From assembly GCA_002698995.1 (NCBI GenBank), contig PAAX01000002.1, forward strand, positions 1 to 64,000: a DNA stretch of 64,000 nt, in the 5' to 3' direction. A model generated the notes under the pieces. It was given only the letters and a program-made list of their open reading frames with translations. It had not been told where the DNA came from and did not search any database. The position numbers were made by a program, and so were the translations under genes. Source of the stretch: Ignavibacteriota bacterium. Lineage in GTDB: Bacteria; Bacteroidota; Ignavibacteria; Ignavibacteriales; Melioribacteraceae. This document shows positions 1 to 64,000 of this stretch, piece by piece; within the stretch, counting starts at the first letter, position 1, and the number at the start of each line of letters is the position of its first letter.

Positions 1-47
1 AACTATTCATTAATGTCTATCTTCTTTGTTTTTTTAGTCAAGTATAA

Positions 48-74
48 AAATCAGTATTTGTACTGATTTCTTTG
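48..74. terminator. AT-rich hairpin, possible terminator of an upstream gene
   Basis: A perfect 9-bp inverted repeat (AAATCAGTA, loop TTTG, TACTGATTT) is followed by a short T-rich run. The stem has little GC, so it is a weak intrinsic terminator at best. Nothing else is recognisable in the first 120 bases. Confidence 0.35.
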
Positions 75-120
75 CTGAATATCTTGTTTATATTACATAG
101 AAATTACTTGAGGAGAAATT

Positions 121-351
121 TTGAGAAGATATAATGGAAGAATGAATGGTGAAAAATTCTTAGCTGATGCTCAAAACAATTTATTGCACAATTTAGATTC
201 CGAAAAAGAAGAGTGTAACATTGATTCCATTTTATTAATTAGAGTAGAATTACCATTCACATCAATTGAAAGTGCATTTAATCACAAGAATTATGGTCTT
301 TGTCCATATTGCTTTAGAAAGCAATTTGAGATGTATATTAATAGTAAATAG
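121..351 (+). CDS. small hypothetical protein with a CPYC motif
   Basis: A 76-residue protein I do not recognise. The TTG start is chosen because an AGGAG ribosome site sits about five bases upstream; an in-frame ATG seven codons later has no comparable site. The C-terminal third carries GLCPYCFRKQFE, a CxxC pair that could be half of a metal site or a redox pair, but no second Cys pair exists for a full zinc ribbon (the only other Cys is near residue 32). No signal peptide or membrane segment is visible. It is followed by a clear intrinsic terminator, which supports it as a transcribed unit. Function unknown. Confidence 0.5.
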   Translation: MRRYNGRMNGEKFLADAQNNLLHNLDSEKEECNIDSILLIRVELPFTSIESAFNHKNYGLCPYCFRKQFEMYINSK

Positions 352-442
352 TTGATTTAGAATTGTTTTTTCCCAAATTCACATGTAATGTGTTTACTCT
401 AAATCATTTGTGATCAAATCCAATACTCACCTCAAATATTTT

Positions 443-476
443 AGGTCTGTTGATTTATTCTTCAGACCTTTTTTTA
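443..476 (+). terminator. intrinsic terminator
   Basis: A 7-bp stem AGGTCTG/CAGACCT with a 13-base loop is followed directly by a run of seven T. It ends transcription of the small gene upstream. The start codon of the next gene lies one base after the T run. Confidence 0.75.
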
Positions 477-698
477 ATGACCTACTTTGTTTACATATTG
501 ACTTCTCTTAAAGATTCCAAAAGATATATTGGAATGACCTCCGATCTAAACAAAAGATTGAAAGAGCATAATTCCGGAAAAGTAAAATCAACAAAAAATC
601 GCAGACCTCTTGAATTAATTTATACTGAGGAATTTATTTCCAAAAAGGAAGCATCAAATAGAGAAACTTTCTTTAAATCCCACAAACAAAAGAATTAA
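477..698 (+). CDS. GIY-YIG domain nuclease-like protein
   Basis: A 73-residue single-domain GIY-YIG protein of the small UvrC-N/YhbQ-like type. The family core is visible: FVYIL at the start (GIY position), then KRYIGMT (YIG position) and the basic helix DLNKRLKEHN with the conserved Arg, followed by a Glu-rich C-terminal part. ATG is preferred over an upstream in-frame TTG because the domain normally begins with M-x-x-VYIL and because the TTG lies inside the terminator loop. There is no good ribosome site, as everything just upstream is terminator. The family cleaves DNA in larger enzymes; the role of stand-alone members is not established. Confidence 0.75.
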   Translation: MTYFVYILTSLKDSKRYIGMTSDLNKRLKEHNSGKVKSTKNRRPLELIYTEEFISKKEASNRETFFKSHKQKN

Positions 699-788
699 TT
701 CTTTCGTCATTTCATTAAACAAATAGACAACTATTTTCGATAATGGAAGGGTAAGATTATAAATAAAAAGAGAAAAGGGGTTGTGAAA

Positions 789-1280
789 ATGAATCTTCAT
801 GAAAAGGATAAAAACAACGAATCTAACGAATTACTGCAGTTAGTTAGTTTTAAGATTGGGAATGAGGAATTTGGAGTTGATATTCTTAAAGTACAGGAAA
901 TCAACAGAATGATGGCAATTACTAAAGTTCCTTCCGCACCAAGTTTTGTTGAAGGAGTAATAAATTTAAGAGGTAGAGTAATTCCGGTAATTGATTTAAG
1001 AATAAAAATGGGATTACCTAAAAGAGAATCAAGTAAAAATACAAGAATTGTTGTAGTTGAATTAGAAGGAACAACCGTAGGATTTATAGTAGATGAAGTA
1101 AGCGAAGTATTGAGAATCCCAAAGAATATAACAGAAGCTCCTCCTGAAATGGTAGCCGGAATAGATGCAGATTATATAACTGCAGTCGGAAAACTTGAAG
1201 ACAGATTACTAATTCTACTGGATTTGGAAAAAGTACTTTCCTTAACTCAATCAAAACAATTAGCTGAATTAGAAGTATAA
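789..1280 (+). CDS. cheW: CheW-like chemotaxis coupling protein
   Basis: A 163-residue single CheW domain filling the whole protein: LVSFKIGNEEFGVDILKVQEI, then VEGVINLRGRVIPVIDLR (the hallmark strand-turn of CheW) and VGFIVDEVSEVLRI. CheW links chemoreceptors to the kinase CheA. The ATG is chosen over a GTG two codons earlier because AAGGGG lies eight bases upstream of the ATG and only two from the GTG. No cheA, receptor or other che gene is nearby in the window, so its partners are encoded elsewhere. Confidence 0.9.
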   Translation: MNLHEKDKNNESNELLQLVSFKIGNEEFGVDILKVQEINRMMAITKVPSAPSFVEGVINLRGRVIPVIDLRIKMGLPKRESSKNTRIVVVELEGTTVGFIVDEVSEVLRIPKNITEAPPEMVAGIDADYITAVGKLEDRLLILLDLEKVLSLTQSKQLAELEV

Positions 1281-1293
1281 ATTTTTTCTTTAT

Positions 1294-1361
1294 AGATGAG
1301 GCTGTCTTAGAACTTTAACTTGTATAGAAATATTACAAAAACTTTTAAGACCTCCTCATCT
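1294..1361. repeat. 68-bp imperfect inverted repeat, possible MITE or IS-end relic
   Basis: Outer arms AGATGAGG/CCTCATCT and inner arms GTCTTA/TAAGAC pair around an AT-rich centre. The left end reads GAGGCTGTCTTAGAACTTT and the reverse complement of the right end GAGGAGGTCTTAAAAGTTTT, which resembles the terminal repeats of some transposons. It lies between two convergent genes, so it may also serve as a bidirectional terminator. Confidence 0.5.
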
Positions 1362-1387
1362 AATCAATATCAATGTGATAGTTTAAT

Positions 1388-3250
1388 TTATTTTGGTATT
1401 CTTATTGTAAAGTTTGATCCAATATTTTTTTTACTCACAACAGAAATTTCTGCATTATTTACATCACAATATTTTTTAACTAGAGCCAATCCCAAGCCAT
1501 TACCTTCATACTTTCTTGTATAGCCGGTATCCTCTTGGGTAAAAGGAGTAAATATATCCTCTAAAAATTCTTCTGCTATTCCAATACCGGAATCAATAAC
1601 ACTTATGTACTGATTGTGTTCGTCACAGCAGATAACAATTTTAATTATTCCATTATGCGTATATTTATTAGCGTTATCAATCAGGTGAGAAAAAATTTGA
1701 ATCATTGAATATCTATCGCAATAAACTAGACAATCAGAAAGTTCTCCTTCAATTTCAATTTTGTTGTTTTTGCTGTGAAAGTATTCTCCATACTCAATCA
1801 TAATATCATTGATAACATCATCATAAATATTAATCTTTTCATAGATTGGATTATATATTCCTAACTGAAGTTCAGACATATTTAAAATCAAATCGATAGT
1901 TCTGATAATTCGTTTTGTTGATGTTTCTATTCCCCAGAAAAAACTATTAATTCTAGAATCCTTAGAAAAGAATTCTTCTTTTAACAGACTGATATAATTA
2001 AGGATAATATTGATTGGTGTACTTATTTCGTGGCTCATTTGAGCTAAAAATTCTGTTTTTAATCTATCTGATTTCTCAGCAAATTCTTTAGCAGAATTTA
2101 GTTCACTAAACAATTTCATATAACTTGTTATATCCCAGCAGATACCTAATATCTTACGTTCTTCAACCATATTTTCATATTTAATCAAAGCAAACTTTAC
2201 ATATTCAATAGAGCAAGGGTTCTTAATCTTCAAGTCCAATTCTTTGTATGAAAAATTGTTGTTCGAAAATAATTCAATAAAATTTTTTAAGTAATTTTCG
2301 TCAATCAAATTACACCAATCTTCAAGAGAAACATTCAAATTATTTTTTACACAGAATAAATCGTACATCTGTTCATTCCATGTAATAATTTTGGATTCGA
2401 TCTGATATTCCCAAATACCTATTCTGGCTGTCTTTGCCAATAAGTTCATCTTTTCAGAAAGATTTTTCAATTCTCGTTCTATTTGTTTATTTGCAGTTAT
2501 ATTGTTGGCAGTATAAATAACCGCAAAAATATTACCGTACTTATTAAAGACAGGTTTGTAATTAACTTGGAGGGTTATTCTATTTTCATTTGGATAAATT
2601 AAATCAATCTCTCTGGATATTATTTCTCCCTTAAGGGCTCTGTTAATATTTTCAACCAAAGGTTCTTTAGCAATAATTTTTTGATAGTTTAGAACAGATT
2701 CACCAATAGTTAAGGCAGTATTGTAGGCTTTTTTTACTATTTCTCTAAAGGTATCATTAAACCCCACTATTTTATATTTTTTGTCTATTAACAGGTTATA
2801 GTCATTTGAATTATTGAATGACGGACTTAATAGAACACCGGTTTCATCAATTTTTTCATCTATAGTTAATTTTATCTTTTCATATTTTTTAAAGCAGTTA
2901 TTTACAGCTTCCAGCAATTCTTTATTATTGATTGGTTTTAACAAAAAATCATTTGCGCCGTACAGCATAGCTTCGCGCAGATATTTATATTCAAAAACCC
3001 CTGAAAGAAAAATAAAAGGGATTTGTGAAGAATAAATTTCCTTTTCAAGTTCTCTTTTAAATTCAATTCCATTTTGATTTTCTAATTGTATATCGGAAAT
3101 AATCAAATCAATTTGATTATAACTATTGATGATATTTAAGGCTTCATTTGGATTTTTAGTGGAAATAACTTTATAGCCGGCATACTCAATAACTTGGGAA
3201 ACTGCTGTTAAATCTTCGGGAGTATCAACTACAACAAGTATGTTTTTCAT
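1388..3250 (-). CDS. REC-PAS-PAS sensor histidine kinase, cytoplasmic
   Basis: A 620-residue kinase with no membrane segment. Order: response-regulator receiver (1-120; phospho-acceptor Asp53 in SDIQL, Lys105 in LLKP), PAS-like region (about 150-260, ending in a PAC-like strand YTANNITANKQIERE), second PAS (about 265-385), HisKA with QMSHEISTP (His407), and HATPase (N box DNANKY, G1 DSGIGIAEE, G2 EGNGLGLALVKKY). The receiver has only one acidic residue at the usual metal pair (VVVDTPED instead of DD), so phosphorylation may be weakened. A good GGAGGA ribosome site precedes the ATG. No partner regulator is adjacent. It likely senses a cytoplasmic signal through PAS; the ligand is unknown. Confidence 0.85.
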   Translation of the reverse strand: MKNILVVVDTPEDLTAVSQVIEYAGYKVISTKNPNEALNIINSYNQIDLIISDIQLENQNGIEFKRELEKEIYSSQIPFIFLSGVFEYKYLREAMLYGANDFLLKPINNKELLEAVNNCFKKYEKIKLTIDEKIDETGVLLSPSFNNSNDYNLLIDKKYKIVGFNDTFREIVKKAYNTALTIGESVLNYQKIIAKEPLVENINRALKGEIISREIDLIYPNENRITLQVNYKPVFNKYGNIFAVIYTANNITANKQIERELKNLSEKMNLLAKTARIGIWEYQIESKIITWNEQMYDLFCVKNNLNVSLEDWCNLIDENYLKNFIELFSNNNFSYKELDLKIKNPCSIEYVKFALIKYENMVEERKILGICWDITSYMKLFSELNSAKEFAEKSDRLKTEFLAQMSHEISTPINIILNYISLLKEEFFSKDSRINSFFWGIETSTKRIIRTIDLILNMSELQLGIYNPIYEKINIYDDVINDIMIEYGEYFHSKNNKIEIEGELSDCLVYCDRYSMIQIFSHLIDNANKYTHNGIIKIVICCDEHNQYISVIDSGIGIAEEFLEDIFTPFTQEDTGYTRKYEGNGLGLALVKKYCDVNNAEISVVSKKNIGSNFTIRIPK

Positions 3251-3257
3251 AACTCCT

Positions 3258-3276
3258 CCGGCGCATTATGCGCTGG
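3258..3276. promoter_or_regulatory. GC-rich palindrome in the leader of the hybrid kinase
   Basis: GCGCATTATGCGC is a perfect 6-bp dyad around one base, extended by CC/GG after one mismatch. It abuts the ribosome site of the kinase gene on the minus strand. In an AT-rich intergenic region this is conspicuous; it could be an operator or a leader hairpin. Confidence 0.4.
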
Positions 3277-3464
3277 AAAAGCGTTTATAAATTACTATTA
3301 ATACTACTCATCAAAAATAATGAAAATAAATTCATCTTCAATTGTAATTAATTTATCCTTAGCGGACAATTTCAACTTTTTGGCGTTAAATAAATACTAT
3401 AACAAAATGGTAATTTTCAAGAAACAACCTTAATTTCATGGTTCATAAAAATTAGAATGGTGTA

Positions 3465-4808
3465 ATGAAGATTATTATAGCGGGTGCAGGCGAAGTGGGA
3501 TATCATTTAGCCAAACAGCTTTCACTTGAAGAACATGATATTTCAGTAATAGATATTGATGAAGACCAATTGGAAAGAGTTGATTCCGTAACCGATGTAC
3601 TTACTATTAAAGGCTCTTCAACTTCCATAGAAATGCTGAAATCAGCTAGAGTTGCAGAAACTGATTTGGTAGTTGCGGTAACTTCTTCGGAAGAAACAAA
3701 CTTAAACACTGCCATTTTAGCGAAACAGCTTGGTGCAAAAAAAACTATAGCCAGAGTTGGGAATGCGGAATATGTCTCCAAAGAGAATAAAGGTATTTTT
3801 TCTACAGTTGGAATAGATCACTTAATTTATCCGGAAGAACTGGCAGCATTTGAAATTCAAAAACTTATTGAAAGAGCTGCTGCAACTGATGTTATAGAAT
3901 TTGAAGGGGGAAAATTAAGTCTGCTTGGATTAAAACTCGATTCCAATATTCCTATTTTAAGAAAATCTTTAAAAGATATTTCAAAGGAATATGAAATTGT
4001 AGATTTCAGAATTGTAGCAATACATAGGGGAATGAGAACCATTGTTCCATCCGGCAATGATTTACTTCTTCCTAATGATCAGATATTTATAACTACAACA
4101 CATGAAGGAATCGGAAAAATTCTTCAGCTCGCCGGAAAAGATAAAGCCAAAATAGATGATATTATGATTTTGGGCGGCGGAAAGATCGGTAAGAAATCTG
4201 CTCAGTTATTGGAAAGTTCACTTAATGTAAAATTGATTGAATCGGATAAAAGCAAAACCAATGAACTTGCAGATCAGTTAAGTAAAACCCTTGTTATACA
4301 AGGCGATGGACGCGATATTGATCTATTGGCGCAAGAAGGTATAATTGATATGGATGCATTTATTGCCGTAACAAATGATGCCGAAACTAATATAATTGCA
4401 TGCTTAATGGCTAAACATCTAGGTGTATCTAAAACAATTGCTTTGGTTGATAATGTTGATTATATCCCGCTTACTCAAACAATTGGTTTGGATTCTCTTG
4501 TAAATAAAAAATTAATTGCCGCTAATAATATTACAAGGTTCATCAGACAAAGTAATGTTGTTACAATTGCCACTTTACAAGGAATTGATGCAGAAGTTTT
4601 TGAATTTATTGCAAAGCCGGGATCCGAAATAACTAAAAAGCCGGTTAAGAATCTTAAATTCCCTAAAAATGCAATTATTGGTGGATATATTAGAGATAAT
4701 CAAGGGTTTATTACTAAAGGGGATACTCAAATTCAGGCTAACGATAAAGTAGTTGTTTTTTCATTGCCATTTGAAATTAACAAAGTAGAAAAACTCTTTC
4801 AATCATGA
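3465..4808 (+). CDS. trkA: Trk potassium uptake system, NAD-binding subunit TrkA
   Basis: A 447-residue peripheral membrane protein with the classical tandem layout: TrkA-N/RCK domain 1 (1-120, dinucleotide motif IAGAGEVGYHLA), TrkA-C (about 140-218), TrkA-N domain 2 (about 230-350, LGGGKIGKK), TrkA-C (about 368-447). It gates the TrkH channel in response to bound nucleotides. The stop codon overlaps the TrkH start by four bases, so the two are translationally coupled. Length is normal for a two-repeat TrkA. Confidence 0.95.
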   Translation: MKIIIAGAGEVGYHLAKQLSLEEHDISVIDIDEDQLERVDSVTDVLTIKGSSTSIEMLKSARVAETDLVVAVTSSEETNLNTAILAKQLGAKKTIARVGNAEYVSKENKGIFSTVGIDHLIYPEELAAFEIQKLIERAAATDVIEFEGGKLSLLGLKLDSNIPILRKSLKDISKEYEIVDFRIVAIHRGMRTIVPSGNDLLLPNDQIFITTTHEGIGKILQLAGKDKAKIDDIMILGGGKIGKKSAQLLESSLNVKLIESDKSKTNELADQLSKTLVIQGDGRDIDLLAQEGIIDMDAFIAVTNDAETNIIACLMAKHLGVSKTIALVDNVDYIPLTQTIGLDSLVNKKLIAANNITRFIRQSNVVTIATLQGIDAEVFEFIAKPGSEITKKPVKNLKFPKNAIIGGYIRDNQGFITKGDTQIQANDKVVVFSLPFEINKVEKLFQS

Positions 4809-6253
4809 TTCAGTATAAAGCCATATTAAGTGTAATCGGGTTTCTACTTATTCTGGTTGGTGGATTTATGATGCTTGGAATCCCATTCTCAATTTATTAT
4901 GGTGATGATGATATTTTTGCTTTAGTTATAAGTGGAGTATCAACCAGCATAATCGGAGCTATTACATTCCTTCTTACAAGAGAAAAAGATAGAGAGATTA
5001 GAAAACGTGAAGGATACATTGTAGTTTTTCTCGGCTGGTTTGCGATGTCGTTATTCGGAGCAATTCCGTTTGTTGTTCATGGTTCTATCCCAAGTTATAC
5101 AGATGCTTTTTTCGAGACAATGTCGGGATTTACAACTACAGGTGCCTCAATCCTTAATGATATTGAATCACTACCGCACGGACTCTTATTCTGGCGAAGT
5201 ATTACTCAATGGCTGGGGGGAATGGGAATTATTGTTCTCTCTTTAGCTATACTTCCAATTTTAGGTATTGGCGGAATGCAGTTGTTTGTTGCTGAAGTTC
5301 CGGGTCCTACTAAAGATAAAATTCATCCAAGAGTTAAAGAAACAGCAAAAAGATTATGGGGAATTTATTTTATTCTAACTTTTTTAGAAACTGTACTTTT
5401 ACTTTTTGGCGGAATGAATTTGTTCGATGCCATAAATCATTCATTCACAACTATGGCAACCGGTGGATTTTCAACAAAGCAGAATAGTATAGCTGCTTTT
5501 GAATCTGCATACATTGATTATGTAATTACAATATTTATGTTTTTGGCGGGAATGAATTTTTCCGTTCATTATTATCTTCTTCATGCTAAATTTAATGTGC
5601 TCAAAAAGAACGAAGAATTTAGAACCTACACTTTATTTATTATAATAACATCTGTGATTATTGCTATTTCTTTAATAACCTCGAGTTACAATGATTTCGA
5701 AAAATCTTTCCGCGATTCATTATTTCAAGTGGTTTCTATAGTAACTACTACTGGTTACGTAACAGCAGATTATGAAAGCTGGGGGAATTTTTATCAGCTC
5801 TTATTTTTCTTGCTATTATTTGTCGGCGGATGTGCCGGCTCAACCGGCGGTGGAATTAAAGTAGTAAGGCATTTACTGCTAATCAAAAATAGTTTACTTG
5901 AACTTAGAAGATTGATTCATCCCCGAGCAGTAATTCCGGTTAGATTTAACGGCTCTTCTATAGGACAGGATATTGTTTCCAATATTCTTGCTTTTTTCTT
6001 GTTCTATCTTGGAATTTTCATATTTGGTACATTAGTCATGTCTTTAATCGGTTTAGATTTTCCATCTGCTTTAGGTTCAGTTGCTACTTCATTGGGCAAT
6101 GTTGGCCCGGCTATTGGAAGTGTTGGACCGGTTTATAATTTTTCTCATATACCGGATTTTGGAAAGTGGTTTCTATCTTTCTTAATGCTTTTAGGAAGAT
6201 TAGAATTATTTACCATTCTTATTATATTTTCTTCAGCATTCTGGAAAAAATAA
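4805..6253 (+). CDS. trkH: Trk potassium uptake system, membrane subunit TrkH
   Basis: A 482-residue integral membrane protein of the TrkH/KtrB family. The four pore loops are visible with their filter glycines: SGFTTTGAS, TMATGGFST, VSIVTTTGYVT and TSLGNVGPA. This is the K+-conducting subunit and forms a complex with TrkA encoded just upstream. The gene ends two bases before a convergent CoA-transferase gene, leaving no room for a conventional terminator. Confidence 0.95.
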   Translation: MIQYKAILSVIGFLLILVGGFMMLGIPFSIYYGDDDIFALVISGVSTSIIGAITFLLTREKDREIRKREGYIVVFLGWFAMSLFGAIPFVVHGSIPSYTDAFFETMSGFTTTGASILNDIESLPHGLLFWRSITQWLGGMGIIVLSLAILPILGIGGMQLFVAEVPGPTKDKIHPRVKETAKRLWGIYFILTFLETVLLLFGGMNLFDAINHSFTTMATGGFSTKQNSIAAFESAYIDYVITIFMFLAGMNFSVHYYLLHAKFNVLKKNEEFRTYTLFIIITSVIIAISLITSSYNDFEKSFRDSLFQVVSIVTTTGYVTADYESWGNFYQLLFFLLLFVGGCAGSTGGGIKVVRHLLLIKNSLLELRRLIHPRAVIPVRFNGSSIGQDIVSNILAFFLFYLGIFIFGTLVMSLIGLDFPSALGSVATSLGNVGPAIGSVGPVYNFSHIPDFGKWFLSFLMLLGRLELFTILIIFSSAFWKK

Positions 6254-6255
6254 AA

Positions 6256-7434
6256 TCACAAAAATATTTTATTGATTTCTTCTTCATTAAGATTTAGTTC
6301 ATTATTAAGAATCTCTTTTCCATGCTGATTAAATCTAGGCGGCGGAAGTAAATCTTTTTTGTTCTCAACCTTATCAATATTTGCACAAAAAGATTTCACT
6401 CCTATTAATTCTTTCTGATTATTCCCTTCCAATAATATTTCTTCAGCTTGTTTCTGCTCAAATACTTCTTTCATATTTAGAACTAAAGCAGCCGGAATTT
6501 TCTTTTCATTTAATTCTCCTATTAATTCAGCCGAATTTCTTGAAGCTATTTTTTCAGAAATAATTTCATTCAGTTCAATTCTGTTTTTCACCCTATTATG
6601 ATTAGTAGAAAATTTTTGATCTATAGAAAGTTCAATAATATCAAGTACTCCACACAAATTCATAAATTGTTTATCATTCCCAACAGCAAGAACTATTAGT
6701 TTATCATCATTTGTTCTATAAGTTGTTCCGTAAGGAACTATGTTCGGATGATCGGATCCAACAGCTTCGGGAATAGTTTTACCAACCAAATAATTTGATG
6801 ATTGATTAACCAAAGATGAAATTCCCGATTGCAGCAAAGAACAATTTATGTAAGAGCCTTCATTATTGATTAAACGATTGATATATGAAACAAGAACAGC
6901 TTCCTTAATTTGATGAGCAGCTAAGACGTCAATTAGTGCAACCGGCATTTTTATCGGTCCACTCTCTTTTGTTCCGTTAATGTAAGTAAATCCGGCATAA
7001 GCTTGCATAACCGCATCAAAAGCTGTTCTTTCATCATTTAATCCGAATCCGGTTATATGTGCATAAATAATTTTTGGATTAATTTTACTTATAGATTCGT
7101 AATCTAGTTTTAATTTTTTATCATCACCGGGTTTGAAGCTTACTGTTACTAAGTCCGCTTTTGAGATTAATTTAATCAGAATCTCATAATGAGCGGGATT
7201 ACAGAAATCCAAACCAATTGATTTTTTACCCCAATTTACAGAACAGAAATAACTTGAAAGATCATCATCATTTTCATTGGGGAGTTTCCAATTTCTCGTT
7301 ACATCTCCGTTAGTTTTCGGATTTTCAACTTTAATAATATCTGCACCTAATTCAGCAAAAAACATTCCGACTGATGGTCCGGCAAGAACAGATGAAAGTT
7401 CAATAACTTTGAAGTTCTTAAATATCGTATTCAT
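6256..7434 (-). CDS. family III CoA-transferase (CaiB/BaiF type)
   Basis: A 392-residue member of the CaiB-BaiF family, which moves CoA between an acyl-CoA and a free carboxylate. Seen: FKVIELSSVLAGPSVGMFFAE near the start, ADIIKVENP (binds CoA in the family), the FDAVMQAYAGF segment with the conserved catalytic Asp, and GTTYRTNDDKLIVLAVGN in the second half. Related enzymes act on carnitine, formate/oxalate, 2-methylacyl-CoA and bile acids; the substrate cannot be read from sequence, and no acyl-CoA gene lies beside it to help. It is a single gene convergent with trkH. Confidence 0.85.
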   Translation of the reverse strand: MNTIFKNFKVIELSSVLAGPSVGMFFAELGADIIKVENPKTNGDVTRNWKLPNENDDDLSSYFCSVNWGKKSIGLDFCNPAHYEILIKLISKADLVTVSFKPGDDKKLKLDYESISKINPKIIYAHITGFGLNDERTAFDAVMQAYAGFTYINGTKESGPIKMPVALIDVLAAHQIKEAVLVSYINRLINNEGSYINCSLLQSGISSLVNQSSNYLVGKTIPEAVGSDHPNIVPYGTTYRTNDDKLIVLAVGNDKQFMNLCGVLDIIELSIDQKFSTNHNRVKNRIELNEIISEKIASRNSAELIGELNEKKIPAALVLNMKEVFEQKQAEEILLEGNNQKELIGVKSFCANIDKVENKKDLLPPPRFNQHGKEILNNELNLNEEEINKIFL

Positions 7435-7503
7435 ACAATTCCGTTAATTCTCAATTATCTAAATATTTGTTTATATTTAATTTTGCAAATCAAGTATGGT
7501 AAA

Positions 7504-8271
7504 ATGAAAATATTTTTACTTTTCTACATAATTTTGTTTGCAGCAGCATTAAATGCTCAAGAATTATACTTCTGTAAAAGTGTTACTGAAAACGGTAAAC
7601 CTATTGATGCAGAATTGAAATGGGAAATACAACCTTTCGGCACAAGGATTTCAATCCTATATCGATCTAATAATTTTTTGAATGACCAAATCTACTACTT
7701 ATTTATTGATAAAAAGTTTGATAATGAATACAAACCATTTGACAGTAAAACCAATCGACCCGATAAACAGAAAAAGTGGATGGAGTTTGAGTTCTCATTT
7801 AAAGAAGAAGGTGAATACAAAATTTATATAATGGATTCGGAGCAAAAAGTTTTAGCTCAGAATTACTTATCTGCATTTTTCAGCGGCAGCTATAATTCGA
7901 TTGCAAAAAAATCAGAGACGAGCTACAGTTATTACGATGATGCAAAAATTATTTTCTCCGAAAGAGTATTCAGCAATAAACCTTATAACAGTTTTAGAGA
8001 AACTTCACTTTCCCAAAATAACGGCGAAGTATATATTTTTATTGATAACGGAAAACCTTTGAATACTGATGTAATTCTGGTTTATATTTACCAAAAGAAA
8101 AATAGAGCTTTTGAATATGATGAGTTTGTAGATTCAAAAAAGTTCAAGATAGACGAAAACTGGAAAAGTACTTTTTTCAAATATAAATTTGAAGATGCGG
8201 GCGATTATAAGTTTGCGATTTTTAATCAAGAAGAAAAACCAATTAAAAACGGATTCATTAAAGTGAGATAA
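7504..8271 (+). CDS. exported hypothetical protein with two similar beta-rich halves
   Basis: A 255-residue protein I do not recognise. The ATG is chosen over a TTG seven codons upstream because it opens a typical signal peptide, MKIFLLFYIILFAAALNA, cleaved before QE. The mature part looks like two similar modules. In each, a strand-rich stretch (ISILYRSNN, then VYIFIDNGK) leads to a closing segment with a conserved flavour, FEFSFKEEGEYKIYIMDSEQ and FKYKFEDAGDYKFAIFNQEE. Such modules suggest small beta-sandwiches, as in periplasmic binding or adhesion domains. It ends three bases before rfbA, so the two are probably co-transcribed, although a functional link is not evident. Confidence 0.65.
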   Translation: MKIFLLFYIILFAAALNAQELYFCKSVTENGKPIDAELKWEIQPFGTRISILYRSNNFLNDQIYYLFIDKKFDNEYKPFDSKTNRPDKQKKWMEFEFSFKEEGEYKIYIMDSEQKVLAQNYLSAFFSGSYNSIAKKSETSYSYYDDAKIIFSERVFSNKPYNSFRETSLSQNNGEVYIFIDNGKPLNTDVILVYIYQKKNRAFEYDEFVDSKKFKIDENWKSTFFKYKFEDAGDYKFAIFNQEEKPIKNGFIKVR

Positions 8272-8273
8272 AT

Positions 8274-9146
8274 ATGAAAGGAATAGTTTTAGCCGGGGGC
8301 GCCGGTACTCGTCTTTATCCAATTACAAAAGTATATTCTAAACAACTAACAATTATTTATGATAAGCCTTTAATCTATTATCCATTGTCAATATTAATGC
8401 TTGGAGGTATTAAGGATATTCTAATAATTTCCAACGAAGAAACTATTCCGATGTATGAAAAGTTATTTGGAAACGGTAACAATATTGGATTAAATATAGA
8501 ATACAAAGTTCAAGATGCTCCTAGAGGAATTGCAGAAGCTTTCATTTTAGGCGAAGAATTTATTGGTAATGATGATGTTACATTAATCCTGGGCGATAAC
8601 ATTTTTTACGGTAAATTAAATTTCTTTTATAATGCTGTGAATGATTTCACTACAGGCGGAGTAATATTTGCTTATAAAGTTACCGATCCGCAAAGATATG
8701 GAATTGTTGAGTTTGATAAGACCGGCAAAGCAATTTCAATAGAAGAAAAACCTCAAAAGCCTAAATCTGATTTTGCGGTTCCCGGACTTTATGTTTATGA
8801 TAACAGGGTTATTGAAATATCAAAAAATCTTAAACCTTCCGGAAGAGGTGAACTTGAAATTACAGATGTTAATAAACATTATTTAACTGAGGGAAATTTG
8901 CGAGTTGAAACTATTGGACGAGGTGTAGCATGGCTAGATACAGGAACTCCGGATTCCCTTCTACAAGCTTCTAATTTCTTCGGTGTTATTGAAGAAAGAC
9001 AAGGATTAAAAGTAGCTTGTATTGAAGAAATTGCTTTCAAAAAAGGATTTATTAATCTAGAACAGTTCAAAGAATTAATAAATACAATCCCTAAATCGAA
9101 CTACAGAGAATATTTAGAAAAATTATTAGCTGATATTGTTGAATAA
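8274..9146 (+). CDS. rfbA: glucose-1-phosphate thymidylyltransferase
   Basis: A 290-residue nucleotidyltransferase that makes dTDP-glucose from dTTP and glucose-1-phosphate, the first step to dTDP-L-rhamnose and other deoxysugars. The signature GIVLAGGAGTRLYPITKVYSKQ covers the nucleotide loop; YDKPLIYYPLSILMLGG, LILGDNIFYG and GVAWLDTGTPDSLLQAS are family hallmarks. Length is normal. The usual partners rfbB, rfbC and rfbD are not in the window, so it either serves another dTDP-sugar route or works with distant genes. Confidence 0.93.
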   Translation: MKGIVLAGGAGTRLYPITKVYSKQLTIIYDKPLIYYPLSILMLGGIKDILIISNEETIPMYEKLFGNGNNIGLNIEYKVQDAPRGIAEAFILGEEFIGNDDVTLILGDNIFYGKLNFFYNAVNDFTTGGVIFAYKVTDPQRYGIVEFDKTGKAISIEEKPQKPKSDFAVPGLYVYDNRVIEISKNLKPSGRGELEITDVNKHYLTEGNLRVETIGRGVAWLDTGTPDSLLQASNFFGVIEERQGLKVACIEEIAFKKGFINLEQFKELINTIPKSNYREYLEKLLADIVE

Positions 9147-9170
9147 ACTAATTGCTGATTAAAAACTTAT

Positions 9171-9548
9171 ATGAAAATTTTATTAATAATTTGCGGTTGG
9201 ATTTTTGTAGGTTTAGGCGTAATTGGAATCTTTCTTCCGGTTATGCCTACAACCGTTTTTCTTCTTATTGCTGCAAGTTGTTTTGCAAAAAGTTCGGAGA
9301 GATTTCATAACTGGCTTTTGAACAACAAACTTTTAGGTAAGTTTATAAAAGATTATTATCTGCACAGAGCAATGCCTTTAAGAGCAAAAATTATTGCAAT
9401 TACTATGTTGAATTTGGTTATTGGCTACTCGGCTTTTTTTGCGGTAAAAACAGAAATAATAAAATTACTTTTATTTACAATTGCAGTTGGAGTTACTTCT
9501 TATCTCCTATCAATAAAGACTCTCACTAAAGAGACGGTAAAAAATTAG
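9171..9548 (+). CDS. DUF454 (YbaN-like) inner membrane protein
   Basis: A 125-residue protein with the DUF454 pattern: a first helix containing GWIFVGLGVIGIFLPVMPTT, the motif FLLIAASCFAKSSERFHNWLL, a cytoplasmic-looking loop with RAMPLRAK, and two further hydrophobic helices. Three to four membrane segments are expected. Function is unknown; E. coli YbaN is the reference member. It follows rfbA by 24 bases and overlaps the stop of the convergent MATE gene by four bases. Confidence 0.8.
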   Translation: MKILLIICGWIFVGLGVIGIFLPVMPTTVFLLIAASCFAKSSERFHNWLLNNKLLGKFIKDYYLHRAMPLRAKIIAITMLNLVIGYSAFFAVKTEIIKLLLFTIAVGVTSYLLSIKTLTKETVKN

Positions 9549-10882
9549 TCTTCAATAACGGAACGACTTTTGAAATTAAATCTTAGTGTAAGAGTTACGC
9601 CAACAGCCATCAATGCCATTGCCAATCCAATCCAAACACCGAATGCTTTCATATCTAAAATAAATCCAAATATATAAGCTGATCCAATACCAACAATCCA
9701 GTATCCTAAGAATGAAAGCACTAAAGGGAAATTTACATCTTTTATTCCACGTAAAATGCCTATTGCAGTTGCCTGCATTCCATCAAATATTTGAAAGATT
9801 GCAGCAATAAGTAATAGAGAAGATGCAAGTTCAATGACCTGAGTATCTTCAATATAAAATTTAGGAAGTAAGTTTTTTAATGTAATAAACATAATTCCAA
9901 AGAATATCATTATTGACATTGCAACAATCATTGCGGTAAATCCTGATCTTCTTGTTTCTTTTATATCCTTTCTTCCCACTGCACTAGCAACTCTTATCAT
10001 CCCGGCTGAGGAAATTCCTAAAATTATCATGTAAGTAGCGGAAGCCAGATTAATTGCAATCTGGTGTGCCGCTAATTGATTTGCACCTAACCAGCCAATC
10101 ATAATAGCTGCATAAGCAAAAGAAGCAACTTCAAGGAAGTATTGAAATCCACTTGGCAGACCAATCTTAAGGAGTTTCTTAATTAACTTGAAATCAACGC
10201 TAAAGTAATTTTTAATTGATGTATAAATTTTTAAGTGAGATGATTTCATCACATAAAACATTAATACAGCAGCCATTATACTTCTTGTTGTAGTAGTTGC
10301 AATTCCGGCTCCGTCCAATCCCATTGGTTCAAATCCCAAATTACCGAAAATTAAAACCCAGTTAAAAAATGCATTGAAAACATTAGCTGCTATAGCAATT
10401 ATCATTGGTGGGCGAACAAATGATAGACCTTCAATAAATTGTCTGAAAATTTGAAATACTAAAAAAGGAATAACACTCAGCGAAAGTATTTTTAAATATG
10501 AAATTGCGAGTCGTGTTACTTCCGGAGTTTGATCAAGATATTTAATTAAATCAGCTCCAAAAAAAATCAATATCCCAAGTAAAATTGCAAACACAAAATT
10601 TACATAAAATCCGCTTTTAAGAATTTCGGAACACTCTTCAATTTTTGAACTTCCCTTTGCTATTGCAGCAAGAGGAGTAAGGGCAAGGGACATTCCAATG
10701 CCTAATACCAGCACAAGAAAAAACAATCCGTTAACCAAAGCTGCAGCGGCTAAAGGCTCAGCTCCAAGTCTGCCAACCATCAAGCTGTCTACAATTCCCA
10801 TCAGAATATGCCCGAACTGCCCGATAGAGACAGGGATTGCCAGAGATAATGTTTCTTTAATATGTTGCTTTAAGTATTTCAT
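9545..10882 (-). CDS. MATE family multidrug/sodium antiporter
   Basis: A 445-residue, 12-helix MatE transporter of the NorM type, which exports cationic drugs or metabolites in exchange for Na+ or H+. Seen: the first repeat with SIGQFGHILMGIVDSLMVGRLG and the second with GLPSGFQYFLEVASFAYAAI plus the G-A-x-x-L-AAHQIA segment typical of the family. ATG is preferred to an in-frame TTG two codons upstream because it starts the first amphipathic helix directly. Substrate unknown. Confidence 0.9.
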   Translation of the reverse strand: MKYLKQHIKETLSLAIPVSIGQFGHILMGIVDSLMVGRLGAEPLAAAALVNGLFFLVLVLGIGMSLALTPLAAIAKGSSKIEECSEILKSGFYVNFVFAILLGILIFFGADLIKYLDQTPEVTRLAISYLKILSLSVIPFLVFQIFRQFIEGLSFVRPPMIIAIAANVFNAFFNWVLIFGNLGFEPMGLDGAGIATTTTRSIMAAVLMFYVMKSSHLKIYTSIKNYFSVDFKLIKKLLKIGLPSGFQYFLEVASFAYAAIMIGWLGANQLAAHQIAINLASATYMIILGISSAGMIRVASAVGRKDIKETRRSGFTAMIVAMSIMIFFGIMFITLKNLLPKFYIEDTQVIELASSLLLIAAIFQIFDGMQATAIGILRGIKDVNFPLVLSFLGYWIVGIGSAYIFGFILDMKAFGVWIGLAMALMAVGVTLTLRFNFKSRSVIED

Positions 10883-10979
10883 TTGCAATTACAAATATAT
10901 ATAAAAGGGAAGCTTCATAATGTAACTATCCACTATTTTTAATAAATTTGTTACTTACTTAATTCTTATTGAGGTTAAA

Positions 10980-12773
10980 ATGGGTTTATTATCAAAAGGA
11001 AAAAAAGAAACTGACAGATTACTTGAAGAAAATGATGAACTGAGAAATCAGCTTCATTCATTACAGGAAAAGTACGGAAGTCTTGAAGAAATTGAGAATA
11101 AACTTTCCGAAGCAAGAAAAGAATTATCTGATATTTCTTTAGAGGAGCGTGAAATTGAAAATCATGTTAAAAATCTAAAAGATGAAAAAGCAAATAAGCT
11201 TGAAGAAATATCGAAACTGAATGATGAATTAAGACAGCTTGAAGAAGTAAAAAATAATATTCAATCAACAGTTACCAATTATGAATCCGATATAACCAGC
11301 CTCAAACAAAGAAAAGAAGAATTAGAAAACGATATTGAAAATTATGAAACAAATTTTGCATCAAAACTTAAAGAGCAGAGTGAATTAACAAATCAAGTTG
11401 ATGATTTGAAAAATACTTTAGAAAATGTATCCAGTGAACTTGAAGATAAAATTGAAAAGGTAAATAATCTTAATCGTGATAATGATAAACTAACTGAAGA
11501 AATTGAAGAAAAAGAACAAAAGGTAAATTTATTAAAGGAAAGCGAAGAAGTTTATCAAGAAAAAGTTAGGAGCATAGAAACTGAATACAACGAGAAAAAT
11601 TTAGAACTAACTGAATTAACAAATCGATTGGAAACCGTTCAAGAAAAATTAAATTCACTTCAACAGGATGAAAACAATAAGAAAAAGTTAATTTCGGATT
11701 TGGACGAAAAAGTTCTTCTAAACGAAGAAGTAAAATCGAGTCTGGAAACAAGCATTGCCGGATTAGTAAAGCAGATAAACGATAAGGACAAATTATTTGC
11801 CGATCTTGAAAAATCAAAAGATAATTTCAAGAACGAAATCATTGAATCACAAAAAGAACTTAATGATTTAATAAGCAGAATAAATATCTCAAAAGAGACA
11901 TTATCAAAGGATAACACTGAAGTTGAAAATTTCAAGCAGAAGAAATTAGATATTTCGGAAGAAATCGGAAAACTTGAAGTTGTTAAGACTAACATTCATG
12001 AAGAGATATTAAGAAAAAGAGAAGATGCAGAAAAACTTAAAAATGAATTAAAATCGTTAAACAGTAAGTTAAAAGAGACCGAACAAAGAAAGTTTGGAAT
12101 TGAGGAGAGTCAAATTAAAATTGAGACTTCATTCTCAGAAACTTTGAAAAAATATACAGAAGAATTAGATAGTGAAAAAAATAAGTTAAGTAGTATTAAG
12201 CAGGAAATATTGGCAAAGAGTAAAGATTTGTCTGAAAAGGAAACTATCTTTTTGGAAAAAACAGCACAAATTGCAGAATACAGCGGATTAGTAAAAGTTC
12301 TTCAAAAAGAAAAATCAACAATTGAAGAATCTATTGAAAGTTTGAAAACCCAGAAAAATCTACTAACAGAATCCTTAGTAGAACTTAAGGATAGAGAAAA
12401 TAAGCAGAAAGTTTATATTAACGAATTAAGATCACAAGTTGAAAATCTAGAAATAAAGAGAAATCAGCTTGATAAAGATCTTAAGGAAATCATATCTCAA
12501 ACCCACAAAAACTACAATGAAGCAGAGGAACGGAAAAGAAAAGTTATTCAAGAACTTCATGAAAAAGAGAGAGCGCTTGAAGTTATTGAAGATAAACTTA
12601 GAGATTCGCGTCAGCAGCTTTTAGATTTGAAAAACGAGACTTCCAACCTTGAGTTAAGAAAGGAAGAATACGCATCAAAAATTAGTCAATTGGTTAGTCT
12701 GGAGAAAACTCTTCAAGCAAAAATCAATAAACTGGAAGAATCAAATCAACCCGATAATGAGGTTAAAGAATAA
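10980..12773 (+). CDS. long coiled-coil protein
   Basis: A 597-residue protein that is nearly all charged heptad sequence (Glu, Lys, Leu, Asn, Ser) from residue 12 to about 590, with no enzymatic domain, signal peptide or membrane helix. The first residues, MGLLSKGKKE, are basic. It has a TGAGGT ribosome site and stands alone. Long cytoplasmic coiled coils of this kind act as scaffolds, in chromosome organisation or in cell-shape structures in other bacteria; nothing here tells which. Low-complexity composition makes homology searches unreliable, so I give no family. Confidence 0.75.
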   Translation: MGLLSKGKKETDRLLEENDELRNQLHSLQEKYGSLEEIENKLSEARKELSDISLEEREIENHVKNLKDEKANKLEEISKLNDELRQLEEVKNNIQSTVTNYESDITSLKQRKEELENDIENYETNFASKLKEQSELTNQVDDLKNTLENVSSELEDKIEKVNNLNRDNDKLTEEIEEKEQKVNLLKESEEVYQEKVRSIETEYNEKNLELTELTNRLETVQEKLNSLQQDENNKKKLISDLDEKVLLNEEVKSSLETSIAGLVKQINDKDKLFADLEKSKDNFKNEIIESQKELNDLISRINISKETLSKDNTEVENFKQKKLDISEEIGKLEVVKTNIHEEILRKREDAEKLKNELKSLNSKLKETEQRKFGIEESQIKIETSFSETLKKYTEELDSEKNKLSSIKQEILAKSKDLSEKETIFLEKTAQIAEYSGLVKVLQKEKSTIEESIESLKTQKNLLTESLVELKDRENKQKVYINELRSQVENLEIKRNQLDKDLKEIISQTHKNYNEAEERKRKVIQELHEKERALEVIEDKLRDSRQQLLDLKNETSNLELRKEEYASKISQLVSLEKTLQAKINKLEESNQPDNEVKE

Positions 12774-12846
12774 GAGATTTATCAGTGATTTAAATCAATT
12801 GATGTATTGAATTTGTGCTCTATTTAACAATTGCCTTAACCAAATT

Positions 12847-12875
12847 TTGCATTTTGCTTTTTTAATAGATATAAT
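12847..12875 (+). promoter_or_regulatory. candidate sigma-70-type promoter of the small membrane protein
   Basis: A perfect TATAAT is preceded after 17 bases by TTGCAT (only TTG matches the -35 consensus). The expected transcript start is about 12882, about 30 bases before the GTG start of the 37-codon gene. Confidence 0.45.
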
Positions 12876-12912
12876 GTCTATTAGAAATTACGAAATAAGT
12901 TAGGATAAAATT

Positions 12913-13026
12913 GTGGCACTAAGTTCAATTGTATATGCAAGTTTATCGATATTTTTTGGATTTTTTGGATTGCTTTTATTAGTAGCATTCTTCGCTTCCC
13001 GAGGCAGTAAAAGAGAAAACAGATAA
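12913..13026 (+). CDS. 37-residue single-helix membrane protein
   Basis: A small gene: GTG start with AGGA seven bases upstream, then a protein beginning MALSSIVYASLSIFFGFF, a hydrophobic helix to about residue 28, and a short basic tail ASRGSKRENR. The pattern (N-out or N-in helix followed by positive residues) suits a one-pass inner membrane peptide with a cytoplasmic C-terminus. A -10 box upstream and a GC-rich terminator 15 bases after the stop make it a complete small transcription unit. Size and layout recall accessory subunits such as CcoQ or KdpF, but there is no sequence match I can defend. Alternatively the transcript could act as an RNA. Confidence 0.55.
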   Translation: MALSSIVYASLSIFFGFFGLLLLVAFFASRGSKRENR

Positions 13027-13040
13027 ATATTTTGGCTGGT

Positions 13041-13080
13041 GGGCGCTGTATTATTTAAGTTTTTATGGCGCCCTTTTATT
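13041..13080 (+). terminator. intrinsic terminator after the small membrane protein gene
   Basis: The stem GGGCGC/GCGCCC with a 21-base loop is followed by TTTTATTATTTTT. Its position also argues against starting the following thioredoxin-like gene upstream of 13120. Confidence 0.7.
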
Positions 13081-13119
13081 ATTTTTCCATTCTATATTTC
13101 TTCACAATTAAAATTTAAC

Positions 13120-13416
13120 ATGCACAATTTGGACAAGACTTCCTCAGTTTATTATTTCAGCACGGAAACATGTAACGTTTGTAAAGTTCTAAAACCTAAG
13201 TTAAAATCATTTCTTGATGAGAATTTTCCAAAACTTAAAATGACTTACATTGATGTTGAGCAGGAAAAAGAATTAGCTGCTCAATTAACAATTTTTGCCG
13301 TACCAACAATAATAATTTATTTTGACGGGAAAGAATTCTTACGTTATTCCCGAAATATAAACTTTGATGAGCTTCATCAAAGCTTGGAAAGAATGTATAA
13401 TCTCTATTTTGACTAA
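13120..13416 (+). CDS. thioredoxin-like protein
   Basis: A 98-residue thioredoxin fold. The redox site is STETCNVCKVLKP (CxxC with NV between, unlike the CGPC of thioredoxin), and the cis-proline loop is FAVPTIIIYFDGKE. The reading frame is open further upstream, but that part crosses a terminator and is not protein-like, so the ATG at MHNLDKTS is used; there is no strong ribosome site. It probably reduces or passes electrons to a protein partner in the cytoplasm, as no signal peptide is present. It ends five bases before a histidine kinase gene and may be co-transcribed with it. Confidence 0.75.
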   Translation: MHNLDKTSSVYYFSTETCNVCKVLKPKLKSFLDENFPKLKMTYIDVEQEKELAAQLTIFAVPTIIIYFDGKEFLRYSRNINFDELHQSLERMYNLYFD

Positions 13417-13421
13417 GAAAT

Positions 13422-14963
13422 ATGAATAATCCAATTAAAAGAATCGGTTTAATACTGGGATTCCTATTCCTCTTTCCCGCATTATTCTTTACTGCAATTG
13501 AGATTAATTCAATTAATGAAAGTGAACGAGTACTTGAAAATATTTATTCGAATCAGCTTGAAACAATTCTTCTTTCCGTAAACCGATTTTCCGATGATGT
13601 ACTTAACAGCTGGGCTAATGATTTAGAATCAAAAAATGCATTTAATAATTCCAATTCTTTTAGTTATCAACTAGAAGATTTTTTTAAGAATAAACGATCG
13701 TTACAAAATATCTTTCTAACTGATACTTCTTATTCGCGGTTTACATTTTTTAATAATAACAATGCTTCAAGTAAAGATGAAATTGTAAATCTTCTAAAGT
13801 CCAGTCAAAATAAAATTGAGAAGCTTTATAATTATATTACAAGCGGCTACAGAAAATTAGAACCGCTCAGCAATGATTCACTTGGAATAAACTGTGTTGT
13901 TTATATTGTTGAACAGAACGGCAGAAAATTTCTGCTGGGATTTTTAATTAACCCGGATGAATTTATAAATTCAGTTTTAGCTCCAAAGATACAAGAAGTT
14001 GCAAGAGATGATATTGTTATCAGAACTACAAGAACAAAGGACAACAATCTAATTTACACAACCGACAAATTTTTTAATGATAAACCGATCGAAACCCAAA
14101 AGGAGTTCTGGTTATTTCCTAATTATCAAATCGGTATTACTTTAAAGGGAGAATCTTTAGAGAACATTGTAAAGTCGAGATCATACTTTAATTTAAGTCT
14201 GTTAGGGGGATTGAATCTTCTTTTACTTATAGCAGTAATTTTTCTTTTTAGAAGTATTAAAAAGGAAATTCATCTTGCTCAATTAAAATCGGAATTTGTA
14301 TCAAACGTTTCTCATGAATTAAGAACACCTCTTGCATTAATCTCAATGTTTGCAGAAACTCTTGAATTAGGAAGAGTTAAAACTGAAGAGAAGAAAAATG
14401 AGTATTACAAAATAATAAGCAACGAAGCTCAAAGATTAAGCAAAATTGTAAACTCAATTTTAAATTTCTCTAAGATGGAATCCGGTAAAAGAAAGTATCA
14501 TCTTGAACCGGCTAATTTAAATGAGGTTATAGAGAATGTAATCTCTACCTATAAATTTCATCTTAACAGCAAAGGATTTAATATAGAATTGAATCTGACC
14601 GACAAACTGAGAAGCAGTAAAATAGACAAAGAAGCAATTTCCGAATGTTTGATAAATCTGATTGATAATGGAATTAAATACAGCAAAGATGAGAAGAAAC
14701 TTTTAATATCTTCCAATCAAGATGACGAATTTGTTTACTTAAGTGTAACCGATTTTGGAATTGGTATAAGTAAAGAAGATCAGAAAAAAGTGTTTGATAA
14801 GTTTTACAGGGTCCCAAGCAATTTAGTCCATAATACAAAAGGAACTGGACTGGGATTGAGTATAGTATTTCAAATAATAAATGCACACGGTGGAAAAATA
14901 GAAGTGAAAAGTGAAATTGATAAAGGATCAACATTCACATTATTCTTTCCAATTGAAAAGTAA
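13422..14963 (+). CDS. membrane sensor histidine kinase (PhoR/WalK-like)
   Basis: A 513-residue kinase: membrane helix at about 9-27, extracytoplasmic sensor of about 230 residues with no recognised domain, second helix at about 256-276, HisKA with SNVSHELRTPLALI (His298), HATPase with LIDNGIKYS (N box), TDFGIGIS (G1) and GTGLGLSIV (G2). It is followed after 12 bases by a PhoB-type regulator gene and the two form a classical two-component pair. The sensed signal cannot be deduced; the thioredoxin-like gene immediately upstream hints at redox but only by position. Confidence 0.92.
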   Translation: MNNPIKRIGLILGFLFLFPALFFTAIEINSINESERVLENIYSNQLETILLSVNRFSDDVLNSWANDLESKNAFNNSNSFSYQLEDFFKNKRSLQNIFLTDTSYSRFTFFNNNNASSKDEIVNLLKSSQNKIEKLYNYITSGYRKLEPLSNDSLGINCVVYIVEQNGRKFLLGFLINPDEFINSVLAPKIQEVARDDIVIRTTRTKDNNLIYTTDKFFNDKPIETQKEFWLFPNYQIGITLKGESLENIVKSRSYFNLSLLGGLNLLLLIAVIFLFRSIKKEIHLAQLKSEFVSNVSHELRTPLALISMFAETLELGRVKTEEKKNEYYKIISNEAQRLSKIVNSILNFSKMESGKRKYHLEPANLNEVIENVISTYKFHLNSKGFNIELNLTDKLRSSKIDKEAISECLINLIDNGIKYSKDEKKLLISSNQDDEFVYLSVTDFGIGISKEDQKKVFDKFYRVPSNLVHNTKGTGLGLSIVFQIINAHGGKIEVKSEIDKGSTFTLFFPIEK

Positions 14964-14975
14964 TAAGAGGAAGTT

Positions 14976-15659
14976 ATGCAAAGAATTTTAGTTGTTGAAG
15001 ATGAACCGAGCATGAGAATTGGTCTGAAAGACAATCTGGAGTTTGAAGGTTACGAAGTTGAGTTTGCCGATGATGGCGAATCCGGATACAAAAATATTAT
15101 GACTCAAAAATTTGATTTAATTCTGTTAGATGTTATGCTTCCCAAAATGAATGGATTTGATGTATGCAGAAAAGTAAGAGCGGAGGGAGTTAAAATTCCA
15201 ATAATTCTGTTGACTGCAAAAGGAGAAGAAATTGATAAAGTATTGGGATTAGAATTAGGGGCGGATGATTATGTTACCAAACCTTTTGGTCTTCGGGAAT
15301 TATTAGCAAGAATTAAGGCTGTAATGAGAAGATCAACAGAATCTCAGCCTGATCAAATTGAAGAAGCTGAGATTGGAAGTTTGATTGTAAATTTTTCTAA
15401 TTATTCTGCATTTAACAACGGCAATGAAATTGCAATGAGTCATAAAGAATTTGAACTCCTTCATTTTCTTTGGAAGAATAAAAATAAAGCAGTAAGCAGA
15501 GATGATTTACTTAAGGAAATTTGGAATCAAGAAGTTTTTACTACAACAAGAACTATCGATAACTTTATTGTTAAACTTAGACAAAAAATTGAGGAAGATC
15601 CGAACAAACCAAAAATAATATTAACTGTTCATGGAGTTGGTTATAAACTAATATTATAA
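14976..15659 (+). CDS. OmpR/PhoB family response regulator
   Basis: A 227-residue regulator: receiver domain (1-120; VVEDEP acidic pair, phospho-acceptor Asp52 in LLDVMLP, Lys in VTKPF) and a winged-helix DNA-binding domain (about 130-227; the SHKEFELLHFLWKN and RTIDNFIVKLRQKIEEDP segments are diagnostic). An AGAGGAAG ribosome site precedes the ATG. Partner of the kinase directly upstream. Target genes unknown. Confidence 0.94.
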   Translation: MQRILVVEDEPSMRIGLKDNLEFEGYEVEFADDGESGYKNIMTQKFDLILLDVMLPKMNGFDVCRKVRAEGVKIPIILLTAKGEEIDKVLGLELGADDYVTKPFGLRELLARIKAVMRRSTESQPDQIEEAEIGSLIVNFSNYSAFNNGNEIAMSHKEFELLHFLWKNKNKAVSRDDLLKEIWNQEVFTTTRTIDNFIVKLRQKIEEDPNKPKIILTVHGVGYKLIL

Positions 15660-15663
15660 ATTT

Positions 15664-15685
15664 GGGGAGAGTACCACCTCTCCCC
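15664..15685. terminator. strong hairpin between convergent units
   Basis: A perfect 8-bp GC-rich stem GGGGAGAG/CTCTCCCC with a six-base loop lies five bases after the regulator stop. Neither strand has a T run after it, so it may act as a transcript-end stabiliser or factor-assisted terminator for either direction. Confidence 0.5.
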
Positions 15686-15706
15686 TAGCCCTCACTGCCA
15701 ATGCCG

Positions 15707-17215
15707 TTATTTTACTAACAGCATTTTTCGTGTTATTTTATAGGTACCTGCTTTAAGTAAACAGAAATAAACTCCACTTGATAAATCAGATGCATTCCAA
15801 GTTAAACTATGAAAACCCGATTCCATTTCATTGTTTAATAAATTAGCAACTTCATTACCAAGAATATCATAAATTGAAACTCTCACGAACTCATTTGCCG
15901 GAATTTGGAAACTTATAGTTGTAGTTGGATTGAAAGGATTAGGATAATTTTGATAAAGTTGAAAACTTAACGGCAGTTTATCTTCCTTTACATCAACTGT
16001 AAAACCAAACTCAAATGCACCGATATCCGGAGCTGTTCCGCTGAATTCAGATTCAGAGTAATTAATTATTTCTTGATTATTGTATGTAAAACTGCTTACA
16101 CCGGCATCAATACAAGGGGAGCCGGTTTGAATTTCATAAGTTATTTCAGGATTAACTAATTTCGGATCATCAGAAATATTGTTCTGGAAATGAACATTAG
16201 TGTTTCCATTGGTTTTTATAGAAGTCTCACCAAATTCAAAGTTATTGTATTCGGCAGCGATAGAATTTGGTTCAAATGTGCCGTCAAATTCAATTGGAAA
16301 TTCTCCGTTATTCCACATCAGAGTATTTACAAAAATCATTCTTGATGCTCTTCTCGCATAAATTGCGGGGCCATAATAATCACAATCGTTGGAAACGAAT
16401 GAACAATTAGCATAGATTTGATTAACAAAATAATCTGAATGAATTGCTCCTCCACTACCAACCAAAGGATTTGATCCGGTTCCGGAATAATTATTAACAA
16501 ACGAGCATCTTTCAAAATTTGCCGCAACAACACCACTTGTTACTCCGTCCGTCCCGGTGAATGAAACTGCTCCGCCGTAATAAGCAGCTATATTATTATA
16601 GAATTCGCAATTCTTAAAATCTACTTGACAATCTGTCCAAACATAAATTGCACCACCATAACCACCGCCATAGTTTTCGCCTGCCCAAGCTTTATTATTT
16701 TCAAAGCGGCAGTTAGTAAATTGTGCATCGGATTTATAAATTACAGCTGCTCCTCCATAACCGGTTCCATTTTGATTTTCATTATAATAACCGCTGATAT
16801 TATTTGAGAATTTACAATTCATTACAGATAAAAATGAATTATCGGAAACAATACCTCCTCCATAAAAAGTGAACATCGTATTTCCGTTAAGATCAAGCCA
16901 TTCGCCGCTTCCTTCAGTAATATTAAATCCATCCAAAATCAAAACCGAACTGTTGGAAAGTTTTATTACTGAACCGCTGTAATTTCCATTTATGGTTGTG
17001 GAAGTAAATCCGTTTTCACTTATAATTGTTAGAGATTTTCCATCAATTTTAAGATTCTCATTGTAAGTCCCATCAGCAACAAGAATAGAATCAAAAAAAT
17101 TTGCTGCATCAATTGCACTTTGTATTGATGAATAATCTGATGGAACTCTAATAATTCCGGAGAAACTAATAGAGTGCATAAAGATTATCATTAAAAATAT
17201 TTTTATAGATTTCAT
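15707..17215 (-). CDS. exported parallel beta-helix protein with T9SS sorting domain
   Basis: A 502-residue surface or secreted protein. Signal peptide at 1-19 (MKSIKIFLMIIFMHSISFSG), then VPSDYSSIQSAIDAANFFDS, the usual opening of pectate-lyase-like right-handed beta-helices, followed by repeats rich in Gly, Asn and Tyr (GGGIVSDNS, GYGGAAVIY, YGGAIYVW, YGGAVSF) as in polymorphic outer membrane protein/PbH1 coils, and FxNNxA-type turns. Residues about 415-502 are the type A T9SS sorting domain (YQNYPNPFNPTTTISF, IYDILGNEV, SSGVYFCLL, KMLLVK). No catalytic residues of a polysaccharide lyase can be assigned, so it may be a binding or structural protein. GAGGAAATTAAATG gives a firm start. Probably the last gene of the surface-protein operon. 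Confidence 0.88.
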   Translation of the reverse strand: MKSIKIFLMIIFMHSISFSGIIRVPSDYSSIQSAIDAANFFDSILVADGTYNENLKIDGKSLTIISENGFTSTTINGNYSGSVIKLSNSSVLILDGFNITEGSGEWLDLNGNTMFTFYGGGIVSDNSFLSVMNCKFSNNISGYYNENQNGTGYGGAAVIYKSDAQFTNCRFENNKAWAGENYGGGYGGAIYVWTDCQVDFKNCEFYNNIAAYYGGAVSFTGTDGVTSGVVAANFERCSFVNNYSGTGSNPLVGSGGAIHSDYFVNQIYANCSFVSNDCDYYGPAIYARRASRMIFVNTLMWNNGEFPIEFDGTFEPNSIAAEYNNFEFGETSIKTNGNTNVHFQNNISDDPKLVNPEITYEIQTGSPCIDAGVSSFTYNNQEIINYSESEFSGTAPDIGAFEFGFTVDVKEDKLPLSFQLYQNYPNPFNPTTTISFQIPANEFVRVSIYDILGNEVANLLNNEMESGFHSLTWNASDLSSGVYFCLLKAGTYKITRKMLLVK

Positions 17216-17289
17216 TTAATTTCCTCAAGGAATAAATAATTCATTAATATTATTAGTTAACAAATAACTCAGATCCATTTCACTTACTC

Positions 17290-19935
17290 TTATTTCAGCA
17301 ATAACATTTTATTAGACATAACTTTTCCTTGAGACGAAATAGTATATATATATACCCCGCTTGATAATTGCGAAGCATTCCAATTAATTGAATGTATTCC
17401 ACTGTTCATTTCATTATTAACAAGAACTGCGACTTCATTACCAAGAATATCGTATATCTTTAATGTTACAAATTCACTTTTTGGCAGATTAAAAGTAATA
17501 GTTGTAGTTGGATTAAAAGGATTAGGATAATTTTGGTAAAGCTGAAAATCTTGGGCAATTATATTTTGTGTTTCATCTTTAACATCAGTTATATAAGGAG
17601 TAAAATCAAATGCAGCATAATTTATATATGCATCTACTATAGTTCCTCTGTCATAGCCAAATGCAATATGTCCGGAAGCAATTTTTTCAGTAGCATCCCC
17701 TATCATTCCGCTTAAAGCAAATTGATCATTAACCATTGCAGTAAGGGTTAGATTAGGAGCATCTCCCTCAACTGTAAATTTGACTTTAGTTATACTTTGC
17801 GGATTAAAAGCTGCGGAATTAATAATTGTTGGTTCCCAACTATCCATAGCATAACCGAGATGAATTCTATCATCTTCAATAAAGAAGGTTATATAATTTT
17901 TATAATCAAATACTCTTGATATGCTGAATGGTGCATCATGAAGCTGAGATCCGGCTCCTTCAACTTCAATAGCAAAATCTTTTACTGCGCCAACCGGACC
18001 CAAAACATAGAGTGCTGTTTCTTCCGTACCGTTATAATTGAAATTAAGTTTTCCATCTTGAATATTTATCGATTGAACAATATTATCAAAATTTCCGAAT
18101 CTGAACCAAGGGATATTATCACTGTCAAAATTTTCAAGATAAGAATTAGATCCAGGTAAATAAGGATTATATCTTATATCAATTTCATCCAAAGACCATT
18201 GTGAAAGTTCTCCCGATCCATCAGGATCAACAACTAAAAATATATTTCCACTAAGCAGTTCTTGACTAACATCTTCTATTTCTCCGCTGAAGCTTATCTC
18301 TCCATTAATAAATACTCTTACTAGCAAATTACCATTGGATTGTATTCCTTCAATTTTCATACTGCTCATTTCTTCTGATAATGGAATGCTTCCTAATAGG
18401 TTCACAACCGGTTCTGTATATGATTGAATATCTTCTGTATAAACAATATTAAGTGATTCATCATCCCCTTCTCCGATTCCACCGACAAATAACCCGACCA
18501 TTGAATTAAAACTCATTCTGCCGAATCCTCCTCCTTCAAGAGCATTCGCCATACTTCCAGATTTTATTTCGATGGAAAAATCACCGGTAGAAGCCTCAAT
18601 TGGAGTGAGAATATGAATTACATCATCCTGATAAGTTGATAGAAGTAGTTCTCCGTTTTGTGTTGAAATATCTGCTTCAGGTGCAAGGAACAACCATCCA
18701 TTCACATTATTTGCATCAAATGTTTCATGGTAACGTCTTGTTGTTGATAATACTGCATTTGCAAAAGGTTTATAATTTATTGAAACAGACTCTAGGTAAG
18801 CATCCATAATATTTCCGCGGTCATAACCTAGAACCAGTTTTCCCGAAAGAAGTCTTTCATTTGCATTTTCAATAGTGCCGGAAACAATTAACTGATCATT
18901 TATCCATAAATGCATATCAATATTAAATCCCGAATTTTCTGTTTCAAACTTTATTTTCTCAATGGTGGTTAAGTTTATTTGAGCAGAATTAACAATAATA
19001 GGCTCTATGCTGTCGAATGAATAACCAAGAAATGCTTGGTTATCTTCTACGAAGAAAGTGATATAGGTTTTGTAATCAAAATATCTTGAAATGCCGAACG
19101 GTGCATTGTGAGTTGAACCTGCTCCTCCCGTAACTTCAATTGTAAAATCAGTAACAGCCGGTGTTGGAGGCATTACATAACATTCGCTCTCTTCAGTTCC
19201 ATTGTAAGTAAAGTTCAATTTCCCATCATTAACTGAGACTGAATTATAAATATTGGACATATCACCAAATCTAAACCAAGGTATGTTTGAGCTGTTAAAA
19301 TCTTCAAAAAATGTTACATCTTCATTTAGGTAAGGATTATAATCGATTTCTATATGATCAAGATTAAACACAATTTCATTTTCATCTTCAATCATATAAG
19401 CAGCCATTTGTCCGCTGAATAAATCCGGATTTACATTAGTCAATGTTCCGTTATAAAAATTATTCCCATTAACAGATGCGTTAACCGTTAAATCATTATT
19501 AGATCTTGAAACAGATAATTCCATACTAATTACTTCATCCGGAATAGGATAGCTTGTTAACCAGACTAAATCCTGTTCATTATAGTACTGGAGATTTTCT
19601 GAGTAAACGATATAGATTGAGTCTTCAATAAAGAAGGCAATCATTGAATTAAAACCTATTCTTCCAAAACCTCCGGCACTGTTTCCAACTCCCTGAACTA
19701 AAACAGAGAAATCATCTTGAGTAGCCGGAATTGGGGGAAACATATAAACTACATCATCTCCCGATGAGGTAAAGTTCATAGCTCCATTTAAATAACTGAC
19801 TTCAGCATTGGATGAAGTAAAAGTCCATCCTGCCTCGGTATTCGATTCAAAATCTTCGAAATAAGTATTGGTAGTTTGGGCTGATAGAACAAAAGTAAAT
19901 AAAGCAAGGGCTAATAATAATTTTAAAGCTTTCAT
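17290..19935 (-). CDS. exported protein with A-B-A-B internal duplication and T9SS sorting domain
   Basis: An 881-residue protein. The ATG at MKALKLLLALALFTFVLSAQ is chosen because GGAGG lies five bases upstream and it opens a signal peptide; an earlier in-frame start lacks both. The mature part has four modules of about 185-195 residues. Modules 1 and 3 share GFGR(I/M)(G/S)FNSM and a closing DxI(E/D)I-YNPYL. Modules 2 and 4 share IPWFRFG, DGKLNF-YNGTEE, FDYK-YITFF and LGYDRG. The opening (F-x-E-x-F-D/E-S) of each module and the beta-rich pattern suggest concanavalin-like jelly rolls, possibly sugar-binding; this is inference. Residues about 795-881 are the T9SS type A domain. Mature protein is expected at the cell surface. 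Confidence 0.85.
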   Translation of the reverse strand: MKALKLLLALALFTFVLSAQTTNTYFEDFESNTEAGWTFTSSNAEVSYLNGAMNFTSSGDDVVYMFPPIPATQDDFSVLVQGVGNSAGGFGRIGFNSMIAFFIEDSIYIVYSENLQYYNEQDLVWLTSYPIPDEVISMELSVSRSNNDLTVNASVNGNNFYNGTLTNVNPDLFSGQMAAYMIEDENEIVFNLDHIEIDYNPYLNEDVTFFEDFNSSNIPWFRFGDMSNIYNSVSVNDGKLNFTYNGTEESECYVMPPTPAVTDFTIEVTGGAGSTHNAPFGISRYFDYKTYITFFVEDNQAFLGYSFDSIEPIIVNSAQINLTTIEKIKFETENSGFNIDMHLWINDQLIVSGTIENANERLLSGKLVLGYDRGNIMDAYLESVSINYKPFANAVLSTTRRYHETFDANNVNGWLFLAPEADISTQNGELLLSTYQDDVIHILTPIEASTGDFSIEIKSGSMANALEGGGFGRMSFNSMVGLFVGGIGEGDDESLNIVYTEDIQSYTEPVVNLLGSIPLSEEMSSMKIEGIQSNGNLLVRVFINGEISFSGEIEDVSQELLSGNIFLVVDPDGSGELSQWSLDEIDIRYNPYLPGSNSYLENFDSDNIPWFRFGNFDNIVQSINIQDGKLNFNYNGTEETALYVLGPVGAVKDFAIEVEGAGSQLHDAPFSISRVFDYKNYITFFIEDDRIHLGYAMDSWEPTIINSAAFNPQSITKVKFTVEGDAPNLTLTAMVNDQFALSGMIGDATEKIASGHIAFGYDRGTIVDAYINYAAFDFTPYITDVKDETQNIIAQDFQLYQNYPNPFNPTTTITFNLPKSEFVTLKIYDILGNEVAVLVNNEMNSGIHSINWNASQLSSGVYIYTISSQGKVMSNKMLLLK

Positions 19936-19987
19936 GTAAACCTCCGTTTGAGGCATTTTTTCATTCTTTGTTTATTAAGTACTGCAA

Positions 19988-21574
19988 TCATTTAAGCAAA
20001 ATCATTTTATTAGTTTTGGAAAAATTTCTTGACGTCATAACATAGAAGTAAATTCCACTCGATAAATTTTCTGCATTAAAATTAACCTCATAATTTCCGG
20101 CAGATTTTTCTTCGTTAACTAAAACAGCAACTTCCTTTCCAAGAATGTCATAGACTTTCAAACTCACAAACTCATTACTTGGTACCGAGTAAGCTATACT
20201 TGTTGAAGGATTAAATGGATTAGGATAGTTCTGCGAAAGTGAGAATTCTGTCGGCAGAATATTATCTTTTTTAACATCAACCGTAAGATCAGAAATCTTT
20301 TTGATGAATATGTCTTCTTGCCAATCTGAACAAACTATCAAATCTCCTTTTGGATCAAAAGCTAGAATAGAATTATTAAGGAAGTTGTAATTATTGCTGA
20401 TTTTTATTTCCGCAAGAAAATCCCCTTTCCAGTCATATTTTTGAACAAACACCCCTTCATAATTATGTGCAGTAAAGTAAATATCATTATCTTCGTTTAC
20501 TAAAAGGTTACCGGCTGCAAAACTATCTTCATCTAATTTGTAAAAGGTTCTTTCACCTGCGCCGCTGTATTTAATCCTTGCAGTAACATTTGAACTTGTT
20601 CCGGAGCCTACAAGCCAAATGTTTCCACCTTTGTCAAATTCCATATCAGTTACTCGAATTGTATCAATTTTTCGTTCCCAAATTAAATCACCGACTGGAT
20701 CATATTTACTTAAGTAAGTTCCGCGTGAATCACCTGAGCTATTAACAAAATAAATTGTAACATAAAAAGTACCATCATTTGTTTTAAGAATTTTTAATGG
20801 ATATCTTTCATAATCTTCAAACCAATTGGGATTTCCCCATTCACAATTTCCTTCTGTATTTAATGATGATAATACGATTCCATATTTTGTATTTGAACCG
20901 GGGTCTGTATATCCTCTTCCAACTAGATGAATTTTGAAGTCATCGTATAGACTTATGATTGAAGCACCCATGTTATACTCAATCACATTTAAAGTATCTG
21001 TTTTATGTTTCCAATATGCCCCTTGAGGTGTGAATTGTGCATAATAAGAATAGACAGCGTTATAATCTCCAATGATACCTCCTAGGTGAAAATTCCCAGA
21101 TGGATCTTTATGAACTTTATCAAAAAGTATATCATTGTTATATACATTAATTGTAAATGGAAAATCAAAAGTATAATCATCAATGGAAATGAAGGTTCCA
21201 TCTTTATCATACTTTATAACTTTTTGTGAAAAATATTTTGCAAAGAGAATGATATTATCTTCGTTATCTAAATAAAGACCATTTACTGTTCCATTATCAT
21301 AATCGCCAATATCTTCACCCATATATTGCTGAAGCCAAATTATTTCTCCATTATCGGGATTAAGTTTCGCAACAAAAACAGTCTGGTTTGAATTGTAAAC
21401 TCCGTACCAGCTGTAACCTGCTATAATTATATTTCCTTCAGAATCATATTTTATTTCCTGTGCTCTTGCTGCATAATATGAATTAGCATTTGTCTGCTGC
21501 TCCCAAACAGCATTCATCTGAGCATTTAATACTGAAAAACATGCAATCAATAGTATGTATATTAATCTCTTCAA
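19988..21574 (-). CDS. exported beta-propeller-like protein with T9SS sorting domain
   Basis: A 528-residue protein starting at TTG, preceded by a perfect AGGAGGAA ribosome site. Signal peptide MKRLIYILLIACFSVLNAQ. The body repeats the pattern D-x-x-GNI(I/W)(I/L)(A/V)G followed by KY/KL-D-P-x-G-x-x-x-W (for example YDSEGNIIIAGYSW, KLNPDNGEIIWLQQY, FDKGGNIWLVGSG, YDWKGDFLAEI), typical of SBBP/Kelch-like propeller blades. Residues about 440-528 form the T9SS sorting domain with SQNYPNPFNPSTSIAY. Likely anchored at the outer surface; binding partner unknown. Confidence 0.85.
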   Translation of the reverse strand: MKRLIYILLIACFSVLNAQMNAVWEQQTNANSYYAARAQEIKYDSEGNIIIAGYSWYGVYNSNQTVFVAKLNPDNGEIIWLQQYMGEDIGDYDNGTVNGLYLDNEDNIILFAKYFSQKVIKYDKDGTFISIDDYTFDFPFTINVYNNDILFDKVHKDPSGNFHLGGIIGDYNAVYSYYAQFTPQGAYWKHKTDTLNVIEYNMGASIISLYDDFKIHLVGRGYTDPGSNTKYGIVLSSLNTEGNCEWGNPNWFEDYERYPLKILKTNDGTFYVTIYFVNSSGDSRGTYLSKYDPVGDLIWERKIDTIRVTDMEFDKGGNIWLVGSGTSSNVTARIKYSGAGERTFYKLDEDSFAAGNLLVNEDNDIYFTAHNYEGVFVQKYDWKGDFLAEIKISNNYNFLNNSILAFDPKGDLIVCSDWQEDIFIKKISDLTVDVKKDNILPTEFSLSQNYPNPFNPSTSIAYSVPSNEFVSLKVYDILGKEVAVLVNEEKSAGNYEVNFNAENLSSGIYFYVMTSRNFSKTNKMILLK

Positions 21575-21603
21575 TTATTCCTCCTAAAACACTTTTACAT
21601 TTT

Positions 21604-23787
21604 CTACTTGAGCAAAAGCATTTTCATTGTTTTATTATAATTACCTGCAGATATTCTATAAAAATAAACACCGCTTACTAATTGAGAGGCATCAAACTGA
21701 ACTTTATAATTGCCTGGATTCATTTGCTGATTTACAAGTGTGGCTACTTCTCTTCCAAGGATATCAAACACTTTCAAAGTAACATTCTCATTACTTGGTA
21801 CTGAGTACTCAATACTTGTGGTAGGGTTAAAAGGATTTGGATAATTTTGGAAAAGTTTAAAATCACTTACAATATTTGTTTGCTTTGATTCATCTTCTAC
21901 AGAAACTACACCGCTGTTAGATGTATAAATTATTCCTCCTGCATATGTCGCCCAAATGTTTTCATGAGTCTGAGGATAAATATAATGAGCATCTTTTTTA
22001 ACTAACTTCCAAGTACCGCCTCCGTCATTTGAGTGATAGAAAGTATCATAGAAAAGAAGATAAAGCTCAGTATCACTTACCATAATAATTTTTTGATTAT
22101 AATAACCGGTTGTATTTGCCGGTTTATTTAGACTTATCCATGTATCACCGGCATCTGCTGATTTATAAATTCCATCAGTTCCAACCATGTAACAAATTTC
22201 ACCACTATAACTGGAGATAGAAATATTTGCATAATTTGTAAAATTAGGGAGATCAATTTTATTCCAGAGCAATCCTCCATTTTCAGTCTTCAATAAAGTA
22301 TTTCCTTCTCCAACAGCCCAACCGAGCATTTCATCATAGAAAAAAACATCTAAAAGCATCTCGGAAGTACCCGATGTTTGCGGTCCCCAAGTCGCTCCTC
22401 CATCCAGTGTTTTATAGATCATTCCCAAAGCTCCTACAACCCATCCATACGTTTCATCAACAAAATGTATTGCAACAGGTCCATAAGGTAATTCTTTAAC
22501 TTCCCAAGTTATTCCTCCATCATTTGTACCCATTAATACTTGTTGAGTTGAAACATCGCTTAGTTTAATTACACCAATGGCAAAACCATTATTTTCATCA
22601 AAAAACTGCATCCCCTTAATGCTGTATATCTCTTTGCCAGTAGTTGTTGATGATTCAATTATATTCCAAGTTTTACCGTTTGTTGTTCTCAACAGATGTT
22701 TGCCGTAAGAAGAAGCCCAGCCGTATAATGTATTCTCTTTGAAGTACAAGAAATCTGTACTAATATTAAAATCATTGTAAGTTAATCCGCCATCCTTTGT
22801 GGTTATAAATTTGTTTGCAGAATTAATATTGAAAAATCCAAAGTTTTTATCCTTAAAAAGGAACTTCAAGTTAAAATAAATGTCTTCCACATATTTAACT
22901 GTTGTCCATGTTGTTCCGTGATTTGTTGATTTATAAAAACCGCTGTGAGCTAAACCGTTTTGTAAAACTGTATAAACTGTTCCATCAGAGAAGTATTCAA
23001 TATTTACTGAATTTCCATCTAACCCAGTTTCAAGAAGCTCCCAATTGCTTCCGCCATTAGTAGTTCTGAAAAGTTTATTTGCATTACCAATATGAAGCAA
23101 TCCTCTATCATCATCTATAAATTTGATTTTATAACTTATCCCATAAGTCTCGGAACCTGAGTTTGCATTTGATTCAGTCCATGTATTACCCAAATCTGTT
23201 GATTTAGCTAAATAATGAGTTCCTCCGCATGCCCAGATTGTGTTATTTGGAGTAATATCAATTGATTGAAAAAATATTGAAGATTCATGTGCAACAGTCC
23301 AATCACTGCCGCCATTAGTAGTCTTTAAAATTGTTCCTTTCCAATTACCGTTTAAGAAAGTTCCTCCAACTGCAAATCCTGTATTTATATCAATAAATTT
23401 TACGTCATGGAGCTCCGAAGCTTGCCAAGGAAAAGATGGATTTAATTCCTTCCAGCTAGAGCCTCCTGTTGTAGTTTTAAGTATAACGGTCTTTGGTCCA
23501 TTACCAACCGCATAGCCAATTGATGTAGAAGGAAAATCAACAGCTTCTAACCATTTATTGGTACCCAGCATATCCATTGCTTGATCATAACCGGGATAAA
23601 TACCTTCCCAATTCTTTTCAATATCTGTTGAAATCCAAATTCCTTGCCCAACTGCAACAATTTTATTTTCCGTAACAAATGCTACATCTCTAATGTTGTT
23701 TGGAGTTTGGTAATACCATCCCTCTTGAGCGTTTAGAAATAATAGATTTAGTAAAAGTATAATGGTTACTTTGATTTCCCTTTTCAT
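21604..23787 (-). CDS. exported Ycf48/BNR-repeat propeller protein with T9SS sorting domain
   Basis: A 727-residue protein. Signal peptide at 1-20, then about ten repeats of the form (L/I)(L/F)(K/R)TTNGGSxW followed by a hydrophobic strand (G-x-A-VG), the hallmark of Ycf48-like and BNR/sortilin-type propellers: LKTTTGGSSWKEL, LKTTNGGSDWTV, FRTTNGGSNWELL, YKTLDGGATWGP, LKTENGGLLWNK. Residues about 640-727 are the T9SS domain with FQNYPNPFNPTTSIEY. In Ignavibacteria and relatives such proteins are common surface or secreted proteins without proven function. It lies 27 bases downstream of the lipoprotein gene, consistent with one transcript. Confidence 0.88.
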   Translation of the reverse strand: MKREIKVTIILLLNLLFLNAQEGWYYQTPNNIRDVAFVTENKIVAVGQGIWISTDIEKNWEGIYPGYDQAMDMLGTNKWLEAVDFPSTSIGYAVGNGPKTVILKTTTGGSSWKELNPSFPWQASELHDVKFIDINTGFAVGGTFLNGNWKGTILKTTNGGSDWTVAHESSIFFQSIDITPNNTIWACGGTHYLAKSTDLGNTWTESNANSGSETYGISYKIKFIDDDRGLLHIGNANKLFRTTNGGSNWELLETGLDGNSVNIEYFSDGTVYTVLQNGLAHSGFYKSTNHGTTWTTVKYVEDIYFNLKFLFKDKNFGFFNINSANKFITTKDGGLTYNDFNISTDFLYFKENTLYGWASSYGKHLLRTTNGKTWNIIESSTTTGKEIYSIKGMQFFDENNGFAIGVIKLSDVSTQQVLMGTNDGGITWEVKELPYGPVAIHFVDETYGWVVGALGMIYKTLDGGATWGPQTSGTSEMLLDVFFYDEMLGWAVGEGNTLLKTENGGLLWNKIDLPNFTNYANISISSYSGEICYMVGTDGIYKSADAGDTWISLNKPANTTGYYNQKIIMVSDTELYLLFYDTFYHSNDGGGTWKLVKKDAHYIYPQTHENIWATYAGGIIYTSNSGVVSVEDESKQTNIVSDFKLFQNYPNPFNPTTSIEYSVPSNENVTLKVFDILGREVATLVNQQMNPGNYKVQFDASQLVSGVYFYRISAGNYNKTMKMLLLK

Positions 23788-23814
23788 TATAATCTCTGTT
23801 AGTTATTAATTACA

Positions 23815-24318
23815 TTAAAACTGTGTTGTTGTTGAAAACTTGTACTGAACCTTTGCACTCCATAAAGGATCGTTGGCTATTGAAGCCGAATCTGTTGCAA
23901 CTTCTAAAACTCTGAAGACAACAAATCCGTCGTTAGCTTTTGTCGCCCAAACTGCTCCCGGTGCCAAAGGAGTTGCGCAAACATCATCCGACCACAGATT
24001 AGTATCAATTGAATTCAATCCATTAAAATCACTTGTATTTACTCTCATAATTTTAGTTGATGTTGCTCTATACCAGATTCCTTGTCCCCAGCCAGTTCCG
24101 TTACCATTCGGACACCAAGCAATTGTTTCGCCATCAGAATTATTAAAGTTTGTTATTTGATCACCGACTAATCCTTCCGACCAATCAATTCCAAAATGCT
24201 GTATTGTAATTTCTTTTATTCCACCAGTTGGACCGGCTGGATTGTCTTCGTCATCTTTACATGAACTAAATACTACCATTAATGCCGCAATAATTAAAAG
24301 TACTAATATCCTTTTCAT
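23815..24318 (-). CDS. lipoprotein of unknown function
   Basis: A 167-residue protein with a lipoprotein signal: MKRILVLLIIAALMVVFSSC, Cys20 being the expected lipid attachment site, followed by an acidic linker KDDEDNPAGPTGG. No domain is recognised in the rest, which is beta-rich with several Trp (WSEGL, GWGQGIWYR, DNLWSDD-like) and one more Cys pair (WCPNG, DVCATP). AGGAGA precedes the ATG. It starts nine bases after the zinc-ribbon gene and precedes the T9SS cargo genes, so it may be an outer-membrane partner of those proteins; that is inference from position. Confidence 0.7.
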   Translation of the reverse strand: MKRILVLLIIAALMVVFSSCKDDEDNPAGPTGGIKEITIQHFGIDWSEGLVGDQITNFNNSDGETIAWCPNGNGTGWGQGIWYRATSTKIMRVNTSDFNGLNSIDTNLWSDDVCATPLAPGAVWATKANDGFVVFRVLEVATDSASIANDPLWSAKVQYKFSTTTQF

Positions 24319-24327
24319 TGTCTTCTC

Positions 24328-24636
24328 CTAAATCTTTTTGTGTATTGTTGTCCTTGCTTTGCTTTTATTCTCAATTCTATATGGTTCCCCGCAGCTTCTG
24401 CAAAAATTGGCGTAAGGATTTGAAATCTCACATCCGCAGCTGCTGCAGTATTCTTTCAATTTCTCCCCGCACAATGAACAGAATTGATCTTTTTCCTTTG
24501 TGCTGCAAAAAAAATTACAGACCGGACAGATTTTATAAGTTTTGATGTGTTCGTTTTCAAATTCGGTTCCCATTCTACTCAAATAACAAACATCATTCCT
24601 AATTAAAAAAGGACATTTTTGGTTGATTTCAGCCAT
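24328..24636 (-). CDS. zinc-ribbon protein
   Basis: A 102-residue protein with at least three CxxC pairs forming ribbon-like knuckles: KICPVCNFFC, QFCSLCGEKLKEYCSSCGC and NFCRSCGEP, plus CPFL and DVCYL near the N-terminus. ATG at MAEINQKCPF is used; the frame stays open 12 codons further to a GTG without a clear ribosome site. No membrane helix is present. Zinc ribbons of this double or triple kind often bind nucleic acids or other proteins. It is the first gene of the run leading into the lipoprotein and T9SS cargo genes and is divergent from the sensor kinase. Confidence 0.65.
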   Translation of the reverse strand: MAEINQKCPFLIRNDVCYLSRMGTEFENEHIKTYKICPVCNFFCSTKEKDQFCSLCGEKLKEYCSSCGCEISNPYANFCRSCGEPYRIENKSKARTTIHKKI

Positions 24637-24690
24637 TTTTGAAATTGTCGTTGTTATATTGACGTACAACACTGTTGCTTTTTAAGGCTA

Positions 24691-24720
24691 CAATTTAACT
24701 GGACAAATAGCTCCAAATTG
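24691..24720. promoter_or_regulatory. imperfect dyad in the divergent promoter region
   Basis: CAATTT-AACT-GGA and TCC-AAATTG form an interrupted inverted repeat in the roughly 97-base gap between the divergent zinc-ribbon and sensor kinase genes. It is a candidate operator; I could not find a convincing -24/-12 sigma-54 promoter on either strand here. Confidence 0.35.
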
Positions 24721-24733
24721 CAGATATTGTAAT

Positions 24734-27700
24734 ATGAAACTTCTTATCAATCTTATTTTTGCAACATATTTTTCTCTTTTATTAACTGGCGGAGAAAGAT
24801 TTAAATGGACTGAAATCAGTTTTCCTTCGGAGGATAATTCTTTTAGAATTATTGATGTTGCAGAGAATAATGATATTTGGCTGCATGATCTTCAATTTAA
24901 TATTTATAGAAGTTCTGCTAATGGTTGGATAAAATATAATACTTCATACAATGATTCTTTAACTCCCGTTAAAATTATAAAAATTGATGAGAATAAATTT
25001 TTTGCATGGGCATTTGATACAAAATATTTTTCGCACATTAAAATTTTTGAAAACGGTAATTGGACAAATCTTAATTACATTGTTGATGTTCCTCTTAACA
25101 GCGTTGTTAAAGTTGATGAAAATGATTATTACATTCATGGTAATTTTGGAAGATTGATAAGACTAAAGGACAATCGTTTTATTCCAATTAAAAATCCTTT
25201 TAAAAACCATATTTGGTCTGCAATTAAATCACATGACGGAACAATTTGGTTTGGTACTAAATACGACGGTATTTATAAATACAAAAATGAAATATTCACA
25301 AAGGTGGATTTTGCCGATAACTCGAATTATGAAATAATTTCTCTTATTGAAGTAAATAAAATCATCTATGCTTACCATAATGAATACAATATTTTTGAAT
25401 TACGAGACAATAAATTTCAAAAAGTAAATAAAAGTCTTGCAGAAATTTCAGGCAGTTTATATGATTCAAAAATTGGAATCACCTCATATTCGGTTTTAAA
25501 GGATTCTCTTCAAGTGAAGGTTAATTATCCTTCTAAATTTCAGCCCTCACAAGTTTTCATAAAAAATGATTCTCTTGTTTTTATGATTTCGGACAATAAA
25601 TTATTCAGAGGAAACAGATATAATAACTTTTATTTCTATGAATTAGCCGGATCTTATCTTGTTGACGGAGCAGAACAGAGTTCAAGTACTCAATCTTTTT
25701 TTAATGATTTTAATAATGATGGTTATACCGATTTAATTGTTGGAAATGTATATCCCCCAGAGCTTAACAACCTTTATGTGGGAAATAATCAATTCCCGTT
25801 TCAAGAAAGATTATTCAAGCTTGATGATGAATTAAAAGATTTGGCAATTCGGATTTATGATTTTGCAGATCTTAATAATGATTATTATGATGATGTTATT
25901 GTATCAATTATCGATAGTATAGGAAGCGGAATTTCGGTTTACTGGAATAACAAAGATTTTACGTTCACAAAACATAAAACTCTTTATTCACCTGAATATC
26001 TTCTGAAATCTCCGGTTAGGAATATTGAATCTGTTGATATTGATAACGATGGTGATTTGGACATTAACCTTTCATATTACTACGGAAAAGAAGACCAGCC
26101 CGGTAATGATATCTTTTTTACAAATAGTTTTAACGGACAGTTTTTTGAATTAGATACATCTTATAATGAATTATCTAAAGGATGGAATGCAAAATCAACC
26201 TTTGCAGATGTAGATAATGACGGAGATTTGGATTGGTTTCAATCTGTTATTTGGTGGAAAGACCGGCTTCATTTAAATGAATATGGTAAATTTATTAATG
26301 TCTCCAAAACTCATTTGGATGATAAAGTTTTTCAAAATACCCACGGAAGCGGATTTGCTGATATTGATAATGACGGTGATCTTGATTTAATAAGAAGCAG
26401 CGATGAACAGCTTGTTTCAATTTCATTAAATAACGGAAAAGGAATATTCAAGGATGCAACTGATTCTTTAATAAACAGATTTAATAATTTTACTCAATTC
26501 TCCTATTCAGGTCATAAATCAATAAACATTTTTGATGTTAACAATGATGGATATTTAGACATTCTTCTTGTAACAAAATTTACCAGCAATAATAACACAA
26601 CCTTGCTCTTAAACGAGAAAGGAAAAGCCTTTAAGAGTTATAATGATTTCGGAATAAGCAAGGATTCCCAGTTTTATAATTCCGCAGTTGCTGATATAGA
26701 TTACGACGGTGATTTGGATATTTACTTAATAAAAAACGGCAAGAATTTACTTCTTGTTAACAATCTTGATGATGAAAACTATATCCGAATAAAACTTGTA
26801 GGTGTTGCTTCAAACACTTCGGCTAAAAACAGTAAGATTTGGTTATATAGAAATAATACCGACAGCCTTGTTGGATACAGAGAAACCGGGATTAATAATT
26901 TTTCCACAACACATAAAAATGAAGATATAATTCATTTCGGTGCAGATAAAAATTTTCTGTATGATGTTAAAATCCAGTTCCAGAGCGGAAATATTGTAAC
27001 AGTAAATAATATTAAACCCCCTTATAAGTTAACAATAAATGAAGACGACGGAATTTATAAAGATGCATTAGTTTTTGGCAACACTTTATTCAACTTAACA
27101 ATGGAAAGTGAAATTCAGTTTTACGCTGTTATAATTTTTATAACTATTATTATGATTGGATTGAGTATTAAGTACGGACATGAAAAATTTAATTGGGATA
27201 TCAGACTTTCAATAGGATTAGTAATTGTAAACTTTTCTTTTTTCTGGATAATTCTGCTTTTATCATACGATTCACAATCACTATTTCTAAAATTTGCTCT
27301 TCCTTCTATAATTGCTTCGTTTGGTGTAATTATTCCCAATTTAGTTTTTCTAAGTCTTAAATCTAATATCATCAAAAGAAATATCAGTGATTATAAAGAT
27401 GAACTGCTGAATCAAGTGATTAATTTTTCTCATGGTGAATGGGCATTAAAAAATATAAATAGTTTGATATTCCTTCAGCAGTCAATTCCCCCTGATATTA
27501 ACGAGAACGAAAAGTATAAAAAACAATTGAAGGAAAGAATAAATACTTTCAATTCACTCACAATTAAAAGCATTGAAAAAATCATTTCAATATCTCAACA
27601 GATTGATTTTGAGAAAGAATCTACAAAGCATTTAAAGCAGACAGTTGAAGAGATAAAAATCCTGAACAAAAAAATAATTAGTAATGATTTTTTCTTTACT

Positions 27701-28246
27701 GAAAAAGAGAGGAAGCTTTTCGTTATCCTAAAAGAAATTATGAGGATGATAAGAAACAACACAATTTCTGAATACTCATGCAATCCCATTGAAGTAATTG
27801 ATCAAGTGTTGGAAGCTAATAAGACAATGATTAAAAAAAATCATGTAAATGTTGAATTTATTTATCCGGCTGAATTAAAAAAATATGCGTTAATAAAAGC
27901 CAATGAACTTGCAGATATAATTGATAATTCAGTTGTAAATGCTGTTAAATCATTTAAAGAAAAAATTAATTGTTCAATAATTATTGAAGTAAAATGGGTT
28001 GCCCCAAAATTTAGAATAACTATTATGAATAACGGTGAAGAAATTTCGATAGAAAATAAAGAAAAGATTTTTGAAAAAGGATTTTCGACTCTTAGCAGTT
28101 CCGGTTTTGGGTTATTTAATTCAAGAAATATTTTAATTAAATACGGCGGCAGATTAATTCTGCAAAGTTCAACTTCACAATGGACTAACTTCTTAATAGA
28201 ATTAAACGAAGGATATATTAATGAAACCTCATATTCTGATAATTGA
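24734..28246 (+). CDS. receptor histidine kinase with VCBS/FG-GAP and ASPIC/UnbV-like ectodomain
   Basis: A 1170-residue protein. Signal peptide (MKLLINLIFATYFSLLLTG); a YVTN/regulator-propeller-like region (about 20-290); seven calcium-type VCBS/FG-GAP motifs (about 320-660: DFNNDGYTD, DLNNDYYDD, DIDNDGDLD, DVDNDGDLD, DIDNDGDLD, DVNNDGYLD, DIDYDGDLD); an ASPIC/UnbV-like beta domain (about 683-770); three membrane helices (about 795-890); a helical linker with FSHGEW (His900, possible phospho-acceptor); and a HATPase domain with DNSVVNA (N box), IFEKGFSTLSSSGFGLF (G2). The G1 motif reads NNGEEI, lacking the usual Asp. Overlaps the sigma-54 activator gene by 26 bases. Probably senses an extracellular or cell-surface ligand and phosphorylates that activator. 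Confidence 0.85.
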   Translation: MKLLINLIFATYFSLLLTGGERFKWTEISFPSEDNSFRIIDVAENNDIWLHDLQFNIYRSSANGWIKYNTSYNDSLTPVKIIKIDENKFFAWAFDTKYFSHIKIFENGNWTNLNYIVDVPLNSVVKVDENDYYIHGNFGRLIRLKDNRFIPIKNPFKNHIWSAIKSHDGTIWFGTKYDGIYKYKNEIFTKVDFADNSNYEIISLIEVNKIIYAYHNEYNIFELRDNKFQKVNKSLAEISGSLYDSKIGITSYSVLKDSLQVKVNYPSKFQPSQVFIKNDSLVFMISDNKLFRGNRYNNFYFYELAGSYLVDGAEQSSSTQSFFNDFNNDGYTDLIVGNVYPPELNNLYVGNNQFPFQERLFKLDDELKDLAIRIYDFADLNNDYYDDVIVSIIDSIGSGISVYWNNKDFTFTKHKTLYSPEYLLKSPVRNIESVDIDNDGDLDINLSYYYGKEDQPGNDIFFTNSFNGQFFELDTSYNELSKGWNAKSTFADVDNDGDLDWFQSVIWWKDRLHLNEYGKFINVSKTHLDDKVFQNTHGSGFADIDNDGDLDLIRSSDEQLVSISLNNGKGIFKDATDSLINRFNNFTQFSYSGHKSINIFDVNNDGYLDILLVTKFTSNNNTTLLLNEKGKAFKSYNDFGISKDSQFYNSAVADIDYDGDLDIYLIKNGKNLLLVNNLDDENYIRIKLVGVASNTSAKNSKIWLYRNNTDSLVGYRETGINNFSTTHKNEDIIHFGADKNFLYDVKIQFQSGNIVTVNNIKPPYKLTINEDDGIYKDALVFGNTLFNLTMESEIQFYAVIIFITIIMIGLSIKYGHEKFNWDIRLSIGLVIVNFSFFWIILLLSYDSQSLFLKFALPSIIASFGVIIPNLVFLSLKSNIIKRNISDYKDELLNQVINFSHGEWALKNINSLIFLQQSIPPDINENEKYKKQLKERINTFNSLTIKSIEKIISISQQIDFEKESTKHLKQTVEEIKILNKKIISNDFFFTEKERKLFVILKEIMRMIRNNTISEYSCNPIEVIDQVLEANKTMIKKNHVNVEFIYPAELKKYALIKANELADIIDNSVVNAVKSFKEKINCSIIIEVKWVAPKFRITIMNNGEEISIENKEKIFEKGFSTLSSSGFGLFNSRNILIKYGGRLILQSSTSQWTNFLIELNEGYINETSYSDN

Positions 28247-29606
28247 TGATGACATTGATTTTATAAACGATTTTTCTTTAGTACTGGATGAAGATTATAA
28301 ATGCTCTTTTGCATTAAACGGACATGATGCAATATCACTAATTCAAGATTCCGTTCCAGATGTAATACTGCTTGATCTTATGCTGGGGAATGAAGATAAC
28401 GGTCTTGAATTGTTAAATAAATTACAAAAAGTTGAAGATGTTCCGGTAATTATGGTAACTGATTATGCTTCGGTACAGACAGCGGTTGAAGCTTTGAAAT
28501 TAGGAGCTTCTGATTATATCTCCAAAACTACAAATCTAACCGAACTAAAAATATTGATTGAAAAAACTATCAATCAAAAGATATTAAAAAATCATGCGCT
28601 CTCTTTAGAAGAACAGTTGAATAAAGATTACAAAACCATTATTGGTGAAAGCGAAGCGATTAAAGATGTTTATTATAAAATAAAATTATATGCCAATACC
28701 GACAGTACCATTCTGATTACCGGTGAAAGCGGCGTTGGCAAAGAGTTGGTTGCAAGACAAGTTCACTTTTTCAGTAATCGAAAAATGTTCCCCTTTATTG
28801 CAATTAACTGTGCTGCAATTCCAAGAGAGCTTTTGGAAAGTGAATTATTCGGACATGAAAAAGGGGCTTTTACCGGTGCAGATAAAAGAAAGATCGGAAA
28901 ATTTGAATTGGCTTCTTCAGGTACAATCTTTCTTGATGAAATTTCTGAGCTTGATCCTAATGCACAGGTAAAATTATTAAGAGTTATTCAAGAGAAAGAA
29001 TTTGAAAGAATTGGAGGAAATAATACTATAAAATCGAATGTTAGAATTATTGCTGCAACAAATAAAAACTTATTTCATTTGGTTAAAGAAAATAAATTTA
29101 GAGAAGATTTGTTCTACAGATTAGATGTCCTTCCAATAAACGTTCCCCCTTTAAGAGCCAGAAAAGGAGATATCCCCATTTTAGTAAATCATTTTATTGC
29201 TAAAGCATGTGAGGAAATGAAAATTCCGTTAAAATCAATTTCGGACAATGCTATGGATATTTTAATTAATTATGATTGGCCCGGAAATATTAGAGAACTT
29301 CAGAATTTTATCACAAGAGCAGTTATTCTCTCAGAAGGGAATAAAATTACAATAAATGATTTGGATATGAATCTTAATTCTACCGATAAAGATTTATTTG
29401 ATTTTGATATTGAAAAAATCCCTTCAACTTGGGAAGAAATGGATCAATTAAGAAAAGAAGTTGCCGATCAAGCATCAAGAAAAGTTGAACGATTATATCT
29501 ACAAAGGCTATTGGATAAATTTGAAGGAAATATAACTAAAGCAGCCGAACATGCTGGCATTAACAGAACAAACCTTCATAAGATGATAAGAAAATGCGGA
29601 TTATAA
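28221..29606 (+). CDS. NtrC-family sigma-54-dependent response regulator
   Basis: A 461-residue regulator: receiver (1-120; IIDDDID acidic pocket, Asp52 in LLDLML), AAA+ ATPase (about 135-375; Walker A GESGVGKE, sigma-54 loop GAFTGAD, Walker B-like IFLDEISEL, arginine finger region DLFYRLDV), and a Fis-type helix-turn-helix at the C-terminus (GNITKAAEHAGINRTNLHKM). It activates RNA polymerase carrying sigma-54 once phosphorylated. Its start lies inside the 3' end of the kinase gene, which strongly implies they work as a pair. The adjacent divergent surface-protein operon is the obvious candidate target. Confidence 0.95.
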   Translation: MKPHILIIDDDIDFINDFSLVLDEDYKCSFALNGHDAISLIQDSVPDVILLDLMLGNEDNGLELLNKLQKVEDVPVIMVTDYASVQTAVEALKLGASDYISKTTNLTELKILIEKTINQKILKNHALSLEEQLNKDYKTIIGESEAIKDVYYKIKLYANTDSTILITGESGVGKELVARQVHFFSNRKMFPFIAINCAAIPRELLESELFGHEKGAFTGADKRKIGKFELASSGTIFLDEISELDPNAQVKLLRVIQEKEFERIGGNNTIKSNVRIIAATNKNLFHLVKENKFREDLFYRLDVLPINVPPLRARKGDIPILVNHFIAKACEEMKIPLKSISDNAMDILINYDWPGNIRELQNFITRAVILSEGNKITINDLDMNLNSTDKDLFDFDIEKIPSTWEEMDQLRKEVADQASRKVERLYLQRLLDKFEGNITKAAEHAGINRTNLHKMIRKCGL

Positions 29607-29635
29607 TTTTTTAAATAACAAAAAATAATTTGATC

Positions 29636-29666
29636 AAGAGCCAAACTCTTTTCGGAGTTGACTCTT
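29636..29666. terminator. hairpin between convergent genes
   Basis: AAGAG-x-CAAACTC and GAGTTG-x-CTCTT pair with small bulges around TTTTCG. It lies 30 bases after the activator stop and 16 before the end of the convergent dehydrogenase gene. No T run follows, so intrinsic termination is only possible. Confidence 0.4.
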
Positions 29667-29681
29667 AACTCTTACAAAAAA

Positions 29682-32507
29682 CTAATCTGTAACTTTATCA
29701 ACAAGATAAACTATTGATTTATATTCAATACCGCTGTGAAGTGATAAACCTATTTCACATGTTTTACTAGTTGAATAACCTTCAGTACAATTTTCGGGCA
29801 GACTGGATTTCAGATTTCTTAATGCTGATTTATTAAGTTCAGGATAAGTGAAACCTCTATCGCCGGCAAAACCGCAGCATCCAACTTCTTTTGGAATAAT
29901 TACATTGTCCGTACAAAGTTTTGCAAGTTTTTCAAACTTCTCAGTCAATCCCATTTTGGTTGAACTGCATGTTGTGTGAATTGTAATTACATCTTCAACT
30001 TTTTTGAAATTCAGTTTATCAACAAGATGCTCTAAAATAAATTCTATCGGCTCATATATTTTTAATTCTTTCTTCGCCTTTTGCATATACTCTTTCATTC
30101 TGTATAGGCAAGGACTTGTATCAAACAAAATAGGATACTTTCCATTTTCAGATTTCTCAATGAGGGAAGCTAAAAGCTCATCACTTTTATAATCTGCTTG
30201 TTTAATAAATCCCTTGCTTGAAAAAGGCATTCCACAGCATAAAGAATCTATTTTGGTAGGATACAAAACTTCATATCCAGCTTTATTAAGCAGCTTTAAT
30301 GTTATGTATGTCTGCGAATATTTTTCATTCGTTTCTTTCTGCAATCCAAAGCTTCTGCTTATACAGCTTGGAAAATAAACTACTTTCAAATCACTGCTTA
30401 AACTAAGATTTGGTAAAGGGTAGTCAGCCCCTTTAGGCATTGCTTCATTCCAATGAGGGATTAATCCCTTTGAAATATTACTTAATGAATTACTTAAATA
30501 GTTAAGAGTATCGGTTCCTAAAAGCTTGTGAAACAAATGGACAAAATTAAGTCCATGCTTAGCACTTCGTGATATTATTGAAAAGTTGCGAGCAATAAAA
30601 TCAGCAGCAAACTCTGCCGAATGAGAAATCTTCTCCGATCTAATTTCTTTAATTAGTTTCCCTGTATCAATATCAACCGGACAGCTGGTAGCACAAAGTC
30701 CATCTGTTGCACAAGTTTCGTTTCCTAAATAATCATAATCGCTAAGCAATGAATTAAGCTCTAGATGCTGCGATGAATTTTTCTTTCTTTGATTTATTTC
30801 ACGCCAGACTGTTATTCTTTGTCGTGGTGTAAGTGTAACATCTTTTGATGGACAATTGACTTCACAAAATCCGCATTCAATACATTTATCTATAATCGGA
30901 TTTGCTTCGGGCAGAGGTTTTAAATTCTTAAGATGAATTTCACTATCATCATTAATAATTACACCAGGATTAAGAATATTTTTCGGATCAAATAATTTCT
31001 TTATTTCTTTCATTAAATGATAAGCATCTTCGCCCCATTCTTTCTTAACAAAAGGAGCCATGTTTCTTCCGGTTCCATGTTCAGCTTTTAATGATCCGTC
31101 ATATTTATCAACTACTAAATCTGTTATTTCATTCATGAAATTTTTATACCGCTCAATTTCATTTGGATCGGCGAAATCCTGACTAATAACAAAATGAATA
31201 TTTCCCGAAAGTGAATGTCCCCAAATAATTGCTTCATCATAATTATATTTTTTAAATAACTGCTGTAAATCCAAAACCGCATCGGCAAGATCGGATGTAG
31301 GAAAATTTAAGTCCTCTATTATTACAGTTGTACCGTTTCGTCTGCTTTTACATACTGTTGGAAATAATCCTTTTCGTACGTCCCAAAGTTTTTTATATTC
31401 TTTTTTATCAGTAGTAAATTCAACTTCTCTTTCTTTTGCTAGATGATCAATCGAATGAATGATTTGATCTATCTGAATTTTTAATTGATTTTCATCAAAG
31501 GCATTTGTTTCAACAAGTAATGCGGCGGCATTTTCATTTAGTTCTTTTAGGTATGCCGGCATTCCATCAATATCTTCAACCGATTTTAATGCAGCTCTAT
31601 CCATAATTTCCGAAGCAGCAACCGGAAGTTCTTTGAATATTGGAATAGCATCACAAGCAGATTTTATATCCTTAAACAGAATTAACGATGTAGCTTTATA
31701 TGGCGGATCGTCAACTGTCTTAAGTGTTATCTCTGAAATAAATCCTAATGTTCCTTCCGAGCCGATCATCAAATGAGAAATAATTTCAAAAGGATCGTCA
31801 AAATCAATTAATGAATTTATTCCATATCCAGTTGTATTCTTTATATCAAATTTCTTTTTGATTTTGCCGGTTAGTTTTTCATTCCCTTTTACTTCAGCAG
31901 AAAGCTTCTTAATACTTTCAATGAATTCAGAATTATTCTTTTGAAACTCAACCTTGCTCAATTCATCAGAAGTATCAAGTATAGTTCCGTCTTGAAAAAT
32001 AATTCTCAATGATTTTAATGTATTGTAAGTATTCTTTGCAATTCCGCTTGTCATTCCGCTTGCATTATTAGAAGCAATGCCGCTTATCATTGATGAATTA
32101 ATTGAAGCTGGATCAGGACCAATTTTTTTATGAAATTGAGCTAAATATAAATTTGCGAACCCACCAACCAAAGCCGGCTGCATTTTTATCTCTTCGCTAT
32201 TTTCAGAAATATTATAATTGTTCCAAGATCGATCTAATTGAAGAATTACGGAATCGCTAATTGCTTGTCCCGATAAGCTTGTACCGGCAGCTCTGAAAGT
32301 GATGGGAATTTCAAAACTATTGCAAAGTGAAATAATTTTCTGCGCTTCAATTTCATTTGCAGCTCTTACAACTATTTTGGGAATTAATCTGTAGAAACTT
32401 GCATCGGTGCCGTATGCTAATGTTCTTAACTCATCAATAAATATTCTTTCTGATGGGATTACTTTTTTTAGTTCACTGTAGAGATCGTAATATTTGCCGC
32501 TTAACAT
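29682..32507 (-). CDS. FAD-linked oxidase fused to Fe-S and CCG domains (glycolate/D-lactate dehydrogenase type)
   Basis: A 941-residue fusion corresponding to GlcD plus GlcF-like parts. N-terminal FAD-binding PCMH domain (about 30-240; FRAAGTSLSGQA, PDPASINSSMISGIASNNASGM), FAD-oxidase C-terminal domain (about 260-520; ends AEHGTGRNMAPFV), two 4Fe-4S sites (CIECGFCEVNCPS and CATDGLCATSCPVD), then two cysteine-rich CCG domains (CCGMPFSS; CCGFAGDRGF). Such proteins oxidise D-lactate, glycolate or other 2-hydroxyacids and feed the quinone pool at the inner face of the membrane. The exact substrate is not decidable. A perfect palindrome lies about 85 bases upstream of the start. Confidence 0.9.
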   Translation of the reverse strand: MLSGKYYDLYSELKKVIPSERIFIDELRTLAYGTDASFYRLIPKIVVRAANEIEAQKIISLCNSFEIPITFRAAGTSLSGQAISDSVILQLDRSWNNYNISENSEEIKMQPALVGGFANLYLAQFHKKIGPDPASINSSMISGIASNNASGMTSGIAKNTYNTLKSLRIIFQDGTILDTSDELSKVEFQKNNSEFIESIKKLSAEVKGNEKLTGKIKKKFDIKNTTGYGINSLIDFDDPFEIISHLMIGSEGTLGFISEITLKTVDDPPYKATSLILFKDIKSACDAIPIFKELPVAASEIMDRAALKSVEDIDGMPAYLKELNENAAALLVETNAFDENQLKIQIDQIIHSIDHLAKEREVEFTTDKKEYKKLWDVRKGLFPTVCKSRRNGTTVIIEDLNFPTSDLADAVLDLQQLFKKYNYDEAIIWGHSLSGNIHFVISQDFADPNEIERYKNFMNEITDLVVDKYDGSLKAEHGTGRNMAPFVKKEWGEDAYHLMKEIKKLFDPKNILNPGVIINDDSEIHLKNLKPLPEANPIIDKCIECGFCEVNCPSKDVTLTPRQRITVWREINQRKKNSSQHLELNSLLSDYDYLGNETCATDGLCATSCPVDIDTGKLIKEIRSEKISHSAEFAADFIARNFSIISRSAKHGLNFVHLFHKLLGTDTLNYLSNSLSNISKGLIPHWNEAMPKGADYPLPNLSLSSDLKVVYFPSCISRSFGLQKETNEKYSQTYITLKLLNKAGYEVLYPTKIDSLCCGMPFSSKGFIKQADYKSDELLASLIEKSENGKYPILFDTSPCLYRMKEYMQKAKKELKIYEPIEFILEHLVDKLNFKKVEDVITIHTTCSSTKMGLTEKFEKLAKLCTDNVIIPKEVGCCGFAGDRGFTYPELNKSALRNLKSSLPENCTEGYSTSKTCEIGLSLHSGIEYKSIVYLVDKVTD

Positions 32508-32589
32508 TTTATGAGTCCGTTATAGAAAAAATTTTCTTTTTATTCGTTTCTTGCTGGAGATTTCCGGATTGTCTGCTTAACAACAAGCA

Positions 32590-32608
32590 AACTGTATTAA
32601 TTACAGTT
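32590..32608. promoter_or_regulatory. perfect palindrome upstream of the FAD/Fe-S dehydrogenase gene
   Basis: AACTGTA-TTAAT-TACAGTT is a 7-bp perfect dyad with a five-base spacer, about 85-100 bases before the minus-strand start. The size and symmetry suit a dimeric regulator; no regulator gene is adjacent. Confidence 0.45.
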
Positions 32609-32684
32609 AATGCTGCTCACTTCAACTAAGGTTATTCAGTATATCGTAAAGCGAAATCCAGAAATTACAAACCAAAATTATCTA

Positions 32685-34073
32685 TTAACTATTACATGCT
32701 TTTTCAACTTCATCAACCGATTTTGGAATTGGTTTACCCAATACTTTACTGCTGTTCTCTGTTAATAAAACATCATCTTCAATTCTAATTCCGCCAAAAT
32801 CTCTATATTTATCAACTTCATCGTAGTTAATAAAATCAGCATGTTTGTTTTCCCCTTTCCAAATGTCAATTAATTGAGGAATAAAATAAATACCGGGTTC
32901 AACGGTTAAAACAAAACCGGGTTGAAGAGTTTTAGCCAATCTTAAATAAGCTAACCCAAATTGATCACTTCTTTTTGTGTCTTCATCATAACCAACAAAT
33001 GCTTCTCCAAGTCCTTCAAGATCATGAACATCAAGTCCGAGCATATGCCCTAAACCATGAGGAAAAAATAAAGCATGTGCTCCGTTGGCTACGGCATCAT
33101 CAACATTTCCTTTCATTAACCCTAATTCTTTTAATCCTTTTGCTATAACCTTTGCCGAATGCAGATGAACTTCGCGGTATTTAATTCCCGGTTTAATCAT
33201 CTCAATAGCTTCAAGCTGACTTTTCAAAACGATGTTGTATATGTTTTTTTGTTTTTCAGTAAATTTACCGCTCACAGGAAAACTTCTTGTAATATCACTT
33301 GCATAGTGAAGCAAAGATTCAGCACCGGAATCGAGTACTAAAAGATCACCATCTTTCATTACATTATTGTGATTATGATTATGAAGAGTTTCACCATGAA
33401 TTGAAAAGATTATAGGGAAACTTACACCGCTTCCTTTAGCTAAAGCAATTCCTTCTATTGCTCCAAAAACTTCGCGCTCAATCATTCCGGGTCTCGACAT
33501 TTTCATAGCAGTCTTATTCATCAAATAACTAATCTCTAACGCCTTTTCAATTTCTTCAACTTCTTCTTCACTTTTGACCGAACGTTGAGCAATTACTGCT
33601 TTGGTCAGTTCAATTGAAGAATATTTGTTAACATACTTGGCATTAATCCCGAGCCATTCTTGAAATTCAATTATGATATCATGTTTGTACTGCGGAAGAA
33701 AATGTACTTTTCTGCCGGAAGCTAAAGCTGACTGCAAATAGGTTTTTAATTCGGAGAAAGGTTTTGTTTTTGTTACTCCAACTTTTTCCGATCTCTCTTT
33801 TAATGGAGTTTCATAGCCCATCCACACTACATCATCAATATCTCTGTCATTGCCAAATATTATCGATTCATTTTTATCAACATCAATTAGACCGGCAAGA
33901 TTGCTTTGATCTAATCCAAAGTAATAAAGGAAGGAACTATCTTGTCTGAAATGGTAAGTATTTGCCGGATAATTCATTGGAGTTTCATTATTCCCCGGGA
34001 AAAACAAAATACCGGATTTAATTTGTTCTGTTAATCTTTCTCTTCTCTCTTTGTAAGTTTCGGAACTAAACAT
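32685..34073 (-). CDS. pepP: Xaa-Pro aminopeptidase (M24B)
   Basis: A 462-residue metallopeptidase that removes N-terminal residues preceding proline. N-terminal creatinase-like domain (about 1-170) with FFPGNNETPMNYPANTYHFRQDSSF, then the pita-bread catalytic domain. The metal ligands are in LVLDSGAE and ASDITRSFP (two Asp), GLGHMLGLDVHD (His), TVEPGIYF (Glu) and RIEDDVLLTE (Glu). The ATG is selected because AGGAG lies five bases upstream; an in-frame GTG two codons earlier would overlap that site. Single gene, cytoplasmic. Confidence 0.93.
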   Translation of the reverse strand: MFSSETYKERRERLTEQIKSGILFFPGNNETPMNYPANTYHFRQDSSFLYYFGLDQSNLAGLIDVDKNESIIFGNDRDIDDVVWMGYETPLKERSEKVGVTKTKPFSELKTYLQSALASGRKVHFLPQYKHDIIIEFQEWLGINAKYVNKYSSIELTKAVIAQRSVKSEEEVEEIEKALEISYLMNKTAMKMSRPGMIEREVFGAIEGIALAKGSGVSFPIIFSIHGETLHNHNHNNVMKDGDLLVLDSGAESLLHYASDITRSFPVSGKFTEKQKNIYNIVLKSQLEAIEMIKPGIKYREVHLHSAKVIAKGLKELGLMKGNVDDAVANGAHALFFPHGLGHMLGLDVHDLEGLGEAFVGYDEDTKRSDQFGLAYLRLAKTLQPGFVLTVEPGIYFIPQLIDIWKGENKHADFINYDEVDKYRDFGGIRIEDDVLLTENSSKVLGKPIPKSVDEVEKACNS

Positions 34074-34256
34074 TATCACTCCTCTATTAACATCTAAAAA
34101 TTTCTTTTATTAATATAAGAAAATGCTTACTTGATGTTTCGTAATTGTTTGCAGCAGTAGCACAAGTTTTAATACTGTTTATATTTTGGATAGAGTGTCT
34201 TTAGCTCTCAATATAAAACCTAGATTTTTATTGCCATTTTTCTTTGTGATGTTTAT

Positions 34257-34276
34257 TTTGGATAAAGTCATCCAAA
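34257..34276. promoter_or_regulatory. inverted repeat just upstream of the octaheme cytochrome gene
   Basis: TTTGGAT-N6-ATCCAAA is a perfect 7-bp dyad ending 13 bases before the ATG. A related half site, TTTTGGATAGAG, occurs about 70 bases further upstream in the same orientation as the left arm. A regulator bound here would overlap the ribosome site or transcript start. Confidence 0.45.
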
Positions 34277-34289
34277 TAGCAAAAACTAT

Positions 34290-35756
34290 ATGAAAACTCT
34301 CTTTATGATTTTACTACCGGTTATGTTTTTAACCGGATTATCATTCGTTACAGAACAGCCTTACAGCGATGAAACTCAAGCCTGTATTGATTGTCACTCA
34401 ACCATTACTCCGGGAATTGTTAAGGATTGGGAAAAAAGTCTCCACTCAAAAACAACAATTAACGATGCATTAAAAAAGGAAATGTTAGCCAGAAGAATTT
34501 CTATTACAGAAAACAATTCTAATGTATCAGGAGAAATTATTATAGGCTGTTACGAATGCCATTCTCAAAATATTGAATTGCACGCAGATAATTTTGATCA
34601 CTTTGGATATCAGATTAATGTTGTAGTTTCACCAAAAGATTGTGCGGTTTGTCATCCAACAGAAGTTGAGCAGTATACAGGAACAAAAAAATTCCATGCA
34701 AATGACAACCTTACTAAAAATCCTACATACCATGCTTTAGTAAAAACAACAACCGCAATTAAAGATGTTGTTGACGGTGAGATTGAAATATCCAGAGAAA
34801 GTGAAATTAATGCAAATGAAACTTGCTATGCTTGTCATGGTACAGAAGTTAAAGTTGATGGAATGCGAATAATTGAATCTGATCTTGGAGAAATCGAAGT
34901 TCCAAATTTAACAAACTGGCCAAATCAAGGTGTCGGTAGAATTAATCCTGATGGAAGCAGAGGAGCATGTACATCTTGTCATCCAAGACACAGTTTCTCA
35001 ATTGAAGTTGCGCGAAAACCTTATACTTGCGGACAATGCCATCTTGAACCTGACGTTCCGGCTTACAATGTTTATAAAGAAAGCAAACATGGAAATATTT
35101 TTGAATCGAAAAAATCAGAGATGACTTTTGATTCAGTCCCATGGGTTGTGGGTAAAGATTTTAAGGTTCCAACTTGTGCATCATGCCATAATAGCTTAAT
35201 TACTGATGAAAATGGAGTTGTTGTTTCTGAAAGGACTCACAATTTCAGTTCAAGAATATGGGTTAGAATATTCGGATTAATTTATTCTCATCCGCAGATT
35301 GCAAAAGGAAGCACTTATGAAATTGTGAATCAAGATGGATTAGGATTACCAACCACTTTCGACGGCAGACTTGCAGATGGTTTAATTGATGAAACCGAGC
35401 AAAAGAATAGAAAAGATATAATGAGCGGACTATGTAAATCTTGCCATTCATCATCATGGGTCAGCAGCCAATTATCAAAAATTGAAAAAGTAAATAAAGA
35501 AGCTGATGATATAGTTGCAGCAGCTACAAAGTTAATGCTTCATGCATGGGAAATGAGAATAGAAAATTCTGAAAATCCATTCGATGAAAATATCGAAAAC
35601 CTTTGGGTTAAACAGTGGCTGTTCTATGCCAATTCAATAAGATATGCAACAGCTATGATGGGTCCGGACTATGCAGCATTTAAAAACGGCTGGACCGAAG
35701 CATCTCACAATCTTCAAAAAATGAACGACCTCATTAAGCAAAAGTCTAATAAATGA
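34290..35756 (+). CDS. octaheme c-type cytochrome, hydroxylamine oxidoreductase family
   Basis: A 488-residue exported protein (signal peptide MKTLFMILLPVMFLTGLSFV) with eight CxxCH heme sites: CIDCH32, CYECH87, CAVCH118, CYACH179, CTSCH227, CGQCH247, CASCH296 and CKSCH382 (number = first Cys). The spacing, the CYACHGT catalytic-heme region and the helical C-terminus with MMGPDYAAFKNGW match the HAO/epsilon-Hao family. In oxidative HAO a Tyr after the WHG-like segment cross-links to the catalytic heme; here the comparable place reads NGWTEAS, with no Tyr. I therefore infer a reductive enzyme (nitrite, nitric oxide or hydroxylamine to ammonium) rather than an oxidase. It depends on the cytochrome maturation genes encoded next. 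Confidence 0.85.
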   Translation: MKTLFMILLPVMFLTGLSFVTEQPYSDETQACIDCHSTITPGIVKDWEKSLHSKTTINDALKKEMLARRISITENNSNVSGEIIIGCYECHSQNIELHADNFDHFGYQINVVVSPKDCAVCHPTEVEQYTGTKKFHANDNLTKNPTYHALVKTTTAIKDVVDGEIEISRESEINANETCYACHGTEVKVDGMRIIESDLGEIEVPNLTNWPNQGVGRINPDGSRGACTSCHPRHSFSIEVARKPYTCGQCHLEPDVPAYNVYKESKHGNIFESKKSEMTFDSVPWVVGKDFKVPTCASCHNSLITDENGVVVSERTHNFSSRIWVRIFGLIYSHPQIAKGSTYEIVNQDGLGLPTTFDGRLADGLIDETEQKNRKDIMSGLCKSCHSSSWVSSQLSKIEKVNKEADDIVAAATKLMLHAWEMRIENSENPFDENIENLWVKQWLFYANSIRYATAMMGPDYAAFKNGWTEASHNLQKMNDLIKQKSNK

Positions 35757-35774
35757 GAATTATTTTTCTCTCTA

Positions 35775-35810
35775 ATAAGGAGATTTTAACAAATCTCCTT
35801 ATATTTTTCT
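35775..35810 (+). terminator. intrinsic terminator after the octaheme cytochrome gene
   Basis: A 12-bp perfect stem (AT-AAGGAGATTT with its complement) and a TAAC loop, followed by ATTTTTCTC. It separates the cytochrome from the ccm operon. In the remaining 243 bases before ccmC I see no gene or clear promoter. Confidence 0.85.
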
Positions 35811-36053
35811 CATAGAATTATTTGGATTAAAGATTCTATTATCTTATTTTGTTTTAGCAAATGTTTCGATTTCAACTAATAATTGAGATTTTATGATTAA
35901 AATAAGCTTTATTGATTTTAAAAAATTAGCAGTTTCTGGTTATTCACATAATTACTAAATTATGACTTTCATTCCGATTAGTCTTGAATAAAAGACTATT
36001 TTGGTCTAATTTTTGTTCTTAATATTTACTTAATTTTTTATAGAAAGGTAAAC

Positions 36054-36752
36054 ATGGTTTGGCGTATAACTCTTTTCATTTTGATGAGTTTTGTTATTGT
36101 AGCAGGGTTAGCTTTTCCTGTAGTTAAATCACCTGAAACTTGGTATCAATTTCCACTAATTCCCGGATTGGAAGAAAAAGCAAAAATTATTTTCTTTCAT
36201 GTTCCTACTGCATGGCTTTCTGTTATTGCTTTTCTTACTGCCATGGTTTACGGTGTTAAATACTTAGTAAAAAAGAATTTGGATGATGATGCAAAATCAA
36301 ATTCTGCTCTTCAGCTTGGGATGGTTTTTGCAATTTTAGCAACAGTTACCGGCTCAATTTGGGCAAAGTTTACATGGGGTGCGTTTTGGCATTGGGATCC
36401 AAGAGAAACAAGTATTTTCATTCTGTTGTTAATTTACGGTTCTTTATTTGCACTCCGTTCAGCAATAGAAAATGAAGATAAGAGAGCAAGACTTTCAGCC
36501 GTTTATTCAATCATTGCATTCTTAACTGTTCCTTTCTTCATATTCATTATGCCAAGAATTATGGTTGGCTTGCATCCCGGCTCGGCAAATGATGATACCA
36601 GCGGTCCGGTTGTAGATTTTAGAATGGATTTTAACATGCAGGTAGTTTTTTATCTTTCGCTAATTGCATTTACAATACTTTACTGGTGGATGTGGAAAGT
36701 AAATTATAAATCACTGATTATAAAAGATAAATTATCAAAAAAATTAATCTGA
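36054..36752 (+). CDS. ccmC: heme-handling membrane protein CcmC
   Basis: A 232-residue, six-helix protein of the heme handling family. The tryptophan-rich WWD motif TWGAFWHWDPRETS (about residues 107-120) binds heme on the periplasmic face, and His residues in FFHVPTAW and GLHPGS are placed as the axial ligands. In cytochrome c maturation system I, CcmC with CcmD loads heme onto CcmE. First gene of a tight ccmC-ccmD-ccmE-ccmF operon. The ABC subunits CcmA and CcmB, usually upstream, are not in the window. Confidence 0.93.
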   Translation: MVWRITLFILMSFVIVAGLAFPVVKSPETWYQFPLIPGLEEKAKIIFFHVPTAWLSVIAFLTAMVYGVKYLVKKNLDDDAKSNSALQLGMVFAILATVTGSIWAKFTWGAFWHWDPRETSIFILLLIYGSLFALRSAIENEDKRARLSAVYSIIAFLTVPFFIFIMPRIMVGLHPGSANDDTSGPVVDFRMDFNMQVVFYLSLIAFTILYWWMWKVNYKSLIIKDKLSKKLI

Positions 36753-36760
36753 GGTAAATT

Positions 36761-36913
36761 TTGGAAAGCTTATATAACTTTTTAGAAACAAACTCAATTT
36801 ATATAGTTCTTTTCATTTCTCTTACAATTTGGCTTGGCATTTTCTTATTCTTATACTCTGCCGATAAAAGATTGAAGGAAATTGAAAAGGAATTAAAGGA
36901 GAATAAACAATGA
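36761..36913 (+). CDS. ccmD: CcmD-like small membrane protein
   Basis: A 50-residue protein starting at TTG with GAGG eight bases upstream (overlapping the ccmC stop). It has one hydrophobic helix (IYIVLFISLTIWLGIFLFLY) followed by a charged helix DKRLKEIEKELKENK. This topology, size and place between ccmC and ccmE identify CcmD, which holds CcmC and CcmE together and helps release of heme-loaded CcmE. Its TGA overlaps the ATG of ccmE by four bases (ATGA), so translation is coupled. Sequence identity in this family is always low, so position carries most of the weight. Confidence 0.8.
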   Translation: MESLYNFLETNSIYIVLFISLTIWLGIFLFLYSADKRLKEIEKELKENKQ

Positions 36914-37299
36914 ATAACAAATATATTTTCGGCGGATTCATAATAGTTGTTTTCTTAGGTATGATGGCTTATTTGTTTACTCAAACAAATGTTGCTTATG
37001 AAAATGACTTCAAGAATGTAATGACAACCGACAACACGGTAAAAGCTACCGGAGCTTGGGTTAAATCAAAAAACTATCATATTGATTCCGAAAAAAATCT
37101 TTTCTCTTTCTACATGGTAGATAATCATGGAACAGAATTAAAAGTTGTTTACAAAGGAGCAATCCCAAATAACTTTGAATCATCAACAAGTGTTGTAGTA
37201 ACAGGCAAATTTCAGAACGGTGTTTTTGTAGCAAGCGATATTCTTACAAAATGTCCTTCTAAATATGAAGAACAATTTGACGAAGATACAAAAAGCTAA
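36910..37299 (+). CDS. ccmE: heme chaperone CcmE, cysteine variant
   Basis: A 129-residue periplasmic heme chaperone anchored by one N-terminal helix (about 7-23), followed by the OB-fold domain (VKATGAWV, FSFYMVDNHGTELKVVYKG, VVVTGKF, FVASDILTKCPSKYEE). In most CcmE the heme is bound covalently by His in an HxxxY motif; here the motif is C115-PSK-Y119. The CxxxY form is known from Desulfovibrio and archaea and defines the variant system often called I*, which also lacks CcmH. That matches the gene set seen here. Confidence 0.92.
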   Translation: MNNKYIFGGFIIVVFLGMMAYLFTQTNVAYENDFKNVMTTDNTVKATGAWVKSKNYHIDSEKNLFSFYMVDNHGTELKVVYKGAIPNNFESSTSVVVTGKFQNGVFVASDILTKCPSKYEEQFDEDTKS

Positions 37300-37320
37300 A
37301 TTTTAGTAAAGGAGTAAATA

Positions 37321-39747
37321 ATGATAGGTAATATATTTCTGACCCTGGCTCTTCTTGCCAGCGTTTTTTCAATGGCAATGTATTATTTTACTTATAAGAA
37401 TTATAATAATACATTAAAACTTGCACGTATAGGTTATCATTCAATGACAATACTTGTTATTGCCGCAAGTTTACTTTTAATGCATGCCCTATTAACTCAT
37501 AATTATGAAATAAAATATGTTTTTAATTACAGCAGCAGCGATCTTTCTACCGGTCTGTTGATGTCTACTTTTTGGGCCGGACAAGAAGGAAGCTTTATGC
37601 TGTGGACTTTATTAACTGTAATTGTTGGTTTAATTTTATTAGAATATACCAGCAGAAGAGGCGATTTAGAACCAAGAGTTATGATGGTTTTTTCTCTTGC
37701 CGTAACTTTCCTTCTTGTTATGGTTAATCCTTTGTTGAAAAGTCCTTTTAATTTTATTTGGACAGAACCGACATTTATTGAAGTAGCAAAACTTAATTCA
37801 TCTATTTTAAGTCAATCTTTTATGTCAGGTTTCTTTTTCTCTGATCCTGGTTCAGGAAAAGATTTCGTTAAAGTTGGTCCAGAATTAGTAGCAATTCTAA
37901 AAGCAAATGGAATTTCGTTAAATCAATTTATAATTGAAGGAAAAGGATTAAATCCGCTTCTGCAGAATTTCTGGATGCAGATTCACCCACCAATATTATT
38001 TATTGGATTTGCAATGGCTACCGTTCCTTTTGCATTTGCTTTTGCAGCTTTAATTAAAAATGAATACAATGAATGGGTTAAACAATCTCTTCCATGGATG
38101 CTCTCAGCTTCAATGATTTTAGGATTAGGAATTATGCTCGGCGGTTACTGGGCTTACGGTGTGCTTGGCTGGGGCGGTTATTGGGGATGGGATCCGGTTG
38201 AAAACTCCTCTTTAGTGCCATGGTTAATAAGCGTTGCCGCAATTCACACTATGCTTGTTCAAAAAAAGAATCAGAATAAAGGAATAGGAAGATTTGTTAA
38301 AACAAATTTACTTCTTGCGATAATGACTTACGTTCTTGTACTTTACAGCACATTCTTAACTCGCAGCGGTATTTTAGGAGATTCTTCTGTTCACTCATTT
38401 GTTTCTCCGGGTGCACTTGTTTATTTATTCTTAGTTTTATTTTTAGGTTCATTTACACTTCTTGGTTTTGGCGCTGTTGCTTATAGATGGAAATATCTAA
38501 ATCAAAAATTCAATTATGAAGAAAATGTATTCTCAAGAGAATTAGCATTATTTACTGGAAGTATTGCTTTGATTGCTTCTGCAATAATTATTCTGATTGG
38601 TACCTCTGCACCAATATTTGGTCAGTCTGTTGAAATCAAATTTTATAATGAAGCAAATCTACCAATAGCAATTATAATAGGAATTGTAAACGGTTTAAGT
38701 CTCCTCTTAAAATGGAAGCATACAAACGGAAAATCATTGATCAAAAATTCCTACTTTGCTTTAGGTGCAGCTTTAGCATCAACAGTACTAATTGTGCTGT
38801 TTGGAAATGTTACCAATTTTATGCTTATAGTATTTACATTAACAACAGCTTTTGCTCTTTGGGTTAATGTTGAAATTGCATATAAAATATTCAAAGGAAA
38901 AAAATCATTCTTAGGTGCTTACATTGCACATTTTGGATTAGCATTATTCTTTTTAGGTGTGATTGCAACCGGAGGTACTTCTGAAACAAAACAGGTTAAT
39001 CTTGCAAAAGGTGAAACAGTTAGTGCTTTAGGATATGATCTTACATTTAACGGATACAGAACGATTGATAACGGAAAGAAATATGCTTTCGATATATTAG
39101 TTAAAAAAGGGAACAATGAATCAATTATTTCTCCTGTAATGTATGTTGCAGAATTCAATAACAGTTTGATGAGAGAACCTGATATATGGTCAAAGTTCAC
39201 AAAGGATTTTTACATTGCTCCGGTTGGTTATAACAGCGGTGAAGAATCTCACAGTGAAGGTGACGGACATAATCATGGAACAAGCACTAGAATGGTTAAA
39301 GGAGATTCTTTTGAAGCTCTTGGTGCAAAGATCACTTTTAATACTTTTGAATTAGGTGATGGTAGTTCCGAAGCAATGATGAACGGCGGTGCAATTAAAG
39401 TTGGTGCCGTATTAAATGTTGTTGTAAACGGTAAATCATACGATGTAAAACCATATCTGGAAATATTAAATGGTGAAAGAACTTATCAACCTGCGTTAAT
39501 TGAAAGTGAAAATCTGAAATTCGAACTCACTTCTGTTGAAGCTTCATCCGGAAGTATTAATCTGCAAGTCTCAAACATAAACGGAACTGCTGACGAACCA
39601 GCAGTTGCTGAAAAAGAAATGAAAGAAACATTAACAATTGATGCTAGTATTAAACCTTTTATTAATCTAGTTTGGTTAGGGACATTAGTTATGGTGATTG
39701 GTTATATTATTTCAGCCTTCCGAAGGACGAAAGAATCACAAAGCTAA
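37321..39747 (+). CDS. ccmF: cytochrome c heme lyase CcmF
   Basis: An 808-residue polytopic protein that attaches heme from CcmE to apocytochrome c outside the membrane. The WWD motif is GWGGYWGWDPVENSSLVPWL; MQIHPPILFIGFA and FLTRSGILGDSSVHSF carry conserved His. About 15 helices are expected, with a large soluble domain before the last helix. That domain contains a His-rich stretch, EESHSEGDGHNHG (about 641-653), not typical of the family. GGAG precedes the ATG. A strong terminator follows, so the operon ends here without ccmG or ccmH. Confidence 0.93.
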   Translation: MIGNIFLTLALLASVFSMAMYYFTYKNYNNTLKLARIGYHSMTILVIAASLLLMHALLTHNYEIKYVFNYSSSDLSTGLLMSTFWAGQEGSFMLWTLLTVIVGLILLEYTSRRGDLEPRVMMVFSLAVTFLLVMVNPLLKSPFNFIWTEPTFIEVAKLNSSILSQSFMSGFFFSDPGSGKDFVKVGPELVAILKANGISLNQFIIEGKGLNPLLQNFWMQIHPPILFIGFAMATVPFAFAFAALIKNEYNEWVKQSLPWMLSASMILGLGIMLGGYWAYGVLGWGGYWGWDPVENSSLVPWLISVAAIHTMLVQKKNQNKGIGRFVKTNLLLAIMTYVLVLYSTFLTRSGILGDSSVHSFVSPGALVYLFLVLFLGSFTLLGFGAVAYRWKYLNQKFNYEENVFSRELALFTGSIALIASAIIILIGTSAPIFGQSVEIKFYNEANLPIAIIIGIVNGLSLLLKWKHTNGKSLIKNSYFALGAALASTVLIVLFGNVTNFMLIVFTLTTAFALWVNVEIAYKIFKGKKSFLGAYIAHFGLALFFLGVIATGGTSETKQVNLAKGETVSALGYDLTFNGYRTIDNGKKYAFDILVKKGNNESIISPVMYVAEFNNSLMREPDIWSKFTKDFYIAPVGYNSGEESHSEGDGHNHGTSTRMVKGDSFEALGAKITFNTFELGDGSSEAMMNGGAIKVGAVLNVVVNGKSYDVKPYLEILNGERTYQPALIESENLKFELTSVEASSGSINLQVSNINGTADEPAVAEKEMKETLTIDASIKPFINLVWLGTLVMVIGYIISAFRRTKESQS

Positions 39748-39753
39748 ATTTTC

Positions 39754-39783
39754 AAAGGGCAGTTCTACTGCCCTTTTTTTTTA
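39754..39783 (+). terminator. intrinsic terminator of the ccm operon
   Basis: A 9-bp stem AAAGGGCAG/CTGCCCTTT with a five-base loop runs into nine T. It begins seven bases after the ccmF stop. Confidence 0.9.
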
Positions 39784-39803
39784 ACTAAATTTATACTTTC
39801 AAC

Positions 39804-40592
39804 ATGGATTATATTTTAATTTGCCTAGTCAGTTTTTTTGTTGCCGGATTAACTTTTTTCTCCGGCTTCGGCTTAGGAACTTTACTCCTCCCCGCATTTG
39901 CCCTTTTCTTTTCAATAGAAACTGCTATTGCAGCTACGGCTGCTGTACATCTTGCTAAAAACATATTTAAAGCATTTCTTATTGGTAAAAGCGCAGATAA
40001 GCAGTTGGTATTGTTGTTTGCGATTCCGGCTGCAATTGCAGCATTTATTGGTGCAGCATTATTAAATGTAATCAGTCAAATATCCTTTAAATTTTCTTAC
40101 ACTCTTTTCGATAATACATTATTCGTTACTCCGGTTAAGTTATTAATTGCAATTTTAATGATATTTTTTGCTTTTTTTGAAATCATTCCGCATTTAAGAA
40201 GTAAGCAGATTCAGAAAAAGTATATTCCTTTAGGTGGAATTTTATCCGGTTTTTTCGGGGGACTTTCAGGGCATCAAGGAGCATTGCGGACTGCATTTCT
40301 TCTTAGAGCAGGATTGGATAAAAAAGAATTTATAGGAACTATTGTTTTATCAGCAATTATTATTGATTTATCCCGTTTGCTGGTTTACGGCTCAACATTT
40401 TTAAGTAGTAAACTTGATATATTTTTTGGAGATGAAATAAGAGGTTTAATTATTGCCGGAACTTTATGTGCCTTTGTGGGATCGGCTATTGGCAAATATC
40501 TTCTTGAAAAAGTCACCTTTAAAGGAATTCAAGTTACTGTTGCTGCAATGTTAATCATTTTAGGCACTGCAATAGGAGCCGGTTTTATCTAA
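39804..40592 (+). CDS. TauE/SafE (TSUP) family permease
   Basis: A 262-residue membrane protein with seven to eight helices in two inverted halves. The motif GFGLGTLLLPAF in the first half and GGILSGFFGGLSGHQGALRTAF in the second are the two TSUP signatures. Members carry sulfite, sulfoacetate, thiosulfate or other organosulfur anions. No sulfur gene is adjacent, so the substrate stays open. The unknown gene that follows after 21 bases may be in the same transcript. Confidence 0.85.
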   Translation: MDYILICLVSFFVAGLTFFSGFGLGTLLLPAFALFFSIETAIAATAAVHLAKNIFKAFLIGKSADKQLVLLFAIPAAIAAFIGAALLNVISQISFKFSYTLFDNTLFVTPVKLLIAILMIFFAFFEIIPHLRSKQIQKKYIPLGGILSGFFGGLSGHQGALRTAFLLRAGLDKKEFIGTIVLSAIIIDLSRLLVYGSTFLSSKLDIFFGDEIRGLIIAGTLCAFVGSAIGKYLLEKVTFKGIQVTVAAMLIILGTAIGAGFI

Positions 40593-40613
40593 TAAATTAG
40601 AAGAGGATCTATA

Positions 40614-41531
40614 TTGGAATTTGAAAATCTTACGCTGATCTCAAATAAAAAAGGACTTCAAAAAGTAAAACTAACTCTGCAAAAATTAGAGAAGATAATT
40701 CCCAATCTTATAATAAGTAAACCAAGATATGGTGAAATAAGAGATCAAATTTTAATTTCTTTTAGAATTTCAAAAGATCATCTTTCCATTGTAGTACAAA
40801 AATTAATTTATAACGATATTAAAATACTTCCTACCACAGACGAAATAAAAACAATTATAGAAAATCTAACTAATGAATTAGCCACAAAGAATCCAATTGT
40901 TTCAATGGGCTGGGAGGAAGCCAGACCTAAAGTAAAAAAACCGACTCTTTCTATTTCGCAGCTAGAAGAAATGGCTGAAGAAGGCAATTATGAAGAGATA
41001 TTAAAAATCTCAAAGGATATGATTAATTATGGTCAATCTTTAGTTGAAAGAGCTCAGAAGGTACTTAACCAAACTATCTTTAATGCAATTCAAAAAAATT
41101 ATGAAACGGGTCAATCAAATAAAATAAAAGCAAAGGAATCTATTGATAATTTAATTAAAATTGCCGGCGAACCGATTTTGAGATCTACACAAAAAACAGA
41201 ATTAATTAAAGAAGCAGGTAATTTTGCAATTGAGTTAAGTAAAAACTTTGATGATCTGCATGACGAACTAATCTTAATCGCAAATAATAACAAAATTCAT
41301 AATCTTACAAATGTAAAGGCTGTTATTGCTTTTGCTGAACTAATAAAACTTAATGAACCCGAAAGTTCGGAATTAATTGAATTTGCAGTGCGAGAAATAA
41401 ATCTGAGGTGGCTTTCAATTGCATTGGATGTTGCGCAGACTAACTTATCACCAACAGAACTAAAAACTTTTAATGATTTTATTGAATTTGTGAAAACAAA
41501 AAGAGCCGGCAAAGCCGACTCTGAAAATTAG
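40614..41531 (+). CDS. hypothetical helical protein
   Basis: A 305-residue protein I do not recognise. TTG is used as start because GAGG lies about eight bases upstream and no ATG is near. The first 100 residues alternate strands and helices (KKGLQKVKLTLQKLEKII, DQILISFRISKDHLSIVVQK). A central Pro-rich link (ARPKVKKPTLSIS) leads to an all-helical region of about 190 residues with a repeat-like rhythm suggesting HEAT/TPR-type packing. No signal peptide, membrane helix or catalytic motif. Its last codons encode a minus-strand terminator (see separate entry). Confidence 0.6.
   Translation: MEFENLTLISNKKGLQKVKLTLQKLEKIIPNLIISKPRYGEIRDQILISFRISKDHLSIVVQKLIYNDIKILPTTDEIKTIIENLTNELATKNPIVSMGWEEARPKVKKPTLSISQLEEMAEEGNYEEILKISKDMINYGQSLVERAQKVLNQTIFNAIQKNYETGQSNKIKAKESIDNLIKIAGEPILRSTQKTELIKEAGNFAIELSKNFDDLHDELILIANNNKIHNLTNVKAVIAFAELIKLNEPESSELIEFAVREINLRWLSIALDVAQTNLSPTELKTFNDFIEFVKTKRAGKADSEN
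41494..41522 (-). terminator. intrinsic terminator of the hemH-hemL operon, inside the neighbour's coding end
   Basis: Read on the minus strand: AGAGTCGGC, loop TTT, GCCGGCTCT, then TTTTTGTTTT. One mismatch in a 9-bp GC-rich stem. It begins 26 bases after the hemL stop and occupies the final codons of the convergent 305-aa gene. Confidence 0.8.
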
Positions 41532-41547
41532 ACTTTCTAAACAAACT

Positions 41548-42837
41548 TTATAAAATTGCTTTCAATGATTCATAATGTGCATCAATGGTTTTATCCAAAT
41601 CTTCTTTTGAATGAACCGATGATACGAACATTGCTTCAAATTGAGCCGGAGCCAAATAAATACCTCTCTTTAACATTTCATGAAAATATTTTCCATAAAG
41701 CTCTGTATTTGATTTTACTGCAGTTTTGAAATCTGTTACTTCTTCTTCGGTAAAAAACATGCAAGACATACTTCCAACTCTATTCATCGCATAATTCTTT
41801 CCAAGTCTTTCAAGATTTTCTTTCATTCCTTTTTCTAAATAAACAGATTTCTCTTCAAGCAATTCATAGATTTTACTATTCTCTTTGATATAAGATAAAA
41901 CTGCATAACCAACCGACATTGCAAGAGGATTCCCGCTCAATGTTCCGGCTTGATATATTGGTCCGCTTGGAGCTATTCTTTCCATAATTTCTTTCTTTCC
42001 GCCAAATGCTCCAACAGGTAAACCGCCGCCTATAATTTTTCCAAATGTAGATAGGTCAGGTTTAATTCCCAATACTTCCTGTGCTCCCCCTTTGGCAACT
42101 CTAAATCCGGTCATAACTTCATCAAAAATTAAAACTATTCCTTCTTCATCACATATCTGTCTTAATCCTTTTGCAAATTCATCAGACATTCTTACAACGC
42201 CCATGTTTCCTGCTATAGGTTCAACAATAATTGCGGCAATTTCATTTTTATTTTCAGATACTAATTTTTTTACAGACTCTAAATCGTTAAAATCTGCCAT
42301 TAATGTATCTTTGGCATTCCCTGTTGTTACTCCCGGACTAGTAGGAACACCAAGAGTCAGCGCACCCGATCCGGCTTTTATTAGGAAATAATCAGCATGT
42401 CCATGATAACAGCCTTCAAACTTTATAAATTTTTCTCTTCCGGTATAACCGCGTGCGGCTCTAACTGCACTCATTGTTGCTTCTGTTCCGCTGTTTACCA
42501 TTCTAACCATTTCTAAAGATGGAATAATTTCGGTAACAAGTTTTGCCATTTTGATTTCTATTTCTGTCGGAGCTCCAAAGCTTACACCGTTTTCAATAGC
42601 ATTGTATAAAGCATCTTTCACAAAATCCGGATTGTGTCCGAAGATATGAGGACCCCAGCTGCCGATGTAATCTATATATTCGTTTCCATCAACGTCAGTC
42701 ATTTTAGATCCGTGTCCCTTTGAAATAAATAAAGGATTTCCACCTACAGACTTAAATGCTCTAACCGGAGAATTTACTCCACCGGGTATATATTTCTGCG
42801 CTTCCTTAAATAGTTCTTCACTTCTCTTAATATTCAT
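41548..42837 (-). CDS. hemL: glutamate-1-semialdehyde 2,1-aminomutase
   Basis: A 429-residue PLP enzyme turning glutamate-1-semialdehyde into 5-aminolevulinate, the second step of the C5 heme route. Seen: [52 protein letters not shown] and the PLP-lysine segment [20 protein letters not shown] chosen over an in-frame start 14 codons upstream because AGGAG lies five bases before it. Last gene of the hemH-hemY-(4HB)-hemB-hemL operon; its terminator lies in the 3' end of the next gene. Confidence 0.96.
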
Positions 42838-42964
42838 TCTAACTCCTTGATTCAAACTTTTTGTAATAAAATAATCCAACTAACAATTTTATACTTCCAG
42901 CATCTTACAAATTCAAGCTATTCCAGAAAACAGCATCTACTTATTTTCTAATCTGAATTCTAGC

Positions 42965-43951
42965 TTACTTCCTTATTCTATCAATATACTTAGCAGCATC
43001 TTTAGCAAAATAAGTTAGAATCATATCGGCACCGGCACGTTTTATTGCAACTAATGATTCAATCATAACTCTTTCTTCATCAATCCAGTCAAGTTGTCCG
43101 GCTGCTTTTATCATCGAGTATTCACCGCTTACTTGATAAGCCGCAGTAGGCATTTGATATTCTTCTTTAACTCTGTAGATAATATCAAGATATGCCCCGG
43201 CAGGTTTTACCATAATTATATCGGCACCTTCATCCACATCAAGATCAGCTTCTCTAATTGCTTCATTAGAATTTGCAACATCCATTTGGTGAGAACGTCT
43301 ATCTCCGAATGTTGGCGTTGATTCAGCAGCATCTCTAAAAGGTCCATAATAACCGCTCGCATATTTAACAGCATAACTCATTATTGGTATATTTTGAAAT
43401 CCTTTATAGTCAAGCGCTTTTCTGATAGCAGCAACTCTACCATCCATCATATCGCTTGGAGCAATTATATCTGCACCAGCTTCTGCATGAGAAACAGCTT
43501 CTTTAGCCAACAATGATACTGTTTCATCATTTAGAATTTCTTCTCCATTCAATAATCCGCAGTGACCATGAGATGTATATTCGCATAAGCATACATCAGT
43601 AATTACTAGCAAATCTTTTACTTCAGCTTTTATTGCTCTTATTGCTCTTTGTATAATTCCATTAGGATCGTAAGCTTCAGAACCTTTCTCATCTTTATGT
43701 TCCGGAATTCCAAACAGAATTACAGCAGGAATACCCAAATCTCTAACTTCCTTGCATTCTTTAACTAAAATGTCAATTGACATTTGAAAAACACCGGGCA
43801 TAGATTTTATTTCTGTTTTTATATTTTCTCCCGGACGAACAAACAAGGGATAAATTAAATCGTTCTTTTGTAATTCAGTTTCTCTTACCATATCTCTTAA
43901 AATAGGATTATAACGTAATCTTCTTAATCTTAATGTAGGATAAAATGACAT
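42965..43951 (-). CDS. hemB: delta-aminolevulinic acid dehydratase (porphobilinogen synthase)
   Basis: A 328-residue enzyme joining two 5-aminolevulinate molecules to porphobilinogen. The zinc-type cysteines are present in [15 protein letters not shown]. The two active-site lysines are in [18 protein letters not shown] and [16 protein letters not shown] lies six bases upstream of the ATG. Gap to hemL is 127 bases, larger than elsewhere in the operon. The gene directly upstream is a four-helix-bundle cassette that appears to be inserted between hemY and hemB. Confidence 0.96.
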
Positions 43952-43970
43952 GTCAACTCCGTTTTCAATT

Positions 43971-43998
43971 TATAATGTAGAATGTATAATTTACAATT
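43971..43998 (+). repeat. left inverted repeat of the four-helix-bundle cassette
   Basis: This 28-base stretch starting TATAATGTAGAATG matches the reverse complement of 44372-44399 at 22 of 28 positions by my alignment. It contains the stop codon of the enclosed gene. Confidence 0.6.
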
Positions 43999-44374
43999 TA
44001 TTGTTTTCTTTTGATTTTTTTATAATTGTTGTAAGCAGTTTAGTTATTTCAATGCAATCATTATATAAACTTTTGAATTCTTTTTCATTTATTAAATCTG
44101 ATGCAAAAAATAATTTCAACCAATATTCAGTTTCTCTTGATTCCTTTAACGAAATACCCAGCTTGTTTATAAAATCTTTTTTAGTAAATGCACTTTGAGC
44201 CTCATTAATATTAGCTCCTATTGAAGTAGCGCTTTTAAGAAGCTGTTTATAAATTGGTTCAAAAGTTCTCTCCTTCTTTAAACCAATTTTATAAAATTTT
44301 ACAATTCTAACGGCAAACTCCAAACTCTTTTCCAATACAATATTTTTGCCACTACCTGTCACATCCAACCACAT
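43991..44374 (-). CDS. four-helix-bundle protein (23S rRNA IVS/S23 family)
   Basis: A 127-residue protein. The family pattern is clear: KNIVLEKSLEFAVRIVKFYK, LLKSATSIGANINEAQSAFTKKDF, ISLKESRETEYWLKLF and a last helix CIEITKLLTTIIKKSK. The family (TIGR02436-type) occurs in intervening sequences of 23S rRNA in Leptospira and Coxiella and as stand-alone genes in Bacteroidota and relatives; a pentameric four-helix bundle (as in Avd of diversity-generating retroelements) binds nucleic acid. The cellular role of stand-alone copies is unknown. Same strand as the heme genes. Confidence 0.85.
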   Translation of the reverse strand: MWLDVTGSGKNIVLEKSLEFAVRIVKFYKIGLKKERTFEPIYKQLLKSATSIGANINEAQSAFTKKDFINKLGISLKESRETEYWLKLFFASDLINEKEFKSLYNDCIEITKLLTTIIKKSKENNKL

Positions 44375-44399
44375 TATACATTGTGCATTTTACATTATA
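44372..44399 (-). repeat. right inverted repeat of the four-helix-bundle cassette
   Basis: Reverse complement starts TATAATGTAAAATGCACAATG and pairs with the left repeat. It carries the ATG of the four-helix-bundle gene and overlaps the hemY stop. Confidence 0.6.
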
Positions 44400-45759
44400 C
44401 ATTATTTACTATTCTATTAAAGGTTATTTTAGAATTTTTTACGCAATCCCCAACTGAAATTCCGCCTCGGTAATTACCGCTAAGGAAAAATCCTTTATGC
44501 TCTTTTTCAAACTGTTCAAAATATCTTTCGTGCTCAATGTAACCAATATTGTATTGGGGAATAGCTTTATTCCAAAGTTTGTGCCTCATAATAACAGGAT
44601 CACCGGAAATACTTGTTACCTGCTTAAATTCATTAAGGACTTTATCAATCAGCTTATCTTTATCGGATTCAAATAAATGAGGTGATCTTGCTCCTCCTAT
44701 AAATAAAGTAAAAGAAGCTTTATCCTGTTCTGCTCTATTCGGAAAAATTGTTGAACTCCAAATCGCACCCAAATAAGATTTTTTTTCTTTAGAAGGAATT
44801 AAATACCCAAATCCATCAAGTTCTCTGTTGATGTCTTTCTTATCAAATCCTAAATACAAAACCATAACCGGGGGATAATAAATATCATTCAAATGGGATT
44901 TCAAATTGTCATCAAAATTAATTAATGACGATAAAACATAAGCCGGTATAGTTGATAGTAATATTTCGGTTTCAATACTCTTTTCTTCACCATTCTTACT
45001 GTAATAAACTTTAAATCCTTTTGATAGTTTTTCGATTTTTTTTAATTGAGTATTGTATTCAATATCGCTTAATTGATTGGAAATAGCTTTGGGAAAAGTC
45101 TGCATTCCATTTATAAAAGAGAACATTTTAGCGGACTGCTTGGATTTTTCTTTATTCTTTTTTCTTTCTCTTGCTCCTTTAATTGTACCTTTAATTAGTC
45201 CACCGTAAATTTCTTCTAATCTATATAGCTTTGGAAAAGCTGACTTCACACTAAGCTTAGAAGGATCGCCGGCAAATACACCCGAGACGAAAGGATCAAT
45301 TGCATAATCTAGAAATTCTTGTCCCAATCTCCTTACAACAAACTCCGACATACTTTGATAATATCCATCATTCGATTTACCGATAAATGGTTCAGCCATA
45401 AGTCTGAGTTTTGCTTTAGCAGAAAAAAGATTCGTCTTTAAAAAAGCCTGTGGCGAAGTGGGAAGAGGCATAAGCTGATTATTTTTCAAGATGTATCTTA
45501 TGTTGGCTGCTTCATTTGCATAAATCATCTGATCTTTAATTCCGATTTCTTCTGCAAGCTGCGCAATTAAAGGAGTTGTTTCTAATCCGCTGTTTGGACC
45601 GAAATCTATCAAGAAACCATTTTCATTTATGGTTTCCATTGCTCCGCCGGGTTCGTCATTCCTTTCTAATATTTTTACATTGAACCCTTCTTTTTTCAAC
45701 CAATAAGCAGTTGCTAAACCGGATATTCCAGCACCAAGCACCAATACATCTTTATTCAT
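44395..45759 (-). CDS. hemY: protoporphyrinogen/coproporphyrinogen oxidase, HemY type
   Basis: A 454-residue FAD enzyme. Dinucleotide fold VLVLGAGISGLATAYWLKK at the start, then ERNDEPGGAMETI, FLIDFGPNSGLET (family signature) and GNYRGGISVGDCVKNS near the end. It removes six electrons from protoporphyrinogen IX (with HemN and HemE upstream this is the protoporphyrin route). HemY-type enzymes usually use oxygen. The start overlaps the hemH stop by one base (TAATG). The last residues, NNV and the stop codon, fall within the inverted repeat of the adjoining cassette. Confidence 0.93.
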   Translation of the reverse strand: MNKDVLVLGAGISGLATAYWLKKEGFNVKILERNDEPGGAMETINENGFLIDFGPNSGLETTPLIAQLAEEIGIKDQMIYANEAANIRYILKNNQLMPLPTSPQAFLKTNLFSAKAKLRLMAEPFIGKSNDGYYQSMSEFVVRRLGQEFLDYAIDPFVSGVFAGDPSKLSVKSAFPKLYRLEEIYGGLIKGTIKGARERKKNKEKSKQSAKMFSFINGMQTFPKAISNQLSDIEYNTQLKKIEKLSKGFKVYYSKNGEEKSIETEILLSTIPAYVLSSLINFDDNLKSHLNDIYYPPVMVLYLGFDKKDINRELDGFGYLIPSKEKKSYLGAIWSSTIFPNRAEQDKASFTLFIGGARSPHLFESDKDKLIDKVLNEFKQVTSISGDPVIMRHKLWNKAIPQYNIGYIEHERYFEQFEKEHKGFFLSGNYRGGISVGDCVKNSKITFNRIVNNV

Positions 45760-46727
45760 TAATTCTTGTTCCTCTCAATTTCTTTTATTGTGATATCTTT
45801 CAAAGCTTTTATAAATGTTTTGGAATCATTTAATCCGGTCATAACAATATAATTCTCAATATTGTTTTCGTCTGCAACGTGTCTATACTCAATATCAAGT
45901 TCAAATGAAGTCTCAACATGATCGGAAACAAAACTAATCGGAATAATCAATAAATGTTTTTTCCCTACCTTTGCAAGTTCTTCAATCTTATCATCTGTTC
46001 CGGGTTCAAGCCATTTTACGGGACCAACTTTGCTTTGGTAACATAAATGATGCTCATGAGAGTAATTTCTATCTTTCATAATGAGTTCAATCGATTTTTT
46101 AATTTGTCCGCTGTACGGATCACCGTTTCTTACCATACTCATTGGAGTTCCATGTGCACTAAAAACTAATTGAACATCTTTCCTAATATCTTCAGGAAAT
46201 CTCAATAATGTTTGATCTATTCTTTCGTTTATGGCTTTTACATAAGTTAAGTCATCATGATAATTATTAATATATACTACTTTGTTTTCATCTCCTTTGT
46301 ATTTTCGTTTCCATTCATTAAAAGAAGAGCCTGTTGTAGAAACAGAAAACTGAGGATATAAAGGAAGCAGATAGATTTTATCATAACCGTTTTTGTTTAT
46401 GCATTCTATGGTTTCTTCTGTTAAGGGTTTCCAGTAGCGCATAGCAACTAAAACATCAATATTCGGATCATAACTTTTTAATTCGGTATCAAGCATCTTT
46501 CTTTGAATTTCTGTCCATTCATTAATCGGAGATTTTCCGCCGATAAGTTCATATTCTTCGGCAACTTTCGGAGCTCTTCTCTTAGAAATAATTTTTGCAA
46601 ATAACTTTTGTCCAATTGGAATTTTGAATATATCGGGATCTCTGAATAAGTTAAACAAAAATGGCTCGATTGATTCTATTGAATCAGGTCCTCCTAAGTT
46701 TAATAAAACCACAGCAGTTTTAGACAT
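45759..46727 (-). CDS. hemH: ferrochelatase
   Basis: A 322-residue enzyme that inserts Fe2+ into protoporphyrin IX, the last step to heme. Seen: AVVLLNLGGPDSIESI at the start, YELIGGKSPINEWT, VFSAHGTPMSMV with the metal-site His, CYQSKVGPVKWLEP and the second site SFVSDHVETSFELDIEYR with the conserved Glu. GGAA precedes the ATG. First gene of the operon running to hemL; no clear promoter seen in the 160-base gap shared with the divergent ATP-grasp gene. Confidence 0.96.
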   Translation of the reverse strand: MSKTAVVLLNLGGPDSIESIEPFLFNLFRDPDIFKIPIGQKLFAKIISKRRAPKVAEEYELIGGKSPINEWTEIQRKMLDTELKSYDPNIDVLVAMRYWKPLTEETIECINKNGYDKIYLLPLYPQFSVSTTGSSFNEWKRKYKGDENKVVYINNYHDDLTYVKAINERIDQTLLRFPEDIRKDVQLVFSAHGTPMSMVRNGDPYSGQIKKSIELIMKDRNYSHEHHLCYQSKVGPVKWLEPGTDDKIEELAKVGKKHLLIIPISFVSDHVETSFELDIEYRHVADENNIENYIVMTGLNDSKTFIKALKDITIKEIERNKN

Positions 46728-46887
46728 TTATATTCCTTTCATCATTTCAATTTAAGACATGAAATTTACAAAATATAAGAGAAGATAATAAGTCAAATTG
46801 CACTATAAATTCCTTTTCTCGGTTAAAAATTAGTTTAGCTAACATCAAAATACTTTTATATATTGAACTAAAATTTTTGAGACTATT

Positions 46888-48096
46888 ATGAAAGATAAGT
46901 TTACAATACTTTGTATTTCATCCTATGAAAAGGGGCATGATTTTTTACGCCAATGTAAGGAAGAAGGAGCAAGAGTATTTTTATTAACTTCAAAAAGTCT
47001 TGAAAATGCCGACTGGCCAAAGGAATCTATTGATGATATTTTTTATATAAACGACGTTGACAAACAATGGAAAATGGAAGATGTAATTTACGGAGTTAGT
47101 TTTTTATCAAGAAAGCATAAATTAAACAGAATTGTTGCATTAGATGATTTTGATGTTGAAAAAGCAGCTTCTTTAAGAGAGCACTTAAGAACTCCCGGAA
47201 TGGGAGATACAACTGCAAGATATTTTAGAGATAAACTTGCTATGAGAATGAGAGCAAAAGAGGTTGGAATTTTAGTACCGGATTTTGTTCATGTTCTCAA
47301 TCATGATGAAATCAATCAGTTTATGGAAAATAATGAACCTCCTTATGTATTAAAACCAAGACTTCAAGCCGGTGCAATTGGAATTAAGAAAATTAATAAT
47401 CCTATTGAGTTTTGGGAAATTGCAAATTCACTCGGTGATCAGCAGTCTTTTTATCTTTTAGAGAAATTTGTTCCGGGAGATATTTATCACGTTGATACTA
47501 TTGTTTACAATAACAAAATTGAGTTTGCTATTGCCAGCGAATACGGCAAACCGCCTATGGAAGTAGCTCATGAAGGAAGAGTTTTTTCGACAAAAACTAT
47601 TAAGCGTGGAACTGATTTAGAAAAGGCATTACTATATCTAAATAAAGATGTAATGAACAGTTTGGGTTTAGTTAGAGGTATTTCACATACCGAATTCATA
47701 AAATCACATAAAGATGGTAAATTATATTTTCTAGAAACATCAGCAAGAGTTGGCGGAGCCAATATTCATGAATTAGTTAAAGCAGCAAGCGGTATTGATT
47801 TATGGAGAGAATGGGCCAAAATTGAAGTCAGCAGCGAATTTAAAGGTTATCAGCTTCCAGAAGTTAAAAATGATTATGCCGGATTAATTCTATCCTTAGC
47901 TAAACAAGAATGGCCAAATCTCGATAATTATAATGAAAAAGAAATTGTTTGGAAGCTTCAAAAAAAATATCATGCCGGATTAGTTTGTGCTGCAGATAGT
48001 TTTGAAAAAGTTAATGAATTATTACAAAAATATACTGAAAGATTTTACAATGACTTTTTTACATCACAACCTTTGCCGGATAAACCAACTGCTTAG
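46888..48096 (+). CDS. ATP-grasp family protein
   Basis: A 402-residue enzyme of the ATP-grasp fold (CarB-like). N-terminal Rossmann-like part (ILCISSYEKGHDFLRQ), then the grasp domain: YVLKPRLQAGAIGIKKI (ATP lysine and glycine loop), LLEKFVPGDIYHVDTIV, and FLETSARVGGANIHELV with the metal-binding Glu and Arg. Relatives ligate a carboxylate to an amine or thiol using ATP; the substrate is not deducible. No peptide, amino acid or partner gene adjoins it. Divergent from hemH and followed by a TPR kinase, but no link to heme is evident. Confidence 0.85.
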   Translation: MKDKFTILCISSYEKGHDFLRQCKEEGARVFLLTSKSLENADWPKESIDDIFYINDVDKQWKMEDVIYGVSFLSRKHKLNRIVALDDFDVEKAASLREHLRTPGMGDTTARYFRDKLAMRMRAKEVGILVPDFVHVLNHDEINQFMENNEPPYVLKPRLQAGAIGIKKINNPIEFWEIANSLGDQQSFYLLEKFVPGDIYHVDTIVYNNKIEFAIASEYGKPPMEVAHEGRVFSTKTIKRGTDLEKALLYLNKDVMNSLGLVRGISHTEFIKSHKDGKLYFLETSARVGGANIHELVKAASGIDLWREWAKIEVSSEFKGYQLPEVKNDYAGLILSLAKQEWPNLDNYNEKEIVWKLQKKYHAGLVCAADSFEKVNELLQKYTERFYNDFFTSQPLPDKPTA

Positions 48097-48164
48097 CTGC
48101 GTTTAATTTTTTTGTTTCTTATTGTAAAAGGGATTTTAGTTGTATTTAATAACAAAAGGGATTT

Positions 48165-50408
48165 TTGTTTAATACCGTGTTTAAGTTTCTACTTTCATAT
48201 AGTTTATGCTTTATTCTAATTCTGCTTTCCTATACGGTTTCAACATTTGCTCAAATTAATAGCGCAGAAGAGAAGAATATTGCTGAAGAGAAAATTGCTC
48301 AATTCAAAACTTTTTTAGCTTCTAAAGATACTTTAAAAGCAGTAAATCATATTTTAACTTTTGCCGATTCATTAGTTAAGAGTCAAAATCAACTTGCCAG
48401 ATTTAATACTTATGATACTCTTGCTTTCCTTTTAAGCGAAATTTCCGAATACGAAAAGTCTGTTTCACTATACAGCCAAGCTGCCGATTTTTTCCTTTCA
48501 AAAAAAAATTACGATAAAGCTGCAGATATTTACTGGGAAATAAGTCTTAATTATGCCCGCCTCTATAAATATACCGAGGCAAATCAGTATTCAAAAAAAA
48601 TAATTGCATTAAAAAATAAACTAAATGATAGTAAAATAATTTCATCTGCTTACAATGATTTGGGATTAATTTTCTGGAAACTTGGCGAACTTGATTCGGC
48701 GGTAACATATATAAATAAAAGTCTTACTATAGCAAAAAACCGAGATGATTCTATCTCACTTGCAAAAAGATATAACAACTTGGGTGTTATTTATTGGCGG
48801 AAAGGGGATGTAGAAAATGCCTATAAATTTTATTCAGAATCTTTATTGATAAGAGAGGCAATTGGTGATAAAAAATCGGTTACAAAAGTACTTAACAATC
48901 TCGCATTGGTTTTCCAAAGATTGAATTACTTTGATTTGGCAGAATCATATATAAATCGTGCATTAAAAATTTCTAGAGAAATAAATGATCCTATTGGGAT
49001 AAGTTATTCTTTACGCCGGCTCGGAAATTTATATCTGGTTATGAATGATCTTAATGAAGCGGAAAAATTATTAATTGAATCGATTGATATACTATTTGAG
49101 ATAGATGATCAAATTAGTCTTGTTCAAGTATATAATTTGCTGGGTAATATTTATGAGAAGAAAGATGAAGCCGATAAAGCAATTAAGAATTATAACAGAG
49201 CAGAAGAATTAGCAGAAGTAATTAACGATAAATTTTCTCAAGCCCTTGCACATTATAATTTAGGATCAATTTTACTAAATCAAAATTTGGAAAGAGAATC
49301 ATATTTTCATCTTAGTAAATCTTTAGAACTATCTGAAAAATTCGGTTATAGAATTATTAAAAGGGATACATATAAAAAGTTTGCTGAGTATTTCAGATCA
49401 ACAAAAAATATCAGTAAAGAAAATTATTTCCTTTATAAGTTTATTAATGTTAATGATAGTCTATTAAATGAATCAATTATCAGCAGCATTAGCGAGGTTA
49501 ATACAAGAAACCTAATTAAAATATCAGAAGAAAGAAGAGTTCTTCTGCAGAAGGAAAATGAACTACAAAAAAGCAAAATTGAGTATCAAAATTTTATTTT
49601 AACTGTATTTATAATATTGAGTGTAGTTGTACTTGGACTATTAACCTATTCATTATTCTTAAATAAAAAGATGAAAAGGCTGGTAAATTTAATAGAATTA
49701 AAAAATGAAGAATTGGAATCCGCTAACGAAGCAAAAGATAAATTGTTTTCAATTATTGCCCACGATCTAAAAGGACCGTTTACCAGCATACTCGGTTTTT
49801 CTGAATTAATTTATGAAGAATCTGAAAATAAAAATCAAAATGAGATTAAAGAATACTCATCACACCTCATAAAAAATCTAAATAGATTAGTTGAGTTAAT
49901 AAATAATTTATTAAACTGGTCTTTAATTCAAAGAGAAAAAATTTCTATTAATAAAGAAGAATTAAACGCCTCTGAATTGGTTGAGCATGTATTAAGCGAT
50001 TTAGAACTTAATGCCAAATTGAAAAGTATCTCTTTTAATAAGTCAATAGAAAAAGATATTTTTATTAAAGGTGATAGAAGTATGTTAAGTTCTGCTTTCA
50101 GAAATATAATTTCAAATGCAGTAAAATATAGTCCAAAAGATACTTCAATAAATGTTCACTGTTATAAAAACAGTAGTTTTATGCACCTTGAAGTAAAAGA
50201 TTACGGTAAAGGAATGCCCAAAGAAAAAATAAACACAATTCTAAATGGTGATTTGATAGAATCGACTTTAGGAACTAATAATGAAAAAGGAACCGGAATC
50301 GGGATTTCAATTTGTAAAGATTTTGTAGAGCAGCATGAAGGTAAATTGGAAATAGAAAGTGATAATACCTCATTTACGTTATTCAGAATTATTCTTCCAA
50401 TAAATTAA
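48165..50408 (+). CDS. TPR-containing membrane histidine kinase
   Basis: A 747-residue protein. TTG start with AAGGG just upstream; a GTG four codons later is possible. Signal peptide MFNTVFKFLLSYSLCFILIL to TFAQ, then seven or so tetratricopeptide repeats (about 90-400: AYNDLGLIFWKLGELDSAV, RYNNLGVIYWRKGDVENA, VLNNLALVFQRLNYFDLA, VYNLLGNIYEKKDEADKA), a membrane helix (about 474-497), a short coiled coil, HisKA with IIAHDLKGPF (His533) and HATPase (IISNAVKYSP, KDYGKGMP, GTGIGISICKDF). The TPR part is outside the inner membrane. No regulator is encoded beside it. Confidence 0.9.
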   Translation: MFNTVFKFLLSYSLCFILILLSYTVSTFAQINSAEEKNIAEEKIAQFKTFLASKDTLKAVNHILTFADSLVKSQNQLARFNTYDTLAFLLSEISEYEKSVSLYSQAADFFLSKKNYDKAADIYWEISLNYARLYKYTEANQYSKKIIALKNKLNDSKIISSAYNDLGLIFWKLGELDSAVTYINKSLTIAKNRDDSISLAKRYNNLGVIYWRKGDVENAYKFYSESLLIREAIGDKKSVTKVLNNLALVFQRLNYFDLAESYINRALKISREINDPIGISYSLRRLGNLYLVMNDLNEAEKLLIESIDILFEIDDQISLVQVYNLLGNIYEKKDEADKAIKNYNRAEELAEVINDKFSQALAHYNLGSILLNQNLERESYFHLSKSLELSEKFGYRIIKRDTYKKFAEYFRSTKNISKENYFLYKFINVNDSLLNESIISSISEVNTRNLIKISEERRVLLQKENELQKSKIEYQNFILTVFIILSVVVLGLLTYSLFLNKKMKRLVNLIELKNEELESANEAKDKLFSIIAHDLKGPFTSILGFSELIYEESENKNQNEIKEYSSHLIKNLNRLVELINNLLNWSLIQREKISINKEELNASELVEHVLSDLELNAKLKSISFNKSIEKDIFIKGDRSMLSSAFRNIISNAVKYSPKDTSINVHCYKNSSFMHLEVKDYGKGMPKEKINTILNGDLIESTLGTNNEKGTGIGISICKDFVEQHEGKLEIESDNTSFTLFRIILPIN

Positions 50409-50443
50409 GTGCACCGCTTCAAATTATGTTATTGAAGCGGCAC
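50409..50443. terminator. hairpin between convergent kinase and hemN genes
   Basis: A perfect 9-bp stem CCGCTTCAA/TTGAAGCGG with a nine-base loop, flanked by GTG/CAC. It occupies almost the whole 42-base gap. T runs are poor on both strands, but the position suits a shared bidirectional terminator. Confidence 0.6.
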
Positions 50444-50450
50444 AAAATTA

Positions 50451-51824
50451 TTATACAGTTCTTGAATATCTAGCCGTATCTTGTTTTCTTTCAATATAGC
50501 CGTCAAAATTCATAGCAACGTTTCTTATCATTAATCTTCCCATTTCAGAGATAGTAAGTTTTCTCTTTTCAATAGTAACTAAACCGTCGTCAATCATTTC
50601 ACCAAAATTGCTTAATGCATAAGCAAAATATTTTTCGAAATCGATTTTATATTTTTGTTCAACCCAGTCAAAATCTAATTCAAAATCGCACATTACTTTT
50701 GTTATAACATCTCTTCTTAATAAATCATCTTGATTAAGCTTGTAGCCTCTTTCAATAGGTAGATTTCCTTCATCCAAATATTCAAAGTATGGTTTTTCTC
50801 TTTTAATATTCTGCGCATACACTTGTCCAATCTGACTAATGCTGGTTATTCCCATTCCGTATAAATCTGTACCGGCATGAGTTGAGTAACCTTGAAAGTT
50901 TCTATAAAGTTTTTTCTCTCTAAGAGCAACGGCCATTTCATCTTCAGGTTTTGCAAAGTGATCCATACCTATAAAAACATATCCGGCACTTGTGAGTTTT
51001 TCAACAGTCATTTTTAAGATTGCTAATTTTTCTTCAGGAATCGGAATATCTTCCGGACGGATTAACGCCATGTGTTTTTTCATCCAAGGTACATGAGCAT
51101 AATTAAATACTGCAATTCTATCAGGAGAAATATCAATAATGGTATCAACAGTTTTAGCAAATTCATCAACAGTTTGAAATGGAAGTCCATATATTAAATC
51201 AAGATTTATACTCTCGAACCCGAGTTCTCTCACCCAATTAACAACTTGTCTTGTCATATCTTCCGGCTGAATTCTATTAACAGCTTTTTGAACTCTCTCG
51301 TTAAAATCCTGAACACCCATACTGATTCTATTAAATCCACCGTTTCTTAAAGCTTCCAAATGAGCTCTAGTTAATCCGCGCGGATCAATTTCACAGCCTT
51401 CTTCAGAGTTTTCCTTGAAATCAAAACTCTGCTTAATAAAGGAAACTAAATCTGAAATTTCATCAGGATCAAGATGAGTTGGAGTTCCACCACCCCAATG
51501 TAGCTGAATTACTTTTCTATCACTATTTAAATAAGTTCTTAAAAGATCAATTTCATTTTTAAGATATTTTATATACTGTTTAATCCTATCTCTATTTCTA
51601 GTGATTATCATATTGCAGCCGCAGAAGTAGCACAACGTATCACAGAAAGGAAGATGATAATATAAAGATAGATCGGGCTGTGCCTCATGATTAGTTCTTA
51701 TTATCTCATCTAAATATTGCTCATGTGTAAATCCTTCATGAAAATGAGGTGCGGTTGGATAACTTGTATATCGTGGACCAGGTCTATCATACTTTTTAAT
51801 CAGATCTGTATTTATTTCAAACAT
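50451..51824 (-). CDS. hemN: oxygen-independent coproporphyrinogen III dehydrogenase
   Basis: A 457-residue radical SAM enzyme converting coproporphyrinogen III to protoporphyrinogen IX without oxygen. Typical HemN start RPGPRYTSYPTAPHFHEGF, cluster motif LPFCDTLCYFCGCN (CxxxCxxC plus the following Cys), HWGGGTPTHL, and GVQDFNERVQKAVNRIQP. The C-terminal HemN domain is complete, which separates true HemN from HemW-like proteins. AGGAG is upstream of the ATG. Last gene of the hemX-A-C-D-E-N operon. Confidence 0.95.
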   Translation of the reverse strand: MFEINTDLIKKYDRPGPRYTSYPTAPHFHEGFTHEQYLDEIIRTNHEAQPDLSLYYHLPFCDTLCYFCGCNMIITRNRDRIKQYIKYLKNEIDLLRTYLNSDRKVIQLHWGGGTPTHLDPDEISDLVSFIKQSFDFKENSEEGCEIDPRGLTRAHLEALRNGGFNRISMGVQDFNERVQKAVNRIQPEDMTRQVVNWVRELGFESINLDLIYGLPFQTVDEFAKTVDTIIDISPDRIAVFNYAHVPWMKKHMALIRPEDIPIPEEKLAILKMTVEKLTSAGYVFIGMDHFAKPEDEMAVALREKKLYRNFQGYSTHAGTDLYGMGITSISQIGQVYAQNIKREKPYFEYLDEGNLPIERGYKLNQDDLLRRDVITKVMCDFELDFDWVEQKYKIDFEKYFAYALSNFGEMIDDGLVTIEKRKLTISEMGRLMIRNVAMNFDGYIERKQDTARYSRTV

Positions 51825-51893
51825 TTTTTCTCCTAACTTCTCTAATAGCTGATGAATAATTCATCTTATATGAGCTATCTTTTACATTATTTT

Positions 51894-52940
51894 TTAATGA
51901 TATTTTTTACTTTCTTCTTTCACAAATTGAACTAAAGCTTTTGCATGTTCAGGATTAACATCGGGAAGAATTCCATGTCCAAGATTAAAAACATGACCGC
52001 TTCCTTTTCCGAAGCTCTTTAAAATCTTCTTTACTTCACTTCTAATTCTATCTTTTGGTGCATACAGAATTGTAGGATCCATATTACCTTGAAGTGCTAC
52101 TTTGTTACCGATTCTCTCTCTAACTTTGCCAATATCAGAATTCCAATCGAGACCAATAGAATCGGCACCTATCTTTGCTAATCTGCCATATCTTGAGTGA
52201 ATTCCTTTCGGGAAATATATAACCGGTTCTTTTTTAACTTTTAAACCGGAGATAATTTTTTCAACATACTGTAAAGCAAATTCTTCATAATCATCTTGAG
52301 TCAGTATTCCAGCCCAAGTATCAAATATTTGAACTGCATTGCATCCCATTTCAATTTTTGCATTAAGATAATCAGTAACCGCAACAGAAATTTTTTCAAG
52401 AATAGAATGAGCAAGTTTGGGATTATTATAAATCATCTTCTTAACTTCAGAAAAAGATTTAGAACCACCCCCTTCGACCATATAGGTCAATAATGTCCAA
52501 GGTGCGCCGCTGAAACCAATTAACGGAACTCTGTTATCCAATGCATCTTTTGTCTGTTTGATTCCATCCATCACATATTTTAATTCAACATAAGGATCGA
52601 CCGGTTTTAATTCTTTTGCATCTTCCTCATTTCTTATTGGTTTTGGAAATTGAGGACCTTTACTTTCAATCATTGTAAATTCCATTCCCATTGCTTCCGG
52701 AATTACAAGAATATCTGAAAACAAAATTGCTGCATCTACATCAAGAATATCTATAGGCTGAACAGTAACCTCAGCAACTAATTCGGGAGTTTTACACATA
52801 GTTATGAAATCAGCTTTCTCTCTAACAGCTCTATATTCAGGCAAGTATCTTCCGGCTTGACGCATAATCCAAATAGGAGTTCTTTCAACTTCTTTTCTTT
52901 TACTTGCTCTTAAAAAAAGATCATTTTTTAATTTGCTCAA
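51894..52940 (-). CDS. hemE: uroporphyrinogen decarboxylase
   Basis: A 348-residue enzyme that removes four carboxyls from uroporphyrinogen III. TPIWIMRQAGRYLPEYR with the two conserved Arg, FSDILVIPEAMG, GFSGAPWTLLTYMVEG and the C-terminal NLGHGILPDVNPEH are all present. I take the TTG five bases after GGAGG (protein begins MSKLKND) as start; a longer version from an upstream TTG would place that ribosome site inside the coding region. It begins 27 bases after hemD. Confidence 0.94.
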   Translation of the reverse strand: MSKLKNDLFLRASKRKEVERTPIWIMRQAGRYLPEYRAVREKADFITMCKTPELVAEVTVQPIDILDVDAAILFSDILVIPEAMGMEFTMIESKGPQFPKPIRNEEDAKELKPVDPYVELKYVMDGIKQTKDALDNRVPLIGFSGAPWTLLTYMVEGGGSKSFSEVKKMIYNNPKLAHSILEKISVAVTDYLNAKIEMGCNAVQIFDTWAGILTQDDYEEFALQYVEKIISGLKVKKEPVIYFPKGIHSRYGRLAKIGADSIGLDWNSDIGKVRERIGNKVALQGNMDPTILYAPKDRIRSEVKKILKSFGKGSGHVFNLGHGILPDVNPEHAKALVQFVKEESKKYH

Positions 52941-52967
52941 CAAATCCTCCGCAGTTTTCAATATTTA

Positions 52968-53753
52968 TTAACTTTTTACAACAAATAAATCATTTATTTT
53001 TTTTACTTCGTTTACCATTCCTTCAATTGTAAATTCATTAGGAACGGAAAAAACTTCTACACCATTTTCTTCAATAACTTTTTTAGTTGAGTTACCTATT
53101 GCAATTATTCTGCTATTTGAAAAGTAATCGGCTTCATCCTCAATATTCATAAGTGTTACAAAGTTTTCATAATTTGATGGAGAAGTGAAAAGGAATAAAT
53201 CAATTTCTGATTCATTAACTTCATCTATAATATTTTTTAAATCATCTTCATTTGGAAGCTCATTTTTATAAACCGGAATTGAAAATACTTCCGACTTTCT
53301 TTCTCTTAAATAATTTTCCAAATCTCTTCTTCCGATTTCAGATTTTGGAATAAGAATTTTCTTTCCTTCTAAATCTCTATCGGAGAGATATTTAATTACA
53401 CCTTCTGCACTATACTCTTCCGGAACATAATCAATATGAATTTTATGTTTTTCACAATATGCTTTAGTCTTACTTCCAACTGCAATTTTTTGCTTAATAA
53501 GATTTATATCATAATAAGTTTCATTAAGCGCTACTAAAAAATATTTAGCAGAATTAAATGACGGAAAAATTATATAATCAAATCGGCTGTTTTTACTTAA
53601 TAAAATCTTGAGATCAATAATTCTTTCAGATTCTTCAATCTTTATAGCCGGGAAATAAATCACATTAATTCCGAGTGATTCTAATTCGGCAAAATCATTC
53701 TGTGATTGCTCTTTTGATCTTGTTACAACTATATTTTTTATCTTACTGCTCAA
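52968..53753 (-). CDS. hemD: uroporphyrinogen III synthase
   Basis: A 261-residue protein with the loose HemD pattern: NIVVTRSKEQSQNDFAELESLG at the start, IIFPSFNSAKYF, IAVGSKTKAYCEK, and in the second half LFTSPSNYENF and IAIGNSTKKVIEENG, which mirror the first half as in this two-domain family. It closes hydroxymethylbilane to uroporphyrinogen III with inversion of ring D. The TTG start directly follows the hemC stop codon. The family is poorly conserved; position between hemC and hemE makes it firm. Confidence 0.9.
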   Translation of the reverse strand: MSSKIKNIVVTRSKEQSQNDFAELESLGINVIYFPAIKIEESERIIDLKILLSKNSRFDYIIFPSFNSAKYFLVALNETYYDINLIKQKIAVGSKTKAYCEKHKIHIDYVPEEYSAEGVIKYLSDRDLEGKKILIPKSEIGRRDLENYLRERKSEVFSIPVYKNELPNEDDLKNIIDEVNESEIDLFLFTSPSNYENFVTLMNIEDEADYFSNSRIIAIGNSTKKVIEENGVEVFSVPNEFTIEGMVNEVKKINDLFVVKS

Positions 53754-54701
53754 TTATTTGCTTCTTGCAGATTTATAAATTTCATCAAGAACTTCCTTTG
53801 CTCCTGCTTTCTTCAAATCTTTTGCTAACTGCTTCCCAATTTTTTCTGCATCCGATTTTTTACCTTTTATTTTTTTTCTAAAGGTAATTGTACCATCAAG
53901 AGAACCGACCATTCCATCTAAAAATAAACCGCCAGGTTTAACAACTGCATGTGCACCAATAGGAACCTGACATCCCCCTTCTAAAGTTTTCAATAAAGCT
54001 CTTTCAGCTAAAGCACAGCAGTAGGTATTTTCATCATGCAGAACTTTAACCATCTTTTCTGCAAATTTATTATCGTTTCTAATCTCAATACCAAGTGCAC
54101 CTTGTCCAACTGCCGGAAGCATTTCATCTGTACTTATGAATGAAGAAATATGTTTCTTCAATTTTAATCTTTCAACACCGGCTCTTGCAAGAATTATTGC
54201 TTCCCAATCTGATTCCAAAAATTTCTTGATTCTAGTTGGAACATTTCCTCTTAATTCTTCAACTTGAATATCTGGACGTAAATGTTTCAACTGCGATCTT
54301 CTTCTTAATGATCCGGTACCGACTTTACAGCCAACAGGAAGTTTTTCAATTGTCATTCCCTTTTTTCTAGCAATTAAAACATCTTCAACTTCATGACGTT
54401 TTGTAACTGCTGCAAGTTTTAATCCTTTTGGGATTTCTGTTTGTAGATCTTTTAAACTATGAACTGCAATATCAATTTCACCATCTAAAAGCATTATCTC
54501 CAATTCTTTTGTGAATAAACCTTTATCACCAATTTTTGATAAAGCCACATCAAGGATTTTATCCCCTTTGGTTTTAATCTCTTTTATTTCTACGGTTAAA
54601 TTTTTGTGAGCTTTTTCTAATTCCTTTTTAACAAATTTTGCCTGCCACATTGCAAGATCGCTGGAACGTGAACCGATAATCAATTTTTCTTTTTTACTCA
54701 A
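53754..54701 (-). CDS. hemC: porphobilinogen deaminase (hydroxymethylbilane synthase)
   Basis: A 315-residue enzyme that joins four porphobilinogen units. Family motifs: IIGSRSSDLAMWQAKFV at the start, HSLKDLQTE, VGTGSLRRRSQL (substrate-binding Arg residues), RGNVPTRIKK and EGGCQVPIGAHA, the Cys that carries the dipyrromethane cofactor. The TTG giving MSKKEKLIIGS is used, with GAGG about eight bases upstream; the frame is open further but that part reads through hemA. Overlaps the hemA stop by eight bases. Confidence 0.95.
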   Translation of the reverse strand: MSKKEKLIIGSRSSDLAMWQAKFVKKELEKAHKNLTVEIKEIKTKGDKILDVALSKIGDKGLFTKELEIMLLDGEIDIAVHSLKDLQTEIPKGLKLAAVTKRHEVEDVLIARKKGMTIEKLPVGCKVGTGSLRRRSQLKHLRPDIQVEELRGNVPTRIKKFLESDWEAIILARAGVERLKLKKHISSFISTDEMLPAVGQGALGIEIRNDNKFAEKMVKVLHDENTYCCALAERALLKTLEGGCQVPIGAHAVVKPGGLFLDGMVGSLDGTITFRKKIKGKKSDAEKIGKQLAKDLKKAGAKEVLDEIYKSARSK

Positions 54702-56022
54702 CTTTACTTTCCTCTTTTTTTGGAATATCTGATTCTTCCGGTTTATAAATTTTTGAATGACCATTATTCAGTCCGAACAATTCTTTAAGAATTACCGAAT
54801 GAGTTTCTACCTCTTGAATATTGGTTCCCTGTTCGGCAATTTCTCTAAGTTTAATAGTTGGATTATGAAGCAGTCTGCCAATCATTCTTCTAGTCATATC
54901 TTCTAATTTTGCATAATCATCATCAGTAACTTTATGCTTTATTTTTTCCAATTCATCTTTACGTATATCTTCAAAAAATTCTCTAACTCTTTTTATAGTC
55001 GGAACAACTTCAAGAGTGTTATACCAAGAAAAGAAACTTACTAATTCCTCCATAACAATAGATTCAACTTTAGGAATTTCTTTCTCTCTTTTCTTCATGT
55101 TCTGTTTAACAATTACTTCCAGTGAATCAATATCATGATAAAAAACGTTATCTATTTCTTGTGAGCCTGGATCAATATCTCTTGGAATTGCAATATCCAT
55201 AATTACAACTGGAAGTCCCTTTCTTCTTTTCATCATCTGCTTAATATCATCTTTAGTGATTATAAGTTCATTAGAACTAGTTGCACTAATAATTATATCA
55301 AAATGATGAAGATGATCTTTAAGCTGAGAGAACGGAATTATTTCACCATGAATTTTTTCTGCTAATTTTTCTGCTCTGCTTAAAGTTCTATTCGCAATTG
55401 CAATTTCACCAACACCGCGATCTTTAAGGTGAATAGCTGCAAGTTCACCGGTTTCTCCCGCACCTATTACCAATGCTTTCTTTTTATCAAGACTTGCAAA
55501 AATCTTTTCTACAACTTGAACGGCTGCATAACTTACGGTAACAGCACCTTCACCGATTTCAGTCTCTCTAATTGCTCTTTTACCGACTTTTACCGCAACA
55601 TCAAAAACTCTTCTTAAAACAGAACCTGAAAAATTCATATCTTCTGAAATTTCAAATGCTTCTTTAACCTGTCCTAATATTTGGCTGTCGCCAACAACAA
55701 GTGAATCAATTCCGGTTGATACTTTAAACAGATGTTTAACGGCACCGCAAGAAAAATATTTTTCAAAATGTTCCGGTTTTAATCCGGATATATTTTTATT
55801 CTCTAAAAGAAAATCAATTATATGCTGATAGTGAAGTTTGCTGACTTTCGGAATTCCGTATATTTCTGTTCTGTTACAAGTAGAAATTATAAATCCTTCA
55901 TTAAAGAGAGTCTCTTTAAGCTTTGGAATCAAGTCAACTATTTCATTTTTGCTAAGATGCAGAGCTTCTCTTAATTCAATAGGAGCAGTTCTGTGATTTA
56001 TTGTAATACCTACTAAGTTCAT
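54694..56022 (-). CDS. hemA: glutamyl-tRNA reductase
   Basis: A 442-residue NADPH-dependent enzyme turning glutamyl-tRNA into glutamate-1-semialdehyde, the committed step of the C5 route. NHRTAPIELREALHLSK, IISTCNRTEIYGI with the catalytic Cys, VGDSQILGQVKEAFE, ALVIGAGETGELAAIHL (NADPH) and the helical dimerisation domain at the C-terminus are visible. GluTR is usually a control point; the membrane protein gene immediately upstream is of the HemX type, which in Bacillus affects HemA level. Confidence 0.96.
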   Translation of the reverse strand: MNLVGITINHRTAPIELREALHLSKNEIVDLIPKLKETLFNEGFIISTCNRTEIYGIPKVSKLHYQHIIDFLLENKNISGLKPEHFEKYFSCGAVKHLFKVSTGIDSLVVGDSQILGQVKEAFEISEDMNFSGSVLRRVFDVAVKVGKRAIRETEIGEGAVTVSYAAVQVVEKIFASLDKKKALVIGAGETGELAAIHLKDRGVGEIAIANRTLSRAEKLAEKIHGEIIPFSQLKDHLHHFDIIISATSSNELIITKDDIKQMMKRRKGLPVVIMDIAIPRDIDPGSQEIDNVFYHDIDSLEVIVKQNMKKREKEIPKVESIVMEELVSFFSWYNTLEVVPTIKRVREFFEDIRKDELEKIKHKVTDDDYAKLEDMTRRMIGRLLHNPTIKLREIAEQGTNIQEVETHSVILKELFGLNNGHSKIYKPEESDIPKKEESKVE

Positions 56023-56040
56023 TTTTATATTAACTCATAA

Positions 56041-56865
56041 TCAATAAAATGAGTGAAAACTATCTTTAAATACAATTGTTGCAATAACCGAAAGGATTGC
56101 AACTGCAAAACCAATTTGTGAAAAAATAATAAGCTTTCTTCCATACCAAAATCCACTGTATTTTGCTGCAATTACCAACCCATAAATTATCCAAACAACA
56201 CCGGTAACAACAAGCTTAGGATCGAGATAACTAAAATTAGGAAAAGCAGAAGGGAGCCAAATAATTCCAATAATAATAGCAATAGTTAAAAGAATAAAGC
56301 CAATTATTAATGAATTAAAACTGAGTTTTTCCAAAGTTTCTAAACTTGGAAGACGATTAAACATCAATCCGAACTTACTAATTTTAATCGATTTATAAAG
56401 CATCAAGTATAATAAACCATATACAGTAGAAATTGTAAAGCCGCTGTAACCAAGCATTGCGCTAATTACATGAATTCCTAATAAACGATTTCTAAGGACT
56501 TCTTGAACTTCAATTAAATCTTCGATAAACATTGAAGAAAACAACTGAAAGAAAAATGCAAATATAATAATGAACATTCCGGTATTTCTTATATCTGTAA
56601 GAAGTTCAAGCAGAAAATATGAACACATAATTGAAAATGCGAGGACGGTAAAAATCTCGAATTTATTTGTGATTGGCGGGTGATTAAATTCAACAGTTCT
56701 GGCAAAAAGATAAAATACATGAAAAACTAGTGTTACAAAAAGAAATATTCTTTTAGTATTGTTTAATCCTTTTACATCCTTAGTGAAATCAAAATAATAA
56801 ACTAAAAATCCGGCTAAATAAAGAACCGGAAGTAAAATATTAAGAAAATGAATTGTTGCTAACAT
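56041..56865 (-). CDS. hemX: HemX/CcsA-like membrane protein
   Basis: A 274-residue protein with eight hydrophobic helices of the cytochrome c assembly (CcsA/ResC) superfamily. HPPITNKFEIF and LLGIHVISAMLGYSGFTISTVYGLLYLM correspond to conserved helices. The WWD heme motif of true CcsA/CcmC is missing; the comparable loop reads SAFPNFSYLDP. That fits HemX, found before hemA in many genomes, rather than a heme exporter. The ATG at MLATIHFLN is used; an upstream TTG without a good ribosome site is the alternative. First gene of the operon. Confidence 0.75.
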   Translation of the reverse strand: MLATIHFLNILLPVLYLAGFLVYYFDFTKDVKGLNNTKRIFLFVTLVFHVFYLFARTVEFNHPPITNKFEIFTVLAFSIMCSYFLLELLTDIRNTGMFIIIFAFFFQLFSSMFIEDLIEVQEVLRNRLLGIHVISAMLGYSGFTISTVYGLLYLMLYKSIKISKFGLMFNRLPSLETLEKLSFNSLIIGFILLTIAIIIGIIWLPSAFPNFSYLDPKLVVTGVVWIIYGLVIAAKYSGFWYGRKLIIFSQIGFAVAILSVIATIVFKDSFHSFY

Positions 56866-57201
56866 TTTTGACCAATCAAAAATAATTATGAGAAATACTA
56901 ATCTAACCAAATACGTGCCAAAATTAAAACTATATATTAAGTATAAAATTTGGGATATAACTTTCTCACTTAAATAGAATCATTCTTACGAATAATTTTA
57001 TAAACAGATAACTTATTTATTTATAATGATTTACACTCTAAAACGAATAATAGATTTTTTCTCCCATTATCTTCTTAATAAATTACAATATTAGCATTTG
57101 AATAAATATTTACTAATCATGATTTATTTTCTTACTTATGAGATAATGAAATTTCGGTTTACTAGAAATGGCAAATGATAAACATGAGAAAAAAGCTTAA
57201 T
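56866..57201. other. AT-rich intergenic region without a recognised gene
   Basis: Apart from the terminator of ettA at its right edge I see no open frame longer than about 20 codons with a ribosome site, no RNA gene and no strong inverted repeat. A weak minus-strand TATACT about 80 bases before hemX could be its -10 box. Confidence 0.5.
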
Positions 57202-57244
57202 AAAAAATCCGGTAGAAGTTTATAAGAACTATATACCGGATTTT
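57202..57244 (-). terminator. intrinsic terminator of ettA
   Basis: Read on the minus strand: AAAATCCGGT, an inner small stem AGTT/AACT, ACCGGATTTT, then T run. It lies about 45 bases after the ettA stop. Confidence 0.8.
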
Positions 57245-57287
57245 AAAGGTTACGAACTAATAAAAAAGTTCTGTTCTTTCGAACTAT

Positions 57288-58970
57288 TTATCTTGTAAGT
57301 TTTTTGTACTTAATCCTTTTAGGAATATCAGCATCTTTGCCTAATCTTGCTCTTCTGTTTTCTTCGTAATCGGAAAAGTTTCCTTCAAACCATACAACTT
57401 GGCTGTTTCCTTCAAAAGCTAAAATGTGAGTACAGATTCTATCTAAGAACCATCTATCGTGACTAATAACCACAGCACATCCGGCAAAGTTAAGAAGACC
57501 TTCTTCCAACGCTCTCATTGTATTTACATCTAAATCATTTGTAGGTTCATCAAGAAGAATAACATTTGCACCCGATTTTAACATTAACGCTAAATGAACT
57601 CTATTTCTTTCTCCGCCGGAAAGCACACCTACTTTCTTCTGCTGATCACCGCCGGCAAAATTAAATTGTCCTACATATGCTCTGGAATTAACTTGTTTGT
57701 TTCCTAATTCAATTATATCTAATCCTTCTGAAATCTGCTGCCAGACTGTCTTTTCTGGATCCAAAGATTCTCTGCTTTGATCTAAATATGCTAGTTTAAC
57801 TGTTTCACCAATTTTAAATGATCCCGAATCTGCGCTTTCCATTTCGGTAATCATTTTAAATAATGTGGTTTTTCCTGCTCCATTTGGACCAATAACCCCA
57901 ACAATTCCTCCCGGAGGTAATGCAAAATTTAAGTTTTCGAATAAAAGTTTTTCACCAAATGCTTTTGATACATTATCGGCTTCAATAACTACATTCCCCA
58001 ATCTTGGTCCGGCAGGAATGTATAATTCCAAATCTTTCTGAACTTTTTCATTCTCCTCTCTTAACATATTTTCATAAGAGGTAATTCTTGCCTTAGATTT
58101 TGCATGTCTTCCTCTGGGAGACATTCTAATCCATTCCAATTCTCTTTGTAAAGTTTTTTGTCTTTCCGTTTCTCTTTTTTCTTCTTGTGCTAATCTGTTT
58201 TGTTTCTGCTCAAGCCAAGATGAATAATTACCTTTCCAAGGAATGCCTTCGCCGCGATCGAGTTCTAAAATCCAACCGGCAACGTTATCAAGGAAATATC
58301 TATCATGCGTTACGGCAATAATAGTTCCGGGATAACGATTCAATTCAGCTTCGAGCCATGCAACTGTTTCAGCATCTAAATGGTTTGTTGGCTCATCAAG
58401 AAGAAGAATATCGGGTCTTTGAAGTAAAAGTCGGCACAAAGCAACACGTCTTTTTTCACCACCTGAAAGAACTTTTATTGAAGTGTCTCCTGGTGGGCAG
58501 TTCAACGCATCCATAGCCATTTGTAGTTTTGAATCGATATCCCAAGCTCCCATAGCATCAAGTTTGTCTTGAACTTTTCCTTGTCTTTCGAGCAGATCAT
58601 TCATCTCATCATCTGTCATTTCTTCGGCAAATTTTGCATTAATCTCATCATATTCTTTCATTACATCCAAAACATCTTTAACTGCTTCTTCAACAATCTC
58701 TTTAACAGTTTTTGATTCATCCAATTGCGGTTCTTGTTCTAAATAACCAATAGTATAGCCAGGAGAAACTGCAATTTCTCCATTAAAATCTTTATCAACT
58801 CCGGCTAATATTTTCAAAAGCGAACTTTTACCAGAACCATTCAAACCTAACACACCAATTTTAGCACCGTAGAAATAGGAAAGATAAATGTTCTTCAAAA
58901 TCGGTTTTTTATCGTAATACTTACTTACACCAATCATAGAATAAATAATTTTATTTACTTCACTGCTCAT
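57288..58970 (-). CDS. ettA: energy-dependent translational throttle protein EttA (ABC-F)
   Basis: A 560-residue cytoplasmic ABC-F ATPase with two nucleotide-binding domains and no membrane part. Walker [10 protein letters not shown] and GPNGAGKTT; signature [15 protein letters not shown] and [15 protein letters not shown]; Walker B DEPTNHLD and DEPTNDLD. The arm and P-site linker ([21 protein letters not shown]) is the EttA type, and the length and C-terminus [13 protein letters not shown] match E. coli EttA. It binds the ribosomal E site and gates early elongation according to ATP level. Single-gene unit with its own terminator. Confidence 0.95.
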
Positions 58971-59210
58971 TAAAACTCCGTTTCATTTTTGTGAAAACAA
59001 AAATAAGTAAAATTGCTTTCAAGTTTATTTATAAATATGATTAAGATCTTTTAGAATTTACATTAACGTACAAAGCAGTAGTTTCAATATTAAGCATGCT
59101 ATAATTTTGCTAATTCATTTCGATTATTTAACTAAATTGACAAAGAATTTGTTTTATTAAAAGCAGATTTAAGTTAAAATAGGTGCTGTACTTCCTAAGC
59201 TGAGAGAGAA

Positions 59211-61088
59211 TTGAAAACTATACATATTATTGCATTTTATTTTTTCACAAATGTAATCCTTGTGGCTCAACCTCAAGAAAGTTTAAAGAATCAAGTTGAT
59301 TCTTTGAATTCTTTAGCGTTCAGAGCTAGAGGTTCAAATCCAATTGAAACTATTAAATACAGCGAAAAAGCTTTAGCGCTTGCAAAAACTATTGATTATC
59401 CGGTTGGACAATCTATGAGCTACAGCTTTATTGGTGTTGGATATAGAAATATGTCCTATTACAAAGAAGCACTGACTAATTACCTTCAAGGATTAGCTAT
59501 TGCAGATTCATTAAAAAATTATGAACAGATTGCTTTTGCATACAATAACATAGGCAATCTCTACTTAAGAAGCGGAAACGATTCTCTTGCCCAAGTTTAT
59601 CTTCAAAAAACATTAGACTTAGCAATTGAAAAAAACTTTGAAGTTCTGCTGGGTTATGCTTTTAAAAACTTGGGAAGTTATTATTACGAAAATAAAGATT
59701 ACGATAAGGCATTAGAATTTCTTAATAGTTCTTATGATGTAAGAAATAAGTTAAATGATTACTGGGGAATGACAAATACTCTAAATGAAATGGGTATTGT
59801 ATTTACTCAAAAAAACGATTTTACTTCTGCACTTAAAGCCTATGACACCGCTTATGAAAAAGTTTCTCATATTGAAAAGAATAAAATATTAGTCGGCGAA
59901 ATCTATCTAGGTAAAGCAAGAGTATATTATACAAAGAAAGATTATAGCAATTCTCTTTATTATTTGAATAAATGTAAAGCAATTTTTGAAGAAGTAAACG
60001 GCAGAGTAGAACTTGTTGAGATTTATAAATTGATCTCTAATATTGCTTATGAAAAAAGTGATTTTAAACAAGCATTCGATTTTCAGCAAAAGTTTTCTTC
60101 ACTAAATGATTCTATAAAAGTACTGGATGCCGAGCGGCAGTTAGATTTAATGGAAATACTCTATACTTCAGATAAAAATCAAAAAGAGAACGAACTTTTA
60201 AGAAGGGAGAATGCTATTAAACTGCTGCAAATAAGCCAGGAAAAGCAACTCAGAGATTTGCTTATACTTATTTCATTTTCACTTCTTATTGCTGCGGTTA
60301 TATCTTATATTTTTTATAAAGGAAAGAAGAAAACTAATGAACAGCTTACCAGAACAAATGAACTTATTGAGCAGCAGAAAAGTGAACTTTCCAAAATAAA
60401 CTCTACTAAAGACAGATTATTTTCAATTATAGCACATGATTTGAAAAATCCCTTTGGCAACTTAATGAATGTAACCGATGTGATAATGAAAGAGTTTGAT
60501 AATTTATCTCAAGATGAATTAAAAGAACTTGTTGAGTCGGTTAATCGATCCACAAAATCGAGTTATAGATTATTAGAAAATTTACTTTTATGGTCACGGT
60601 CTCAAAAAGGTTACTTAAAATATAATCCCGAATTAATTGATGTAGAAAAAGTTATTAATGAAAATTTTAACTTATACTCAGAAATGGCTAAAGATAAAAA
60701 TGTGAAATTTGATTTTATTCAGAAAGATAAAGTTTTTGCTTATGCCGATTTGAACATGATTGATGCGGTTCTAAGAAACCTTATAAATAATGCAGTTAAA
60801 TATTCTCATCAAAATGGAGTTGTTAAAGTAAGCACTTTTGCTGAGTATAATAAAACAATTGTCTGCATTGAAGATGAAGGAATTGGAATTCCGGAAAATG
60901 AAATTATAAAAATATTTTCACTTGAAGAAAAACCAATACAATCCGGAACCGGAGGTGAACGAGGTACAGGACTTGGACTTATAATTTGTAAAGAATTTAT
61001 TGACATCAATAAAGGCGAAATAAATATAGAAAGCACAATTAACAAAGGGACTAAGATCTGTTTAATGCTACCTAATAAAACTCATTAA
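59211..61088 (+). CDS. TPR-containing membrane histidine kinase
   Basis: A 625-residue relative of the kinase at 48165. TTG start with a purine-rich GAGAGAGAA just upstream. Signal peptide MKTIHIIAFYFFTNVILVAQ, five to six tetratricopeptide repeats (about 35-310: AYNNIGNLYLRSGNDSLA, AFKNLGSYYYENKDYDKA, LNEMGIVFTQKNDFTSA), membrane helix (about 349-370), coiled coil, HisKA with IIAHDLKNPFG (His409), HATPase (NLINNAVKYS, IEDEGIGIP, RGTGLGLIICKEF). Orphan kinase: no response regulator gene nearby. It lies upstream of a secreted GH9 gene in the same direction, so the sensed signal could be related to polysaccharide, but this is positional inference. Confidence 0.9.
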   Translation: MKTIHIIAFYFFTNVILVAQPQESLKNQVDSLNSLAFRARGSNPIETIKYSEKALALAKTIDYPVGQSMSYSFIGVGYRNMSYYKEALTNYLQGLAIADSLKNYEQIAFAYNNIGNLYLRSGNDSLAQVYLQKTLDLAIEKNFEVLLGYAFKNLGSYYYENKDYDKALEFLNSSYDVRNKLNDYWGMTNTLNEMGIVFTQKNDFTSALKAYDTAYEKVSHIEKNKILVGEIYLGKARVYYTKKDYSNSLYYLNKCKAIFEEVNGRVELVEIYKLISNIAYEKSDFKQAFDFQQKFSSLNDSIKVLDAERQLDLMEILYTSDKNQKENELLRRENAIKLLQISQEKQLRDLLILISFSLLIAAVISYIFYKGKKKTNEQLTRTNELIEQQKSELSKINSTKDRLFSIIAHDLKNPFGNLMNVTDVIMKEFDNLSQDELKELVESVNRSTKSSYRLLENLLLWSRSQKGYLKYNPELIDVEKVINENFNLYSEMAKDKNVKFDFIQKDKVFAYADLNMIDAVLRNLINNAVKYSHQNGVVKVSTFAEYNKTIVCIEDEGIGIPENEIIKIFSLEEKPIQSGTGGERGTGLGLIICKEFIDINKGEINIESTINKGTKICLMLPNKTH

Positions 61089-61112
61089 AATTCATTCATA
61101 AATTTATTTACA

Positions 61113-61145
61113 CCTTTTTTATTGCTATTTTACATATAAAAAAGG
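61113..61145 (+). promoter_or_regulatory. possible ribosome-site-masking hairpin before the GH9 gene
   Basis: CCTTTTTT and AAAAAAGG form an 8-bp complement with a 17-base loop. The right arm contains the AAGG that serves as ribosome site for the ATG six bases later. The stem is AT-rich and weak, and might open with temperature or antitermination. Confidence 0.3.
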
Positions 61146-61151
61146 CTGCCG

Positions 61152-63629
61152 ATGTCTGTTAAGTATTTCATTATTTTGTTTCTATCTTTCCTAATTACGG
61201 TTCATGCAAATAGCGATAAAACATGGATTAGAGTAAACCAAATTGGATACAAGGAAAACGGAACTAAAATTGCCGTTATCTTGAGTAAAACAGATTTGGA
61301 ACTTGAAAAAATAGAAATCTATAATGCAGTTACCGATGAATTAGTTTTTACATCAGATAAAATAGAATCCTTTGATAATTATCTTAACTTCCCTAAAAGT
61401 TTTAGAGCAGATTTTACAGAATTAAAAACATCCGGCGCATATTACGTAAAAGCAAACACGGTTATCTCTCCAATTTTTAGAATTGGTAATGATGTTTATA
61501 ATGGAACAGCTGATTTTTTACTTAACTATATGAGGCAGCAAAGATGCGGATTTAATCCTTTCTTAAATGACTCTTGTCATGTTAATGATGGATTTAGAAT
61601 TTATCATCCGGCAGATGACTCTTTACATATTGATGTTACAGGAGGCTGGCATGATGCTTCCGATTATCTTCAATATGTTACAACTTCTGCTAATGCTTTA
61701 TTTCAAATGATGTTTGCATTTCAAAATAATCCAAAAGCTTTTAAGGATAATTATAATGCAAAAGGTTTGAAAGGTCCCAATGGTATTCCAGATATTGTTG
61801 ATGAAATAAAATGGGGAATTGACTGGCTGTTGAAGATGAATCCAAATGACATTGAATTTTACAATCAAATTGCCGATGATAGAGACCATATGGGATTTAG
61901 ACTTCCAACATTAGACTCAATTTCTTACGGAAAAAATCTTGAAAGACCTGTTTATCTTGCAACCGGAAAACCGCAAGGAGTTTTTAAACACAATAATAGA
62001 AGCGAAGGATTAGCTTCAACAGTTGGAAAATTTGCTTCTGCATTTGCATTAGCTTCACAAATTCTGAAACCGTATTATCCTGAACTTACGGAAACTTTGA
62101 AAGAGAAATCATTAAATGCTTTTAAAGTTGGGAAAGAAAATCCCGGAGTCTGCCAAACTGCCCCTTGCCGTGCTCCTTATTTTTATGAAGAAGATAATTA
62201 TGTTGATGACATGCAGTTAGCAGCAATTCAGCTTTACAATTTAACTAATGATAAAAACTATCTTGATGAAAGTGCAGAGTTTGGAAGGAAAGAAATAGTT
62301 ACTCCTTGGATGGGAGCCGATACGGCAAAGCATTATCAATGGTATCCGTTTGTGAATCTTGGACATTCCTACATAGCAAATACAAATTCTAATTACTCAG
62401 ATGAATTTGTTAATTATATAAAAATTGGACTTGAAAAAATTTACGAAAGAGCAAATGATAATCCATTTCTAAATGGTATTCCATTTATCTGGTGCTCAAA
62501 CAATTTAATTGCCGCTGCTTTAACTCAATGTCGTATCTATTCCAATATAACAGGTGATGATAAATTTAAGGAAATGGAAAACTCATTATTCGATTGGCTA
62601 TTTGGTGTTAATCCTTGGGGCACAACTATGATTGTTGGACTTCCTGCTTGGGGCGATTATCCATCAGATCCTCATTCAGCTTTTTGGCATAATCATCAAT
62701 ATCAAACTCTAGGAGGATTAGTTGACGGTCCGGTTTACGCTTCAATTTTTAATAAACTTATCGGGATTAAAATTTACAATGGTGATGAATATTCAGAATT
62801 CCAAAATGATTATGTAGTTTATCATGATGATTACGGTGATTACTCTACAAACGAACCGACTATGGACGGAACTGCAAGTCTTTCCTTTTATTTATCTTCT
62901 CTTGAATCAATTGGAAATTCAACTCAAAATAGTCTTGAACTTGATCAAGGAGCAATCGTTCGTGGTGATAATTCAAAAAAAGAAATTGCTCTTGTATTTA
63001 CCGGACATGAATATGCAGAAGGAGGAGAAATAATTAATGAAGTTCTCAATAAACATAATATTAAAGCTGCTTTCTTTTTAACCGGTGATTTTTATCGAAA
63101 TCCAAATCATAAAAATCTTATAGATGAATTAGTCAAAAATAATCATTACTTGGGTGCGCATTCAGATAAGCATCTGCTTTATGCTGATTGGAGTAAGAGA
63201 GACTCTACTTTAATTTCTAAAACCGAGTTTCAATCAGATTTGAAGCAAAATTATCAAGAGATGATACATCATCATATTGATTCCAAAAATGTAAAACTTT
63301 TTCTTCCCCCTTTTGAATGGTATAATGAAGAAATATCTAGTTGGACAAATGAACTAGGACTTCAATTAGTAAATTATTCCAAAGGAACTCTTTCTACCGC
63401 AGATTACACAACTCCAACTATGAAAAACTATAGAAGCTCAAATGAAATATTTGAAAGTATCTTAAGTTATGAAAGGAGTAATTCATTAAATGGTTTTATA
63501 CTTTTAAGCCATATAGGAACTGCTCCTGAAAGAACAGATAAATTTTACAATCAACTCGATAAGTTAATTACTTACTTAATAGAAAAAGGATATAGTTTTA
63601 AAAGAATTGATTTGTTATTAAACGAATAA
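61152..63629 (+). CDS. glycoside hydrolase family 9 fused to a polysaccharide deacetylase-like domain
   Basis: An 825-residue secreted protein. Signal peptide to about residue 20; CelD-N immunoglobulin-like domain (about 23-110: WIRVNQIGYKENGTKIAVIL); GH9 catalytic barrel (about 115-590) with GGWHDASDY (Asp168, Asp171 as base) and the acid Glu568 in STNEPTMDGTASL; then a CE4/NodB-like domain (about 609-820). In the latter HSDKH (His670, His674) keeps the metal pair and FLPPFEWYN matches motif 3, but motif 1 reads FTGHEYAEGG instead of TFDDG. GH9 enzymes cut cellulose, beta-glucans or chito-oligosaccharides; a deacetylase partner suggests a GlcNAc-containing or acetylated polymer. No T9SS domain at the end. 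Confidence 0.9.
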   Translation: MSVKYFIILFLSFLITVHANSDKTWIRVNQIGYKENGTKIAVILSKTDLELEKIEIYNAVTDELVFTSDKIESFDNYLNFPKSFRADFTELKTSGAYYVKANTVISPIFRIGNDVYNGTADFLLNYMRQQRCGFNPFLNDSCHVNDGFRIYHPADDSLHIDVTGGWHDASDYLQYVTTSANALFQMMFAFQNNPKAFKDNYNAKGLKGPNGIPDIVDEIKWGIDWLLKMNPNDIEFYNQIADDRDHMGFRLPTLDSISYGKNLERPVYLATGKPQGVFKHNNRSEGLASTVGKFASAFALASQILKPYYPELTETLKEKSLNAFKVGKENPGVCQTAPCRAPYFYEEDNYVDDMQLAAIQLYNLTNDKNYLDESAEFGRKEIVTPWMGADTAKHYQWYPFVNLGHSYIANTNSNYSDEFVNYIKIGLEKIYERANDNPFLNGIPFIWCSNNLIAAALTQCRIYSNITGDDKFKEMENSLFDWLFGVNPWGTTMIVGLPAWGDYPSDPHSAFWHNHQYQTLGGLVDGPVYASIFNKLIGIKIYNGDEYSEFQNDYVVYHDDYGDYSTNEPTMDGTASLSFYLSSLESIGNSTQNSLELDQGAIVRGDNSKKEIALVFTGHEYAEGGEIINEVLNKHNIKAAFFLTGDFYRNPNHKNLIDELVKNNHYLGAHSDKHLLYADWSKRDSTLISKTEFQSDLKQNYQEMIHHHIDSKNVKLFLPPFEWYNEEISSWTNELGLQLVNYSKGTLSTADYTTPTMKNYRSSNEIFESILSYERSNSLNGFILLSHIGTAPERTDKFYNQLDKLITYLIEKGYSFKRIDLLLNE

Positions 63630-63713
63630 ATTTTTTATTTAAATTTTTGAATAATTTTGTTTCTTAAGAAAATTTTATTTTTTGCGATAATGTGATAATA
63701 AATTAAATAGTAA

Positions 63714-64000
63714 ATGGAAATAAATCGGTTTATAAAATACGTTGCTGCAGGATTAATTTTTATTCTGGCATTTAGTAATTGTGCTTCGGATGAATCTTCA
63801 GAAGAAAGTGCGATTAATAATCTTATGAAAGAACTGGAGAATGTTGATCCGGAGAATATCAGCAATTATGATTTTATAAAAATCGATTCACTTCAAAGGC
63901 TTTCTACAAGAAGAAATTATTTAGACGGTATTGCAAAAGCATATTCATTAAAAGGATCATTTTATTATTACCTAAAAGAATTTGACGTTGCATACAGAAA
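63714..64000 (+). CDS. lipoprotein, partial (cut by window end)
   Basis: An open frame from ATG to the end of the window with no stop (95 codons seen). The N-terminus MEINRFIKYVAAGLIFILAF ends in the lipobox SNC, so Cys23 should be lipidated. An acidic linker (ASDESSEESA) is followed by helices (ISNYDFIKIDSLQRLSTRR, IAKAYSLKGSFYYYLKEFDVAY) that look like the start of tetratricopeptide repeats. It could be a lipoprotein TPR protein or the front of a third TPR kinase. No strong ribosome site. Confidence 0.6.
   Translation, partial: MEINRFIKYVAAGLIFILAFSNCASDESSEESAINNLMKELENVDPENISNYDFIKIDSLQRLSTRRNYLDGIAKAYSLKGSFYYYLKEFDVAYR

Follow-up and report, generated by a model that had tools for sequence, protein, structure and literature searches.

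A candidate 37-residue membrane microprotein gene and its Ignavibacteriales family of short and long forms

Three kinds of molecule relevant here, namely small membrane proteins, RNAs with a dual function and peptides accessory to kinases, are already known, as described in the excerpts of the papers cited below. In E. coli, the 47-aa membrane protein MgrB regulates the sensor kinase PhoQ (excerpts of PMC8404706 and PMC10576120). The family described below resembles it in comprising small single-pass membrane proteins and in lying one gene from a sensor kinase in two genera; however, most of its short members occur, in the contexts read, with no kinase close by, its helix is common to long paralogues, and the likeness is one of architecture, drawn without sequence comparison. 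The dual-function RNAs SgrS/SgrT and VcdRP (passages of PMC4021124 and PMC8672173) are similar in that a short ORF and an RNA element share one small transcription unit, whereas the element of our family can stand on either side of the ORF (5′ or 3′), the hairpin is present without the ORF in one genome, and the RNA is a candidate only. Type I toxins (PMC8309996, in part) also are short hydrophobic peptides and, as in relatives of our locus, have a hairpin in the same unit, but the helix of our family is conserved across an order and recurs in long paralogues. Finally, YohP-type small membrane proteins (parts of PMC7549839 and PMC12719787) likewise consist of one transmembrane helix and little else; unlike these, our family was restricted to a single order in the scans performed, and here, too, the two were likened by form and not by sequence comparison.

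Here, we analyzed a 64,000-nt stretch of DNA from an Ignavibacteriota bacterium (the window). Our main reading, to which we assign a probability of about 0.6, is that positions 12846–13085 constitute a genuine gene, complete in itself, for a translated single-pass inner-membrane microprotein of 37 residues, which would be expressed in this genome and act by helix contacts with long paralogues or a partner.

The transcription unit and its peptide

The initial annotation, made from the letters of the window, had described at 12847–13080 a perfect TATAAT, an AGGA ribosome site, a GTG-started hydrophobic 37-mer with a basic tail, and a terminator. Each of these parts can be read in the sequence, and the observation as a whole is confirmed:

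12846–12875, + strand: sigma-70-like promoter, TTTGCA-18-TATAAT (10/12 consensus matches; not significant alone)
12902–12905, + strand: AGGA ribosome-binding site, 7 nt before the GTG (read from the sequence)
12913–13026, + strand: 37-codon ORF with GTG start (12913) and TAA stop (13024–13026), encoding a predicted single-pass membrane microprotein with a helix at residues 3–34 and a basic tail (profile matches, composition, AlphaFold2)
13034–13039, + strand: GGCTGG hexamer, 7 nt after the stop codon, unpaired in the predicted fold (sequence, RNA fold)
13041–13085, + strand: terminator, with a 10-bp stem (13041–13050 with 13064–13073) followed by a U-rich tail (RNA fold)

The promoter—TTTGCA at 12846–12851, an 18-nt spacer, and TATAAT at 12870–12875—is by itself weak evidence, because TATAAT is common in the window (140 copies against 118.6 expected) and the region is rich in promoter-like sites (19 against 11.9 expected, sd 3.4). 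The terminator hairpin has a predicted energy of −15.9 kcal/mol (z −1.93), with 8 of 200 shuffles folding equally well; its loop of 13 lies beyond the 3–8 allowed by a simple terminator scan, which therefore did not list it. Structure of the whole transcript was considered as the main signal and rejected, the fold being ordinary (z −0.18). Promoter and whole-transcript fold are uninformative alone; conservation carries the weight.

As to the peptide, 419 ORFs of 25–60 codons were scored in the window, of which 17 encode a 19-residue stretch with a mean Kyte-Doolittle value of at least 2.2 and a single one—the 37-mer—combines a strong hydrophobic segment with a tail of net charge +3. AlphaFold2 predicts one helix spanning residues 3–34, with a mean pLDDT of 88.2 and lower values at the last residues (63). 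The charge pattern suggests that the N-terminus faces outward and the basic C-terminus the cytoplasm. Such a protein may be a regulator or subunit of a membrane complex, as the initial annotation had proposed.

The window peptide had no match in Pfam up to an E value of 1 and none in NCBIfam, and seven and five relatives, respectively, yielded nothing above cut-off in these libraries. There was no significant match among PHROGs (best E 0.046) or solved structures (best E 0.77), and the open-licence literature searched held nothing on point for small membrane proteins of Ignavibacteria, noncoding RNA of Ignavibacteriales, GGCUGG hairpins or sigma-54 in Melioribacter. The family, its split into short and long forms and its RNA companion are thus absent from these four collections and from that literature.

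An order-wide family with short and long forms

Searching 58 relatives with the peptide returned weak matches, many of them aligned from residue 1, and reading these revealed a motif common to them and tied to the start codon: M-x-L-x-x-[IV]-[IV]-Y-x-S-L-x-I-F with a basic stretch after it, which the window peptide also has. With a profile of 13 sequences (A1), 111 of 164 genomes of the order matched at E ≤ 0.001; relaxing the cut to E ≤ 0.1, where ~16 would be expected by chance, raised the number to 133. When a second profile of 31 sequences (A2) was run across the phylum, 34 of 395 genomes matched at E ≤ 0.001, 32 of them inside the order, which contributed 40 genomes to the draw, as inferred from a listing with the nearest non-matching genomes first. 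The two matches from outside, among about 355 genomes, are both internal fragments that start at model position 9 or 11 within frames of 1312 and 255 codons; at most 19 candidates were scored per genome, and it is at this sensitivity that the family is absent from other orders. As an order check, 26 genomes were picked by title from 80 named thioredoxin loci. Of 20 chosen as Ignavibacteriales- or Melioribacter-like (19 titled Ignavibacteriales, Ignavibacterium, Ignavibacteriae, Melioribacter or Melioribacteraceae, and one 'Bacteroidetes bacterium'), 16 match the family; the six controls (Marinilabilia, Geofilum, Anaerophaga, Maribellus) gave one partial match, with a stop inside.

By these profile scans, the window 37-mer belongs to an unnamed family specific to one order, the Ignavibacteriales. 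The initial annotation had held that a frame lacking conservation among relatives would speak against it; the frame is instead conserved as an order-wide protein family, and the annotation's interpretation of the unit is supported. What began as a single unannotated 37-mer becomes an order-wide family that can be tested and is missing from the libraries searched.

Selection on the ORF points in the same direction. Eight comparisons of short orthologues gave pN/pS values of 0, 0.05, 0.07, 0.07, 0.11, 0.17, 0.27, and 0.50, of which three come from the same trio and the last rests on 5.5 synonymous differences; all compare relatives outside the window's genus, such that no value is one for the window ORF itself. 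To judge from these substitutions, the short forms in relatives are under purifying selection. The unit had also been described as self-contained, and two of four sibling alignments bear this out, with conservation confined to the promoter region, ORF and hairpin (G140/G137 and the trio of genus g24). The other two do not: between G138 and G133 the conserved stretch continues downstream, and between G031 and G145 the flanks are poorly conserved except for GGCTGG. That the 37-mer is a chance ORF that is never translated is highly improbable: AT-rich DNA does hold many ORFs and TATAAT is common, but the profile, shuffle, selection and composition tests all argue against it.

For counting, members were drawn from loci among the matches listed and assigned by stop position, with the size classes cut at 90 aa. 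Repeats of an ORF, profile matches whose start lay past model position 6, and members of the other size class had been dropped beforehand; this left 50 short and 68 long members. The short members read comprise 34–49 aa, with little beyond the helix and the basic tail. Long members have 109–266 aa and join the same N-terminal helix to a polar tail that is probably disordered; they often start M-[ST]-L-[LV]-P-I-I-Y-T-S-L, and R-I-E-I-M-N-like and L-x-x-Y-Y-like stretches recur in the tail. Many long members form tandem pairs. Among 45 non-overlapping long-form loci, an HU gene is found in 38 and a gene for a zinc-ribbon protein in 28.

The window genome itself carries one clear short member, a tandem long pair on contig C16 and a weaker long member on contig C6 (E 9.5e-4). 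The tandem pair (G000:C16:158280-158774) resembles loci L111–L140 and L273–L292, with which it has the N-terminal helix and tail motifs in common. Short members, too, occur as adjacent pairs, as seen at L147, L148, L151, L300, L301, L303, and L306 and also at L154, from another family of the order.

To guard against misleading similarity between hydrophobic helices, a profile was built from long N-termini only. Scored with this HMM of 62 sequences, the window peptide came out at the top of the window's 1653 ORFs (E = 1.4e-5, against 0.029 for the runner-up), and the best E value obtained with 60 column-shuffled HMMs, on a joint set of 7383 ORFs, was 0.0052. Some short members score weakly with it (G133, 0.0053; G031, the worst, 0.022). 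Most likely, judging from these profile scores, the window 37-mer is the N-terminal membrane module of the long family members in a free-standing copy.

Short and long genes differ in their predicted promoters. We searched upstream regions for TGG[CT]A[CT]-N5-TTG[CT], which we take to be the −24/−12 consensus of sigma-54 and which has a background of 0.009 per 200 nt. This motif was found upstream of 31 of the 68 long members, always at −38 to −69. All 31 belong to the 45 first or single long genes, 14 of which lack such a site, and none to the 23 second genes of tandem pairs. Upstream of the 50 short members the motif was not found, and a looser sigma-54 pattern matched two of them, at −148. 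The tandem long pair of the window genome has no sigma-54-type site. In relatives, then, the putative promoters of long genes contrast with those of short ones. As separate observations, the long paralogue on C6 (L163; G000:C6:21197) has a sigma-54-type site, TGGCACATCAATTGT, at −38, and the window contains a further sigma-54-type match, TGGTATTCTTATTGT, at 1394 on the + strand.

That short and long proteins share one helix while their promoters differ in type raises a hypothesis for how membrane microproteins originate and work, namely as membrane modules split off from larger proteins. We propose that the short protein would make helix-helix contacts in the membrane through the helix it shares with the long paralogues, either pairing with them or competing for a partner that this helix recognizes, and that a microprotein gene with a sigma-70-type promoter could in this way tune a membrane complex. 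One might extend this, tentatively and at odds we consider rather low, to a two-layer system across the order, in which microproteins under sigma-70, made up almost entirely of the shared helix, would tune the membrane proteins that bear a tail, many of which would be under sigma-54, and in which one taxonomic family's microprotein gene is paired with a GGCUGG RNA element acting on the same circuit.

Neighborhood of the short genes

Downstream of the terminator, the window contains three genes in the same orientation:

13120–13416, + strand: thioredoxin-like gene (ATG 13120), between the peptide and the kinase
13422–14963, + strand: sensor histidine kinase
14976–15659, + strand: OmpR-type response regulator

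A longer GTG frame of the thioredoxin-like gene (13039–13416) runs through the terminator, and ATG 13120 is the likelier start. The thioredoxin neighbor was rejected as an anchor: in 80 named thioredoxin loci, no match to the family was better than E 0.056, and this neighbor is thus not conserved.

The initial annotation had suggested looking for the peptide in the same place in related genomes. This location is kept only in part: in the window genome, and likewise in three genomes of a second genus (g24) whose short member again has a GTG start, a single gene separates the short gene from the same kinase-regulator pair downstream of it. This arrangement bears on the reading that the 37-mer is a kinase accessory protein that binds the sensor kinase (13422–14963) in the manner of MgrB, which, as an analogy, strikes us as improbable. 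The gene between peptide and kinase differs in each genus, and an orthologue of the kinase is present in 72 of the 164 genomes, from 37 genera, whereas the arrangement was seen in two genera among the matches listed; adjacency to the kinase was accordingly rejected as a general rule. The other contexts read place the short gene beside other neighbors, in one case (G104) with the regulator about 3 kb away.

Overall, the neighbors of short genes differ between genera and are similar within them. The latter is a point against a type I toxin, that is, a hydrophobic peptide repressed by an antisense RNA—an analogy suggested by the size of the 37-mer, its hydrophobic helix and basic tail, its own promoter and terminator, and the RNA element found in relatives. 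The conservation of the helix sequence across the order and the existence of long paralogues with the same helix likewise argue against a toxin, and the opposite strand offers promoter-like matches only, as expected by chance in AT-rich DNA. We therefore regard a toxin as decidedly improbable and retain the reading of a microprotein that acts through its helix.

The linked GGCTGG element

On the sense strand, and no more than 75 nt from the ORF, GGCTGG occurs at 13 of 17 short loci of the window's taxonomic family (window included), at none of the 33 other short ORFs, and at 3 of the 68 long ones (Fisher p 1.7e-11; the 17 include several siblings and are not independent). When the test was set up, GGCTGG was already known to be present at nine of the 17 and absent at one (G024); the later additions were L203, L205, L209, and L217, which came from a protein search, and L293, L294, and L296, one of which has the motif. 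With the cut set at 120 nt, the count in the taxonomic family becomes 14 of 17: L217 (G153), counted as lacking the motif at 75 nt, has two GGCTGG hairpins that begin at +71 and +111. The copies near three long genes (L130, L274, and L287) were rejected as RNA elements, since they are the −24 end of sigma-54-type sites.

In seven of the 13 loci, GGCTGG sits in a hairpin loop, either 5′ of the ORF (G140, G137, G127, G010, and G120) or 3′ of it (G138 and G133); in the remaining six (the window, G031, G145, and the three g24 genomes), it precedes the terminator stem. The window copy is within 75 nt of the ORF and lies outside a hairpin loop, and the element there consequently amounts to hexamer plus position. 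The window contains 15 copies of GGCTGG against 7.5 expected, one of which adjoins the peptide, and the complement CCAGCC does not occur in the window transcript.

Nine hairpins from related loci covary, with 97.5% of 81 cells paired and changes on both sides in seven of nine pairs; the alignment was fitted to the model, and the result therefore leans towards it. A first RNA model (R1) was discarded, as 25 of its 30 fetched matches lacked GGCTGG and, where read, looked like ordinary terminators; six of the 25, near contig ends, were judged by a hairpin scan alone, which showed no GGCTGG hairpin. A second model (R2), made from the nine hairpins and run on 79 genomes, returned nine strong matches (at least 34.9 bits; next 28.3) that are its own training set and hence not an independent discovery; eight lie at short-peptide loci and one (G003) stands alone. 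R2 missed the hairpin of G120, which has 13 pairs in its stem and C-GGCUG-G at the top and came to light later via the peptide; other copies may therefore exist. In the window genome, R2 had no match at E ≤ 0.3. A hairpin scan of the loci from L031 on located 11 further hairpin-like places with GGCTGG that are not near peptide genes—nine of them within thioredoxin loci, the others at L119 and L151—which are candidates only and possibly coding; they have 6–9 pairs, compared to 10–14 at peptide loci and 7 at G003.

The initial annotation had also considered that the transcript could be a small RNA, and the GGCTGG element of related loci lends this partial support. Taken to its full extent, the transcript would be mainly a small regulatory RNA, dual-function or linked to the ORF, whose GGCUGG pairs with or binds something and to which the peptide is secondary. 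The covarying hairpins, the restriction of the hexamer to short loci of one taxonomic family, the hairpin of G003 with no peptide beside it, and the placement of the element on either side of the ORF would all fit. Yet the ORF is under purifying selection in siblings, GGCTGG is missing within 120 nt from every one of the 33 short ORFs of other taxonomic families and from 3 of the 17 of this one, the window hexamer is outside a hairpin in a genome without an R2 match, and the covariation comes from an alignment fitted to its model. On balance, we consider a primarily RNA-based function unlikely. Under the preferred reading of a membrane microprotein, the element in or beside the transcript may add control at the RNA level, and as a linked feature it offers a handle on how the microprotein is regulated.

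Rfam identified nothing in the window and only tRNA in six loci. In G003 (L226, ~1501–1536, minus strand), the GGCUGG hairpin without a short peptide is nested in a terminator-like outer stem that follows a TATAAT, and is possibly a stand-alone small RNA. At L202 and L203, a few hundred bases separate the unit of short peptide and hairpin from a tRNA gene.
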